Source of the DNA: Aquincola sp.
Lineage (GTDB): Bacteria; Pseudomonadota; Gammaproteobacteria; Burkholderiales; Burkholderiaceae_C
Direction: 5' to 3'
Assembly (NCBI GenBank): GCA_022841885.1
Contig: JALHQP010000011.1
Coordinates: 1 to 56,306, forward strand
DNA: 56,306 nt
Both the position numbers and the translations under genes were made by a program. The notes below the pieces were generated by a model. It made no database searches. It was given only the letters and a program-made list of their open reading frames with translations, and was not told where the DNA came from. This document shows, one piece after another, positions 1 to 56,306 of the stretch (positions within the stretch are counted from its first letter, which is position 1; each line of letters begins with the position of its first letter).

Positions 1-548
1 CACTCAAGCGCGCGCTCGCCCAGGGTGCGCCGGTCAATGGCCGCGACGGCCACGGCCGCACCCCGCTGCACGTGGCCACCTTCGCGCGCCAGCGCGAGGC
101 GATCCGCGCGTTGGCCGCCGCCGGGGCCGACCTCGGGCTGCTCGAGAACGACCGCTACGACGCGGTGACGATCGCGTCGGTGGCCGACGACGAGGACACG
201 CTGCGCGTGCTGCTCGCGCTCGGCGCGAGCGCCAAGCTGGTCACCAGCCGCTACGACGGCACCGCGCTGATCGCCGCGGCGCACCTCGGCCACGACGGCG
301 TGGTGCGCCAGCTCATCGCCGCCGGCGCGCCGCTCGACCACGTCAACAACCTGCACTGGACCGCGGTGATCGAGGCCATCGTGCTCGGCGACGGCGGCGC
401 CCGGCATCAGGCGACGCTGAAGGCGCTGATCGATGCCAAAGCCAACCTGCAGCTGGCCGACCGCAGCGGCCGCACACCGCTGACGCTGGCGCGCGAGCGC
501 GGCCATGCGGCGATGGAGCAGATGCTGCGTCAGGCCGGCGCGCGCTGA
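1..548 (+). CDS. Ankyrin-repeat protein, 5' end outside the window
   Basis: The frame is open from base 3 to the TGA at 546-548, so the true start lies upstream and only the last 181 residues are visible. About five ankyrin repeats can be read. The clearest are the first (GRTPLHVA), the third (GTALIAAAHLGHDGVV) and the last (GRTPLTLARERGHAAMEQML), each followed by a turn such as AAGADL or AAGAPL. The repeat stack runs to the C-terminus with no other domain. Ankyrin repeats normally bind protein partners; the partner and the location cannot be told because any signal peptide is off the window. The last 19 bases overlap the end of the convergent TerC gene. The family is certain, the function open. 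Confidence 0.85.
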   Translation, partial: LKRALAQGAPVNGRDGHGRTPLHVATFARQREAIRALAAAGADLGLLENDRYDAVTIASVADDEDTLRVLLALGASAKLVTSRYDGTALIAAAHLGHDGVVRQLIAAGAPLDHVNNLHWTAVIEAIVLGDGGARHQATLKALIDAKANLQLADRSGRTPLTLARERGHAAMEQMLRQAGAR

Positions 549-1522
549 AGGGCGGCGCCTGCGCGCGTCTTCCACATCGAGTACGCCACGCCGCCGGCGA
601 TCAGGCCGAAGGTCACCGTCAGCGAGATCCAGGCCGGCGTCTTGCCGACCAGGCCGACAAGGAAGATCTTGCCGCCGATGAACACCAGCACCATCGCCAG
701 CGCGTACTTCAGGTAGTGGAAGCGGTGGATCATCGCCGCCAGCGCGAAGTACAGCGCGCGCAGGCCGAGGATGGCGAAGATGTTGCTCGTGTAGACGATG
801 AAGGGGTCGGTGGTGATCGCGAAGATCGCCGGCACCGAGTCGACCGCGAACACCAGGTCCACCGCCTCGATCAGCACCAGCGCCAGCAGCAGCGGCGTCG
901 CGAAGCGCACCGCCTTGCCCGTCGCCGGGTCGGGTTCGGTGACGACGAAGGCCTTGCCGCGCAGGCCGTCGGTGATGCGCAGGTGGCGGCGCAGGAACTT
1001 CAGCAGCGGGTTGTTCGCGATGTCGGGCTCGTGGTCGACCATCCACCACATCTTGATGCCGGTCAGCACGAGGAAGGCGCCGAACACGTAGAGGATCCAG
1101 CTGAACTCGGTCACCAGCGCGGCGCCGAGACCGATCATGATCGCGCGCAGCACGATCACGCCCAGGATGCCCCAGAACAGCACGCGGTGCTGGTACTGGC
1201 GCGGGATCGCGAAGAAGCCGAAGATCAGCGCGATGACGAACACGTTGTCCATCGACAGCGACTTCTCGATCATGAAGCCGGTGAAGTACTCCATGCCGCT
1301 GTGCGCACCGAGGAACCACCAGACCCAGGCGCCGAACACGACCGCCACGCTGATGTAGCCGGCCGACAGCAGCAAGCTCTCGCGCACGCCGATCTCGCGC
1401 TCGTCCTTGTGCAGCACGCCGAGGTCGAAGGCCAGCAGCGCCACCACGATGGCGATGAAGAGCAGCCAGGCCCAGGCCGGCTGGCCGAGGAAGTCGGAGA
1501 CGAGAAACGCAGGCAGGTCCAT
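530..1522 (-). CDS. TerC/Alx family integral membrane protein
   Basis: A 330-residue polytopic inner-membrane protein with about nine hydrophobic segments. The TerC hallmarks are present: EKSLSMDNVFV in an early helix, and later EAVDLVFAVDSVPAIFAITTD, whose acidic residues inside membrane helices are typical of the family. Relatives include E. coli Alx and the tellurite-resistance protein TerC; several members are linked to manganese export or metal loading of secreted proteins. I chose ATG 1522, which puts the first helix 14-20 residues in; ATG 1552 and TTG 1582 are in-frame alternatives, and a purine-rich stretch sits ahead of 1552. It is transcribed divergently from an NhaR-like regulator. 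No yybP-ykoY-type riboswitch was seen upstream. Confidence 0.88.
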   Translation of the reverse strand: MDLPAFLVSDFLGQPAWAWLLFIAIVVALLAFDLGVLHKDEREIGVRESLLLSAGYISVAVVFGAWVWWFLGAHSGMEYFTGFMIEKSLSMDNVFVIALIFGFFAIPRQYQHRVLFWGILGVIVLRAIMIGLGAALVTEFSWILYVFGAFLVLTGIKMWWMVDHEPDIANNPLLKFLRRHLRITDGLRGKAFVVTEPDPATGKAVRFATPLLLALVLIEAVDLVFAVDSVPAIFAITTDPFIVYTSNIFAILGLRALYFALAAMIHRFHYLKYALAMVLVFIGGKIFLVGLVGKTPAWISLTVTFGLIAGGVAYSMWKTRAGAALQRAPA

Positions 1523-1592
1523 GGGCGAAGCCGGTTCGTGAAGGTGGCGCATGGTGGCGTCGCGCGCCTTCCTGAAAAACAAGCTTTCACCT

Positions 1593-1617
1593 GATAATGA
1601 CTTCGGTTTTTTCGAAG
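1593..1617. promoter_or_regulatory. Divergent promoter and LysR-type operator
   Basis: The only AT-rich stretch between the TerC gene and the LysR gene. GATAAT at 1593-1598 resembles a -10 box for the rightward gene, with the start codon about 34 bases on. TTCG-N7-CGAA at 1602-1616 is an inverted repeat containing the T-N11-A spacing typical of LysR-family sites. Read leftward, CATTAT (1600-1595) could serve as the -10 for the TerC gene. Neither direction shows a convincing -35 box. Confidence 0.4.
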
Positions 1618-1631
1618 TGTCCCGGAGCCCG

Positions 1632-2516
1632 ATGTCGACCCTGAACTACCGCCACCTGCACTACTTCTGGGTCGTCGCCCAGGAAGGCGGCTTCGCGCGC
1701 GCGGCAACGCGGCTGGACATGGCGGTGCAGACGGTCAGCGCCCAGGTGCGCGAGCTCGAGCGCGCGCTCGGCCACCAGCTGCTGCGCCCGGCCGGGCGCG
1801 GTGTGGCGCTGACCGAGGCCGGACAGGCCGCCTTTGCGCGCGCCGAGCAGGTGTTCCAGATCGGCCAGACGATCCCCGACGCGGTGCGCGAGGCGGCCAG
1901 CAGCCCGGTGCAGCGGCTGGCGGTGGGCCTGTCGGACGGCCTGTCCAAGCTGGCCGCCCACGCGCTGCTGGGCCCGGTGCTCGACGCGCCGGGCCTGCGC
2001 CTGGTCTGCCACGAGGGCGAGTTCGACCAGCTGCTCGCCGAGCTCGCATCGCACCACCTCGACCTGGTGCTGGCCGGCCAGCCGGCGCCGCCGAACCCGA
2101 ACCTGCGCCTGGTCAGCGAGCGCCTGGTCGCCGCACCGGTGGACTGGTTCGGGCCCGCCTCGCTGGTGCGCAAGGCCGAGGTGGACCACTTCCCGCACTC
2201 GATCGCTCGGTTGCCGGTGCTGCTACCGACCCGGCATGCCGTGCTGCGCCACACGCTGGAGCTGTGGTTCGACACGCTCGACCTGCAGCCGACGGTGGTC
2301 GGCGAGTTCGAGGACAGCGCCCTGCTCGCGGTGTTCGCGGCGCGCGGGCTGGGCGTGTTCCCGGTCAGCCGCCTGGGCGCCGACGACGTGGGGCTGATGC
2401 GCGGGCTGCGCCTGCTCGGGCGCAGCGCCGACGTGAAGGAGGAGATCCACGCCATCCGCTCGCGGCGCGGCCTGCACCACCCGCTGGTGCGGCGCATCCT
2501 GTCGTCTGCCGGCTGA
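1632..2516 (+). CDS. LysR family transcriptional regulator, NhaR-like
   Basis: A 294-residue protein. Residues 1-60 form the winged helix-turn-helix (LNYRHLHYFWVVAQEGGFA, then AATRLDMAVQTVSAQVRELE). Residues about 90-290 form the two-lobed effector-binding domain. NYRHLHYFW at the start, the L-RPAGRG turn after the DNA-binding domain and GEFEDSALLAVFAARGLGVF in the effector domain resemble NhaR, the Na+/H+ antiporter regulator of enterobacteria, more than a generic LysR protein. ATG 1632 was chosen because the family begins with NYxHLxYFW; an in-frame upstream start at 1551 would overlap the divergent gene. It most likely controls the neighbouring TerC gene from the site at 1602-1616. The inducer is unknown. 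Confidence 0.9.
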   Translation: MSTLNYRHLHYFWVVAQEGGFARAATRLDMAVQTVSAQVRELERALGHQLLRPAGRGVALTEAGQAAFARAEQVFQIGQTIPDAVREAASSPVQRLAVGLSDGLSKLAAHALLGPVLDAPGLRLVCHEGEFDQLLAELASHHLDLVLAGQPAPPNPNLRLVSERLVAAPVDWFGPASLVRKAEVDHFPHSIARLPVLLPTRHAVLRHTLELWFDTLDLQPTVVGEFEDSALLAVFAARGLGVFPVSRLGADDVGLMRGLRLLGRSADVKEEIHAIRSRRGLHHPLVRRILSSAG

Positions 2517-2525
2517 CCGGCGGTA

Positions 2526-3030
2526 TCAGGGCCGTGCGCTGCCGGCCCACTCGCGCAGGTGCGAGACGCGGCAGTCGAGTGCACGCGCCATGCCCTGCGC
2601 GCCGGCGCGCATCACGGCGAAGTGGTTCCACTCGAACAGCGGCCGCAGCAACCATGCGAGCGCGCGCATCCAGCGCCGCTGCAGCACCACCTCCCAGCGG
2701 TAGGTCACGTCGACCGCCGCGTCGCCGTCCACCGGCTCGAGCACCCAGGTGCCCACGCCCTGCAGGTCGCCCTGCGCCCGGCCTTCGAGTCGGCGCGGCG
2801 CCTCGGCGGGCGGTGGTCACGCGCAGCTGCAGGCCATAGGGCAAGGCGCTGCCCCACACCAGCGCGGTCACGTCGCCAAGTGGCGTGGCCGGCGTGGTCG
2901 ACACGCGGCGCGTGCGCCGCACGTAGCGCCACCACGACGGCCAAGCCTCGACCTCGCTCAGCAGTCGCCACACCGCGGCGGCCGAGGTGTGCAGACGCCA
3001 GCGGCTGATGAGCACGAAACACGACGGCAT
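2526..3030 (-). pseudogene. SRPBCC family protein, interrupted by a single-base frameshift
   Basis: Two overlapping minus-strand frames together make one START/polyketide-cyclase-like (SRPBCC) protein. The first frame starts at ATG 3030 with SRWRLHTSAAAVWRLLSEVE, the usual N-terminal strand and helix, and continues through WPSWWRYVRR. The second frame carries GTWVLEPVDGDAAVDVTYRW and the C-terminal helix FEWNHFAVMRAGAQGMARAL. Deleting one base at about 2805-2810, a GC-rich run, joins them through TARREAPRRLEGRAQGDL, which reads as normal protein. It is either a recent inactivating mutation or a sequencing error. It follows the upstream cupin gene by 12 bases, so it is probably the last gene of the sigma-factor operon. 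Ligand unknown. Confidence 0.72.
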
Positions 3031-3042
3031 CGTGGCATCGCT

Positions 3043-3831
3043 TCAGCGTGCGCGCGGCGGCACCAGCACCGGATCGATGGCGCCGTGGAAGAAGAAGCTG
3101 CCGCCGACATCGCTGGTCTCGCCGAAGTGGCCGCCGCCGGCCGGCGCCAGCTGGTAGTCGCCGGGGCGCAGCAGGATGTCGCCGAGAAACATCTCGCCCT
3201 CGAGCATCAGGCAGTCCTCGTGCACGGCGTGGCGGTGGTCGGGCACGCCGGCGCCGGCGGCGAAGCGCACCAGCATCGACGTGATCTCGGCATTGCCCCA
3301 CAACGGCAGCACCTCGACGCCGGGAAAGGTCGGCAGCCAGCGCCGCTCGCCCGGCTGCACGCAGCGCAGTGGCGGGCGCGGCAGGCGCCACCACGAGGCT
3401 TCGGGCTCGGGCAGCATGGCCGGGTCGACGAGGACCTGGCGCAGATAGACGAGCGCCGGCGCATCGCCCGCGCGCAGCGTGCCGGCGTCGGCGGCACTGC
3501 GCAGCACATGGCTGTGCGGCGCGAGCGCCAGCTCGGCCTCGGCACCCGCCGCGCAGGCCAGCAGCGGGCCCTGCACCAGCAGCAACTCCTGCGCCCAGGT
3601 GCCGGCCGCCCAGGGCACGGTTGCACGGGGTGCGAGCTCGATTAGTTGCACCCGCACCTCGGCGCCGGACCACAGGGTGGCCTCGCGCACGCCGGCGCCG
3701 GCCTCGGCCCAGCGCCGGTCCTCGCGCCGCAGCGTGTGATGCTCGCGGTGCGCCTGCACGCTCTGGCGTGCGCGCGCGGCCAGACGCGCGCCGAGGGCGT
3801 CGAGGCGCTCGAGGGCCTTCGCCTGCGTCAT
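3043..3831 (-). CDS. Bicupin protein of the ECF sigma operon, ChrR-cupin-like
   Basis: A 262-residue soluble protein. Residues 1-45 are charged and helical (LERLDALGARLAARARQSVQ). Two cupin barrels follow, at about 48-120 and 165-260. The second carries a full metal-binding cupin motif: HRHAVHEDCLMLEGE supplies His and Glu ligands, then GDYQLAPAGGGH the last His. This resembles the C-terminal cupin of ChrR, the anti-sigma factor of RpoE-type sigma factors. The N-terminal zinc anti-sigma motif of ChrR (HxxxCxxC) is not visible. The start ATG 3831 overlaps the sigma-factor stop (ATGA), so the two are translationally coupled. I infer a sigma-activity modulator or redox/metal sensor; a stand-alone dioxygenase-like enzyme is the alternative. 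Confidence 0.75.
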   Translation of the reverse strand: MTQAKALERLDALGARLAARARQSVQAHREHHTLRREDRRWAEAGAGVREATLWSGAEVRVQLIELAPRATVPWAAGTWAQELLLVQGPLLACAAGAEAELALAPHSHVLRSAADAGTLRAGDAPALVYLRQVLVDPAMLPEPEASWWRLPRPPLRCVQPGERRWLPTFPGVEVLPLWGNAEITSMLVRFAAGAGVPDHRHAVHEDCLMLEGEMFLGDILLRPGDYQLAPAGGGHFGETSDVGGSFFFHGAIDPVLVPPRAR

Positions 3832-4565
3832 GCGCGCCCCCCCGTCAGCGCTGGCGGTGCCTCGGCGCCTTCGATCGTCGCCTTCATCGCGGCCAGCGCG
3901 CGCCGGATGTGCGACTTCACGGTGCCCAGCGGCAGGCCGGTCTGCTCGGCGATCTCGGCCTGCGAGCAGCCGCGCAGAAAGGCCAGCGACACGAGCTGGC
4001 GCCGCAGCGGGTCGAGCGCGGCCAGCGCCTGCTCGAGCTGGCCGGCGCTGCGCACGCCGGCCAGGAGCTGCATCGGGTCGTCGGGGTCGCGGCCGTCGCC
4101 GAAAGCCGGCAGCGCCTCGTCGTCGTCGAGTTCGGCCGCGCCGCGCAGCGGGTTCGACGACTGGGCGCGCAGCGCATCGAGCGCGCGCGAGCGCGCGATG
4201 CGGCGCACCCACGCGACCACCGTGCCGCGCTCGGCGTCGTAGCGCGGCGCCTGGCGCCAGACCTGCCAGAACACGTCCTCGACCACCTCCTCGGCGCTGC
4301 CGATCTCACGCACCAGGCGCAGCACCTGCGCGAAGATGCTGCCGCACAGGCTGCGGTACAGCGCGGCGAAAGCGGCCTCGTCCTGGTAGACGACGCGTCG
4401 CACCAGCCGCACGAGCGCTGCGTCGTCGAGCGCGGGCCGGCAGGCGGGCGAGGCCGTCTCGACAGCCTCGCCGTGCTCGGGCTCCGCGTCCGGGGCGATA
4501 CCGTCCAAGGGACTCGCCAGCTCGTGTGGTTCCATTGCATCGATGATTGCCGCGCTGCAGGCCAT
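3828..4565 (-). CDS. ECF-type RNA polymerase sigma factor
   Basis: A 245-residue sigma-70 family factor with regions 2 and 4 only. Region 2 spans about 55-125 (AAFAALYRSLCGSIFAQVLR, then EEVVEDVFWQVWRQAPRYD). Region 4 lies at about 175-230, with helix-turn-helix RGCSQAEIAEQTGLPLGTVK. An extra N-terminal tail of about 50 acidic residues precedes region 2. A TTG at 4571 opens the frame, but ATG 4565 fits better: it lies 3 bases after the upstream stop and 10 bases after a perfect AGGAGG at 4581-4576. Cupin genes lie directly on both sides with overlapping or near-contiguous ends, so the cluster is one operon. Stress type is not shown by sequence; RpoE-ChrR systems respond to singlet oxygen or organic peroxides. 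Confidence 0.9.
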   Translation of the reverse strand: MACSAAIIDAMEPHELASPLDGIAPDAEPEHGEAVETASPACRPALDDAALVRLVRRVVYQDEAAFAALYRSLCGSIFAQVLRLVREIGSAEEVVEDVFWQVWRQAPRYDAERGTVVAWVRRIARSRALDALRAQSSNPLRGAAELDDDEALPAFGDGRDPDDPMQLLAGVRSAGQLEQALAALDPLRRQLVSLAFLRGCSQAEIAEQTGLPLGTVKSHIRRALAAMKATIEGAEAPPALTGGRA

Positions 4566-4567
4566 GG

Positions 4568-5317
4568 TCAATCCGCCTCCTGTGCAATGACGATGTCGAG
4601 GTCCACGTCACCGTGGACATAGAGCAGCCCGCCGCGTTCGCTCGCCACGTCGTGGTGGATCGCGCCGGCCGGCGCTAGCTGGAAGTCACCGGGCAGCAAC
4701 AACTGATCCTCGCTGTGTATCTCGCCCTCCAGCAACAGGCAGGTCTCGTCATGACAATGGCGGTGCGACGCGACCACGGCGCCGGCCCCGAAGCGCACGA
4801 GGAAAGGTGCAACACCCCCGCGCGGCGGCGCCAGCAGGCGGCGGGCGAGCCCTGGTGCGAGCGTCTGCCAGCATGACGGCGCCGGCGCGGCAACGCCGTC
4901 CGTGCGGCACGGCGCGGCGCGCTCGTGCACCATCACGCGCGCGCCCGTGCCACTGGCCAACGTGAGCGTGGCGGGGGCCGCAGCTGCCTCGCAGTAGTCG
5001 AGTGCGGCCATCGGTCTGCCGTCGACCTGCGCCTCGCCGCGGCACAGCAGCAGCGCAAACGGGCTGCCCTCGTGCAAGGGCAGGTCCAGACGTGCGCTTG
5101 GCGGCAAGTCGATCCAGCGCAGGCGGTCGCCAGCGCGGGCCTCATGGGCCAACCGGACCAGCCCCCCGCCGCAACGGACGACTGGCATGTCGGCCAGACG
5201 CCGTGTTTGGTGGCCACGCGAGCGCGTGGCGCTGCGCGCCAGGCGCGGAGCCAGGCGCGACCACACGCGCTCCAGCGGATCGAGCGAGAGGTCGGGGCCG
5301 ATAGGGATCGACGGCAT
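4568..5317 (-). CDS. Bicupin protein, first gene of the ECF sigma operon
   Basis: A 249-residue protein with two cupin barrels, at about 50-130 and 165-245. The second has SHRHCHDETCLLLEGE followed by GDFQLAPAGAIHHD, a complete set of His/Glu metal ligands plus two cysteines beside them. It is clearly paralogous to the cupin gene on the other side of the sigma factor; both end in a GDxQLAPAG strand. ATG 5317 was preferred to GTG 5320 because GGAAGGG lies 8 bases upstream of it. The stop is 2 bases before the sigma start. Its N-terminus also lacks the ChrR zinc-binding anti-sigma motif, though it contains the helical segment LERVWSRLAPRLARSATRSR. A regulatory role on the adjacent sigma factor is inference from position and fold. 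Confidence 0.75.
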   Translation of the reverse strand: MPSIPIGPDLSLDPLERVWSRLAPRLARSATRSRGHQTRRLADMPVVRCGGGLVRLAHEARAGDRLRWIDLPPSARLDLPLHEGSPFALLLCRGEAQVDGRPMAALDYCEAAAAPATLTLASGTGARVMVHERAAPCRTDGVAAPAPSCWQTLAPGLARRLLAPPRGGVAPFLVRFGAGAVVASHRHCHDETCLLLEGEIHSEDQLLLPGDFQLAPAGAIHHDVASERGGLLYVHGDVDLDIVIAQEAD

Positions 5318-5385
5318 CACGTGAACCCTTCCGCCGACGGCCGCCTACCGGATGCATCCCCCCTGGCGACGCAGGGACATGCGCT

Positions 5386-5421
5386 GCCTCCCGCGCCGTG
5401 GAAGCCTCCCGCGCCGTGGAA
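5386..5421. repeat. Two-copy 18-bp tandem repeat
   Basis: The unit GCCTCCCGCGCCGTGGAA occurs at 5386-5403 and again, identically, at 5404-5421, in the 175-base gap between the divergent cupin and aldehyde dehydrogenase genes. The rest of that gap shows no clear promoter by eye. Confidence 0.9.
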
Positions 5422-5492
5422 CCCTGCGCCCGACCCGCCCAGGGTCCCGGGTGGACAATCGCCCGTCCCACGAACCCGACGCCTGACCGACC

Positions 5493-6938
5493 ATGACCAC
5501 ACCCACCTACCCCTCGACCCAACTCCTGATCGACGGCCAATGGTGCGACGCCGCCGATGGCCGCACGCTCGCCGTGATGAACCCGTCCACCGGCACCGAA
5601 GTCGGCCGCGTGGCGCACGCCGGCATCGCCGACCTGGACCGTGCGCTAGCCGCGACGCAGAAGGGCTTCGCGACCTGGCGCGCCACGCCGGCGATCGAAC
5701 GCGCCAAGCTGATGCGCGCCGCCGCCGCGCTGGTGCGCGAGCGTGTCGACGCGATCGCCGCGGTGATGACGCAGGAGCAGGGCAAGCCGCTGGCCGAGGC
5801 CAAGGCGGAGGCGCTGTCGGCGGCCGACATCATCGAATGGTTCGCCGACGAAGGCCGCCGCATCTACGGCCGCCTGGTGCCGCCGCGCAACATGGCGGTG
5901 CAGCAGCAGGTGCTGAAGGAGCCGGTGGGCCCGGTGGCGGCCTTCACGCCGTGGAACTTCCCGATCAACCAGGTGGTGCGCAAGGTCTGCGCCGCGCTGT
6001 CCACCGGCTGCTCGATCATCGTCAAGGCGCCGGAGGAGACGCCGGCCTCGCCGTCCGCGCTGATCAAGGCCTTCGTCGACGCCGGCGTGCCGGCCGGCGT
6101 GATCGGCCTCGTCTACGGCAACCCGGCCGAGATCTCGGGCTACCTGATTCCGCATCCGGTGATCCGCAAGATCACCTTCACCGGCAGCACGCCGGTGGGC
6201 AAGCAGCTGGCGGCAATGGCCGGCCAGCACATGAAGCGCGTGACCATGGAACTGGGCGGCCACGCGCCGGTGATCGTGGCCGAGGACGCGGACATCGCGC
6301 AGGCCGTGAAGGCGGCGGGCGCGGCCAAGTTCCGCAACGCAGGGCAGGTGTGCATCGCGCCGACGCGCTTCCTGGTGCAGAACTCGATCCGCGAGGCCTT
6401 CGTCAAGGCGCTGGTGGCACAGACCCAGGCGCTCAAGGTCGGCGACGGCCTGACCCAGGGCACGACGATGGGCCCGCTGGCCAACCCGCGCCGGCTGACC
6501 GCGATGCAGCAGTTCACCGAGGACGCGGTCAAACAGGGCGCCAAGGTGGTGGCCGGCGGCGAGCGCATCGGCTCGAGCGGCAACTTCTTCGCACCCACGG
6601 TGCTGACCGAGGTGCCGCTGACGGCCAAGGTGTTCAACGACGAGCCCTTCGGCCCGATGGCCGCGGTGCGCGGCTTCGACACGCTCGACGAGGCCATCGC
6701 CGAGAGCAACCGCCTGCCGTACGGACTGGCGGGCTACGCCTACAGCCAGTCGATCAAGACCATCCACCAGCTCGCGCAGCGCGTCGAGGTCGGCATGCTG
6801 TGGGTGAATCAGCCAGCGATGCCGGTGCCCGAGATGCCCTTCGGCGGCGTCAAGGACTCGGGCTACGGCAGCGAGGGCGGCCCCGAGGCGCTCGAGGCCT
6901 ACATCGTCACCAAGACGGTGTCGATCAACTGCGGTTAA
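5493..6938 (+). CDS. NAD(P)+-dependent aldehyde dehydrogenase, succinate-semialdehyde type
   Basis: A cytosolic 481-residue member of the aldehyde dehydrogenase superfamily, full length for the GabD/alpha-ketoglutarate-semialdehyde subgroup. Visible catalytic features are the oxyanion Asn155 in TPWNFPIN, general base Glu253 in TMELGGHAP and nucleophile Cys287 in [21 protein letters not shown] forms the cofactor-binding turn, and [15 protein letters not shown] is the C-terminal signature. It should oxidise a C4-C5 semialdehyde to the dicarboxylate, feeding the TCA cycle. It stands alone: the upstream sigma operon is divergent and the downstream gene is convergent, so no pathway is given by context. 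ATG 5493 has no obvious Shine-Dalgarno sequence. The exact substrate cannot be decided; succinate semialdehyde is the best guess. Confidence 0.88.
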
Positions 6939-6943
6939 CGCAG

Positions 6944-7216
6944 GCCCCCACGCTCGCTTGCGCTCGCTGCCCCCCGAGGGGGCGCCTCGCTGCGGACCGG
7001 CGAAGCCGGATCCGCGCTCGTGCATGGGTGGCTCGCTGTGTTCGATGGACGGCACAGGCCTCGGCCACACCGCATGCAGCGGCCAGGTCCCCTCGGGGAC
7101 AGCTCGCCACAGGCGAGCAGGGGGAGCGGCGCAGGCAAGCGGGCCGAACCCGATCCGGGCTTCCCGGTCGGGTTCGGTAGCCCCCTCGGGGGGCGGCCGC
7201 CAGGCGGCCGGGGGCT
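6944..7216. repeat. Intergenic GC-palindromic repeat element
   Basis: The 277-base gap between two convergent genes is bounded by a 13-bp inverted pair: CCCCCCGAGGGGG at 6970-6982 and its exact reverse complement at 7181-7193. Inside are further short palindromes. A strong hairpin, CGGCCGCC-A-GGCGGCCG at 7194-7210, sits against the stop of the sensor kinase and is enclosed by AGCCCC (7179-7184) and GGGGCT (7211-7216). Such GCTCGCTGCCCC / CCCCTCGGGG blocks are common between convergent genes in Burkholderiales genomes. It probably acts as a two-way terminator. Confidence 0.6.
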
Positions 7217-9636
7217 CAACCCAACCAACGCGCCAGCGCGTCCTTCAGCGCGTCGACCAGGATCGGCTTGGTCAGGTGGCCGTCCATGCCGGCCGCCACC
7301 GACTGGTGGCGGTCGGCCTCTCCGGCATGCGCGGTCAGTGCGACGATCGGGAAGCGCGGCAGGCGGCCTTCGGCCTGCAGCGCGCGCAGGCGGCGCGTGG
7401 CCTCGAAGCCGTCCATCACCGGCATCTGCAGGTCCATCAGCACCAAATGCGGCGGTGCCTCGGCGCAGGCCGCGAGCGCGGCGGCACCGTCGGCGGCACC
7501 GACCGGCTCGTGCCCGAGCTGGCGCAGGAACTCCTCGGCGATCAGCAGATTGACCGGGTTGTCCTCGACCACCAGCACGCGCGCGCCGGCGGCCGGCGCC
7601 GCCGCCTCGCGCCCCGGCGCGGCGATATGGCCGCACAGCATGCCGTGAAGGTGGTAAGGCGACACCGGCATCACCGCGATGGCCATGCGCTGCGCGGATG
7701 CCGCCCGCTCGAGTGCCGGCTGGTTCCAGTCCGGACGCACCAGCAGCACGATGCGCGTGGCCGGCAGCGCCGCCCGCACGCGGCCGAGGTCGGCGTCGGC
7801 CACCAGCGCCGACTCCGAGATCACGACCAGGTCGGGCGCCGGATCACGACGCGCGCGTTCGACCAGGGTGTCGAGGTCGGTGCAGCCGTCGTAGGCCCAG
7901 CCCAAACGCGCGATGCGCCCGCCGAGCCAATGCACGCTGGTCACGTCGCGGTACACCAGCCAGACGCGGCCGCTGGACGCCGGCATCGGGGGGCGCGGGT
8001 CCGGCGCCAGCGGCGCCGACCAGGCGAAGACGAAGCTGCTGCCACTGAGGTCGCTGCGCTCGAGGGTGGCGTCGCCGCCCATCGCACGCGCCAGGTGGCG
8101 CGCGATCGCGAGGCCCAGGCCGGTGCCGCCGTGCACCCGCGTCAGGCTGGCGTCGGCCTGCACGAAGGCGTCGAAGACGCGCTCGCGCTGCGCCGCGTCG
8201 ATGCCGGGCCCGCTGTCGTCGACGCGCACCAGCACGCGCGCCCCGCCCTGCCCGTCGGGCATCACCTCGCCGCGCAGCGTGACATGACCATGCCGGGTGA
8301 ACTTGACGGCGTTGCCGGCCAGGTTGGTGACAACCTGGCGCACGCGCGCCGCATCGCCCTCGATCCAGCCCGGCGGCCCGACCCAGTCGTAGCGCATCAG
8401 CAGGCCCTTGCCGCGCGCCTCGGGCATCAGGCCGCGCATCACCTCGGCCAGGGTCTCGGCCACGTCGAAGGGTTCGCGCGCCAACGTCAGGCCGCCGGCC
8501 TCCATGCGCGAGAAGTCGAGCACCTCGTTGATCAGCTGCAGCAACGCACGGCCTGAACTGAGCGCCACCTGCAGGTAGCGCTGCTGCGCCGGCTGCTCGG
8601 CCACCTTGAGCGCCAGTTCGGTCAGGCCGAGCACGCCATTGAGCGGCGTGCGCAACTCGTGGCTCATGTGGGCCAGGAATTCGCTCTTGGCGCGGCTCGC
8701 GCGCTCGGCCTGCTCGCGCTGGCGCTGGGCTTCGGCGAGCGCCGCGTCGAGCTTCTCGGTGCGCTCGGCCACCATGCGGCGCAGGTGGTGGCGGTGCTGC
8801 GCCAGCTCCTCGCGGTCGAGCTGCTGCTGGTGCACGTCGCCGACCATGCCGCTCATGCGCACGCGGCCGTGGCCGTCGGGTTCGGAGCGGCCGCGGCCGC
8901 GGTACCAGCGCCAGCCGCCGTCGGCCTGGCGCAGGCGATAGGTGCTCTCCCAGACGCCCGGCGTCGTCCAGGCGCGCGCGATCTCGGCCTGCAGGCCCGG
9001 CCGGTCGTCCGGATGCACCCAGGACAGGAAGGTCTCGACATCCGGGCAGGGCGTGCCCGGCGCGTAGCCGAGCAGGCGCGAGAAGTTGTCGCTGACGAAG
9101 AAGTCGTCCAATCCCGCCGTGCGCTCGAAGTGGGCCTCGACCGAGGCGTCGAGCGCGCGCTGGTAGCGCTGGGCATGTTCGTGCGCGTCCAGCCGCGCCT
9201 GGCGCTCGGCGTGCACGTCGATCATGGTGCCGATCAGGCGCAGCGGCCGCGCGCTGACCGGGTCGAGCCAGACGCGGCCGAAGGCGCGCGCCCAGCGGTA
9301 GGCGTTGTGCCCGTCGAGGTAGCGCACGTCGTAGCTGAAGGTGCCGCCGCCGCGCAGCGCCGCGCCGTAGGCGAGCTCGAACTCGGCCCGGTCGTCGGTG
9401 TGGATGCGGGCGTTGATCAGCTCGCGGTCGCGCGTGGGCGGCAGGCCGAGCACGCGGAAGAAGCTCGGCGAATACCACATCTCGCCGCTCGCCAGATCGC
9501 GCTCCCAGTAGGCCTGCTCGGAGCCGAGCACGATGCGCAGCGCGCGGCGCATCTCCTCGGTCGAGGCGGCGGCGACCTGCGCTTCGAGCTGCTCGTTCGA
9601 GATCGGCGGCGGTCGTTGCGGAGCTTCTGCAGTCAT
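7216..9636 (-). CDS. Hybrid sensor histidine kinase / response regulator with PAS domains
   Basis: An 806-residue protein without a membrane segment, so a cytosolic sensor. Domains in order: PAS at about 40-140 and 155-270 (second PAS with [10 protein letters not shown] and a YRGRGR strand), a coiled coil at 275-320, and a HisKA domain with phospho-acceptor His326 in [13 protein letters not shown]. The ATPase domain has its N-box at [10 protein letters not shown] (438-447), DDSGPGID and [10 protein letters not shown] receiver-like segment at 556-670 follows, then a full receiver at 685-806 with ED 691-692, phospho-acceptor Asp735 and Lys790. The middle receiver-like part has lost the acidic pocket. 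No partner regulator or output domain is adjacent, so the target is unknown. The stop abuts an intergenic hairpin. Confidence 0.92.
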
Positions 9637-9659
9637 GCGTGGGAAGGCGCGGACGCGGG

Positions 9660-9704
9660 ACTATAGCCACAGGCCGCAGGTCTTCCGGCGCCGCCACCTA
9701 GAAT
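9660..9704. promoter_or_regulatory. Divergent -10 boxes for the sensor kinase and uvrA
   Basis: In the 97-base gap, TATAGT (9665-9660, minus strand) lies 24 bases before the kinase start and TAGAAT (9699-9704, plus strand) lies 29 bases before uvrA. Both match the sigma-70 -10 consensus at 5 of 6 positions. No good -35 box pairs with either, and no SOS box (CTG-N10-CAG) was recognised. Confidence 0.4.
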
Positions 9705-9733
9705 CTTCGGCCCCCTTCCACGGAGCCTGGCGT

Positions 9734-15364
<5,631 letters not shown>

Positions 15365-15380
15365 GCGACGCAGTCGCGCC

Positions 15381-15911
15381 TCAGCTGCTCCGCGGGGGTG
15401 ACGCCTCCGTGCGCGGGCTCGGCTCGGCGCCGGTAATCAGCCCGAGCGCGCGGCACTGCAGCGCGATCGCATCCTCGTGATCGCCCAGACGGTCGAACAG
15501 GTCGGACACGCGCAGCAGCACCGTCACTTCCCATTGCGGATCGGCCGCATGCTGGGCCAGCTTGGTGGCCTCGAACGCATGGTCGCGCGAGGCATCGCGC
15601 AGGCGGTGCGCGCCGCGCGGCTCGTCTTGCGTGTCCAGGCGCTCGGCACGTTCGAGCGCCAGTTCGGCCAGCGTGCACAGCGCGTCGACGCTGGCGTCCA
15701 CCGCCGACAGGCCGCGCGCCACCGCCAGGCCGCGCTTGGCGTACCAGTCGGCCTCGGCCAGAGCGCCGACGGCGCGGTGGCATCGCGCCACCTGGGCCAG
15801 CACCTGACTCAGGTGCGCCGGCTCGCGTGCCGCTTCGGCCGCGTCGAGCGCGGCCACGGCGGCGCGCAGTTCGCGGCGCGCCACATCGTCTTGCGGCGGG
15901 GAAGCAGTCAT
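15381..15911 (-). CDS. Hypothetical helical (TPR-like) protein
   Basis: A 176-residue soluble protein made almost wholly of alternating Ala/Leu/Arg-rich helices. Segments such as LSQVLAQVARCHRAVGALAEADWYAKRGLAVA and the C-terminal repeat VLLRVSDLFDRLGDHEDAIALQ have the spacing of tetratricopeptide repeats. No catalytic motif or signal peptide is visible. It converges with uvrA, leaving 16 bases between stops, and has no operon partner. The last 15 residues are Pro/Ser-rich and probably disordered. A TPR-type scaffold or chaperone role is only inferred from the helix pattern. Confidence 0.65.
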   Translation of the reverse strand: MTASPPQDDVARRELRAAVAALDAAEAAREPAHLSQVLAQVARCHRAVGALAEADWYAKRGLAVARGLSAVDASVDALCTLAELALERAERLDTQDEPRGAHRLRDASRDHAFEATKLAQHAADPQWEVTVLLRVSDLFDRLGDHEDAIALQCRALGLITGAEPSPRTEASPPRSS

Positions 15912-16024
15912 GGTTCAAGGCCCTGGATGGCTGGATTGAACTCATCCTAGGCAGCCGGGCTGCCGGCGCCTTCCCCGCGGGCCGGGGTGTCCCCACGGGC
16001 AAGGGGTTCCCGGCACCCGCCGTT

Positions 16025-16108
16025 CGTGACCGAAGTCACGCCCTACACTGGCGCCACGGCTCAAGGAAAACCACGGTCTGCCTTGGTGCACGCCGATTTG
16101 ACAATCGG
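16025..16108 (+). promoter_or_regulatory. Two perfect palindromes upstream of the TRAP operon
   Basis: CGTGAC-CGAA-GTCACG (16025-16040) is a 16-bp perfect inverted repeat placed just before TACACT (16044-16049), a possible -10 box. CCGATT-TGAC-AATCGG (16093-16108) is a second 16-bp perfect inverted repeat with different sequence; a perfect TTGACA lies inside it, but no good -10 follows. The sites suggest control by one or two dimeric regulators, none of which is encoded next door. Confidence 0.4.
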
Positions 16109-16157
16109 CACCAGCCTTTCTGTCCCCCTACCTACCGGTCGCCAGGAGAAACCCGCC

Positions 16158-17189
16158 ATGTCCTCTTCCCCGTCCACCGCCCGCCGATCGCTCGTGGTTG
16201 CCGCTGCGCTGCTGGCCGCCGGCAGCGCCGCCCAGGCGCAGACCACGCTGACCGTGTCGAGCTGGCTTTCGCCGACGCACACCTTGTCCGAGACCCAGAA
16301 GGAGTGGTGCGGCCTGATCGAGCAGAAGACCGCCGGCAAGCTCAAGTGCAACATCCTGCCGCGCGCGGTGGCCGCGCCGCCGGGCACCTTCGACGCCGTG
16401 CGCAACGGCCTGGCGGACCTGTCGTACACGGTGCAGGGCTATACGCCGGGCCGCTTCGTCACGACGCAGATGGCCGAGGTGAGCTTCCTCGGCAATTCGT
16501 CGGAGTCGACCTCGGTCGCCTTCCAGCGCATGTACAACAAGTACCCGGCGATCGCCGCCGAGCACCAGGGCGTCAAGGTCATCGCCGTGTTCACCCACGG
16601 CCCGGGCATCGTGTTCAACACCAAGCGCCCGATCGCCAAGGCCGACGACCTGGCCGGCCTGAAGTTCCGCGTCGGCGGCGGCATGGTCAACGAGATCAGC
16701 AAGGCGCTGGGCATGAACGTCACGCTCAAGCCTGCGCCCGAAAGCTACGAGCTGCTGTCGTCCGGCGTGATGGACGGCACCCTGTTTCCGGCCGAGTCGG
16801 TGGAGTCGTTCAAGATCGACAAGGTGATCAAGCACGCCACCACCTTCCCGGGCGGCCTGTACAACACGGCCTTCGTCTTCATGATGAACCAGGCCACCTA
16901 CGACAAGCAGCCGGCCGACGTGAAGAAGGCGATCGACGAGTTGTCGGGCGAGTTCGCGGCGCGCAAGTTCGGCCAGGGCTGGGACAAGGTGGACCGGCGC
17001 GGCTACGCCTTCATGCAGGCCGCCGGCGTGCAGTTCACGAAGGCCGACCCGGCCTTCGTCAAGGCAGTCCAGGACAAGGTCGGCGCGGTCGAGGACCGGT
17101 GGGCGACCGCCGCCGAAGCCAAGGGCCTGAAGGACGCCAAGAAGGTGCTGGCCGAGTACCGCGCCGAGATCAAGAAGCTCGAAAAATAA
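16158..17189 (+). CDS. TRAP transporter periplasmic substrate-binding protein (DctP family)
   Basis: A 343-residue exported protein. The signal peptide covers residues 1-27 (RRSLVVAAALLAAGSAAQAQ, cleavage after AQA). The mature part has the DctP pattern: an early STxxWLSPTHTLSE-like strand, GLADLSYTVQGYTPGRF, then LKFRVGGGMVNEISKALG, where an arginine normally binds a carboxylate, and SSGVMDGTLFPAESVESFKI. It would deliver an organic acid to the membrane subunits encoded directly downstream. GGAG at 16145-16148 supports ATG 16158. The operon is dctP-Q-M type with a 1-base gap to the next gene. The specific substrate, carboxylate or related, cannot be read from the sequence. Confidence 0.92.
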   Translation: MSSSPSTARRSLVVAAALLAAGSAAQAQTTLTVSSWLSPTHTLSETQKEWCGLIEQKTAGKLKCNILPRAVAAPPGTFDAVRNGLADLSYTVQGYTPGRFVTTQMAEVSFLGNSSESTSVAFQRMYNKYPAIAAEHQGVKVIAVFTHGPGIVFNTKRPIAKADDLAGLKFRVGGGMVNEISKALGMNVTLKPAPESYELLSSGVMDGTLFPAESVESFKIDKVIKHATTFPGGLYNTAFVFMMNQATYDKQPADVKKAIDELSGEFAARKFGQGWDKVDRRGYAFMQAAGVQFTKADPAFVKAVQDKVGAVEDRWATAAEAKGLKDAKKVLAEYRAEIKKLEK

Positions 17190-17190
17190 G

Positions 17191-17697
17191 TTGGTTCAGC
17201 GACTGAAGCGAACGCTCGAAGCGCTGTGCGGCGTCCTCGCCGCGACAGCGCTTTTTTCCATCATGGCGCTGACCCTGGTGGACGTGAGCGGGCGCAAGGC
17301 GATCAGCACCTCGGTGCCCGGCTCGCTCGAGCTGACCGAGCTGCTGATGGTGGTGGTGATCTTCGCCGGCCTGCCGCTGGTGTCGCTGCGCGGCGAGCAT
17401 GTGGTGTTCGACTCGCTCGACCCGTTGCTCGAGCGGACGATCCGGCGCGCCCAGGGCCTGGTGGTCGACCTGATCGTCACGGCCCTGCTGGCCGGCATGG
17501 CTTGGCTGATGTGGAGCAAGGCGGGGCAGATGGCCGGCTTCGGCGACACGACGGCGCAGCTGAAGATCCCGCAGTCGCCCTTCGTCTACCTGATGAGCAG
17601 CCTGCTCGGCGTCACCGCGCTGGTGCACCTGCTGCTGGCCTTTGCGCCGACGTCGCACCACCACCCCGGGGTCGACGACGGGGTGGCCTCCCCATGA
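17191..17697 (+). CDS. TRAP transporter small membrane subunit (DctQ family)
   Basis: A 168-residue inner-membrane protein with four hydrophobic helices, as in all DctQ subunits: residues about 10-33, 48-66, 88-108 and 132-152. The family pattern E-hydrophobic-R-GEHVVFDSLDPLLER is present after helix 2. It starts with TTG at 17191, one base after the binding-protein stop; no ATG upstream fits, and the N-terminal RLKRTLEALCG is normal for DctQ. The stop overlaps the next start (ATGA), giving tight coupling. Together with the large subunit it forms the Na+-driven carrier. A His-rich C-terminus (TSHHHP) is a small oddity. Confidence 0.9.
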   Translation: MVQRLKRTLEALCGVLAATALFSIMALTLVDVSGRKAISTSVPGSLELTELLMVVVIFAGLPLVSLRGEHVVFDSLDPLLERTIRRAQGLVVDLIVTALLAGMAWLMWSKAGQMAGFGDTTAQLKIPQSPFVYLMSSLLGVTALVHLLLAFAPTSHHHPGVDDGVASP

Positions 17698-18986
17698 CCG
17701 AAGCGCTGGTCGGCTTCGGCGCCGTGTTCCTGCTCGCGCTGCTGCGCGTGCCGCTGGCCTTCGCGATGGGCCTGGTGGGCTTCCTCGGCCTGGGGCTGAT
17801 GCGCGGCTGGGCCGCCACCGCCGCCAGCGCCGCCCAGGTGGTGTACGAGACCGGGTTCGCCTACACGCTGTCGGTGGTGCCGCTGTTCATCCTGATGGGC
17901 AACTTCGTCGCCAAGGCCGGGCTGGCACAGGAGCTCTACCGCGCCGCCTATGCCTTCATCGGCCACCTGCGCGGCGGCCTGGCGCATGCCACGGTGCTGG
18001 CCTGCGCCGGCTTCGGCGCGATCTGCGGCAGCTCGATCGCCACCGCCGCGACGATGAGCAAGGTGGCCTACCCCTCGATGAAGAAGCTCGGCTACGCCGA
18101 CTACCTGTCCACGGGCGTGATCGCCGCTGGCGGCACGCTGGGCATCATGATCCCGCCGTCGACCATCCTGGTGATCTACGGCATCGTCACCGAGACGCAC
18201 ATCGGCAAGCTGTTCGCGGCCGGCGTGATCCCCGGCCTGCTGTGCGCGGCGATGATGATGGGCGCGGTGGCCTTCATCACCTGGCGCGATCCGTCCGCCG
18301 GGCCGGCCGGCGAGCGCACGCCCTGGGCCGAACGGCTGCGCGCGGTAGGCAACATCTGGGGCGTGGCGCTGCTGGTCGTGCTGGTGCTCGGCGGCATCTA
18401 CGGCGGCGTCTTCACGGCCACGGAAGGCGCGGGCATCGGTGCCTCCGGCGCCTTCTTCTTCGCGCTGGCGCGGCGCGCGCTGACCTGGCGCGCGCTGTTC
18501 GAGGTGCTGGTGGAGAGCGCGCGCACGACGGCGATGCTGTTCACGATCCTGATCGCGGCGATGATGTTCTCGGGCTTCGTCAACTTCACGACCATGCCCA
18601 ACGACCTGAAGGACTGGATCCTGCACCTGGGCCTGCCGCCGCTGGCCATCGTCGGCGCGATGATGGTCATCTACGTGATCCTGGGCACCATCATGGAAGA
18701 GCTGTCGATGGTGCTGCTGACGATTCCGGTGTTCTTCCCGATCGTCGTGCAGCTCGGCTTCGACCCGGTGTGGTTCGGCGTGCTGATCGTGCTGGTAGTG
18801 CAGATCGGCCTGATCTCGCCGCCGGTGGGCATGAACCTGTTCGTGCTCAACGCGCTACTGAAGACCGTGCCGCTGGCGCAGATCTTCCGCGGCGTGTGGC
18901 TGTTCGTCGCCGCGCTGGTCGTGGCGCTGGCCGTGGTGCTCGAAGTTCAGCCGCTGGCGCTTTGGCTGCCCAGCTTCATGAAGTAG
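17694..18986 (+). CDS. TRAP transporter large membrane subunit (DctM family)
   Basis: A 430-residue inner-membrane protein with about twelve hydrophobic segments, full length for DctM. Characteristic stretches are VPLFILMGNFVAKAGL, GAICGSSIATAATMSKVAYP, GGTLGIMIPPSTILVIYGI and, in the second half, LISPPVGMNLFVLN. These form the two inverted elevator-type repeats that carry substrate and sodium. ATG 17694 overlaps the DctQ stop. The gene ends 6 bases before the convergent rhodanese-like gene, and no terminator hairpin is visible between them. As part of a complete P-Q-M set the transporter should be functional. Confidence 0.93.
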   Translation: MTEALVGFGAVFLLALLRVPLAFAMGLVGFLGLGLMRGWAATAASAAQVVYETGFAYTLSVVPLFILMGNFVAKAGLAQELYRAAYAFIGHLRGGLAHATVLACAGFGAICGSSIATAATMSKVAYPSMKKLGYADYLSTGVIAAGGTLGIMIPPSTILVIYGIVTETHIGKLFAAGVIPGLLCAAMMMGAVAFITWRDPSAGPAGERTPWAERLRAVGNIWGVALLVVLVLGGIYGGVFTATEGAGIGASGAFFFALARRALTWRALFEVLVESARTTAMLFTILIAAMMFSGFVNFTTMPNDLKDWILHLGLPPLAIVGAMMVIYVILGTIMEELSMVLLTIPVFFPIVVQLGFDPVWFGVLIVLVVQIGLISPPVGMNLFVLNALLKTVPLAQIFRGVWLFVAALVVALAVVLEVQPLALWLPSFMK

Positions 18987-18992
18987 CGGCGC

Positions 18993-19526
18993 TCAGCCGC
19001 GACGGGCCAGCAGCGCAGGGGCCGTGGTGATGCTGCGGCGCAGCGTCGCCGCAGCCGGTTCGCCTGCGGGTTCGGCCGTCGGCCGCGCCACCAGGTGTTG
19101 CGGCACCGGCCAGCGCGACGTGGCCTGGGCCTGCGTCGGAAGCCCGACGGCCTGCCACTCGTCGATGCCACCGACCAGCCAATGCACCTGGCCGGTCGCC
19201 ACCGGCACCAGCGCCGCGACCAGCGCCTGCGCCCGCGGATCACCCGCGGTGCCGTACACCACCACATCGCGCGACAGGTCGATGCCGGCTGCCGACACCG
19301 CCCGCGCCAGATCCTCGATGGAGCCGCTGCGCTCCCAGTTCCGAAGGTCGGCCCTTGCCGCCCCGGCCACCAGATGGGCGACGCGGCCGGAACGCACGTC
19401 CCAGGCCTGGGCGCCGCGCTCGATGGCGTGGCGTGCCTGGGTGGCACCCAGCGCGTCGGCACGGGCCCACAGCGGGGCCGCCAGGCAGGCTGCGAGGACC
19501 AGCGGGGTGACAGAACGCGACCACAT
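18993..19526 (-). CDS. Exported rhodanese-fold protein lacking the catalytic cysteine
   Basis: A 177-residue protein with a signal peptide at residues 1-24 (SVTPLVLAACLAAPLWARA|DA). The remainder resembles a single rhodanese domain: AWDVRSGRVAHLVAGAARAD at the start, DVVVYGTAGDPRAQALVAAL for the active-site loop and HWLVGGIDEWQAVGLP as the C-terminal signature. In the loop, where active rhodaneses have YCxxGxR, this protein has YGTAGDPR, with Gly92 in place of Cys. It should not transfer sulfur, so a binding or regulatory role is likelier. ATG 19526 was chosen over GTG/TTG starts upstream because it leaves a compact signal peptide. The last 30 residues are Ala/Arg-rich. Confidence 0.75.
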   Translation of the reverse strand: MWSRSVTPLVLAACLAAPLWARADALGATQARHAIERGAQAWDVRSGRVAHLVAGAARADLRNWERSGSIEDLARAVSAAGIDLSRDVVVYGTAGDPRAQALVAALVPVATGQVHWLVGGIDEWQAVGLPTQAQATSRWPVPQHLVARPTAEPAGEPAAATLRRSITTAPALLARRG

Positions 19527-19561
19527 GCCGCCATGGTCGCCAGCGCCCGCCCACCCGTCCA

Positions 19562-19662
19562 ATACCGAATCGTCGGTTCGATATGGCTGGCCGGCATAAG
19601 CCGGCCACGAGCGCGTCCTAAGTAGTTCCCGCCGGGCGCATGCGGCGCGGTCGACCTAGCAT
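19562..19662. promoter_or_regulatory. Inverted repeats and -10-like box between divergent genes
   Basis: The 189-base gap between the rhodanese-like and Bug genes holds ATACCGAA (19562-19569) and TTCGATAT (19577-19584), an inverted repeat with 7 of 8 matches, followed by a perfect hairpin TGGCCGGC-ATAA-GCCGGCCA (19588-19607). TAGCAT at 19657-19662 may be the -10 of the rightward gene. The first repeat looks like an operator; the regulator is unknown. Confidence 0.3.
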
Positions 19663-19715
19663 GGCGCCACTGCGTTCAAGACGCGTCCCGACCCCATCCC
19701 CGCAGGAGACAACCG

Positions 19716-20687
19716 ATGACGAAACACCACCTGATCGCCTTGGCCGCCATGCTCGCCAGCGGCGCTGCCCTGGCCGAATACCCCGACAAGCCGATCACCA
19801 TCGTCGTGCCCTTTGCGGCCGGTGGCCCGACCGACAAGGTCGCACGCGACCTGGGCGTGGCGCTGGGCGCGGCGCTCAAGCAGACCGTGATCATCGAGAA
19901 CGTCGGCGGCGCCGGCGGAACGCTGGGCGCAGCCAAGGTGGCCAAGGCCACACCGGACGGCTACACGCTGCTGCTGCACCACATCGGCATGGCCACCTCG
20001 CCCGGCCTGTACCGCAAGCTGCCATTCAGTGTCGAGAACGACTTCGAATACCTCGGCATGGTCAACGACGTGCCGATGACGCTGGTCGGCCGACCCAACC
20101 TGCCGGCCAACAACTACGCCGAGCTGGTGAAGTGGCTGGAGGCCAACAAGGGCAAGATCAACCTGGCCAATGCCGGCCTCGGTGCCGCCTCGCACCTGTG
20201 CGGCCTGCTGTTCCAGCAGAGCCTGAAGATCGACATGACCACGGTGCCGTACAAGGGCACCGCCCCCGCGATGACCGACCTGCTGGGCGGCCAGGTGGAC
20301 ATCATGTGCGACCAGACCACCAACACGACGACCCAGATCGAAGGTGGCAAGGTCAAGGCCTACGCCGTCACCACGATGAAGCCCCTGACCACGCCGGCGC
20401 TGGCCAAGCTGCCGACGCTGGACAGCCAGGGCCTGAAGGGATTCAACGTCAGCATCTGGCACGGCATGTATGCGCCGAAGGGCACGCCGGCCGCCGTGAT
20501 CGACAAGGTGAACGCGGCACTGCGCACCTCCCTCAAGGACGCTGACTTCATCAAGAAGCAGGAGGCCCTGGGCGCCGTGGTGGTGACCGACGGCCGCCTC
20601 GCACCCGCCGAGCACAAGAAGTTCGTCGCCGCGGAGATCGCCAAGTGGGGCCCGGCGATAAAGGCCGCGGGCCAGTACGCGGATTGA
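19716..20687 (+). CDS. Bug-family periplasmic solute-binding protein
   Basis: A 323-residue exported binding protein of the tripartite tricarboxylate (TctC/Bug) family. The signal peptide is residues 1-20 (LIALAAMLASGAALA|EYP). Diagnostic motifs follow: YPDKPITIVVPFAAGGPTDK, the ligand-loop GAGGTLGAAKVAKATPDGYT and, in the second domain, VPYKGTAPAMTDLLGGQVDIM. Bug proteins bind small carboxylates or amides with water-mediated contacts and are vastly expanded in Burkholderiales, often without adjacent TctA/TctB membrane genes, as here. GGAG lies about 8 bases before ATG 19716. A rho-independent terminator follows. Ligand not predictable. Confidence 0.93.
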   Translation: MTKHHLIALAAMLASGAALAEYPDKPITIVVPFAAGGPTDKVARDLGVALGAALKQTVIIENVGGAGGTLGAAKVAKATPDGYTLLLHHIGMATSPGLYRKLPFSVENDFEYLGMVNDVPMTLVGRPNLPANNYAELVKWLEANKGKINLANAGLGAASHLCGLLFQQSLKIDMTTVPYKGTAPAMTDLLGGQVDIMCDQTTNTTTQIEGGKVKAYAVTTMKPLTTPALAKLPTLDSQGLKGFNVSIWHGMYAPKGTPAAVIDKVNAALRTSLKDADFIKKQEALGAVVVTDGRLAPAEHKKFVAAEIAKWGPAIKAAGQYAD

Positions 20688-20725
20688 CTCGACGCTTCGA
20701 CAGCTCGGTGCTTCGCTGAACTCAG

Positions 20726-20756
20726 CAGGGCCGCCTTGGGCGGCCCTGTCCGTTTT
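20726..20756. terminator. Bidirectional rho-independent terminator
   Basis: CAGGGCCGCC (20726-20735) pairs perfectly with GGCGGCCCTG (20739-20748) across a 3-base loop; TCCGTTTT follows on the plus strand. It separates the Bug gene from the convergent dtd gene, whose stop is at 20758-20756. Confidence 0.85.
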
Positions 20757-21193
20757 CAGGTTCTCAGAGGAATGGTCACCGGGCCGTCGTTGACCAGGTG
20801 CACCTGCATGTCGGCGCCGAACTCGCCCGCTTCGACGGTCAGGCCCGATCCGCGCGCCAGTTCGAGCACGCGCTCGTAGAGCGCCCGGCCCTGCGCCGGC
20901 GGGGCGGCGCCGGTGAAGCTCGGGCGGTTGCCGCCCGAGGTGTCGGCGGCCAGCGTGAACTGCGAGACGATCAAGAGGCCGCCCGCGACGTCCTGCACGC
21001 TGCGGTTCATCTTGCCCGCCTCGTCGCTGAAGATGCGCAGCTTCAGCAGCTTGGCCACCAGACGCTGCGCGGCCGCGTCGTCGTCGGCCGGTTCGGCGCA
21101 GACGAAGACCAGCGCTCCGGCGCCGATCGCACCCACCACGCGGCCCGCCACCTCGACCCGCGCCTCGCGCACGCGCTGCACCAGGGCGATCAC
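20756..21193 (-). CDS. dtd: D-aminoacyl-tRNA deacylase
   Basis: A 145-residue cytosolic enzyme that hydrolyses D-amino acids, and glycine from tRNA-Ala, off mischarged tRNAs, proofreading chirality. Both active-site motifs are intact: [17 protein letters not shown] (the SQFTL motif) and NDGPVTIPL, containing the Gly-cisPro pair that excludes L-amino acids. Length equals that of E. coli Dtd. The start is GTG 21193, fixed by the family N-terminus MIALVQRV; it overlaps the stop of the upstream cation-efflux gene as GTGA, so dtd translation should depend on that gene. Confidence 0.95.
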
Positions 21194-22086
21194 AGCACGC
21201 GCTCCGCCTGATCATCGAAGTGCGCTTCCACGTCCATCGGCAGCAGCTGGATCGTGGCGCGCAACCCCGGCACCTCGGCCATCAGCGCCTGTTCGACCGA
21301 GCTGCGCAGCGCCGCGGCGCGCTGCAGGGTCCAGCCGGGCGGCATGTGCATGTGCAGGTCGACGAACAGGCGCTGGCCGGCGCGGCGCGTCGACACATGG
21401 TCGAAGCGCAGCGTCGTGGGGTGGGCAAAGCCGGCCAGCACCGCGTCGATCTGCTGCTGCACCGCCGGCTCGACCGCGCGATCCATCAAGCCGTCGGCCG
21501 AGCGCCGCACCAGCGACCAGCCCTCGCGGGCCACGTTGGCGGCCACGGCAATCGCGAGCAGCGGGTCGAGCCAGAGCCAGCCGGTGGCCGCCACGGCGAG
21601 CAGGCCGATCACGACACCCGCCGAGGTCCAGACATCGGTGAACAGGTGGCGCGCGTCGGCCTCCAGCGCGACCGACCGGTGCTCGCGCGCCTTTTTCAGC
21701 ATGCCCCAGGCCAGCACGCCGTTGAGCACGGAACTGAGCACCGACAGCGCCAGCCCGAGGCCCAGGCGCTCGAGCGGCTGCGGCGCCAGCAATCGCCCGA
21801 CAGCGGCCCAGATGATGGCCAGCGCCGCAGCAAAGATCAGCGTGCCCTCGAAGCCGCTCGAGAAGTACTCGGCCTTGTGATGGCCGAAGGGATGGTCCTC
21901 GTCGGGTGGGCGTGCGGCGATGATCACCATCGCCAGCGCGAACATGGCGCCGGCGAGGTTGACCACCGACTCCATCGCGTCGGACAGCAGGCCCACGGAG
22001 CTGGTCAGCCACCAGGCGCCGGTCTTGAGCGCGATCGTCACCAGCGCGACCACGATCGAGAGCTTGAGGTAGGCGCTGACGCCCAT
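21190..22086 (-). CDS. Cation diffusion facilitator (CDF) metal efflux transporter
   Basis: A 298-residue inner-membrane antiporter of the FieF/CzcD family that exports divalent cations such as Zn2+ or Fe2+ in exchange for protons. Six helices occupy residues 1-195. The transport-site residues appear as [14 protein letters not shown] (helix 2, Asp pair) and [13 protein letters not shown] (helix 5, HxxxD). [13 protein letters not shown] lies between helices 2 and 3. The cytosolic C-terminal domain (200-298) has [20 protein letters not shown], the ferredoxin-like metal-binding fold. ATG 22086 starts the first amphipathic helix. The gene lies in a minus-strand run from tyrS to dtd, with dtd coupled by overlap. 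Confidence 0.92.
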
Positions 22087-22100
22087 GTCGGTGCCTCGGT

Positions 22101-22739
22101 TCAGCGCGTTCGCGCAGCCCGGTGCTGGACCAGGGCCAGCATCACCAGCATCGACAGGCCGAGCTCGAACCACTCCTCGAAGGCGGTGCGCAACGCCTTC
22201 CACACCAGGGGCACGTCGACGCCGAAGTCGCCGACCACGATGCCGACCGAACGGTCCAGCGTCTTGGCCAGCACCAGCGTCGCCAGGAAGGCCATCAACG
22301 TGACGGCCATCGGGCGGCGCCCGCGCCAACCCTGCCAGACACCGCGCGCATGGCGCAGCACGAGCCAGCCCAGCGCGGCCAGCACCGCCAGCAGCACGCC
22401 GGCCGCCGCGAGCTTGGCGCCGACGCCGGCCGGCCCCGCATACCAGCTCAGCCGCAGCACGCTGGTGCCCGTGAAGTGCCGATGCCAGTCGAGTTCGCGC
22501 ATGCAGAAGGCCAGCATCACGACGCTCGCCGCCGCCACGCTGCGCCGATCGTCGGTGGGACCACAGGCCCACCAGATCGCCGCGGCGCACAGCGCATAGG
22601 TCGCCGCGGTCAGCATCTCCACCGGCCCGGTCTCGCCCATGATCCGCTCCACGTCGGCGGGCGGGAAGGCGAGCCAGGTCCCCAGCGCCGCGAGGGCGCA
22701 GAAGGCCACCACCCAGAATGCCGCGAACGGAGATCGCAT
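22101..22739 (-). CDS. Hypothetical integral membrane protein
   Basis: A 212-residue protein with about six hydrophobic helices, at residues 5-25, 45-60, 67-80, 100-125, 140-160 and 190-205. Between helices 3 and 4 is a conserved-looking polar stretch, MRELDWHRHFTG, and before the last helix RTAFEEWFELG; together they place His, Glu and Asp residues near the membrane surface. I do not recognise the family. ATG 22739 shares one base with the tyrS stop (TGATG), so it is translated with tyrS, and the metal-efflux gene begins 14 bases after its stop. Membership in that run is the only functional hint. Confidence 0.75.
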   Translation of the reverse strand: MRSPFAAFWVVAFCALAALGTWLAFPPADVERIMGETGPVEMLTAATYALCAAAIWWACGPTDDRRSVAAASVVMLAFCMRELDWHRHFTGTSVLRLSWYAGPAGVGAKLAAAGVLLAVLAALGWLVLRHARGVWQGWRGRRPMAVTLMAFLATLVLAKTLDRSVGIVVGDFGVDVPLVWKALRTAFEEWFELGLSMLVMLALVQHRAARTR

Positions 22740-23986
22740 CAGCCGCCCGTCAGCGTCAGGCGCGCGAACTTGCGCTTGCCCACCTGCACGACCACGGTAC
22801 CGGCGTCGACCTTGAGCGCCTTGTCGCTGACCACCGTGCCATCGATGCGCACACCGCCCTGCTCGATCAAACGCATCGCTTCGCTCGTCGACGGCACCAG
22901 ACCGGCTTGCTTCAACAGTGCGCCGATGGCCAGCGGGGCGCCGCCCAGCGTCAGCTCCGAGATCTCGTCGGGGATGCCGCCGCGCGAGCGGTTGACGAAG
23001 TCCTGCTCGGCCGCGTCGGCCGCCGCCGCACTGTGGAAGCGCGCGGTGATCTCCTTGGCCAGCATCACCTTGGCATCCTTCGGGTTGCGGCCCGCCTCGA
23101 CCTCGCTGCGCAGCCTCGCGACCTCGGTCGGCGGCCGCCACGACAGCAGCGCGTAGTACTTCCACATCAGCGTGTCGCTGATCGACAGCAGCTTGGCGAA
23201 CATCGTGTTCGCCGGCTCGGTGATGCCGATGTAGTTGTTCTTCGACTTCGACATCTTCTCGATGCCATCGGTGCCTTCGAGCAGCGGCATCGTCAGGATG
23301 CACTGGGGCTCCTGCCCATGCTCCTGCTGCAGGTGACGCCCCATCAGCAGGTTGAATTTCTGGTCGGTGCCACCGAGCTCGAGGTCGGCCTTCAGCGCCA
23401 CCGAGTCGTAGCCCTGCATCAGCGGGTAGAGGAACTCGTGCACCGAGATCGGCGTGCCGGCGGCAAACCGCCTGGCGAAATCGTCGCGCTCCATCATGCG
23501 CGCCACCGTGTACTTGGCGGCGAGCTGGATCATGCCGCGCGCGCCGAGCGGATCGCTCCACTCGCTGTTGTAGCGGATCTCGGTGCGCGCCGGGTCCAGC
23601 ACCAAGCTGGCCTGCTTGAAGTAGGTCTGGGCGTTGGCCTCGATCTGCTCGCGCGTCAAAGGCGGGCGCGTCGTGTTGCGGCCCGACGGGTCGCCGATCA
23701 TCGAGGTGAAGTCGCCGATCAGAAAGATGACCTGGTGTCCCAGGTTCTGCAGCGCACGCATCTTGTTCAGCACCACGGTGTGGCCGACATGCAGGTCGGG
23801 CGCGGTCGGGTCCAGGCCGAGCTTGATGCGCAGCGGCGCGCCGGTGGCGGCCGAGCGTGCTAGCTTGGCCAGCCATTCGGCCTCGGGCAGCAGTTCGTCG
23901 CAGCCGCGCAGGCTGATCGCGAGGGCCTCCTGCACCGCGTCGGTGATCGGATGGGCGGGCGCAGAGGCTGTCACGTTTGCTGACAT
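22739..23986 (-). CDS. tyrS: Tyrosyl-tRNA synthetase
   Basis: A 415-residue class I aminoacyl-tRNA synthetase that charges tRNA-Tyr. The ATP-binding HIGH motif appears as HVGH in [13 protein letters not shown] and the second signature as KMSKS in [32 protein letters not shown] is the tyrosine-binding region. The C-terminal 60 residues ([20 protein letters not shown]) form the S4 RNA-binding domain. This matches the TyrZ-like subgroup common in betaproteobacteria. ATG 23986 is the only start that gives a family-like N-terminus. It is divergent from the M23 peptidase gene, the usual arrangement in Burkholderiales. Confidence 0.97.
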
Positions 23987-24039
23987 GGTGAGTCGGGTCG
24001 GCGGGGGTAAGTCACGGGCCGGATCCCGGTTCCGGTCGA

Positions 24040-24045
24040 TAAAAT
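24040..24045 (+). promoter_or_regulatory. -10 box for the peptidase-anmK operon
   Basis: TAAAAT, 5 of 6 to consensus, stands out in the GC-rich 101-base gap between tyrS and the peptidase gene, 42 bases before its GTG. No clear -35 is seen. Confidence 0.35.
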
Positions 24046-24087
24046 GGTGGGGCGGTCGCAGTGCAGCCGCGTTGAGACCTTCGAGCC

Positions 24088-25542
24088 GTGGCAGCGAAGG
24101 CGCCGATCTTAAAGGTGCCCGCCACGGCAGACCTCTGGGCCCTGGCGCCCCTCGATCTGAAAGCAACACCGTTGGGCACCCTGGCGCAGACCGCCATCGA
24201 TCTTCGAAACCTGCTGCTGCAGCACCGCCGAGCGGTGCTTGGCAGCGTTCTGGCCGTGACGACGGGCTTCGGCGTGGCAGCCTTCGCGGTGGCCCCGCTG
24301 GCGCCGGACGCGGCCGCGCTGCCGCGGCGGCTGGTCACCGAGCTGGTCCAGCCCGAACCCGTCGAGCCCCAGCTCGAAGCGCTGGCTGCGCACGCGATCG
24401 ATCTCTACCGCACCGAGCAGACGCGCGCCGGCGACACGCCCGATGCGCTGTTCAAGCGCCTGGGCGTCGCCGACAGCTATGCCGCCGCCTTCCTGCGCAG
24501 CGACCCGGTCGCCCGGCGCCTGCTCGACGGCCGGGCCGGGCGCATCGTGCAGGTGCGCACGCGCGAGGACGGCAGCCTGCTCGAACTGATAGGGCGCATG
24601 CCGGCGCAGCGCGCCGAACAGATCGGCACCCACTTCACCCGCATTTCCGTGGTGCGCGACCTGCAGGACCGGCTGACAGCAAGCGAGGCCAGTGCCGAAC
24701 TCGCGGCCCAGCTGCGCCTGGCCAGCGGCACGATCCACAGTTCGCTGTTTGCAGCCAGCGACGAAGCGCGCATCCCGGACGCGATCGCGATCCAGGTGGC
24801 CGAGATCTTCGCAGTCGACATCGACATGCATCGGGAGCTGCGGCGCGGCGACACCTTCGCGCTGGTCTACGAGGCGCTGACCGCCGACGGCGAACCGATC
24901 GGCTGGAACCAGGGCACCGGCCGCGTGCTGGCCGCCGAGTTCGTCAACGCCGGCCGCACGCACCAGGCGGTCTGGTATCGCGGTGCCGACGGCCGCGGCG
25001 CGTACTTCGACCTCGCCGGCGCGAGCAAGAAGCGCGCGTTCCTGACCAGCCCGATGGAGTTCTCGCGCGTGAGCTCGGGTTTCGCGATGCGCTTCCACCC
25101 GATCGCCAAGACGTGGCGCCGGCACCTCGGTGTCGACTACGCGGCGCCGACGGGCACGCCGGTGCGGGTGGTCGGCGATGGCACGGTCGACTTCGCGGGC
25201 TGGCAGAACGGCTACGGCAACGTGGTCGAAGTCAGACACAACAACCAGCGTGCAACGCTCTACGCGCACCTGTCGCGCATCGACGTCAAGAAGGGCCAGC
25301 GCCTCGAACAGGGCGATCGCATCGGCGCGGTGGGCTCCACCGGCTGGTCGACCGGGCCGCACCTGCACTTCGAATTCCGCGTCAACGGCCAGCACCAGGA
25401 CCCGCTGCGCGTGGCCAAGGCCAGCGAGACGATGACGCTGCCGCCCTCGGCCAAACCGGAGTTCGACGCGCTCGCGCGAGCGATGCAGACGCAGCTCGAC
25501 GTGGCCGACACCCTGGCCGGCGCCAGCGGGCGCACCGAATAG
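24088..25542 (+). CDS. M23-family cell-wall peptidase, membrane-anchored
   Basis: A 484-residue protein. One membrane anchor lies at about 48-72 ([20 protein letters not shown]), leaving the rest in the periplasm. Residues 85-310 form the helical and OapA/Csd3-like N-terminal domains. The LytM (M23) zinc peptidase domain occupies 320-440. Zinc ligands are visible as His346 and Asp350 in [11 protein letters not shown] and His427 in PHLHFEF; His425 is the catalytic partner. All residues for peptidoglycan endopeptidase activity are present, so it likely cuts peptide cross-links during growth. GTG 24088 is the start. anmK, a muropeptide-recycling gene, begins 4 bases after the stop, so synthesis and turnover of wall fragments share one message. 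Confidence 0.92.
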
Positions 25543-25546
25543 CTCC

Positions 25547-26659
25547 GTGAGCCTGTACATCGGCCTCATGTCGGGCACCTCGCTCGATGGGGTCGACGGA
25601 GTGCTGACCGCCTTCGACGCCGATGGCGGCTTGCAGCTCAAGGGCCACCATCACGAGCCCTTCGGCGACGCGCTGCGCTCCGAGCTGTTGGCGCTGAATG
25701 CGGCGGGCGACAACGAACTGCACCGCGCCGCGCTCGCCGCCAATGCCGTCGCACGCACCTATGCCTCGGTCGTAACGACGCTGCTGTACGAGTCGAGCAC
25801 GGCCGCGCGCGACGTGCGCGCCCTCGGCGCCCATGGCCAGACCGTGCGCCACCGGCCGGGCGAATTCGACGGCACGGGCTACACCTGCCAGTTGCTCAAT
25901 GGTGCGCTGCTGGCCGAGTCCACCGGCATCGACGTGGTGTGCGACCTGCGCAGCCGCGACGTGGCGGCCGGCGGCCAGGGCGCCCCGCTCGCGCCGGCCT
26001 TCCATGCGGGTGTGTTCGGCCACACCAGCGAAGCGCGCGCCGTGCTCAACCTGGGTGGCATCGCCAACCTGACCCTGCTCGAACCGGGCCAGCCTGTGAT
26101 CGGCTTCGACAGCGGGCCGGCCAATGCGCTGATGGACGCCTGGTGCCTGCGCCATCGCGGCGAGGCCTTCGACGCCGATGGCACCTGGGCAGCCAGTGGC
26201 CGGGTGCAGCCCGAGCTGCTGGCGGCCCTGCTGTCCGAACCCTACTTCGCGCTGCTGCCGCCCAAGAGCACCGGCCGCGATCTGTTTCACATGGACTGGC
26301 TCGATGCGCACCTCGCCGGCCTGAGCCAGCCGGTGGCGGCCGCCGACGTGCAGGCGACCCTGGCGATGTTGACCGTAGAGTCGGTGGCGCGGGAACTCGA
26401 CCGCCATGCCCCCGCCGTCCGGGCCTTGTTCGTCTGCGGTGGCGGCGCCCGCAACATGCACCTGCTGCGGCAGCTGGCCGCCCGGCTGCCCCAGGCGCGG
26501 GTATCGACGACGGCCGAACTCGGTCTGCCGGTCGACCAGGTCGAGGCCGCAGCCTTCGCATGGCTGGCCCGTCGCTTCGTCGAGCGCCGCAGCGGCAACC
26601 TGCCCGAGGTCACCGGCGCACGTGGGCTGCGCCAGTTGGGCGCTCTCTATCCCGCATAA
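25547..26659 (+). CDS. anmK: Anhydro-N-acetylmuramic acid kinase
   Basis: A 370-residue cytosolic kinase of the ASKHA fold. It opens the 1,6-anhydro ring of anhydro-MurNAc from recycled peptidoglycan and phosphorylates it. Family motifs are LYIGLMSGTSLDGVD at the N-terminus (ATP phosphate-binding), LGAHGQTVRHRP, LNLGGIANLT, GFDSGPANALMDAW with the catalytic Asp, and VCGGGARNMHLL for nucleotide binding. The start is GTG 25547, set by the conserved N-terminus. It follows the M23 peptidase by 4 bases. A perfect 13-bp hairpin ends the operon. Confidence 0.96.
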   Translation: MSLYIGLMSGTSLDGVDGVLTAFDADGGLQLKGHHHEPFGDALRSELLALNAAGDNELHRAALAANAVARTYASVVTTLLYESSTAARDVRALGAHGQTVRHRPGEFDGTGYTCQLLNGALLAESTGIDVVCDLRSRDVAAGGQGAPLAPAFHAGVFGHTSEARAVLNLGGIANLTLLEPGQPVIGFDSGPANALMDAWCLRHRGEAFDADGTWAASGRVQPELLAALLSEPYFALLPPKSTGRDLFHMDWLDAHLAGLSQPVAAADVQATLAMLTVESVARELDRHAPAVRALFVCGGGARNMHLLRQLAARLPQARVSTTAELGLPVDQVEAAAFAWLARRFVERRSGNLPEVTGARGLRQLGALYPA

Positions 26660-26660
26660 G

Positions 26661-26690
26661 AACGAAGGCCGCCTTCCGGCGGCCTTCGTT
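26661..26690. terminator. Bidirectional terminator between anmK and erpA
   Basis: AACGAAGGCCGCC (26661-26673) and GGCGGCCTTCGTT (26678-26690) form a perfect 13-bp stem with a TTCC tetraloop. It lies 2 bases after the anmK stop and 18 bases past the end of the convergent erpA. Confidence 0.92.
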
Positions 26691-26708
26691 GAAGTCGAGA
26701 AGCCCCGA

Positions 26709-27083
26709 CTACGCCGAGAAGCTCGATCCGCAACCGCAGGTCGTCGTCGCGTTCGGGTTCTTGATCACGAACTGGGCGCCCTGCAGGTCTTCCTTGTAGT
26801 CGATCTCGGCGCCGACCAGGTACTGCAGGCTCATCGCGTCGATCAACAGGGTGACGCCATTCTTGGTCATCGGCGTGTCGTCCTCGTTGACGACCTCGTC
26901 GAAGGTGAATCCGTACTGGAAGCCCGAGCAACCCCCGCCCTGGACGAAGACACGTAGCTTGAGCTCCGGATTGCCTTCCTCGTCGACCAGCTGCTTGACC
27001 TTGTCGGCCGCGCTGTCGGTGAAGACCAGTGGGGGTGGCAGCTCGTCGGTCGACGGGACAAGAGGTTCGGCAACGGCGTTCAT
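26709..27083 (-). CDS. erpA: Iron-sulfur cluster insertion protein ErpA
   Basis: A 124-residue A-type carrier that passes 4Fe-4S clusters to apo-enzymes, including those of isoprenoid synthesis. The three cluster-binding cysteines are visible: one in [13 protein letters not shown] and two in the C-terminal CGCGSSFSA. The N-terminal tail of about 15 residues ([15 protein letters not shown]) is typical of betaproteobacterial ErpA. It follows the bactofilin gene on the same strand with a 22-base gap. Confidence 0.96.
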
Positions 27084-27105
27084 GGCGGGTTTCCTGGTGT
27101 CTGTG

Positions 27106-27507
27106 TCAGAGGCGGCTCGAGGCTGCCAGCTTCAGCGCGGGCCGTTCTTCGCTCGGCTTGATCGTGCGCACTTCGCCGTCAATGGCCGCGCCTTGGTGCA
27201 TCTCGATCGTGCCGTACCGCACGTCGCCCTCGATGCGGGCCTTGGGTTGCAACTCGAGCAGCTCGTCGCACTCGACCGGACCGATCACGGTACCGTTGAT
27301 GATCACATGGCCGCCCTTGACCTTGCCCACGACCCGGGCTTTCTCGCTGATCACGAGCAGATTGCGCGCCTCGCCGACCGCCACCACATCGCCGTGAACC
27401 TCGCCGTCGATGCGCAGGCCCTCTTCATAGCGGACCTCGCCATGCACTACGGTGCCCTCGCCGATCAGGCTGCGAATGGGGGGCTGCTTCTTCGCGACGG
27501 ACCACAT
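27106..27507 (-). CDS. Bactofilin family cytoskeletal protein
   Basis: A 133-residue protein dominated by one right-handed beta-helix domain at about 12-115. It is recognisable from the regular short strands [51 protein letters not shown] and [14 protein letters not shown], each turn carrying Gly and a hydrophobic face. Bactofilins polymerise without nucleotide into filaments that position wall enzymes, and several have M23-peptidase partners; an M23 gene lies 1.6 kb away on the other strand. ATG 27507 is preceded by AGGAG; the in-frame opening at 27558 adds no homologous sequence. It is 13 bases downstream of the coiled-coil membrane gene, so they are likely co-transcribed. Confidence 0.9.
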
Positions 27508-27520
27508 GAGCGGTCTCCTT

Positions 27521-28228
27521 TCACAATTTGACGGTCTGGCTGGCGCGTACTCCGCCACTGCTGTCGAGCACCCGGACCTGAACCGTTTTTACCACGGCAG
27601 GCAGCGGGTGGTCGATCAGACCTTCGACGCGCGCGTACTGCTTCACTGAGATGGCCCGCGGACCACCCTCGGGCGAGAAGGTCCAGGGCTTGCCGTCGAG
27701 CGTGCCGGCGAGCTGCAACTCGTAGCGACCCTTGAACTCGGCCGGCGACTTGCCGCTTTGCATCACCAGCAGCTGGTAGCGCAGCTGCCCTGGCTGCAGT
27801 TCCTCGGCCTGCAGTGCCCGCACGGCGAGGCCCCCACCCGAGGTCGGCAACAGTCGCTCGAAGAAACCGAGGTCGGCCTTCAGCGCCAGCACCTCGGCTT
27901 CGGCCTGGCGCAGTTGCTGGTTCAGCCGGTCCTGCGTCGCCCGCTCGGCCTTGAGCAGGCTGTCGGCGGTGTTGGCGATCGACTGGGCGCGCTCGCGTTC
28001 CTCACGCAGCGTCTTGAGCTCGTCGCGCAACTGCGCCAACTCTTCCTTGGCTCCGCGCTCCAGGCCGGCAATCTCCTTGCCGAACTCGAAGGCCCACAGC
28101 GCCAGCGCGGCCGAAAACCCGAAGGCCACCGCCAGCACCACCCAGCGCAGCGGCCAAGGCAGGTGGCTGCGCACGATCATGCGCGGGGCGCTGATCGACA
28201 GGCGGCGGCGGAGCAGTTTCCAGCGCAT
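27521..28228 (-). CDS. Conserved membrane-anchored coiled-coil protein (DUF6776-like)
   Basis: A 235-residue bitopic protein. The N-terminus is basic (RWKLLRRRLSISAPRM), followed by one membrane helix at about 27-46 (LRWVVLAVAFGFSAALALWA). A long coiled coil at 52-110 (KEELAQLRDELKTLREERER, then LNQQLRQAEAEVLALKADL) leads to a periplasmic beta-rich domain at 115-235. It resembles a protein widespread in Burkholderiales beside bactofilin and erpA; I assign the DUF number from memory and with modest certainty. ATG 28228 gives the canonical start. The gene order suggests it links bactofilin filaments to the periplasm, which is inference. The rpsI terminator lies just upstream. Confidence 0.8.
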   Translation of the reverse strand: MRWKLLRRRLSISAPRMIVRSHLPWPLRWVVLAVAFGFSAALALWAFEFGKEIAGLERGAKEELAQLRDELKTLREERERAQSIANTADSLLKAERATQDRLNQQLRQAEAEVLALKADLGFFERLLPTSGGGLAVRALQAEELQPGQLRYQLLVMQSGKSPAEFKGRYELQLAGTLDGKPWTFSPEGGPRAISVKQYARVEGLIDHPLPAVVKTVQVRVLDSSGGVRASQTVKL

Positions 28229-28245
28229 CGGATCCTTGAAACGAA

Positions 28246-28269
28246 CGAGGCCGCAATCTTGCGGCCTCG
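28246..28269 (-). terminator. Rho-independent terminator after rplM-rpsI
   Basis: A 10-bp stem, CGAGGCCGCA (28246-28255) with TGCGGCCTCG (28260-28269), and a 4-base loop, lying 27 bases after the rpsI stop. Read on the minus strand it is followed by a short T-rich stretch. Confidence 0.8.
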
Positions 28270-28295
28270 GATCGACTTTGCGTGTAGCGAAAGGT

Positions 28296-28688
28296 TCAGC
28301 GCTTGCTGAACTGCTTGCGCCGGCGCGCGCCGTGCAGACCGACCTTCTTGCGCTCGACCTCGCGCGCGTCACGCGTCACGAAACCGGCCTGACTCAGGCT
28401 GGGCTTGAGCGCCGCGTCGCAGTCGATCAGCGCACGGGTAATGCCGTGGCGCACCGCGCCGGCCTGGCCGGACTCGCCGCCACCGTGCACGTTGACCTTG
28501 ATGTCGAAGGCCGCGTCGTTGTTCGTCAGCAGCAGGGGCTGTTTGACGACCATGATCGAGGTCTGGCGGCCGAAGTACTGCTCTACCGACTTGCCATTGA
28601 CCAGAATCTGGCCGCTGCCCTTCTTGATGAACACACGTGCCACCGACGACTTGCGGCGGCCCGTGCCGTAGTTCCAATTGCCGATCAT
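28296..28688 (-). CDS. rpsI: 30S ribosomal protein S9
   Basis: A 130-residue small-subunit protein, exactly the usual length. [19 protein letters not shown] at the start and the basic tail [12 protein letters not shown] are diagnostic; the C-terminal SKR reaches into the ribosomal P site. It lies 9 bases after rplM on the same strand, the conserved L13-S9 operon. Confidence 0.98.
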
Positions 28689-28697
28689 CGTCGCTCC

Positions 28698-29126
28698 TTA
28701 GATCGCCAGCGGCTTGGGTTGCTGGGCCGTGTGGGGGTGCGACGCGCCGGCGTACACCTTCAGCTTCTTCACCATCGCGTAGCCGAGCGGGCCCTTGGGC
28801 AGCATGCCCTTGACCGCCTTCTCCAGGGCGCGCCCCGGATGCTTGGCTTGCATGTCCTTGAACTTGGTGGCGTAGATGCCGCCCGGATGGCCCGAGTGGC
28901 GGTAGTACACCTTGTCTTCGGCCTTGTTGCCGGTGACGCGGATCTTGTCGGCGTTGACGACGATGATGAAATCGCCGGTATCGACGTGAGGCGTGTAGAT
29001 GGCCTTGTGCTTGCCGCGCAAACGGAGTGCCACTTCGCTGGCGACACGTCCGAGCACCTTGTCGGTGGCATCAAGCACAAACCATTCATGCTTCACTTCG
29101 GCCGGCTTGGCGCTGAAGGTCTTCAT
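28698..29126 (-). CDS. rplM: 50S ribosomal protein L13
   Basis: A 142-residue large-subunit protein needed early in 50S assembly. It is identified by [19 protein letters not shown] at the start, [17 protein letters not shown], the [12 protein letters not shown] strand and [15 protein letters not shown]. It is first gene of the rplM-rpsI operon. In E. coli L13 represses its own operon through the leader; here about 130 bases of leader separate the best -10 box from the start. Confidence 0.98.
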
Positions 29127-29257
29127 GAGGGTCTTTCGACGTTGGTTGTCAGGCGGCTCAAGGCTTTCGGGAACCGTTCCCGCAAGCCTCCCGAGGCGCC
29201 GCTTATGGGGTGTCGCGGCCTCTCAGGCTCTTCCCGCCGCCGGCAGGAAAGCCAAAG

Positions 29258-29263
29258 ATTGTA
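29258..29263 (-). promoter_or_regulatory. -10 box of the rplM-rpsI operon
   Basis: TACAAT on the minus strand, 5 of 6 to consensus, in the 243-base gap between rplM and the divergent acetyltransferase gene. The -35 region is weak. The same gap has TTAGTATAGG at 29341-29350, a possible -10 region for the rightward gene. Confidence 0.4.
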
Positions 29264-29369
29264 GCCGATCGGTTCTGCGCGCCGTGCCGCCAGGCGGCCG
29301 GCCTTGGAGAGGTTCACTCATCAGCGGCACGCTGGTTCGGTTAGTATAGGGTAAACCCGAATCCAATCC

Positions 29370-30047
29370 ATGCCCTCGACCCTCGACCGCACCACCTCCC
29401 CCGTGGAAGCGCCAAAGCCCGGCACGATGCTGCATTGGGTGCCGGTGAGGTCGCTCGCCGAACGGCACCGACCGCGCATCTTGGCCCACCTGCTCGCATT
29501 GCCGCCACACGACCGGTATCTGCGCTTCGGCTACGCCGCATCAGACGCGCAGATCGCGCGCTATGCCGAACTGATCGACTTCGGCCGCGACGAGGTGTTC
29601 GGCATCTTCAACCGCAGGTTGGAACTGATCGCCCAGGCCCATCTCGCCGGCCTGCCGGACCGTCGAGAGGCGGAGTTCGGCGTCTCTGTCCTACCGCATG
29701 CCCGCGGACGAGGCTATGGCGGGCGTCTGTTCGACCATGCCGTATTGCACGCACGCAACCGCGGTGTCGACATCTTGCTGGTGCATTTGCTGGCCGAGAA
29801 CACGGCGATGCTCAAGATCGCCCGCAACGCAGGCGCCACGGTTGAGCGCGACGGCGGTGAGGCGCTTGCTCGCTTGCGGCTGCCGCCGGAGGATTTGCGA
29901 TCCCGATTCGATGCGCTGGTGGAGGACGGCGTGGCCGAGATCGACTACCACCTCAAGATGCAGGCGCGCCGCGTTGCCGACGCGCTAGACGTGATCGACG
30001 AGGTCAAGACACAGCTCAAGGACCTGCGCTCAACGACACCGGAGTAG
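29370..30047 (+). CDS. GNAT-family N-acetyltransferase
   Basis: A 225-residue protein with a GCN5-related acetyltransferase domain at about 20-165. The acetyl-CoA pyrophosphate loop is visible as ARGRGYGGRLFDHAV (R-x-x-G-x-G), preceded by the strand AEFGVSVLPH and followed by VDILLVHLLAENTAMLKIAR, the usual beta5-alpha4 region. A C-terminal extension of about 55 residues (LRSRFDALVEDGVAEIDYHL to the end) is helical and charged, beyond the normal domain. It stands alone. The acetylated substrate is unknown; protein or small-molecule acceptors are both possible. Confidence 0.85.
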   Translation: MPSTLDRTTSPVEAPKPGTMLHWVPVRSLAERHRPRILAHLLALPPHDRYLRFGYAASDAQIARYAELIDFGRDEVFGIFNRRLELIAQAHLAGLPDRREAEFGVSVLPHARGRGYGGRLFDHAVLHARNRGVDILLVHLLAENTAMLKIARNAGATVERDGGEALARLRLPPEDLRSRFDALVEDGVAEIDYHLKMQARRVADALDVIDEVKTQLKDLRSTTPE

Positions 30048-30190
30048 CGCCTCGTTGGCCGCGACCGCGGCCCCTGCCTCGGGGGTTGGTGCCCCTCCAG
30101 TGGCCGGTCGCCAGCAGTTAACATGCAGGCACTTGAAACCAATTGTCGCGGCGGCTGTCCCGCGCTGGCGGCACCGCCTGCTGCACCCCA

Positions 30191-30994
30191 ATGGAAGCCC
30201 TGTTGCCGTGGATCCTCGCGTCGGTCGTCCTCGTGGCGCTCGCCGCCATGTTGCTGGCATGGCGCCTGCCGCGTCGAAGCGCGCAGCAGCCGAAGCCGCT
30301 TCCAAGCGAGTGGGCGCTCGCCCCCAGGCCAGTGTTTTCGACCGACGAGCGGCGCGTGTACCGGCAGCTGCGCGAAGCGCTGCCGCATCACATCGTGCTG
30401 TCCAAGCTGCCGCTGGTGCGCTTTTGCCAGCCCAGCGACCCGAATGAAGTCCGCTACTGGTACGAGTTGCTGGGCTCGATTCATGTCACCTTCGCCATCT
30501 GCAGCGCCAACGGGCGCGTGCTGGCCGCGATCGACCTCGACACCGACCGTGGCAATTCGAGACGCATCACTCAGATCAAGCAGTCGGTGCTGGGCGCCTG
30601 CCGCGTGCGCTACCTGCGCTGCCCGGTGGACAACCTGCCGTCGATCGCCGAACTGCAGTTGCTCGTGCCGCAGGCTGCTGCCGCCTCGCGTGGGCCGCAG
30701 CCCGCACCGAGCCGGCCACAGCCGCACGCTGATGGCGCAACCGAAGCCGGCCCGACGCGACGTCGGCCCGAACGCGCGACGCTTTGGCAGGACTCGAGCT
30801 TCTTCCAGGACTCGTTCTTCGCACCCGACAACCGGCTCGACGTCAGTGTCCCGGGTGAATTGGGCGGGTACGACACGCGGCAATCGCCCCGTACCTCGTT
30901 GCCCGCCGACGCTCGCGACAGCGCGTCCGGCTCGGACAGCGCCCCCGGCGCGGGGGAAGCTGAACGCCTGCAGGGCACAGGCACCCACAACTGA
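30191..30994 (+). CDS. DUF2726-like membrane-anchored protein
   Basis: A 267-residue protein with one N-terminal membrane helix (residues 5-24, LPWILASVVLVALAAMLLAW). A DUF2726-type domain occupies about 50-160. The domain reads VFSTDERRVYRQLREALPHH, then SKLPLVRFCQ and CSANGRVLAAIDLDTDRG, the last being reminiscent of a nuclease-like strand with Asp residues. The remaining 100 residues are Pro/Ser/Arg-rich and probably disordered. ATG 30191 was taken in preference to the in-frame opening at 30143 because the membrane helix follows directly. Neighbours offer no clue to function. Confidence 0.75.
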   Translation: MEALLPWILASVVLVALAAMLLAWRLPRRSAQQPKPLPSEWALAPRPVFSTDERRVYRQLREALPHHIVLSKLPLVRFCQPSDPNEVRYWYELLGSIHVTFAICSANGRVLAAIDLDTDRGNSRRITQIKQSVLGACRVRYLRCPVDNLPSIAELQLLVPQAAAASRGPQPAPSRPQPHADGATEAGPTRRRPERATLWQDSSFFQDSFFAPDNRLDVSVPGELGGYDTRQSPRTSLPADARDSASGSDSAPGAGEAERLQGTGTHN

Positions 30995-31024
30995 GACCTT
31001 GATGCGCGCGCCGACAATGCGCGC

Positions 31025-32062
31025 ATGACCAGCGACTCACCCAGACCGGCACCGGCCTATGCCGGACTCGAACCGACGACGGTGCTCGACGCACTCGACG
31101 CGCTCGGCCTGCGTGGCGATGGCCGGCTGCTGCAACTGAACTCCTACGAGAACCGCGTCTACCAGGTTCATCTCGAAGATGGCCACGTGGTGGTGGCCAA
31201 GTTCTACCGCCCGGGCCGTTGGACCGACGCGCAGATTCTCGAAGAGCACGGCTTCGCGCGCGAGCTGGCCACCGCCGACGTCCCGGTGGTGCCGCCGAAC
31301 CTGCTGGCCGCCGTCGACGGATCGGCGCATCTCGTCGGCGACCCACCCACCTTGGCGCATGTGCGGTCGGGTCCGGCCGAACACCGCGTCGCCGTCAGTG
31401 CGCGCCATGCCGGACACGGCCCCGAACTCGAGAACCCGGCCGTACTGCAGTGGCTCGGTCGCTTCCTCGGCCGCGTGCACGCCATCGGGCAGCAGGCGCG
31501 CTTCACCCACCGGCGCTCGATCGGCCCGGCGTGGGTCGTCGCGGCGCGCGAACGCCTGGCAGCCGGCGAACACATCCCGCCCGCCGAGCGCAGGCCCTGG
31601 CTGCGCCGCTGCGACGAGGCGCTTGCCCTGATCGAGCAGGCCTTTGCGGCGCCGCCATTCCAGAGCCTGCGCCTGCACGGCGACTTCCACCCCGGCAACG
31701 TGATGTGGCGCGATGAGGGCCCGCATGTGGTCGATCTGGACGACGCCGTCAACGGCCCGGCGGTGCAGGACCTGTGGATGCTGCTGTCAGGCGACGCGGC
31801 CGCGATGCGCGCGCAGTTTGCAGACCTGCTCGAGGGCTATCGCGTGTTCATGCCATTCGACGAGCGCGAACTCGCGCTGATCGAGCCGCTGCGCACGCTG
31901 CGCATGATCTGCCACAGCGACTGGATCGCGCAGCGCTGGAGCGACCCCGCGTTCCCGATCGCCTTTCCCTGGTTCGGCAGCGCCGGCTACTGGTCGCAGC
32001 AGACGATCCAGCTCGCCGAACAGGTCGAGGCGATGCGCGAGCCGCCGCTCACGCTCAGCTAG
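31025..32062 (+). CDS. srkA: Stress-response serine/threonine protein kinase SrkA (YihE/RdoA)
   Basis: A 345-residue cytosolic kinase with the aminoglycoside-phosphotransferase-like fold. Key motifs are [10 protein letters not shown] (nucleotide loop), [11 protein letters not shown] with the ATP-binding Lys, the catalytic loop [14 protein letters not shown] and the metal-binding [19 protein letters not shown]. coli SrkA counters toxin- and stress-induced death and sits with dsbA; that neighbour is absent here. The protein is slightly longer than the E. coli form through its N-terminus. It converges on htpG with an 8-base overlap of coding ends. Confidence 0.92.
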
Positions 32063-33941
32063 CCGCAGTCAGCAGGCGCGTCACGCGCTGCACATGTGCC
32101 GCCGGGTCTTCGAGCTGCCCGCCTTCGGCCAGCCAGGCCTGGTCGAACAGCAGGTGTGCCAGGTCGTCGAAGTGCGCCGCATCGACCTCCAGCCGCTTCA
32201 CCAGCGGGTGGTCCGCGTTGACCTCGAGGATCGGCTGGCTCGCGGGCGCACCCTGCCCGGCCTGCTTGAGCATGCGTGCGAGGTGCGCGCTCATGTCGCC
32301 CTCCTCGACGACGATGCAGGCAGGCGAATCGACCAGTCGGGTGCTGGCGCGCACGTCCTTGACACGGTCCTTCAGCGCCTGCTTCAGCCTGTCCTGCATC
32401 GGCTTGAAAGCTTCGGCTGCCGCCTCGGCCGCCTTCTTCTCTTCCTCGTCCTGCAACTGCCCCAGGTCCACCGAGCCCTTGGCCACGCTCTGCAGCGGCC
32501 GGCCTTCGTACTCGAAGAGATGCGCGAGCATCCACTCGTCCACGCGATCGACGAGCAGCAGCACCTCGATGCCCTTCTTGCGGAAGACCTCGAGCTGCGG
32601 GCTCGACTTGGCGGCCAGCAGCGAGTCGGCCGTCACGTAGTAGATGCTCTCCTGGCCTTCCTTCATGCGCGACACGTAGTCGGCCAGCGACACACCCTGG
32701 GTGTCGGTCGTGGCATGGGTCGAGGCGAAGCGCAGCAGCTTGGCCAGTCGCTCCGAGTTGGCGTGGTCCTCGCCGACGCCCTCCTTGATGACCGCACCGA
32801 ACTCCTTCCAGAATGCGGCGTACTTGTCCTTCTGGTTCTCGGCCAGGTCCTCGATCATCGACAGCACGCGCTTGGTCGCGCCTTCGCGGATCGTCTTCAC
32901 GTCGCGACTTTCCTGCAGCAACTCCCGGCTGACGTTCAGCGGCAGGTCGGCCGAGTCGATCACGCCCTTGACGAAGCGCAGGTAGGTCGGCATCAGGGCC
33001 TGTGCGTCGTCCATGATGAACACGCGCTTGACGTACAGCTTGACGCCGGCGCGCCGATCGCGGTTCCACAGATCGAACGGCGCCTTGGCCGGGATATAGA
33101 GCAGCTGCGTGTACTCGCTGCGTCCCTCGACCTTGTTGTGCGTGTAGGCCAGCGGCGCGTCCGAGTCGTAGCTGATCTGCTTGTAGAACTCCTGGTACTG
33201 CGCGTCGGTCACCTCGCTCTTGGGCCGGGTCCACAGCGCGGCGGCCTTGTTGACCGTCTCCCATTCGTCGGTCATCTTGTACTCGGCCTTCTCGCCGATC
33301 CACTCTTCCTTGCGCATCAGGATCGGCAGCGAGATGTGGTCCGAGTACTTGCTGATGATCGACTTCAGCTTCCAGGTCTTGGCGAACTCCTCTTCACCCT
33401 CGCGCAGGTGCAGGATCACGTCGGTGCCGCGCGCCGGCTTGTCGATCGACTCGACCTCGAACTGGCCCGAGCCGTCGCTGGTCCAGCGCACGCCCTGGTT
33501 CGGCGCCAGGCCCGCACGGCGCGACTCGACCGTGATGCGGTCGGCGACGATGAAGCCCGAGTAGAAGCCGACGCCGAACTGGCCGATCAGGTTGGCGTCG
33601 CCTTTCTTTTCGCCCAGCTTGGCCAGGAAGTCGCGCGTGCCGCTCTTGGCGATCGTTCCCAGGTGCTCGATCGCCTCGGCCTCGCTCATGCCGATGCCGT
33701 TGTCGCGGATCGTGATGGTCTTGGCTTCGGCGTCGAAGAAGACGCGGATCTCGAGGTTCGGCGCGTCTTCGTACAAGCCAGGCGCGTCCAGTGCCTCGAA
33801 GCGCAGTTTGTCGCAGGCGTCGCTGGCGTTGGACACCAGCTCGCGCAGGAAGATCTCCTTGTTCGAGTACAGCGAGTGGGTGACCAGGTGCAGGATCTGC
33901 TGCACTTCGGCCTGGAAGGCATGGGTGTGTTTCTGGCTCAT
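32055..33941 (-). CDS. htpG: Molecular chaperone HtpG (Hsp90 family)
   Basis: A 628-residue ATP-dependent chaperone dimer, the expected length. The N-terminal ATPase domain (1-220) shows [20 protein letters not shown] with the catalytic Glu, [20 protein letters not shown], and [17 protein letters not shown]. The middle domain (230-500) contains [20 protein letters not shown] and the C-terminal dimerisation domain follows. ATG 33941 begins [19 protein letters not shown], the standard N-terminus. No sigma-32-type promoter was recognised upstream by eye. Confidence 0.98.
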
Positions 33942-34079
33942 GGGGTTCGATGCAGTGGCACGATGGCGCGCGACGTGCGGCCGGAGCGGGTATTTTCAAG
34001 CCTGCGCGTCATGGCGGCCCCGAGCCGGCCGTCCAGACATGGCAGCCCCCTTTTGGCTGTCCCTTCCAGGAGAAACTCG

Positions 34080-34430
34080 ATGCACGAATACTTGTTGCTG
34101 CTGCACGAAACCCCGGGCGACTTCGCCGGCCTGTCCCCGGCCCAGATGCAGGAGATCGTCGATCGCTACTCGGCCTGGGCCGGCGAGATGGCCCAGCGCG
34201 GACTGCTGGTCTCGGGCAAGAAGCTGGTCGACGACGGTGGCCGCCACCTGCGCCTGGGGCCGGTCGCACCGCTGGCCAGCGACGGCCCGTACGCCGAGGC
34301 CAAGGACGTGATCGGTGGCCTGTTCATCATCAAGGCCGACAACGATGCACAGGCCGAGACGCTGGCTGCCGAGTGCCCGCACCTGCATGGGCGCAACTGG
34401 GTCGAGATCCGCCGCATCGATCCGGTGTAG
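34080..34430 (+). CDS. YCII/DGPF-domain protein
   Basis: A 116-residue single-domain protein. HEYLLLLHETPGDFAGLSP begins a ferredoxin-like fold, and the signature DGPYAEAKDVIGGLFIIKAD corresponds to the DGPF(A)ETKE motif of this subfamily. AGGAG at 34068-34072 supports ATG 34080. The next gene, an ECF sigma factor with a long C-terminal extension, begins on the base after this stop. That pairing is a recognised one (ECF42 sigma factors with DGPF proteins), and such proteins are thought to be targets or partners of the sigma factor. No enzymatic activity is established for the subfamily. Confidence 0.9.
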   Translation: MHEYLLLLHETPGDFAGLSPAQMQEIVDRYSAWAGEMAQRGLLVSGKKLVDDGGRHLRLGPVAPLASDGPYAEAKDVIGGLFIIKADNDAQAETLAAECPHLHGRNWVEIRRIDPV

Positions 34431-35663
34431 GTGCAGGAACTCGACCCCCTGTTGCGCGCGCAGCGCGGCCGGCTGGTCGCGCTGCTCACGCGCACGCTCG
34501 GCCTGGCCCATCTCGCGCTGGCCGAGGACGCGGTGCAGACCGCCAGCCTGCGCGCGCTCGACCGCTGGCCGCGTGACGGCGTGCCCGACAACCCCGCCGG
34601 CTGGCTTTACCGGGTCGCCCGCCATGCCGCGATCGACGCATTGCGGCACGACGCGCCGCTGCAGCCGCTCGACGAGGACGAAAGCGGTGACGCCACGCTG
34701 CCCACCGTCGCACCCCCGGCAGGCCGCTTCGCCGGCGAACTCGACGACGACGAGCTCGCGCTGCTGTTCGCCGCCTGCCACCCGGCGTTGCCGGTGGCGT
34801 CGCAGGTGGCGCTGGCCCTGCGCGCCCTGCGCGGCTTCGAGCTCTCGACCATCGCCGACGGGTTGCTCTGCAGCGAGGCCGCGCTGGCGCAGCGCCTGGC
34901 GCGTGCGCGCCGCGAGCTGCGCGACCTGCCGCTGGGCGTGCCCGCCGGACAGGAACTCGCGCCGCGGCGCGACGCCGTGCTCTCGGCCCTGCTGCTGATG
35001 TTCAACGCGGGCTGGCAGGCCGAGGCCCGCGAGGCGCGCGAACTGTGCTGGGACGCGATCCGCCTCGCGCGGGCGCTGGCGGCGCACCCTGCGGTCGCCC
35101 ATCCCGACGCCGACGCCCTGGCGGCGCTGCTGTTGTTGCACGGCGCACGCCTGACCGGCCGCCACGACGAAGCCGGCCAACTCGTGCCGCTGGCCGGCCA
35201 GCCACGTGATCGCTGGGACCAGGGCATGCGGCGCCTCGGGCTGGCGCACTTGGCCCACGGCCAGCGTGCGGTGGCGCTGTCGCGCTACCACCTGCAGGCC
35301 GGCATCGCAGCCGAGCATGCACTGGCAACCGATTACGCGCGCACGAACTGGCCGCGCATCGTCGGCTACTACGAAACCCTGCTGGCGCTGGACGGTGGCG
35401 CGGCACCTCGCCTGTCGCACGCCATCGCACTGGCCGAGGCCGGCGAGCCGACGCGTGCCTGCACCGCACTGGAAACGCTGCTGCCGGAGGTGCCCGAGGC
35501 CTTGCGGCCCCATGCCCATGCCGCGCTGTCGCACGCGCTGTGGCGGCTGGACGACCTCGACGGCGCGGCCGCGCAACTCGACGCGGCGATCGCCCACGCC
35601 CGCAACGACGCCGATCGCCGCCTGCTGCAGCGCCGCCGCGCGAGCCAGTTCGGTCAGCGGTAG
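34431..35663 (+). CDS. ECF sigma factor with C-terminal TPR-like extension (ECF42-like)
   Basis: A 410-residue sigma factor, more than twice a minimal ECF protein. Region 2 lies at about 10-80 ([20 protein letters not shown], then [19 protein letters not shown]) and region 4 at about 110-165 ([20 protein letters not shown]). Residues 180-410 form the extension of helical repeats: [42 protein letters not shown] and [20 protein letters not shown]. In ECF42 proteins this extension takes the place of a separate anti-sigma factor in setting activity. It starts at GTG 34431, directly after the DGPF gene stop, and its end overlaps the end of dadA by 10 bases. Confidence 0.9.
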
Positions 35664-36907
35664 CGCGCCACCGTCAGCCCGTCCATGTCGATCGGCGGCT
35701 TGCGCCCGCCAATCAGCGCCGCCATCACCTTGGCGGTGCCGGCGGCCATGGTCCAGCCGAGCGTGCCGTGGCCGGTGGCGAGCCACAAGTTGGGCATCTC
35801 GGTGCCCCCCACCACCGGCGTGCCGTCGGGTGTCATCGGCCGCAGGCCACACCAGAACTCGCTGCGCCCGAGGTCGCCGCCGTCGGGGAACAGGTCGGCC
35901 ACCACGTGCATCAGCGTGTGCCGCCGCGCCTCGTGCAGCTTGAGCGTGTAGCCGGCCAACTCGGCCGTACCGCCGACGCGGATGCGGTCGCCCAGGCGCG
36001 TGATCGCGATCTTGTGCGTCTCGTCCATCACGGTCGACTCGGGCGCACCCGCCGGGTCGGTGATCGGCAGCGTGATCGAGTAGCCCTTGACCGGGTAGAC
36101 CGGGAGGTCGATGCCCAGCGGCGCCAGCAGCGGCGTCGATTGACTGCCCAGCGCCACGAGGTAGGCGTCGCCCTGCACCCGGCCCTGGTCGGTCACCACG
36201 CCGGTGATGCGCTTGCCATCGGTCAGCAGCGAGCGGATCGACTCGGAAAAGCGCAGCTTCGCCCCTTTGGCCGCGGCCAGCTCGGCGATGCGGTTGGTGA
36301 ACTTGAAGCAGTCGCCGGTCTCGTCGCCCGGCAGGCGCAGGCCGCCGACGAACTTGTCGCGCACGCGCGCCAGCGCCGGCTCGTATTCGATGCAGCCGCC
36401 GCGACCGAGCACCTGGTAGGGCACGCCAAAGCGGTCGAGGATCTCGGTGTCCTTGGCCGTGCCGTCGAGCTGCTGCTGGGTGCGAAACAGCTGCAGCGTG
36501 CCCTGCATGCGCTCGTCGTAGGCAATGCCGGTGGCCTCGCGCAGCGCCTTCATGCAGTCGCGGCTGTACTCGGCCAGACGCACCATGCGGCCCTTGTTCA
36601 GCTCGTAGCGCGCCGCCGTGCAGTTGCGCAGCATCGCCAGGATCCAACCGATCATCGGCCAGTCCAGGTGCGGCCGCAGCACCAGCGGCCGGTGCTCCAT
36701 CAGCAGCCACTTGATCGCCTTGATCGGCACGCCCGGTCCGGCCCAGGGCGCCGAGTAGCCGGGCGAGACCTCGCCGGCATTGGCATAGCTGGTCTCGAGC
36801 GCAGGCCCCGGCTGGCGGTCGATCAGCGTCACCTCATGCCCGTCGCTCGCCAGCTCATAGGCCGCGGTACAGCCGATCACCCCGCCGCCCAGCACCAACA
36901 CCTTCAT
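35654..36907 (-). CDS. dadA: D-amino acid dehydrogenase small subunit
   Basis: A 417-residue FAD enzyme that oxidises D-amino acids, chiefly D-alanine, to keto acids and passes electrons to the respiratory chain at the inner membrane face. The N-terminal dinucleotide fold is clear ([20 protein letters not shown], then [16 protein letters not shown]). The DadA signature [20 protein letters not shown] follows, and the C-terminal FAD contact is [23 protein letters not shown] 36907 has AGGAGG nine bases upstream. No alanine racemase gene is adjacent. It is divergent from amn with only 47 bases between starts. Confidence 0.95.
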
Positions 36908-36954
36908 TCGCGCTCGCCTCCTGCGCATGCAGTTTACGCAGCGAAGGCGCGACA

Positions 36955-38424
36955 ATGCCCCCCATGATCACGCCCGACGTCGCCCCCCGCCGCGAATTCA
37001 ACGACCCCGACGCCGCGCTGACCCATGCGGCGGCGATCTACGACGCCGGCGTCGCGCACCTGCGCGGCCAGTTGCAGTCCTTCCTCGACGGCAACCTGCC
37101 CGGCGAGCGCGTGCGGGCCACCTACCCTTATGTGCGCATCCGCGTCGACACCGTGCTACGCGCCGACTCGCGCCTGGCCTACGGTTTCGTGGCCGGCCCG
37201 GGGCGCTACGAGACCACGCTGACGCGGCCCGACATCTTTGCCGAGTATTACCGCGAGCAGTTCCGCCTGCTGCTGCGCAACCACGCGGTCGCGCTCGAGG
37301 TGGGCGCGAGCGACGAACCGATCCCGGTGCATTTCTCGCTGGCCGAGGACGACCACCTCGAAGGCACGCTGACGCCGCAGCGCCGCCAGCTGATGCGCGA
37401 CCTGTTCGACCTGCCCGACCTGGCCGCGATGGACGACGGCATCGCCAACGGCACGCTTGACCCCGGCCCGCGCGAAGCGAGGCCGCTGGCGCTGTTCACC
37501 GCGCCGCGGGTGGACTACTCGCTGCATCGGCTGCGCCACTACACCGGTACCCGGCCCGAGCACTTCCAGAACTTCGTGCTGTTCACGAACTACCAGTTCT
37601 ACATCGACGAATTCATCAAGCTCGGTCGCGAGACGATGGTCCAGGCCGGCTGCGAATACAGCGCCTTCATCGAGCCGGGCAACGTGACCACGCGACGCGG
37701 CGGCGCCAGCGAGGGCACGCCACCGCCGCGCCTGCCGCAGATGCCGGCCTACCACCTGGTGCGCCCGGACCACTCCGGCATCACGATGGTCAACATCGGC
37801 GTCGGCCCGGCCAACGCCAAGAACATGACCGACCACATCGCGGTGCTGCGCCCGCATGCGTGGGTCATGCTCGGCCATTGCGCGGGCCTGCGCAACACGC
37901 AGCAGCTGGGCGACTACGTGCTGGCTCACGGCTACGTGCGCGAGGACCATGTGCTCGACGAGGAGTTGCCGCTGTGGGTGCCGATTCCCGCGCTGGCCGA
38001 GATCCAGGTCGCGCTCGAGCGCGCGGTGGCCGACGTGACGCAGCTCAAGGGCTACGAGTTGAAGCGCGTCTTGCGCACCGGCACCGTGGCCACCACCGAC
38101 AACCGCAACTGGGAGCTGCTGCCGCACCCGGGCCCCGAGCGCCGCTTCAGCCAGAGCCGGGCGGTGGCACTCGACATGGAGAGCGCCACCATCGCCGCCA
38201 ACGGTTTCCGCTTCCGTGTGCCCTACGGCACGCTGCTGTGCGTGTCCGACAAGCCGCTGCACGGCGAGATCAAGCTGCCCGGCATGGCCAACCAGTTCTA
38301 TCGCGAGCGGGTCGACCAGCACCTGCGCATCGGCATGCGCGCGATCGAGTTGCTGCGCGAGGACGGCATGGGCTCCTTGCACAGCCGCAAGCTGCGCAGC
38401 TTCGCCGAGGTGGCGTTCCAGTAG
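36955..38424 (+). CDS. amn: AMP nucleosidase
   Basis: A 489-residue cytosolic enzyme that splits AMP into adenine and ribose 5-phosphate, controlling the adenylate pool. The N-terminal regulatory domain spans 1-200. The nucleoside-phosphorylase-like catalytic domain follows, with [60 protein letters not shown] and [20 protein letters not shown]. Length agrees with E. coli Amn at 484. ATG 36955 starts the frame; ATG 36964, three codons on, is nearly as good. It is monocistronic. Confidence 0.96.
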
Positions 38425-38502
38425 ACGCCAACGCGCCGCTGTCTTTACATGGCTTGACCTGGCGCAAGCACCCCTGACATACCGCCGCCACAGACTGGCG
38501 GC

Positions 38503-39921
38503 ATGGACTTTGTCTCTCTGCGGCCTCGTCGCACGGCGCTCGCACTGTTCGTCGCCGCGGCCTGCGCGGCGGGCTGCAGCACGCTGCAAGCACCGGCCGC
38601 TGCGCCGCTGGGCGGCGCCAACACGCCCGCGCAATGGTCGGCCTCGAGCGCCGCCGCCACGGCGACCGAACTCGCCGCCTGGTGGCGCCGCTTCGGCGAC
38701 CCCACGCTCGACACGTTGATTGCCGACGCGCTCACGGCCAACACCGACATCGCCGCCGCACAGGGACAACTGCGCCAGGCGCGCGCCCTGGCCGACGTGG
38801 CCGACGCCCAACGCGGTCCCTCGCTCGACGCCAGCGGTTCGGCCCAGCGCGGGCGCTCGAACTCCGCCGCGGCCAGCAGTCGCTTCCAGGCCGGACTCGA
38901 CGCCGGTTGGGAGATCGACGTCTTCGGCGGCCGCCGCGCCGCCGCCACCGCCAGCGCGCTCGACGCGCGGGCCAGTGCCGCGACCTTGGCCGACGTGCAG
39001 GTGTCGGTGGCGGCCGAGGTGGCCCTGGCCTACCTGTCGCTGCGCGGCAGCGAGGCGCGCCTCACGATCGCGCAGGACAACCTCGCGAGCCAGCAGGAGA
39101 CGCTGCAGATCACCGAGTGGCGAGTGCAGGCCGGTCTGGCCACCTCGCTGAACGCCGAGCAGGCCCGCGCCGCCGTCGAGCAGACGCGCGCGCAGTTGCC
39201 CGCGCTGCAGAAGGCGGCTGCGCTGTCGCGCCACCAGTTGGCACGGCTCACCGGCCGCCACGTTGCCGAACTGCCGGCGCTCGCTGCCGGCCCGCTGCCC
39301 GCCGCCCCGGCCGACCTGGCATTGGCCTTCCCCGCCGACACGCTGCGCCAGCGCGCCGATGTGCGCGCGGCCGAGGCGCGCGTGGCCGCCGCCGCACAGC
39401 GCGTCGTGCAGGCCGACGCTGCGCGCCACCCCTCGTTCTCGCTCAGCGGCTCGCTCGGTCTGTCGGCGCTGACGCTGTCGGGCCTGACCGGCGGCGGCGC
39501 GGTCGCCAGCTCGCTGCTGGCCGGTGTGTCGCTGCCGATCTTCGACGGCGGTGCGGCCAAGGCCCAGGTCAATGCACAACACGCTGCCTTCGACGCCGCA
39601 CAGACCGCTTGGCGCGCCGGTGTGCTCGGCGCGTTGAAGGAAGTCGAGGACGCCCTGGTCACCCTGCAGCGCGACCGCGAACGCCTGGCTTCGCTGACCC
39701 GCGCCTCGGAAGCGGCCGCCAACGCCGCCCTGCTCGCACTCCAGCGCTACGCGAGCGGCCTGGTCGACTTCCAGACCGTGCTCGAGACACAGCGCTCGCA
39801 GCTCTCGGCGCAGGACAGCGTCGCCGGCGCGACGGTGGACGTCGCGACCGACCACGTGCGCCTGTACAAGGCCCTGGGCGGCGGTTGGCAGCCCGATGCG
39901 CCGCTGGCGTCGGCCCGTTGA
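38503..39921 (+). CDS. Outer-membrane efflux lipoprotein, TolC/NodT type
   Basis: A 472-residue outer-membrane channel of tripartite efflux pumps. The N-terminus is a lipoprotein signal (TALALFVAAACAAGC|STLQ, lipobox AAGC at residue 25), typical of the NodT/OprM branch. Two outer-membrane-efflux-protein repeats follow: AAWWRRFGDPTLDTLIADAL and VSLPIFDGGAAKAQVNAQHA begin characteristic segments, with long alpha-hairpins between. The adaptor gene starts 13 bases downstream, then the ATPase and permease, so all parts of one pump are encoded together. Confidence 0.93.
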   Translation: MDFVSLRPRRTALALFVAAACAAGCSTLQAPAAAPLGGANTPAQWSASSAAATATELAAWWRRFGDPTLDTLIADALTANTDIAAAQGQLRQARALADVADAQRGPSLDASGSAQRGRSNSAAASSRFQAGLDAGWEIDVFGGRRAAATASALDARASAATLADVQVSVAAEVALAYLSLRGSEARLTIAQDNLASQQETLQITEWRVQAGLATSLNAEQARAAVEQTRAQLPALQKAAALSRHQLARLTGRHVAELPALAAGPLPAAPADLALAFPADTLRQRADVRAAEARVAAAAQRVVQADAARHPSFSLSGSLGLSALTLSGLTGGGAVASSLLAGVSLPIFDGGAAKAQVNAQHAAFDAAQTAWRAGVLGALKEVEDALVTLQRDRERLASLTRASEAAANAALLALQRYASGLVDFQTVLETQRSQLSAQDSVAGATVDVATDHVRLYKALGGGWQPDAPLASAR

Positions 39922-39934
39922 GCACCCAAACCCT

Positions 39935-41248
39935 ATGAGCCCCACACCGCACCCCGCCACCCAAGTCCACGTCTCGGCCTTGCTCGGCGACGCCGCGCCG
40001 CGCCCCTGGTGGCGCCGGCCGACCCCCTGGATCGCCGCGGGCGTCGCCCTCGCGGCGCTGGCCGGCCTCTGGTTCTGGCAAGGCCAGCGCGCCGCCCAGG
40101 CCGCTCCGAGCTACGTGACCGAGAAGCTCGTGCGCGCCCCGCTTGTCGTCACCGTCAGCGCCGACGGCACGCTGCAGCCGACGCGCTCGGTCAACATCGG
40201 CAGTGAACTGTCGGGCACCGTCGCGCGCGTGCTGGTCGACGTGAACGACCGCGTCAAGAAGGGCCAGGTGCTGGTCGAGCTCGACACCGCGAAGCTGCGC
40301 GACCAGATCACGCGCTCGCGCGCTGCGCAGAGTTCAGCGCAAGCCGCCGTCGCACAGGCCGGCGCGACGCTGAAGGAAGCGCAAGGCAACCTGGCGCGGC
40401 TCGATGAAGTGTTCAAGCTCTCGGGCGGCAAGGTGCCCGCGCAGGCCGAACTCGACACCGCGCGCGCCACCGTCGAGCGCGCGCAGGCCGAGCAGGCGAG
40501 CGCACGCGCCAATGTGGCCAGCGCGCAGGCGCAGTTGTCCACCGACGAGACCAACCTGTCCAAGGCCTCGATCCGCTCGCCGATCGACGGCGTGGTGCTG
40601 ACCCGCACGGTCGACCCCGGCAACGCGGTGGCCGCGTCGCTGCAGGCCGTCACGCTGTTCACGATCGCCGAGGACCTCACCAAGCTGCAGCTCGAAGTCA
40701 ACGTCGACGAGACCGATGTCGGCCTGGTGGCCAACGGCCAGCAAGCCACGTTCACCGTCGGCGCCTACCTGAACCGGCGCTACCCGGCGGCGGTGACGCG
40801 CGTGGCCTTCGGCTCGACCAAGACCGACAACGTGGTCACCTACACCACACGCCTGGACGTGAACAACCAGGACCTGACGCTGCGCCCCGGCATGACCGCC
40901 ACCGCGACCATCCGCACCAGCGACCGTGCGCCGGCGCTGCTGGTGCCCAACACCGCGCTGCGCTTCACGCCGAGCGACGCGGGCGCCGCGGCGGCTGCCG
41001 CCTCCAGCCCCAGCATCGTGTCGCGCCTGATGCCGCGCCCGCCCGGCGCCGTGGCGCGGCGCGGTGCGACGCAGTCCAACGCGACGGGTGGCAGCCGCCA
41101 GCTCTGGCTGCTGCGCAACGGCAGGCCGGTCGCCATGCGCGTGACCGTCGGCGCGAGCGACGGCCGCCGCACCGAGGTCTCGTCACCCGAGCTCGCCGAG
41201 GGCGACGCCGTGATCGTCGACCAGCGCAGCAACGGGGCCGCGAAGTGA
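39935..41248 (+). CDS. Periplasmic adaptor of a MacAB-type efflux pump
   Basis: A 437-residue membrane-fusion protein. The membrane anchor is at about 30-50 (WIAAGVALAALAGLWFWQGQ). The barrel-sandwich hybrid begins VVTVSADGTLQPTRSVNIGS, the alpha-hairpin spans roughly 105-200 with heptads (ARATVERAQAEQASARANVA), and the second lipoyl half has SIRSPIDGVVLTRTVDPGN. The beta-barrel and membrane-proximal domain end the protein. Residues about 347-386 hold an unusual Ala/Ser/Pro-rich insertion, including a run of seven alanines, where relatives have a short loop. Its stop overlaps the next gene's GTG. The exported compound is unknown. Confidence 0.92.
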   Translation: MSPTPHPATQVHVSALLGDAAPRPWWRRPTPWIAAGVALAALAGLWFWQGQRAAQAAPSYVTEKLVRAPLVVTVSADGTLQPTRSVNIGSELSGTVARVLVDVNDRVKKGQVLVELDTAKLRDQITRSRAAQSSAQAAVAQAGATLKEAQGNLARLDEVFKLSGGKVPAQAELDTARATVERAQAEQASARANVASAQAQLSTDETNLSKASIRSPIDGVVLTRTVDPGNAVAASLQAVTLFTIAEDLTKLQLEVNVDETDVGLVANGQQATFTVGAYLNRRYPAAVTRVAFGSTKTDNVVTYTTRLDVNNQDLTLRPGMTATATIRTSDRAPALLVPNTALRFTPSDAGAAAAAASSPSIVSRLMPRPPGAVARRGATQSNATGGSRQLWLLRNGRPVAMRVTVGASDGRRTEVSSPELAEGDAVIVDQRSNGAAK

Positions 41249-41961
41249 CCGAGCCGTTGATCCGCCTGCGCGGCATCACCAAGACCTACGGCCAGGGCGA
41301 GGTTGCGTTCCAGGCCCTCAAGGGCGTGGACCTGGACATCGACGCGAGCGACTTCGTCGCGATCATGGGGCCGAGCGGCTCGGGCAAGTCCACCGCGATG
41401 AACACGCTCGGCTGTCTGGACGTGCCCACCCGCGGCGACTACCTGTTCCGCGGCGTGGCGGTGCAGAAGCTCACGCGCGACGAACGCGCACGCCTGCGGC
41501 GCAAGTACTTCGGCTTCGTGTTCCAGGGTTTCAACCTGCTGGCGCGCACCACGGCGCAGGAGAACGTGGAGCTGCCGCTGCTCTACCGCGGCGAGAGTGC
41601 CGCGGCACGCCACGAACAGGCGCGCGCCGCGCTGGCGTCGGTGGGTCTGGCGGGCTGGGAGCACCACACCCCGGCCGAACTCTCGGGCGGGCAGCAGCAG
41701 CGCGTCGCGATCGCACGCGCCATCGTCACCAACCCCGAACTGCTGCTCGCCGATGAGCCGACCGGCAACCTCGACACGCAGCGCGGCCAGGAGATCATGC
41801 AGTTGCTCACGCGCCTGAACGTCGATCGCGGCATCACGGTGATCATGGTCACGCACGAGGCGGACATGGCGGCATACGCGAAGCGCGTCGTGCGCTTCGT
41901 CGACGGCCGTGTCGAGAGCGATCGTCGCCAGGCGCAGGCCACGGTCGTCGAGGTGGCCTGA
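41245..41961 (+). CDS. ABC transporter ATP-binding protein, MacB/LolD type
   Basis: A 238-residue ATPase. It has Walker [10 protein letters not shown], the Q-loop FGFVFQGFNLLARTTAQENV, signature LSGGQQQRVAIARAI, Walker B ELLLADEPTGNLD and the switch His in VTHEADMAAYA. It starts at GTG 41245 overlapping the adaptor stop (GTGA). In E. coli MacB the ATPase and permease are one polypeptide; here they are separate genes spaced 1 base apart. It powers the mechanotransmission cycle that pushes substrate through the adaptor and outer-membrane channel. Confidence 0.94.
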   Translation: MTEPLIRLRGITKTYGQGEVAFQALKGVDLDIDASDFVAIMGPSGSGKSTAMNTLGCLDVPTRGDYLFRGVAVQKLTRDERARLRRKYFGFVFQGFNLLARTTAQENVELPLLYRGESAAARHEQARAALASVGLAGWEHHTPAELSGGQQQRVAIARAIVTNPELLLADEPTGNLDTQRGQEIMQLLTRLNVDRGITVIMVTHEADMAAYAKRVVRFVDGRVESDRRQAQATVVEVA

Positions 41962-41962
41962 G

Positions 41963-43165
41963 ATGTGGCTCAGCACCCTGCTGCTCGCGCTGCGAGAGAT
42001 CCGGCGCAACCTGCTGCGTTCGTTCCTGACGATGCTGGGCATCGTGATCGGGGTCGGCGCGGTGATCACGATGGTGACGCTGGGCAACGGTGCCACGCGC
42101 GCCGTGCAGTCGCAGATCGCCAGCCTGGGCAGCAACCTGCTGATGGTGCTGCCCGGCCAGCGCATGGGACCGGGCGGCGGTGGCGGGCCGGCCTTCAACG
42201 TCGGCGACGTCGAGGCCATTGCGTCGCAGATCGGCGGCGTGCGCCTGGTCGCGCCCGAGGTACGCAGCAGTGGCACGCTGGTGGCCAACGGCAAGAACTG
42301 GGGTGCGAGCCTGACCGGCTCGACCCAGGACTGGTTCTCGGTCAGCAACTGGAGCTTCGCCAGCGGCCGCGGCTTCGAGCCCGACGAGGAGCGCGTCGGC
42401 GCGGCCGTGTGCGTGATCGGCGCGACGGTGCGGCGCGAACTGTTCGGCAGCGCCGACCCCGTCGGCGAGCAGGTGCGGGTCAAGAAGTTCTCCTGCACCG
42501 TGGTCGGCCTGCTCAACGCCAAGGGCCAGGGCGCGATGGGCAACGACCAGGACAACCTGCTCGTGCTGCCGCTGACGACGATGCAGCGCCGCGTGGTCGG
42601 CCACACCCGTCTCAACACGATCCTGGTGTCGATGCGCGACAGCACCGACGCGGACACCATGAAGGCCGGCCTGCGCGACCTGATGCGCGAGCGCCGCAAG
42701 CTGGCCGAGAACGAGGACGACAACTTCAACGTGCTCGACACGCGCCAGATCGCCGACACGATGAGCGGCACGACGCAGGTGATGACGATGCTGCTCGGCG
42801 CCGTGGCTGCGGTCAGCCTGGTGGTCGGCGGCATCGGCATCATGAACATCATGCTGGTCAGCGTCACCGAGCGAACGCGCGAGATCGGCGTGCGCCTGGC
42901 GATCGGCGCGCTCGAGCGCGAGGTGCTGCTGCAGTTCCTGATCGAGGCCGTGGTGCTGGCGGCGCTGGGCGGCCTGATCGGCCTGATGCTGGCCACCGGC
43001 ACCTCGCTGGCGCTGGCGCGACTGATGCAGATTCCCTACCAGTTCGACCCGGCGATCAACCTGCTGTCGTTCGGCTTCTCGGCCGCGATCGGCGTCGTCT
43101 TCGGCTACTTCCCGGCACGGCGCGCGGCGCGGCTCGACCCGATCGACGCACTGCGCCACGAGTAG
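41963..43165 (+). CDS. ABC transporter permease, MacB family
   Basis: A 400-residue inner-membrane protein with the MacB layout. Helix 1 lies at about 18-42 (NLLRSFLTMLGIVIGVGAVI), a large periplasmic domain at 45-275, and three helices close the protein (VMTMLLGAVAAVSLVVGGIG, ALGGLIGLMLATGTSLALAR and FGFSAAIGVVFGYFPARRAA). The stretch GGIGIMNIMLVSVTERTREI and the C-terminal PARRAARLDPIDALRHE are diagnostic. ATG 41963 follows the ATPase stop by a single base. It is the last gene of the four-gene pump operon. Confidence 0.94.
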   Translation: MWLSTLLLALREIRRNLLRSFLTMLGIVIGVGAVITMVTLGNGATRAVQSQIASLGSNLLMVLPGQRMGPGGGGGPAFNVGDVEAIASQIGGVRLVAPEVRSSGTLVANGKNWGASLTGSTQDWFSVSNWSFASGRGFEPDEERVGAAVCVIGATVRRELFGSADPVGEQVRVKKFSCTVVGLLNAKGQGAMGNDQDNLLVLPLTTMQRRVVGHTRLNTILVSMRDSTDADTMKAGLRDLMRERRKLAENEDDNFNVLDTRQIADTMSGTTQVMTMLLGAVAAVSLVVGGIGIMNIMLVSVTERTREIGVRLAIGALEREVLLQFLIEAVVLAALGGLIGLMLATGTSLALARLMQIPYQFDPAINLLSFGFSAAIGVVFGYFPARRAARLDPIDALRHE

Positions 43166-43177
43166 CGCGCCCGCGCT

Positions 43178-44071
43178 TCAGGACAGCGCGGGCTCGATCG
43201 CACGCAGGATCGCGGCACGCTGGCGCGCATCGGGCAAGGGCCCGCGCAGCGCGGCGAGGTTCTGCGCCACGTGTTCGGGGTTCGTCGTTGCGGGGATCGC
43301 CACCGTCACGGCCGGGTGCGCCAGCTCCCACTTCAGCACCAGCGTCGCCCAATGCGAACAGCCGAGGTCGGCGGCCACGGGCGACAGCGGCGTGCGGGCC
43401 AGGCGCGCCAGCAGGTCGCCACCGTCGAAGGGCCGATTCACGATCACCGCCACGCCGCGCGAAGCCGCCAGTGCCATCAGCGGCTCGGCGCTGCGGTCGA
43501 CCGGGCTGTAGGTGAGCTGCACGAAGTCCAGCCCGCGCTCGCTGCGCAGGATGTGCTCCACCACCTCGCCGTCGCGCCCATGCGAGACCGTGACGCCGAC
43601 GTAGCGCACGAGGCCGCGCGCCTTCCACTCGCGCAAGGTCGGCAGGTGCGAACGCCAGGCAAGCAGGTTGTGCACCTGCATCAGGTCCACCCGCGGCAGG
43701 CGCCACAGCGCGAGCGAGCGCCGCATCTGCGTCGGGCCGTACGGCCCGAGCGGCGTCCAGACCTTGGTGGCCGAGAACAGGCGCGGCTCGGGCCGCGCCA
43801 GCAGCTCGCCCAGCACCGCCTCGGCCTGGGCGTACATCGGCGACGAGTCCACGAGCCGACCGCCTTCGGCGAAGAAGCGGTCGAGCACCGCGGCGCGGCG
43901 CGCCATCGCACCCGCGTCGTCGGTCGGGACATGGAAAGTGAGCCAGGTACCCAGGCCCACGGCCGGCAGGCGCTCGCCGGTCGACGGGATGGCGCGCGTC
44001 ATCAGCGCCGGCTGGCCCGACGCCATGCCGGGCAGCCCGAGCCCCAGGACCAGCAAGCCGCGCCGTTTCAT
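43178..44071 (-). CDS. Exported aldo/keto reductase family protein
   Basis: A 297-residue aldo/keto reductase preceded by a short export-like leader, KRRGLLVLGLGLPGMASGQ, that could be a Tat signal because of its paired arginines. The TIM-barrel tetrad is visible as Asp and Tyr in RLVDSSPMYAQAEAVLGELL, Lys in FSATKVWTPLG and His in LMQVHNLLAW. An NADPH-binding C-terminal strand, VTVAIPATTNPEHVAQNLAA, is present. ATG 44071 gives the leader directly; a longer frame upstream runs into the chr promoter and is not credible. Secreted members occur in several proteobacteria, with unknown substrates. It is divergent from the chr operon. Confidence 0.85.
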   Translation of the reverse strand: MKRRGLLVLGLGLPGMASGQPALMTRAIPSTGERLPAVGLGTWLTFHVPTDDAGAMARRAAVLDRFFAEGGRLVDSSPMYAQAEAVLGELLARPEPRLFSATKVWTPLGPYGPTQMRRSLALWRLPRVDLMQVHNLLAWRSHLPTLREWKARGLVRYVGVTVSHGRDGEVVEHILRSERGLDFVQLTYSPVDRSAEPLMALAASRGVAVIVNRPFDGGDLLARLARTPLSPVAADLGCSHWATLVLKWELAHPAVTVAIPATTNPEHVAQNLAALRGPLPDARQRAAILRAIEPALS

Positions 44072-44129
44072 GACGCGGGTTGTAGCACCGGCGGCACGGG
44101 GCGGTCCTGGAAATCCATGGGAGGTGTGT

Positions 44130-44160
44130 TGTTGACTAATCAACAGATATGTTTGATACT
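44130..44160 (+). promoter_or_regulatory. chr operon promoter with overlapping palindromic operator
   Basis: TTGACT (44132-44137) and GATACT (44155-44160) are spaced by 17 bases, a good sigma-70 promoter. The predicted start of transcription is at about 44167, the A of the chrB ATG, so the message would be leaderless. TGTTGA-CTAA-TCAACA (44130-44145) is a perfect 16-bp inverted repeat covering the -35 box and is the likely operator, probably for ChrB itself. Confidence 0.65.
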
Positions 44161-44166
44161 CTACCA

Positions 44167-45108
44167 ATGTCCTGGTGCCTGCTCGTGCTCTCACTGCCGA
44201 CCGACAACGCCGCCGCCCGCATGCGCGCCTGGCGCGCGCTCAAGGCCTGCGGCGCGGCGGTGCTGCGCGATGGCGTCTATGCGCTGCCCGACGGCGCGAG
44301 TCACCGGGCACAGCTGCGCGAGATCGCCGACGACGTGCGGGCCAACGACGGCATGGCCCGCGTGCTGGGCGGCGTCGACGGCGACGCCGCCGACGGACCG
44401 ATCGAGCCGCTGTTCGACCGCGCGGCCGACTTCGCCGCACTCGTCGCCGAAACGCGCCAGGCCGCTGTGGCCGCCTCGCCGGCCACGGCGGCCGAGTCCG
44501 TGCGACATGCGCGGCGCTTGCGCAAGGCGCTCGACCAGCTGTGCGCGATCGACTTCTTTCCGGGCGAAGCGCAACGCCAGGCCGTCGAAGCCGTGGCCGA
44601 GTTCGAGCTGCAGCTGGCCCGGCTGGACTCGCCGGACGAACCGCGCGCGGTGCCCGCCGGCGTGCCCAAGGTCGACCCCGCCGCCTACCGCGGCCGGCTC
44701 TGGGTCACGCGCCGCCGCCCGTGGGTGGACCGGCTGGCCTGCGCCTGGCTGATCCGCCGCTTCATCGACCCCAAGGCACGCTTCGCGTGGCTGACCGATC
44801 CGAGCGCCGCGCCGAAGCGCGCCGTGGGTTTCGACTTCGACGGGGCGACCTTCACCCATGTCGGCGCGCGCGTCAGCTTCGAGACCCTGCTCGCCGCCTT
44901 CGGCCTCGAAACGCCGGCGCTGCGGCGCCTGGGCACCGTGGTGCACAGCCTGGACGCTGGCGGCGTGATGCCGCCCGAGGCCGCTGGTGTCGAGCGCGTG
45001 CTGGCCGGCATGCGCGACGCGATCCCCGACGACGACGCCCTGATGCTGGCCGCAGCCGGCGTGTTCGAGGGCCTGTTCCAGACTTTCGAGAAAGAGGCCG
45101 CCGCATGA
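44167..45108 (+). CDS. chrB: Chromate-responsive regulator / resistance protein ChrB
   Basis: A 313-residue protein with the two ChrB parts. The N-terminal domain (1-150) begins SWCLLVLSLPTDNAAARMRA and contains GAAVLRDGVYALPDG. The C-terminal chromate-resistance domain (170-313) reads RRRPWVDRLACAWLIRRFID, then VGFDFDGATFTHVGARVSFE and VVHSLDAGGVMPPE. ChrB activates or senses for chrA in chromate operons. ATG 44167 was chosen because homologues begin with this MxWLLL-like strand; ATG 44149 lies between the -35 and -10 boxes. There is no ribosome binding site, which fits a leaderless start. The stop overlaps chrA (ATGA). Confidence 0.9.
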   Translation: MSWCLLVLSLPTDNAAARMRAWRALKACGAAVLRDGVYALPDGASHRAQLREIADDVRANDGMARVLGGVDGDAADGPIEPLFDRAADFAALVAETRQAAVAASPATAAESVRHARRLRKALDQLCAIDFFPGEAQRQAVEAVAEFELQLARLDSPDEPRAVPAGVPKVDPAAYRGRLWVTRRRPWVDRLACAWLIRRFIDPKARFAWLTDPSAAPKRAVGFDFDGATFTHVGARVSFETLLAAFGLETPALRRLGTVVHSLDAGGVMPPEAAGVERVLAGMRDAIPDDDALMLAAAGVFEGLFQTFEKEAAA

Positions 45109-46484
45109 CGACGCATGCCGACCCGACGCCGCCGCCCGCCGTGAGCTTCGGCGAGGCGCTGCGCTTCTGGTGGAAGCTGGGGCTGATCAGCTTCGGCGGC
45201 CCCGCGGGGCAGATCGCGATCATGCACACCGAACTGGTCGAGCGCCGGCGCTGGATCAGCGAGCGCCGCTTCCTGCATGCGCTGAACTACTGCATGGTGC
45301 TGCCCGGCCCCGAGGCGCAGCAACTCGCCACCTACCTCGGCTGGCTGATGCACCGCAGCTGGGGTGGCATCGTCGCCGGCGCCTTGTTCGTGCTGCCGTC
45401 GCTGGTGCTGCTGATCGCGCTGTCGTGGGTCTACATGGCCTTCGGCGACCTGCCGGTGGTGGCGGGTCTGTTCTACGGCATCAAGCCCGCGGTCACGGCC
45501 ATCGTGCTGCACGCGGCCTGGCGCATCGGCTCGCGCGCGCTGAAGAACGCCTGGCTGTGGGCCATTGCGGCGGCGTCCTTCGTCGCCATCTTCGCGCTGC
45601 AACTGCCCTTCCCGGCCATCGTGCTGGCCGCCGGCGTGGTGGGCTATGTCGGCAGCCGCGTGGCGCCCGCCCGCTTCGCGCTCGGCGGCGGCCATGGCCG
45701 CGCCGACAAGTCCTACGGTGCGGCATTGATCGACGACCACACCGCGCCGCCGCCGCATGCGCGCCACTCGGCCGCGCGCCTGGCGCGCGTGCTGGCGATC
45801 GGCCTGGCACTGTGGCTGCTGCCGATGGCGCTGCTCGCGGCCTGGGTCGGCTGGCAGGGCACCTACACGCAGATGGGCTGGTTCTTCACCAAGGCGGCGC
45901 TGCTGACCTTCGGCGGCGCCTACGCGGTGCTGCCCTACGTGTACCAGGGCGCGGTGACGCACTTCGCGTGGCTCACGCCGGCGCAGATGATCGACGGCCT
46001 GGCGCTCGGCGAAACGACGCCGGGGCCGCTGATCATGGTGGTGGCCTTCGTGGCCTTCGTCGGCGGCTGGCAGAGCCAGGAACTGGCCGCGCTGTTCGGC
46101 CCCGAGCACCGCTTCGCCGCCGGCGCCATCGCAGCCATGCTGGTGACCTGGTTCACCTTCCTGCCGTCCTTCGTGTTCATCCTGGCCGGGGGGCCGTTGG
46201 TCGAGTCCACTCACGGCGATCTGAAGTTCACCGGCCCGCTGACGGCAATCACGGCCGCGGTGGTCGGCGTGATCGTCAACCTGGCCTTCTTCTTCGGCCA
46301 GCACGTGCTCTGGCCCGAAGGGGGAGCCGGCCGCTTCGACGCCATCGCGGCCGGGCTGGCGCTGGCCGCCGCGGTCGCCCTGCTGCGCTTCAAGCGCGGC
46401 GTGATCGAGGTCATCGCGGTCAGCGCGGCGATCGGCCTCCTGGTGCATCTGTCGGCGCTGACCACGAGAGGAGGCCCGCCATGA
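45105..46484 (+). CDS. chrA: Chromate transporter ChrA, long-chain form
   Basis: A 459-residue inner-membrane transporter with the two homologous CHR halves fused. Each half has its signature: KLGLISFGGPAGQIAIMHTE with LPGPEAQQLATYLGWLMH in the first, and KAALLTFGGAYAVLPYVYQG with LGETTPGPLIMVVAFVAFVG in the second. About ten to twelve helices are predicted. ChrA exports chromate using the proton-motive force. ATG 45105 overlaps the chrB stop, and its own stop overlaps the next gene. Full length and motif-complete, so presumably active. Confidence 0.96.
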   Translation: MTTHADPTPPPAVSFGEALRFWWKLGLISFGGPAGQIAIMHTELVERRRWISERRFLHALNYCMVLPGPEAQQLATYLGWLMHRSWGGIVAGALFVLPSLVLLIALSWVYMAFGDLPVVAGLFYGIKPAVTAIVLHAAWRIGSRALKNAWLWAIAAASFVAIFALQLPFPAIVLAAGVVGYVGSRVAPARFALGGGHGRADKSYGAALIDDHTAPPPHARHSAARLARVLAIGLALWLLPMALLAAWVGWQGTYTQMGWFFTKAALLTFGGAYAVLPYVYQGAVTHFAWLTPAQMIDGLALGETTPGPLIMVVAFVAFVGGWQSQELAALFGPEHRFAAGAIAAMLVTWFTFLPSFVFILAGGPLVESTHGDLKFTGPLTAITAAVVGVIVNLAFFFGQHVLWPEGGAGRFDAIAAGLALAAAVALLRFKRGVIEVIAVSAAIGLLVHLSALTTRGGPP

Positions 46485-46819
46485 GTCATCTCAGCACCGC
46501 CGAACTCGCGCTCTGGCAGCGCGGCGGCTTGTCCCACACCCTGATCGACGTGCGCCGCGGCGCGAAACGCAGTGCCGAGGGCGATCAGATCGCCGGCAGC
46601 CAGTGGCTGGACCCCGCGCAGTGGCTCGACTGGAAGGACCGCTTCGAAGGCGCGAGTGCACCGGTGGTTGTGTACTGCGCCCACGGGCACGAGATCAGCC
46701 AAGGCCTGGTGGCCGCGCTGCGGGCGCTGGGCGCCGACGCGCGCCACCTCGAAGGTGGCATCGAGGCCTGGCGCGCTGCCGGCCTGCCGTTGTGCCCGGT
46801 CGAGCCTGGCGGGAGCTGA
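46481..46819 (+). CDS. Single-domain rhodanese sulfurtransferase
   Basis: A 112-residue cytosolic rhodanese domain. TLIDVRRGAKRSAEGDQIAG is the first conserved strand and loop, PVVVYCAHGHEISQGLVAAL the active-site loop with Cys66, and ARHLEGGIEAWRAAGLPL the terminal signature. Unlike the exported homologue at 19 kb it keeps the catalytic cysteine. ATG 46481 overlaps the chrA stop. In chromate operons a sulfurtransferase could help because chromate enters by sulfate uptake and causes sulfur starvation; that link is inference. The next gene starts 4 bases after the stop. Confidence 0.92.
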   Translation: MSHLSTAELALWQRGGLSHTLIDVRRGAKRSAEGDQIAGSQWLDPAQWLDWKDRFEGASAPVVVYCAHGHEISQGLVAALRALGADARHLEGGIEAWRAAGLPLCPVEPGGS

Positions 46820-46823
46820 TGCG

Positions 46824-47813
46824 ATGACCACGCTCGTGCTGACGCGCCGCGATGTCGCGGCGCTGATGGCACCTGCCGACTGGTTCGACGCGGCAACGCT
46901 CGGATTTGCGGCGCTGGGACGGGGCCAGGCCGCATCACCGCAGCCGCTGCACCTGCCCTTGCCCGAGGGCGGGGCGCACGCCAAGGCCGGTCGGCTGGAT
47001 GACAGCTCGGGTTGCTGGGTGGCGCTGAAGTTCAACCTCAACCTGCCCGGCAATGCGCAGGCGCGCGGCCTGCCGACGATCCAGGGCGCGCTCATCCTCT
47101 GCGATGGCCGCACCGGCCGCGTGCTGGCGCTGATCGATTCGATCGAGCTCACGCTGCGACGCACGGCGGCGGCCACCGCGCTGGCTGCGCGGCAGCTGGC
47201 GCGACCCGAATCGCGCACGCTGGCCCTGTGCGGCTGCGGTGCGCAGGCGCGGCCGCAGCTCGAAGCCCTGCTCGACCGTTTCGCGCTGAGCACAGTCTGG
47301 CTGTGGGACCGCGACCGCGAACGCTCGCGCGCGTTGTGCGACGCCTGGCCGGCCCGGACCGGTCTCGCGCTGCGCCTCGCGGCGACGCTCGAGGAGGCCA
47401 CGGCACAGGGCGATCTCATCGTCACCTGCACCACCGCCGACAGCGCGTTCCTGCAGCCGGACCATGTGCGCCCGGGCACCTTCGTGGCAGCGGTCGGCGC
47501 CGACAGCCCGGCCAAGAGCGAGATCGCCCCGGCGCTGTTGTGCCGCGCCAGGCTCGTGACCGACTCGCTGTCGCAGTGCCTGGAGATGGGCGACCTGCAC
47601 CATGCCGTGGCCGCCGGCGCGATGACACCGGCCGACGTGCACGCCGAACTCGCCGACCTCGTGCTGGGGCGCCGGCCGGGCCGCCGCAGCGCCGACGAGA
47701 TCTGCATCTTCGACTCCACCGGCGTCGCGGTCCAGGACGTGGCCGCCGCGGCCCGCGTCTATCAGCGCGCACTCGAACGCGGTATCGGCACGCCGGTCGA
47801 GTTCGGCGCCTAG
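46824..47813 (+). CDS. Ornithine cyclodeaminase / mu-crystallin family protein
   Basis: A 329-residue NAD(P)-binding enzyme. The N-terminal part carries the substrate pocket with KFNLNLPGNAQARGLPTIQG, where a Lys normally contacts the amino-acid carboxylate. The Rossmann fold starts TLALCGCGAQARPQLEALL, followed by VWLWDRDRERSRAL, DLIVTCTTADSAFL and [15 protein letters not shown]. The family includes ornithine cyclodeaminase, alanine dehydrogenase and imine reductases; which of these fits cannot be told. It sits inside the chr operon, 4 bases after the rhodanese gene, which is unusual. FDSTGVAVQDVAAAARVY near the end is a good family marker. Confidence 0.85.
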   Translation: MTTLVLTRRDVAALMAPADWFDAATLGFAALGRGQAASPQPLHLPLPEGGAHAKAGRLDDSSGCWVALKFNLNLPGNAQARGLPTIQGALILCDGRTGRVLALIDSIELTLRRTAAATALAARQLARPESRTLALCGCGAQARPQLEALLDRFALSTVWLWDRDRERSRALCDAWPARTGLALRLAATLEEATAQGDLIVTCTTADSAFLQPDHVRPGTFVAAVGADSPAKSEIAPALLCRARLVTDSLSQCLEMGDLHHAVAAGAMTPADVHAELADLVLGRRPGRRSADEICIFDSTGVAVQDVAAAARVYQRALERGIGTPVEFGA

Positions 47814-47836
47814 CCACCCTCACCCAGGAGTGCACC

Positions 47837-49219
47837 ATGCTGCCTTGCTTCAGCGCCGGTCCGCCTTCGCGCGCGACGGCCCTTCACCTGGTCTCACGCG
47901 GTGACTTCGACGGCTGGCGCCAGCGCCATTCGGAGCACGACAGCTGGCTCGCGCATTGCGCCTGGCGCGCCGATCCCGGCAGCTTCGTCTTCCTGCCGGC
48001 GGCCGGCGACGAACCCCCCTCGGTGCTCGCCAGCGCGGCCGACGTCGAGCCGACCTGGGCACTCGGCGGACTGCCGTTGGCACTGCCTGAAGGGCTCTAT
48101 GCCGTGGCCGGCGACAGCCCATTGGCGGGCGAGGCGCGGCTCGGCTGGGCGCTCGGCGCCTACCGGTTCGACCGCTACAAGGCGCCGCACCGCGCGCCGG
48201 CCGCACTGGTTGTGCCACAGGACGAGTCGCGCGAGACGCAGGCGCTCGCTGCGGCGGTGTACCTCGCGCGCGACCTGATCAACACACCGGCAGAAGACAT
48301 GGGCCCGGCGCAGCTGTGTGCTGCGGCTCGAGGGGTGGCCGAGCGTTTCGGCGCTGCGGTGGAGGTGATCGAAGGCGACGCATTGCTGCAGCGCGGCTAC
48401 CCGACGATCCACCTGGTCGGCCGCGCGAGCCCGCGTGCGCCGGCGCTGATCGACCTGCGCTGGGGCGACCCCGCCGCGCCGCTGGTCACCCTCGTCGGCA
48501 AGGGTGTGTGCTTCGACACCGGCGGCCTGCACATCAAGGGCCATGACGGCATGCAGGAGATGAAGAAGGACATGGCCGGGGCTGCCATCGTGCTCGGGCT
48601 GGCGCAGGCGCTGATGGCAACCGGGACGCCGCTGCGCCTGCGGGTGCTGATCCCGGCCGTAGACAACGCCATCGCCGGCGACGCGATGCGCCCGCGCGAC
48701 GTGGTGCGCACGCGCTCGGGCAAGACCGTGGAGATCGGCTTCACCGATGCCGAAGGCCGCCTGGTGCTGTGCGACGCGCTGAGCGAAGCCTGCGCCGAGC
48801 AGCCCGCCCTGGTCATCGACGTGGCCACGCTGACCGGCTCGGCCAAGGCGACGCTGGGCTCCGAGGTGCAGGCCCTCTTCTGCGACGACGACGCGCTGGC
48901 CGCCTCGCTGGTGCATGAGAGCTTCGAGGTCGGCGACCCGGTGTGGCGCCTGCCTTTGTGGCGCCCGTACCGCAAGCGCCTGGACAGCCCGATCGCCGAC
49001 TTCGGCAACGTCGCCAAGGGCCTGTTCGCCGATGCCATCGTCGCGGCGCTGTACCTGCAGGAGTTCGTGCCGCGCAGCCAGCCGTGGATGCATCTGGACG
49101 TGATGGGCATGAACCCGCTGCCGCGTCCGGGCCGGCCCGAAGGGGGCGAGGCCACCGGCTTGCTGGCGCTGTACCGCCTGCTGCGCCGGCGTTGGGCCGC
49201 TGCGGGAGCGCCGTCATGA
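47837..49219 (+). CDS. M17 leucyl aminopeptidase family protein
   Basis: A 460-residue metallo-aminopeptidase. The catalytic domain is clear: GKGVCFDTGGLHIKGHDGMQ with a metal-ligand Asp and catalytic Lys, MKKDMAGAAIVLGLA with another Asp ligand, and FTDAEGRLVLCDALSEACAE in place of the usual NTDAEGRLVLADAL. The ligand Asp and Glu and the catalytic Arg remain. The N-terminal 150 residues are shorter and divergent, as in the smaller family members. GGAG lies before ATG 47837, and the stop overlaps the next start (ATGA). Why an aminopeptidase belongs to a chromate operon is unknown; peptide or glutathione-conjugate processing is speculative. Confidence 0.88.
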   Translation: MLPCFSAGPPSRATALHLVSRGDFDGWRQRHSEHDSWLAHCAWRADPGSFVFLPAAGDEPPSVLASAADVEPTWALGGLPLALPEGLYAVAGDSPLAGEARLGWALGAYRFDRYKAPHRAPAALVVPQDESRETQALAAAVYLARDLINTPAEDMGPAQLCAAARGVAERFGAAVEVIEGDALLQRGYPTIHLVGRASPRAPALIDLRWGDPAAPLVTLVGKGVCFDTGGLHIKGHDGMQEMKKDMAGAAIVLGLAQALMATGTPLRLRVLIPAVDNAIAGDAMRPRDVVRTRSGKTVEIGFTDAEGRLVLCDALSEACAEQPALVIDVATLTGSAKATLGSEVQALFCDDDALAASLVHESFEVGDPVWRLPLWRPYRKRLDSPIADFGNVAKGLFADAIVAALYLQEFVPRSQPWMHLDVMGMNPLPRPGRPEGGEATGLLALYRLLRRRWAAAGAPS

Positions 49220-49674
49220 AGTGGATCACCCGCGAGCGGCCGAAGATCGACCGCATCGCCTGCCCCTGGCTGATCGCGCGCTTTATCGACCATGAACCGG
49301 AATTCCTCTACGTGCCTGCGGCGCAGGTGCTCGACGAGGCGGCGCGCACCGGTGCCGTGCCCTACGACATCCCCGGCGTCGAGATGAGCCATGTCGGCGA
49401 GCGCTGCAGTTTCGACGCCTTCGTCGCCAGGTACCGGCTCGAAGGCGACGCCGCGCTGGCGCGCCTGGCAGCCATCGTGCGCGGCGCGGACACCGACCGG
49501 CTCGACCTCACGCCGCAGTCGGCGGGGCTGTACGCCGTCTCGCTCGGGCTGTCGCGCCTGTTCGCCGACGACCACGAAATGCTGCGCCACGGCCTGGTGC
49601 TCTACGACGCGCTGTATGCCTGGTGCCACGACGCGCAGGGCGAGGCTCACCGCTGGCCGCCGCGGATGAGCTAG
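49216..49674 (+). CDS. ChrB C-terminal domain protein (chromate resistance)
   Basis: A 152-residue protein equal to only the C-terminal domain of ChrB. KWITRERPKIDRIACPWLIA aligns with RRRPWVDRLACAWLI of the first gene of the operon, and VEMSHVGERCSFDAFVARYR with FTHVGARVSFETLLAAF. Thus the operon begins and ends with the same domain. ATG 49216 overlaps the aminopeptidase stop. Stand-alone forms of this domain occur elsewhere near chrA and are annotated as chromate resistance proteins of unknown biochemical role. The conserved Arg/Asp/His pattern suggests ligand or metal binding. Last gene of the operon. Confidence 0.88.
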   Translation: MKWITRERPKIDRIACPWLIARFIDHEPEFLYVPAAQVLDEAARTGAVPYDIPGVEMSHVGERCSFDAFVARYRLEGDAALARLAAIVRGADTDRLDLTPQSAGLYAVSLGLSRLFADDHEMLRHGLVLYDALYAWCHDAQGEAHRWPPRMS

Positions 49675-49755
49675 GTGACTCCCCGGGCAGGGCCGCCTTG
49701 TGCCGCCCGCGCCGATCCCTTACGCTGGGTCGAACCGCCATCGAGGAGACCCACC

Positions 49756-51834
49756 ATGCCCAGCCCATCTGCCGCCGGGGGTGTTGCCATCGACACCACC
49801 GGCATCCGGACCCTGGCGCTCGTCGGCCCGCAAAGCGCCGGCAAGACGAGCCTCGCGGAGGCGCTGCTGGTCAAGGCCGGCATGATCGGCGCGGCGGGCA
49901 GCCTGGAGCGCGGCACCACGGTCAGCGACTGGGACCCGCTCGAGCGCAAGATGGCGCACTCGCTGAACCCGGCGCTGATGCACATCACGCACGCCGGCAA
50001 GCGCATCCACCTGATCGACACGCCGGGCGCCACCGACTTCGTCGGCCAGTCGCTGCCCGCGCTCGAAGCGGTGGAGACCGCGGCGGTGGTGATCAACGCC
50101 GCCACCTGGAAGGTGGCCGGCATCGACGCGATGGCGGTGCGCATGATGGACTACGCCGCCGAACGCCACCTCGACCGGCTGATCATCGTCAACAAGATCG
50201 ACGCCGCGGGCGCGGTGCTGGCCGACCTGCTGGCCGACATCCAGGCCACCTTCGGCAAGGAATGTCTGCCGCTGAACCTGCCCGATGCCAACGGCAGCAA
50301 GGTGGTCGACTGCTTCTACAACCGCGAAGGCCACAGCGACTTCGGCAGCGTCGACGACGCGCACCGCGCGCTGGTCGAGCAGGTGGTCGAGGTCGACGCG
50401 GCCTTCGTCGACCGCTACCTCAACGACGGCGACATCGACGCCAGCGAACTGCACGCGCCGCTCGAACAGGCGCTGCGCGAAGGGCACCTGATCCCGGTGT
50501 GCTTCGTCTCGGCGCGCAGCGGCGCCGGCGTGCCCGAGCTGCTCGAGATCATCGAGAAACTGCTGCCCAACCCGACCGAGGGCAATCCGCCCGAGTTCCT
50601 CAACGGTGAAGGCGCCGACGCCAAGCCGATGCAGGCCATGCCCGACCCGAAGGCGCATGTGCTGGCGCATGTGTTCAAGGTGACGGTGGACCCCTTCGTC
50701 GGTCGCATGGGCATCTTCCGCGTCCACCAGGGGACGGTGACGAAGGACTCGCAGCTCTACATCGGCGACGGCCGCAAGCCCTTCAAGGTGGGCCACTTGT
50801 TCATGCTGCAGGGCAAGGACCATGTGGAGGTGGCCCAGGCCGTGCCGGGCGACATCGCCGCAGTGGCCAAGATCGATGACCTCGAGTACGACGCCGTGCT
50901 GCACGACGCCGCCGAGGACGACCACATCCACCTCAAGCCGCTCAACCTGCCGGTGCCGGTGCACGGCCTGGCGATCGAGCCCAAGCGCCACGGCGACGAG
51001 CAGCGCATGTGGGAAATCCTGGGCAAGCTGGTCGATGAGGACCCGTGCCTGAAGGTCGAGCATGTGGCCGCCACCAACGAGACCATCGTCTACGGCCTGG
51101 GCGAACTGCACCTGCGCGTGCTGCTCGAACGGCTGCGCGATGTCTACAAGTTCGAGGTCAGCACGCGAGCGCCGCGCATCGCCTACCGCGAGACCATCAC
51201 GGCCAACGCCGAGGGCCACCACCGGCACAAGAAGCAGACCGGCGGCGCGGGTCAGTTCGGCGAGGTGTTCCTGAAGGTCGAGCCGCTGCCGCGCGGCGCG
51301 GGCTTCGAATTCGTCGACCAGGTCAAGGGTGGCACGATCCCGACGCAGTACATCCCGGCCGTCGAGAAGGGCGTGCGCGAGGCCATGACGTCGGGCGTGA
51401 TCGCCGGCTATGCGCTGATGGACGTGCGCGTGATCGTGTACGACGGCAAGCACCACAGCGTGGACAGCAAGGACATCGCGTTCGCCACCGCCGGCCGCAA
51501 GGCCTTCATGGACGCCGTTCGCGCCGCCAAGCCGATCGTGCTCGAGCCGGTGGCCAACGTCGAGATCACCGCCCCCGAGCAGGCGATGGGCGACATCGCG
51601 GGCGACCTGTCCTCGCGCCGCGGCCAGGTCAACGGCACCGCCAACAGCGCCGCAGGCAGCGTGACCATCCGCGGCCAGGCACCGCTAGCCGAACTGGCGG
51701 GCTACCAATCACGCCTGAACGCCATGACGGCTGGCCAGGGCCGCTACGCCCTGGCGCTGTCGCACTACGACCCGGTGCCGCCCAGCGTGCAGGTGCAGCT
51801 GACCTCGCAGCACAAGGTCAGGGACGAGGACTGA
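49756..51834 (+). CDS. Elongation factor G-like GTPase (FusA2-type)
   Basis: A 692-residue protein with the five-domain EF-G architecture. The G domain has P-loop GPQSAGKTS (24-32), DTPG (88-91) and NKID (146-149). Domain 2 holds VTVDPFVGRMGIFRVHQG, domain 3 [16 protein letters not shown], domain 4 KKQTGGAGQFGEVFLKVEP, and domain 5 the C-terminal MTAGQGRYALALSHYDPVP. Two GTPase elements differ from true EF-G: the switch I RGITI is absent, and the catalytic His after DTPG is Ala92. It should bind GTP yet hydrolyse it poorly. EF-G-like paralogues occur beside a normal fusA and their role is unsettled. GAGGAG supports ATG 49756. It lies 81 bases after the chr operon. Confidence 0.9.
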   Translation: MPSPSAAGGVAIDTTGIRTLALVGPQSAGKTSLAEALLVKAGMIGAAGSLERGTTVSDWDPLERKMAHSLNPALMHITHAGKRIHLIDTPGATDFVGQSLPALEAVETAAVVINAATWKVAGIDAMAVRMMDYAAERHLDRLIIVNKIDAAGAVLADLLADIQATFGKECLPLNLPDANGSKVVDCFYNREGHSDFGSVDDAHRALVEQVVEVDAAFVDRYLNDGDIDASELHAPLEQALREGHLIPVCFVSARSGAGVPELLEIIEKLLPNPTEGNPPEFLNGEGADAKPMQAMPDPKAHVLAHVFKVTVDPFVGRMGIFRVHQGTVTKDSQLYIGDGRKPFKVGHLFMLQGKDHVEVAQAVPGDIAAVAKIDDLEYDAVLHDAAEDDHIHLKPLNLPVPVHGLAIEPKRHGDEQRMWEILGKLVDEDPCLKVEHVAATNETIVYGLGELHLRVLLERLRDVYKFEVSTRAPRIAYRETITANAEGHHRHKKQTGGAGQFGEVFLKVEPLPRGAGFEFVDQVKGGTIPTQYIPAVEKGVREAMTSGVIAGYALMDVRVIVYDGKHHSVDSKDIAFATAGRKAFMDAVRAAKPIVLEPVANVEITAPEQAMGDIAGDLSSRRGQVNGTANSAAGSVTIRGQAPLAELAGYQSRLNAMTAGQGRYALALSHYDPVPPSVQVQLTSQHKVRDED

Positions 51835-51838
51835 ATCG

Positions 51839-52513
51839 TCAGGGCTGGAAGCGCTTGACCTCGGCGGCGTACTCGAACACGCGCTGCGGTTGACCGACGA
51901 TCCAGCGCCCGATCTCGTCGAGCAGCTTGACGCGCAGGCCGACGGCCGGGTACTCGGCCTCGACGCGTTCGAGCTGGTCGACGTTGGTGAAGACCATTCG
52001 GATGCGACCGGTGTCGGGCAGCGGCAATACGCGTACGCTGGCCGTCACGTCGGGCAGGAACTCGAAGGCCGTGGCCTGCATGCGGCCGGTGGCAGGATTG
52101 CGCACGCCGGCCTCGTGGGCCGTGATGCCGGCCTGGCGCAGGCCGGCGCGCAGGCGCTCGATGTCGCGCGGCAGTTCCTTCTCGATGCGCAGACGCGGCG
52201 TGCCGATCGCCTGCCAGACCAGGGCCACCGACTCGTACTGCGAGGCACCGCCTGGCACCAGGCGCAGGTGCGGCGAGACGCGGAAGTTCTTGCAGACCAG
52301 GCTTGTCAGCGGCTGGCGGCCGTCGAGCACGTAGCGCGCGGTGCTCGGCGCCTGGATCAGGTTCAGGTGCGCGCACAGCTCGCTCCAGTAGTCGTGCGCG
52401 GTGCGGCAGGCTTCGTTGGCCAGGCGCTGGTTGCGCTCCTGCGCGTCAGGATCGGCTGTCGTGTTCTGCTGCAGCGCGCGCGACACGAGCTTGAGTTCGT
52501 CGAGAAAGCTCAC
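51839..52513 (-). CDS. Conserved hypothetical protein
   Basis: A 224-residue soluble protein I do not recognise. The N-terminal third is helical (LDELKLVSRALQQNT, then RTAHDYWSELCAHLNLI). The rest alternates strands and helices, including VSPHLRLVPGGASQYESVAL and TAFEFLPDVTASVRVLPLPD, and ends LLDEIGRWIVGQPQRVFEYA. It has no signal peptide, membrane segment or catalytic motif. The start is GTG 52513. It converges on the EF-G-like gene, leaving 4 bases between stops, and no terminator hairpin is visible. Codon use looks like that of its neighbours. Confidence 0.75.
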   Translation of the reverse strand: MSFLDELKLVSRALQQNTTADPDAQERNQRLANEACRTAHDYWSELCAHLNLIQAPSTARYVLDGRQPLTSLVCKNFRVSPHLRLVPGGASQYESVALVWQAIGTPRLRIEKELPRDIERLRAGLRQAGITAHEAGVRNPATGRMQATAFEFLPDVTASVRVLPLPDTGRIRMVFTNVDQLERVEAEYPAVGLRVKLLDEIGRWIVGQPQRVFEYAAEVKRFQP

Positions 52514-52590
52514 GGATCAGGGCCTCCGGCGCCCGCCACCAGCCGGGCGCAGTGGGCGGAAGCGTAGCCGCCGCGTGCTGAAACGCCGCG

Positions 52591-53184
52591 TTACTTTGTC
52601 GCGCCCGGCGCCGAAGCCGCCGCCTGCTCGCGCCACTTTCGTAACTGTTCGAGCCAGGCCGTCCAGTCCTGAGGCCCTTGCTCGAAACGCTTCTTCAGGT
52701 TGGCCAGCACGCCGCCCCAGGCGCGGTCGAAGTAGCTGTAGGCCTGGTCCCACTGGCCGCCATCGCCCCAGCCCGTGTGGTGCAGGCTCACACGCGTGAG
52801 CTTGTCGCTCAGCGGCTCGAGGCGCACGACCACGAAGGTGCGCTGCGCGCGGGCCTCGGGCAGGTGCGGTGGCGCGTTCCAGTCGAAGCTGAGCATCTTC
52901 TTGGGTTGCAGCGCGAGGAAGCGCATGTCGTCCGCACCCCTGGCGCCCGGCGCGGCGCCGGGGTCGATGTAGATCTGGAACGGCCCGCCGACGCGCGCCT
53001 CGACGCGGGCATCGGGGGCGAAGAAGCCGACGATGCCTTCGCGCGTGGTCCACGCCGCCCACACGTCGTCGATCGAGGCCGGTACCTCGACGCTCTTGTC
53101 GATGGCGCGCTCGGCGGCATGCGCGGCGGGCAGGCAGGCCCCCAGCAGCAGCGCCGCGAGCAGGGCGGTCAACAGGGTCTTCAT
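52591..53184 (-). CDS. Exported SRPBCC (AHSA1-like) protein
   Basis: A 197-residue protein beginning with a signal peptide (KTLLTALLAALLLGACLPAA, possibly a lipobox at LGAC, or type I cleavage after AHA). The rest is an AHSA1-type START domain: IDKSVEVPASIDDVWAAWTT, GIVGFFAPDARVEARVGGPF, and TRVSLHHTGWGDGGQWDQAY with the C-terminal long helix. Most AHSA1-like proteins are cytosolic, so secretion is notable. ATG 53184 overlaps the stop of the neighbouring SRPBCC gene, and both follow an ArsR regulator, a common arrangement. Ligand unknown. Confidence 0.85.
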   Translation of the reverse strand: MKTLLTALLAALLLGACLPAAHAAERAIDKSVEVPASIDDVWAAWTTREGIVGFFAPDARVEARVGGPFQIYIDPGAAPGARGADDMRFLALQPKKMLSFDWNAPPHLPEARAQRTFVVVRLEPLSDKLTRVSLHHTGWGDGGQWDQAYSYFDRAWGGVLANLKKRFEQGPQDWTAWLEQLRKWREQAAASAPGATK

Positions 53185-53654
53185 GACACGCTCCTCGTCG
53201 AGTTCGGGCCCGCCAGCCCGGCAAAGGCCGCCAGCGTCACCGGCCAGCCGCCGTCGTACTGGTCGCGCTTCTCGACCGCCTGCGCGCCGCGCGCCTCCCA
53301 GCCACTGTGGTGGACATGCACTTCGGTACCGCCGCCAGGCATCGCGTCGAAACGCACGCGCAGCAGCGTCGCCTCGCGGTCGGACAGGCCGGGGAACCAG
53401 CGCATCGCGAACTGCTCGGGAGGGTTCCAGTCGACGAGCGTGCCCCAGGCCATGCGCTCGCCGCTGCGCGCCACCTCCACGACGGCGCCACCGACCCGCG
53501 GCTCGAACACCACGTCGACGGCCTCGTCACCGTAGCAGGAGTGGCGGCGGAAGGGCCACCAGCGCGCGATCTGGCGCGTGAACAGGTCGAATGCGTCGGG
53601 CGGGGCGAGCGCGACGCGCACGCGGTGCTCGACGGGGGCGACAGCGCGGCTCAT
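53181..53654 (-). CDS. SRPBCC (AHSA1-like) cytosolic protein
   Basis: A 157-residue single START-like domain. HRVRVALAPPDAFDLFTRQI is strand 1 and the first helix, WWPFRRHSCYGDEAVDVVFE the next loop, and RVGGAVVEVARSGERMAWGT the conserved Arg-Val-Gly-Gly strand. GGGTEVHVHHSGWEARGAQA precedes the final helix. There is no signal peptide. ATG 53654 overlaps the arsR stop, so the set arsR-SRPBCC-SRPBCC is fully translationally coupled. ArsR-AHSA1 pairs are frequent in proteobacteria; the effector is generally unknown. Confidence 0.9.
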   Translation of the reverse strand: MSRAVAPVEHRVRVALAPPDAFDLFTRQIARWWPFRRHSCYGDEAVDVVFEPRVGGAVVEVARSGERMAWGTLVDWNPPEQFAMRWFPGLSDREATLLRVRFDAMPGGGTEVHVHHSGWEARGAQAVEKRDQYDGGWPVTLAAFAGLAGPNSTRSVS

Positions 53655-53980
53655 CGGCGGCTCTTCCGGGGCGGTGTGGTGTTGTCGGCCAGCAGCGCAT
53701 AGCGCGCGAGCGCACGCTGCCAGAGCCGGTCCAGATCGTCCCGTAACGTGGCCAGCGCGGCCGGATCGACCGAGTACAGGCGCCGCGTGCCTTCGGCGCG
53801 CGCGACCGCCAGGCCGGCGCCTTCGAGCACACGCAGATGCTTGGACACCGCCGGCCGACTAATCGGCAAGCGCTCGGCGATGTCGCCCACCGAGCGCTCG
53901 CCCTCGACGAGCAGGCGCACGATCGCCTCGCGTGACGGGTCGCCGAGCGCCGCCGCCACCTGGGCGGCGGCGACCTTCAC
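53651..53980 (-). CDS. ArsR family transcriptional repressor
   Basis: A 109-residue winged-helix protein. AAALGDPSREAIVRLLVEGE is the N-terminal dimer helix, SVGDIAERLPISRPAVSKHL the recognition helix-turn-helix and RVLEGAGLAVARAEGTRRLY the wing. It lacks the ELCVCDL metal motif of ArsR/SmtB sensors and has no cysteine, so it probably responds to something other than a thiophilic metal. GTG 53980 follows AGGAGG with a 4-base spacer. It heads a three-gene operon and very likely represses itself at the tandem sites upstream. Confidence 0.92.
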   Translation of the reverse strand: MKVAAAQVAAALGDPSREAIVRLLVEGERSVGDIAERLPISRPAVSKHLRVLEGAGLAVARAEGTRRLYSVDPAALATLRDDLDRLWQRALARYALLADNTTPPRKSRR

Positions 53981-53995
53981 AGCGCCTCCTTATCG

Positions 53996-54038
53996 GTAAC
54001 CATTTGGCTACCGTAACCTGGTGGCTACCATCTGTCAA
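53996..54038 (-). promoter_or_regulatory. arsR promoter with tandem operators
   Basis: Two directly adjacent 17-bp copies occupy 53996-54012 and 54013-54029, GTAACC-N5-GCTACC on the plus strand. Each is a near-perfect inverted repeat (GTAACC against GTAGCC). A perfect -35 box, TTGACA, lies at 54038-54033 on the minus strand; a weak -10, TACGGT at 54015-54010, falls inside the operators, as expected for repression. Confidence 0.65.
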
Positions 54039-54052
54039 GCAGGGTGCGCGGT

Positions 54053-54910
54053 TCAGGTCATCGCCAGCGGTGAGGGCCGACGCGGCGGCGCGAACAGCGC
54101 GTCGAGGGCCGCGCGTGTGCCGGGGTCGAGCGCCAGGCCGGCCGCAGCCAGGTTCTCGCGCAGATGCGGCTCGCGCACCGCCTTGGGGATGGCGATCACG
54201 CCACCGTCGCGCAAGGTCCAGGCCAGCGCCAGTTGTGCGGCCGTCACACCGAGCGGACGGGCAAGCGCGGCCAGGCGCGCATCGCGCGTGATCGCACCCT
54301 GGTCGATCGGGCTGTAGGCCATCAGCGGCAGGCCGCGCTGCGCTTGCCACGGCTTCAGGTCGAAGTCGATGCCGCGCTCGCCGAGCGAGTAGTAGACCTG
54401 ATTGGCCGCGCAGTGCTCGCCGCCGGGCAAGCCGATCAGGCGTTTCATGGAGCCAAGGTCGAAATTGCTGACGCCCCAGTGCGTGATCACACCGGCGGTC
54501 TGCAGCTCGTCGAAGGCCGCCAGCGTGTCGCGCAGCGGATGCGAACCCTGCCAGTGCAGCAGGTACAGGTCGACGCGGTCGAGTCCCAGCCGGCGCCGGC
54601 TGCGGTCGCAAGCCTGCACCGTGCCGCGCCGGCTCGCGTTGCCGGGCAGCACCTTGCTGACGATGACCAGTTCGTCGCGCGTGACATCACCGGCGCGCAG
54701 GGCCTCGGCCAGTGCGGCGCCGACCACTTCTTCCGCGCCACCGTCGCCGTACATCTCGGCCGTGTCGATCAGGCGGTAGCCCATCTCGAGCGCCAGGCGC
54801 ACGGCGGCGACCTCGGCGCGGCGCGAGTCTGCAGCCTCGCCCATGCGCCAGGTGCCCAGGCCGAGCGCGGGCCAGACGGTGCGGCCATCGAGCAGGGTGA
54901 CGTGCGGCAT
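54053..54910 (-). CDS. Aldo/keto reductase
   Basis: A 285-residue cytosolic TIM-barrel oxidoreductase using NADPH. The catalytic tetrad is seen in YRLIDTAEMYGDGGAEEVVG (Asp, Tyr), VIVSKVLPGNASR (Lys) and LYLLHWQGSHPL (His). IPKAVREPHLRENLAAAGLAL binds the cofactor 2'-phosphate. It resembles the DkgA/YtbE-like group that reduces methylglyoxal, diketogluconate and aromatic aldehydes. ATG 54910 has AGGA at good spacing. The gene is followed by the tandem operators and the ArsR operon on the same strand, with its stop at 54053. Confidence 0.9.
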   Translation of the reverse strand: MPHVTLLDGRTVWPALGLGTWRMGEAADSRRAEVAAVRLALEMGYRLIDTAEMYGDGGAEEVVGAALAEALRAGDVTRDELVIVSKVLPGNASRRGTVQACDRSRRRLGLDRVDLYLLHWQGSHPLRDTLAAFDELQTAGVITHWGVSNFDLGSMKRLIGLPGGEHCAANQVYYSLGERGIDFDLKPWQAQRGLPLMAYSPIDQGAITRDARLAALARPLGVTAAQLALAWTLRDGGVIAIPKAVREPHLRENLAAAGLALDPGTRAALDALFAPPRRPSPLAMT

Positions 54911-54960
54911 GGCACGCATCCTAGAGCGCCCCGCGATCAAGCAGCCTTTATCATCGAGGC

Positions 54961-55542
54961 ATGGCTCCTCCCGTGCGCGACGTCGCGCAGATCCGCCTGG
55001 ACAACGCCCTGCGGCTGTTCGACGAGTTCGTCCGCGCCACCGTCAAGGACCCCGATGCCGCCACGCTGCGCGGCCTGGAGCGGCGTTTCGCCGAGCGGTT
55101 GCAGATCCAGCCGAGCTATTGGAGCCAGATCAAGAGCCGGTCGCGCCAGATCGGCGAGCGCCTGGCGCGGCAGTTCGAGCAACTGACGCACAAGCGCTAT
55201 GGCTGGATGGACCAGCCGCACGACGGCACCAACGCGGCCGCACCGGCCGGTGCCGTGCCGCGCGCGGCAGCGCCTGCTGCGGTCGACGCCGGCACCGGCA
55301 GCCCGCTGCCACGCGACGACGACGAGCGCTTCATCGTCGGCCTGGTGCTCACCTACTACCGGCGCCACCCGCAGCGCGCGCGCACCCGCCTGCTCGACCT
55401 GCTGGGCGAGGTGCTGATGCCTTCTTCGTCGGCCAGCGCCGCACCCGCGGCAACAGCGCGCACCGTCCGCAGCGACGCAGAGGACGCGCTGTGGCAGAAG
55501 ACCCGCACGGGTGTGGCGCCGCTGAAACAGAAGAAGCGTTGA
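54961..55542 (+). CDS. Hypothetical protein with helix-turn-helix-like N-terminus
   Basis: A 193-residue protein. Residues 10-80 are helical and include QIQPSYWSQIKSRSRQIGER followed by LARQFEQLTHKRYGWMDQ. The spacing of this last part, ending in GWMD, is like the end of XRE-type repressor DNA-binding domains. A low-complexity Ala/Pro linker at 85-115 leads to a second helical piece, DERFIVGLVLTYYRRHPQRA and RTRLLDLLGEVLMP. The tail is Ala/Ser/Lys-rich. It starts 50 bases from the divergent aldo/keto reductase. DNA binding is inference; I do not recognise a named family. Confidence 0.7.
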   Translation: MAPPVRDVAQIRLDNALRLFDEFVRATVKDPDAATLRGLERRFAERLQIQPSYWSQIKSRSRQIGERLARQFEQLTHKRYGWMDQPHDGTNAAAPAGAVPRAAAPAAVDAGTGSPLPRDDDERFIVGLVLTYYRRHPQRARTRLLDLLGEVLMPSSSASAAPAATARTVRSDAEDALWQKTRTGVAPLKQKKR

Positions 55543-55576
55543 ACCCCGGCATCCCTTGTTCTTGGGGGAAAAGGGA

Positions 55577-55605
55577 CTTGCGCAAGATAATCAAACATTT
55601 ATCAT
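55577..55605 (+). promoter_or_regulatory. AT-rich palindromic promoter of the small-gene cluster
   Basis: CTTGCGCAAG (55577-55586) is a perfect 10-bp palindrome, and its left arm recurs inverted as GCGCAAG at 55608-55614. TTGCGC (55578-55583) and TATCAT (55600-55605) are spaced by 16 bases as plausible -35 and -10 boxes. GATAA at 55586-55590 and TTATC at 55599-55603 form a second inverted repeat inside the spacer. The stretch is conspicuously AT-rich for this genome. Confidence 0.5.
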
Positions 55606-55682
55606 TCGCGCAAGCCGATGCCGAGGGTCCTGCCGCCCGCGCCACCGGTGACGCCGCCGACCCACCTCAACCCAGGAGCCGC

Positions 55683-55793
55683 ATGACCGCCATCGCCACG
55701 TCCGCCCGCGCACGCCGTCTCGGTGTCGTCGCCGGTTTCCTGTCCCTCGATACCGCCCTGCCCGGGGCGGGCGCCACCGCCGTCGCCACCTAG
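55683..55793 (+). CDS. Possible 36-residue small protein or leader peptide
   Basis: ATG 55683 is preceded by AGGAG at 55674-55678, and the frame runs to TAG at 55791-55793, giving TAIATSARARRLGVVAGFLS and an Ala/Thr-rich tail. A short hydrophobic centre follows basic residues, weakly like a membrane-inserting peptide. It lies between the AT-rich promoter and a terminator-like hairpin, so it may be a leader peptide rather than a stable protein. No run of regulatory codons is evident. Confidence 0.4.
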   Translation: MTAIATSARARRLGVVAGFLSLDTALPGAGATAVAT

Positions 55794-55813
55794 CGCGACC
55801 AGCGGTCCGCTCC

Positions 55814-55845
55814 AGGCCCGGTGCAGCGATGCCCCGGGCCTTTTG
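55814..55845 (+). terminator. Terminator or attenuator hairpin
   Basis: AGGCCCGG (55814-55821) pairs with CCGGGCCT (55834-55841) over a 12-base loop, with TTTTGC directly after the stem. It stands between the 36-codon frame and the next small gene at 55885, so it could end the first message or attenuate the second. Confidence 0.65.
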
Positions 55846-55884
55846 CATTTCCGCCTTCGTTCAACCGTTTCAGGAGAGTCACTC

Positions 55885-56058
55885 ATGAAGATCACCCTGC
55901 CCCGCGTAGCCCCACGCAACCCGCTGGTGGCCCCGGCCCGGCACCGACATGCCGGCCCGCACGGCCCCTCGCGCGGCGCGCAGCGCCAGAAGGACGCCCG
56001 CACGTTGCGGCGCGAACTCGAGCGCCTGGCCGCCAAGGAACGACCGCCCCATCCATGA
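55885..56058 (+). CDS. Small basic hypothetical protein
   Basis: A 57-residue protein starting at ATG 55885, nine bases after AGGAG. The sequence is strongly basic: KITLPRVAPRNPLVAPARHR, then HGPSRGAQRQKDARTLRREL ending in a short amphipathic helix (LRRELERLAAKE). Its charge suggests binding to nucleic acid or ribosomes, but no domain is recognised. The next gene starts 42 bases downstream with its own ribosome binding site, so the two are probably co-transcribed. Confidence 0.6.
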   Translation: MKITLPRVAPRNPLVAPARHRHAGPHGPSRGAQRQKDARTLRRELERLAAKERPPHP

Positions 56059-56100
56059 ACCGATGAACGCGCCGCGAAGGCGGCGCGCTGGAGAAACACC

Positions 56101-56306
56101 ATGTCGCCCCATGTCCTGACCCCCGTGCACGCCGAACGCGCCGCCGCGCCCTGGCGCCTGGCCGCCGCCGCACTGCGGCTGGCCAGCCACGCCCTCGATC
56201 GGGTGGCGCAACGCCTGGCGGCGCCGCCTGCGGCGCCCAAGGTCCTGCACCCGGCCACGCTGGAGTTCCATGCCGAGGCCGGCGCGCCCGAAGGCGCGCT
56301 GTACGC
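56101..56306 (+). CDS. Hypothetical protein, 3' end outside the window
   Basis: ATG 56101 is preceded by GGAG at good spacing, and the frame stays open to the window edge, giving at least 68 residues. The visible part is helical and Ala/Arg-rich: HAERAAAPWRLAAAALRLAS and ALDRVAQRLAAPPAAPKVLH, then HPATLEFHAEAGAPEGALY. An amphipathic helix near the start could associate with membrane. It follows the small basic gene in the same direction. No family is recognised from the fragment. Confidence 0.6.
   Translation, partial: MSPHVLTPVHAERAAAPWRLAAAALRLASHALDRVAQRLAAPPAAPKVLHPATLEFHAEAGAPEGALY

Follow-up and report, generated by a model that had tools for sequence, protein, structure and literature searches.

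An ECF sigma factor operon in Aquincola sp. with two bicupins that lack the ChrR-type zinc anti-sigma domain

Results and Discussion

Operon organisation and the sigma factor

The window is the whole stretch of DNA that was analysed, 56,306 nucleotides of contig JALHQP010000011.1 from Aquincola sp. Three consecutive minus-strand genes encode a two-barrel cupin, cupA (4568..5317; 249 residues from the ATG at 5317, with a GTG at 5320 as the alternative start), an ECF sigma factor (3828..4565; ATG at 4565, alternative TTG at 4571) and a second two-barrel cupin, cupB (3043..3831; 262 residues). The ORF coordinates confirmed this trio, which an earlier sequence-only reading had placed here. Neighbouring genes overlap or abut and form one operon, in which the sigma stop codon is overlapped by the cupB start (ATGA). 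A frameshifted SRPBCC-type (polyketide cyclase-like) gene (2526..3030, minus strand) starts 12 nt past the cupB stop and is probably the last gene of the operon; a Polyketide_cyc match (3.5e-5) was obtained in its first frame and none in its second.

The window sigma factor (3828..4565, minus strand) has the domain organisation of an ECF (group 4) protein, with an N-terminal extension of ∼45 residues followed by Sigma70 regions 2 and 4, region 3 being absent (Pfam). Region 4 extends to residue 229, which leaves ∼18 residues to the end of the 247-residue protein, and Pfam detected no C-terminal domain or large C-terminal extension. The sequence matched the sigma chain of 2q1z (E 5.9e-20), and its best NCBIfam match was SigK, at a score of 122.9 that is below the cut-off of 226. 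In the sigma tree, five of the six sigmas partnered by ChrR, together with one ZAS-like row, lay on the far side of a branch supported at 100/99, several of these rows being long branches; the sigma of locus L156, which is partnered by a ZAS-cupin, fell on the side of the window sigma.

Cupin barrels and metal ligands

ChrR is the anti-sigma factor of the ECF11 sigma RpoE of Rhodobacter sphaeroides (2q1z, 2z2s), which it releases upon exposure to singlet oxygen or organic peroxide. In the part of the published account drawn on here, its cupin is the signal domain, its zinc helix bundle is the clamp, and the route of the signal to the clamp is called open (PMC6852236). The window resembles this system in that an ECF sigma gene is followed by a gene for a soluble partner with a Cupin_7 barrel and a 3-His-1-Glu site. 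Cupin_7 ("ChrR Cupin-like") matched the C-terminal barrel of both cupA and cupB (E 9e-14 and 5e-13), and in both this barrel carries the 3-His-1-Glu pattern of ChrR. The window cupins differ from ChrR in lacking the zinc anti-sigma domain, and the sigma-linked group to which they belong usually has two barrels. Against the ChrR model TIGR02451, cupB scored 32.9 and cupA 19.8 bits (cut-off 124.5), over the cupin half of the model only, and compared with the chains of ChrR itself cupB gave nothing significant (best E 0.07).

Both proteins had been read as two barrels with intact His/Glu ligands throughout, and the alignment bore this out for the C-terminal barrels alone. The ligand columns read HHEH in the C barrels of cupA (4598..4897, minus strand) and cupB (3070..3366, minus strand), but are degenerate in the N barrels, where they read PHFT in cupA (4910..5176, minus strand) and AGQG in cupB (3433..3738, minus strand). 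One metal site has thus been lost in each window cupin. Across 75 two-barrel proteins, both sites were intact in 29, only the C-terminal site in 26, only the N-terminal site in 20 and neither in none, such that at least one intact 3-His-1-Glu site was present in 75/75; the proteins with one detected barrel all read HHEH (20/20).

The absence of an HxxxCxxC anti-sigma domain was upheld for both cupins by sequence and by Pfam, which gave no match to a zinc-finger or anti-sigma domain. Among 29 aligned family members, cupA and cupB included, none matched zf-HC2 or ASD at E values up to 1. The GDxQLAPAG strand is shared by the two cupins as had been noted (GDFQLAPAG and GDYQLAPAG), but GDYQLAPAG is a family-wide consensus, which rules the strand out as a mark of duplication. 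A tandem duplication of cupA and cupB, proposed from that strand, was rejected: the tree places a split of 100/92 between them, and each is closer to proteins of other genera than to the other, with both on long branches.

Conservation of the sigma-cupin pair

A cupin ORF lies directly downstream of the sigma gene in 79 of 80 related loci, which cover beta- and gammaproteobacteria across orders; the one exception, L074, is cut short by the end of its contig. The search for the arrangement in other genomes, put forward with the earlier reading, therefore succeeded for the sigma-cupin pair, and a chance origin of the trio is excluded because the arrangement recurs. Two barrels were detected in 74 of the downstream cupins, HxxxCxxC in none of the 79 ORFs, and the cupin start overlaps the sigma stop in 47 of 79 loci (32 as ATGA), a count based on starts picked by a rule with a preference for nearby ones. 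No third widely conserved operon member was found in 81 loci, every other neighbour cluster occurring in at most 13, where clusters made up mainly of antisense frames of the sigma and cupin genes themselves are left out. Four congeners gave no cupin match, and two of these four genomes are less than 80% complete. As a genomic pattern, control by cupins that lack the zinc anti-sigma domain is well supported. No ECF sigma-bicupin module lacking an anti-sigma domain was described in the literature matches listed, which were titles and opening lines of abstracts and did not take in the 2021 ECF re-classification.

This linkage bears on an alternative in which the cupins are target enzymes, dioxygenase- or isomerase-like, of an autoregulated sigma operon, with the sigma controlled elsewhere or by its expression level. 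The fold matches of a relative, which include quercetin dioxygenase and oxalate decarboxylase, agree with such a role, as do cupin genes found in the presumed operons of four ECF41 sigma factors, which carry their own C-terminal regulatory domain (PMC3426412, in the part consulted). The ECF41 loci resemble the window in the cupin gene beside an ECF sigma; the window sigma differs in lacking the C-terminal extension. We consider the enzyme role unlikely. The pair is linked in 79/80 loci across orders, and the partner behind related sigmas varies between a single barrel, a bicupin and a tandem pair, which would be unusual for one enzyme; the helix motif and the structure prediction described below also argue against it.

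In a second alternative, control of the sigma lies with a canonical anti-sigma factor encoded elsewhere, such as one of the RskA/ZAS type that serves a related SigK-like ECF, and the cupins have no more than a modulating role. A canonical anti-sigma factor elsewhere, which would have told against the earlier reading, was looked for in the genome of the window. It holds no ChrR above the TIGR02451 cut-off, the single match being cupB (22.6 bits), but five zf-HC2 matches lie on other contigs. These matches, two SigK-like ECF matches in the same genome and a promoter motif shared with SigK-like ECFs are in its favour. Nevertheless, an anti-sigma gene usually lies next to that of its sigma, and the cupin is the only widely conserved neighbour of this one; moreover, genome G034 holds the module and two motif sites with no SigK-like match at 1e-30. 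We regard this alternative as the least probable of those considered.

The N-terminal helix motif

In the class I anti-sigma domain (ASDI), helices 1–3 form a bundle that binds sigma region 4, while helix 4 binds region 2. The window cupins have ∼30–50 residues with one helix motif before the first barrel, and helices 1–3 were not found there. The motif of cupB spans residues 8–36 (3724..3810, minus strand; i-Evalue 2.8e-5 with a nine-sequence set, shuffle p 0.001) and was matched again in the wider locus comparison (p 0.005). That of cupA, LAPRLARSATRSRGHQTR (5201..5254, minus strand), had a shuffle p of 0.001 and a weak profile i-Evalue of 0.055, and gave no match in the wider comparison, in which the scan started further into the protein. 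The helix occurred in 13 of 27 cupin proteins of sigma loci, some of these being members or repeats of the profile's own building set, against 0/21 bicupins and 1/3 single cupins in sigma-less loci. At a threshold of p 0.01 it gave no match in six partners that have a single cupin and no HxxxCxxC (L147, L149–L152 and L155). The cupB protein combines the features of the group, directly following the sigma gene and having the N-terminal helix, at least one HHEH barrel and no HxxxCxxC.

The cupin helix stands at the position corresponding to ASD helix 4. Homology between the two was attractive because helix 4 accounts for 12 of the 14 highest-ranking couplings with sigma region 2 in the part of the source used (PMC7406223). 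A profile comparison with 16 ZAS ORFs was not significant (combined p 0.14) and did not support the homology; among seven ZAS or ZAS-like proteins, the cupin motif matched in L156 only (p 0.005).

Structure prediction and coupling analysis

AlphaFold predicted the sigma-bicupin pair of a related locus, L030, joined into one chain by read-through of a stop codon, with a pTM of 0.77. A bicupin not packed on the sigma could, by an arithmetic estimate, reach only about pTM 0.5, so the value suggests sigma-bicupin contact, as judged by pTM alone and for a relative's pair joined through the stop codon. Helix 224–245 of this model had a pLDDT of 96–97 and the linker was below 50. For the trio model the pTM was 0.61, and the helix of the downstream bicupin reached a pLDDT of 80–95 by ten-residue block against 35–45 for that of the upstream cupin. 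Of the two cupins, which the earlier reading had tentatively cast as one sensor and one inhibitor, the downstream one is therefore the better candidate for sigma binding. A 94-row alignment, in which most cupin N-termini were placed under the sigma (33 of 38 rows on re-run), was left out of folding; two further alignments, A5 and A6, proved sound when checked.

The nearest solved structure to the L030 bicupin model, with a Z of 22.8 and an rmsd of 2.6 over 198 residues, was Marinobacter Maqu_0586, which shares its two-barrel fold and whose PDB entry, 3o14, is titled "anti-ECFsigma factor ChrR". The alignment begins at the first barrel (model residue 246, chain residue 8), and 3o14 appears to lack the N-terminal helix of the L030 protein. 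Direct coupling analysis of 90 sigma-cupin pairs (Neff 71) returned hub positions as top inter-protein pairs, which were judged to be noise.

Promoter motif and its downstream genes

A promoter-like site, TGCATCCG-N14-GCGGA (5330..5356, minus strand), ends 12 nt before the cupA ATG, with one mismatch to TGCATCCR-N14-GCGTA. The same element precedes 53 of 78 relative operons; on the non-redundant set from which the motif was itself discovered, it was present in 43 of 68 operons against 4.0 in shuffles. We take TGCATCC-N15-GCGTA to be the operon promoter. At no more than one mismatch, the window's own genome has 12 sites, the cupA site included (reversed control, 1). Counted with the operon sites, 19 genomes gave 41 sites against 4 in the reversed control and 40 genomes gave 97 against 4.

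The genes behind the sites include those for DUF4331, cytochrome P460, ferritin-like, DUF4394 and bufferin (BufA2) proteins. This Pfam count used 83 of 93 non-autoregulatory downstream reading frames, with near-identical genomes kept; the ten left out (L224, L228, L235, one each of L294 and L359, L290, L318, L319, L345 and L365) were near-duplicates, implausible frames or the sigma itself.

Genomes that lack the sigma-cupin module carry the motif as well: 45 sites were found in 31 genomes with a SigK-like ECF, 12 in 60 without one and 19 in 9 with the module. SigK-like ECF genes are preceded by the same motif in several genomes, and these sigmas probably share the promoter. The SigK/RskA-type ECFs thus resemble the relatives of the window operon in their promoter motif, but the window sigma adjoins a cupin gene rather than an RskA-type gene.

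Proposed mechanism

Taken together, we somewhat favour a model in which the operon pairs an ECF sigma with soluble, cytoplasmic, metal-dependent cupin regulators, such that cupB holds the sigma and the freed sigma drives a small regulon of the metal or oxidant type. An anti-sigma role is the most likely one for the cupin regulator, which would be a ChrR-type factor devoid of the ChrR anti-sigma domain. The sequence-only reading had suggested that the sigma may be controlled through cupins alone; the conserved linkage, the missing HxxxCxxC and indirect structural support are in line with this, while its premise of two intact barrels per protein was not borne out.

In detail, cupB, whose position is conserved in relatives, would most likely hold the sigma inactive, probably gripping it, where ChrR uses a zinc anti-sigma domain, by the N-terminal helix and the adjoining barrel face. 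Sensing is likely to fall to the metal of the single intact barrel of cupB; once this metal or its ligands are lost, exchanged or oxidised, the sigma would be freed. The cupA protein, from the same family, would play an accessory part and may tune the sigma interaction or compete for it. Once freed, the sigma would read TGCATCC-N15-GCGTA promoters, that of its own operon included. The targets would be mostly exported proteins, namely DUF4331 and a cytochrome P460-cupredoxin, and in relatives also ferritin-like, DUF4394 and BufA2 proteins, a small set that would amount to a metal- or oxidant-type response.

The sign of control is not fixed by sequence, and co-expression from a shared promoter would fit equally a positive or chaperone role, in which sigma activity needs the metal-loaded cupin and no inhibition takes place. 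We hold this to be improbable, as ChrR, the characterised relative with the same cupin, is an anti-sigma factor; the same precedent is a partial one, its cupin being needed for release and not for inhibition (PMC6852236, in the part drawn on).

Implications

We assume that the Buf2 clusters of a 2025 survey correspond to NCBIfam BufA2. In the part of that survey used here, sigma-factor genes are reported in Buf1 and not Buf2 clusters (PMC12452194). Inhibition by cupB, if correct, may tentatively be extended to an ECF control class of its own, where a metallo-bicupin without an anti-sigma domain would grip its sigma by a short N-terminal helix and a barrel, with the metal as the switch. Such a module would command a compact copper/oxidant regulon and could be the missing regulator of BufA2 bufferin genes in Burkholderiales, with the window, where two divergent bicupins surround one sigma, as its most elaborate form. 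The promoter motif makes the module testable, as it can serve directly as a reporter and narrows the targets to a short list, among them the DUF4331, P460-cupredoxin, ferritin-like and BufA2 bufferin genes. A family that keeps the cupin and drops the zinc bundle would, in turn, isolate the question of how the cupin signal reaches the sigma clamp.

Organisation of the trio and its neighbourhood

The trio is arranged head to tail, all on the minus strand: cupA (5317-4568), the ECF sigma gene (start ATG at 4565, with an alternative TTG at 4571, and stop at 3828) and cupB (3831-3043), whose ATG overlaps the sigma stop as ATGA. The sigma factor carries regions 2 and 4, with SigK as its best NCBIfam match, below cut-off, and a Cupin_7 match was obtained in the second barrel of both bicupins. 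An SRPBCC-type gene on the same strand (2526-3030) begins 12 nt past cupB; its reading in two frames (2758-3030 and 2526-2756), with the Pfam match Polyketide_cyc in the first only, reflects either a frameshift or an assembly error. A protein of SRPBCC type was also observed behind a TGCATCC promoter in another genome (locus L281). Further neighbours encode TerC, LysR, an aldehyde dehydrogenase, a hybrid histidine kinase and an ankyrin-repeat protein, and no anti-sigma gene was found among the trio's neighbours in the window.

Conservation of the sigma-cupin linkage

A sigma-alignment scan over 84,980 species genomes, whose pattern limits the sampled relatives to one sigma sequence variant, yielded 116 relatives. 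Among the best 80 of these, a cupin ORF lay directly behind the sigma gene on the same strand in 79 loci, the 80th reaching a contig end. By profile, two barrels were found in 74 of the 79 downstream cupins and one was detected in 5; the HxxxCxxC motif of the ChrR zinc anti-sigma (ZAS) domain occurred in none of the downstream cupin ORFs of these best 80 of 116. An additional upstream cupin, each with one intact barrel, was present in 15 loci (one ~900 nt off), a count in which some loci end at contig ends; G011 and G034, both from the family to which the window's genome belongs, have an upstream cupin too. A bicupin in this position was seen in the window only, among the loci examined. Clustering of all ORFs in 81 loci revealed no further neighbour that is widely shared: the four clusters next in frequency (65, 64, 21 and 14 loci) overlie the sigma and cupin genes, mainly on the opposite strand, and all remaining clusters cover at most 13 of the 81.

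Hosts of the module include Methylomonas, Methylovulum, Accumulibacter, Nitrosomonas, Methyloversatilis, Rubrivivax, Roseateles and Aquabacterium. In the window's order this bicupin form is infrequent, with a match at 1e-10 in 58 of 300 genomes and at 1e-60 or better in 5, counting the window's own genome and a truncated fusion in G483; the loci fetched for weaker matches held single-cupin sigma partners or cupins without a sigma gene. None of four congeners, two of them less than 80% complete, gave a cupin match. In the G483 fusion (L142, contig C32, ORF 307-1365, minus strand), a single open frame joins sigma region 2 straight to the bicupin N-terminus, lacking sigma region 4 and the cupin start, which is an in-frame deletion or an assembly artefact.

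Metal ligands and origin of the two bicupins

The sequence-only reading had described intact metal ligands in both barrels of cupA and cupB. The family alignment bore this out for the C barrels, while the N barrels carry PHFT (cupA) and AGQG (cupB) instead of HHEH, the intact three-His-one-Glu columns. Among 75 two-barrel proteins, 29 kept both sites, 26 only the C site, 20 only the N site and none neither, against about seven double losses expected from independent loss (our own arithmetic, uncorrected for relatedness). That no two-barrel protein has lost both sites, and that the site was intact in 20/20 proteins with one detected barrel, suggests that the metal matters. L060, L103 and Nitrosomonas and Methyloversatilis loci are the mirror image of the window, with C-barrel ligands lost and the N barrel intact.

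The shared GDxQLAPAG strand, formerly taken as a sign of duplication, proved to be a family consensus. A tree built from 77 bicupins placed cupA among the downstream bicupins of Sphaerotilaceae and their relatives, and cupB beside three further proteins from Burkholderiales; the exact positions of cupA and cupB are unsure because both are long branches. A 100/92 branch parts them, and a recent tandem copy is thus not supported.

N-terminal helix and predicted sigma-cupin contact

A helix motif (consensus ALRxRLLeRVAaS) N-terminal to the first barrel was detected in 13 of 27 cupin proteins from sigma loci, a set that includes six ChrR-type or ZAS-like proteins without the motif, window repeats and members of the profile's source set. 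It was absent from six single-cupin sigma partners and, at loci without sigma, was found in 0/21 bicupins and 1/3 single cupins. cupB was matched in all three scans; cupA was matched in one, weakly in a second and not in the third, in which the scanned region began too late. At L156 in G340, of the same genus as the bicupin genome G064, a cupin (ORF 835-1887, plus strand) combines an HxxxCxxC domain with a helix matching this motif, and is possibly an intermediate form.

Because AlphaFold needs one chain, relatives with in-frame sigma and bicupin genes separated by a single stop were modelled. The Methylovulum pair (L030) gave pLDDT 89.8 and pTM 0.77, with the helix at 96-97 and the linker below 50. 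A bicupin alone would be expected to reach a pTM of about 0.5 (own arithmetic; d0 about 7.7, 467 residues), and the difference therefore suggests that part of the sigma was placed confidently against the bicupin. In this model the sigma factor appears partly packed on the bicupin, as inferred from pTM. The G034 trio gave pTM 0.61, the value that the same calculation yields if bicupin and sigma, but not the upstream cupin, contribute; the helix of the upstream cupin was of low confidence (six alignment rows over that cupin). The single-stop, one-frame arrangement occurs at L030, L046, L047, L055, L075, L083, L002 and L003 (all three genes in the last), where read-through sigma-bicupin fusions are conceivable.

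Promoter motif and its genes

A dyad search upstream of module operons identified TGCATCC-N15-GCGTA, present (at least 6/7 and 4/6 bases) at 53 of 78 operons with a spacer of 15 in 48 of the 53. Non-redundant operons carried it at 43/68 versus 4.0 in shuffles; as this is the set on which the motif was found, genome searches are the fairer test. Exact sites, counting the operons' own, numbered 41 versus 4 reversed-control sites in 19 genomes and 97 versus 4 in 40. The cupA site (5356-5330) has GCGGA replacing GCGTA, and its distance to the start codon is as short as at upstream-cupin operons. The window's genome has two exact sites, one ahead of a DUF4331 gene and the other ahead of a cytochrome P460-cupredoxin gene; nine further one-mismatch sites, besides that of cupA, fall mostly inside long reading frames, and most may be chance.

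A Pfam scan of 83 of the 93 listed downstream proteins returned DUF4331 (10), ABM (8), P460 (6), Ferritin_2 (5), and DUF3034, DUF4394, cupredoxin and sigma region 2 (4 each). BufA2-like peptides lay behind eight sites in module genomes. When three such peptides were submitted to NCBIfam, all three passed the BufA2 cut-off; one of them came from a genome that lacks the module, the other two from module genomes. The BufA2-like bufferin genes behind motif sites at L216, L235, L237, L320, L332, L334, L337 and L367 are candidates for regulation by the window-type sigma or by a SigK-like ECF.

The motif is not specific to the module, because it also occurs in genomes without it, mostly ones that encode a SigK-like ECF: the 31 genomes of this kind hold 45 sites, against 12 in 60 lacking that ECF and 19 in 9 module genomes (here, any cupin adjoining sigma). 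It also lies upstream of the SigK-like ECF's own gene in several genomes (G024:C25, G075:C6, G038:C11, G011:C1 and G002:C81). Judged from these sites, the promoter is apparently common to two ECF groups. G034, a module genome without a SigK-like match at 1e-30, has sites at its cupin operon and a BufA2 gene.

Relation to ChrR

The proposed mode of action of the sigma-linked cupins resembles that of ChrR; however, they differ in two of the features tested. As the zinc anti-sigma domain is lacking and the family score is not reached, the sigma-linked cupin is by these two features not a ChrR. Control of the window sigma most likely lies with its cupins, of which the downstream one is the better candidate inhibitor.
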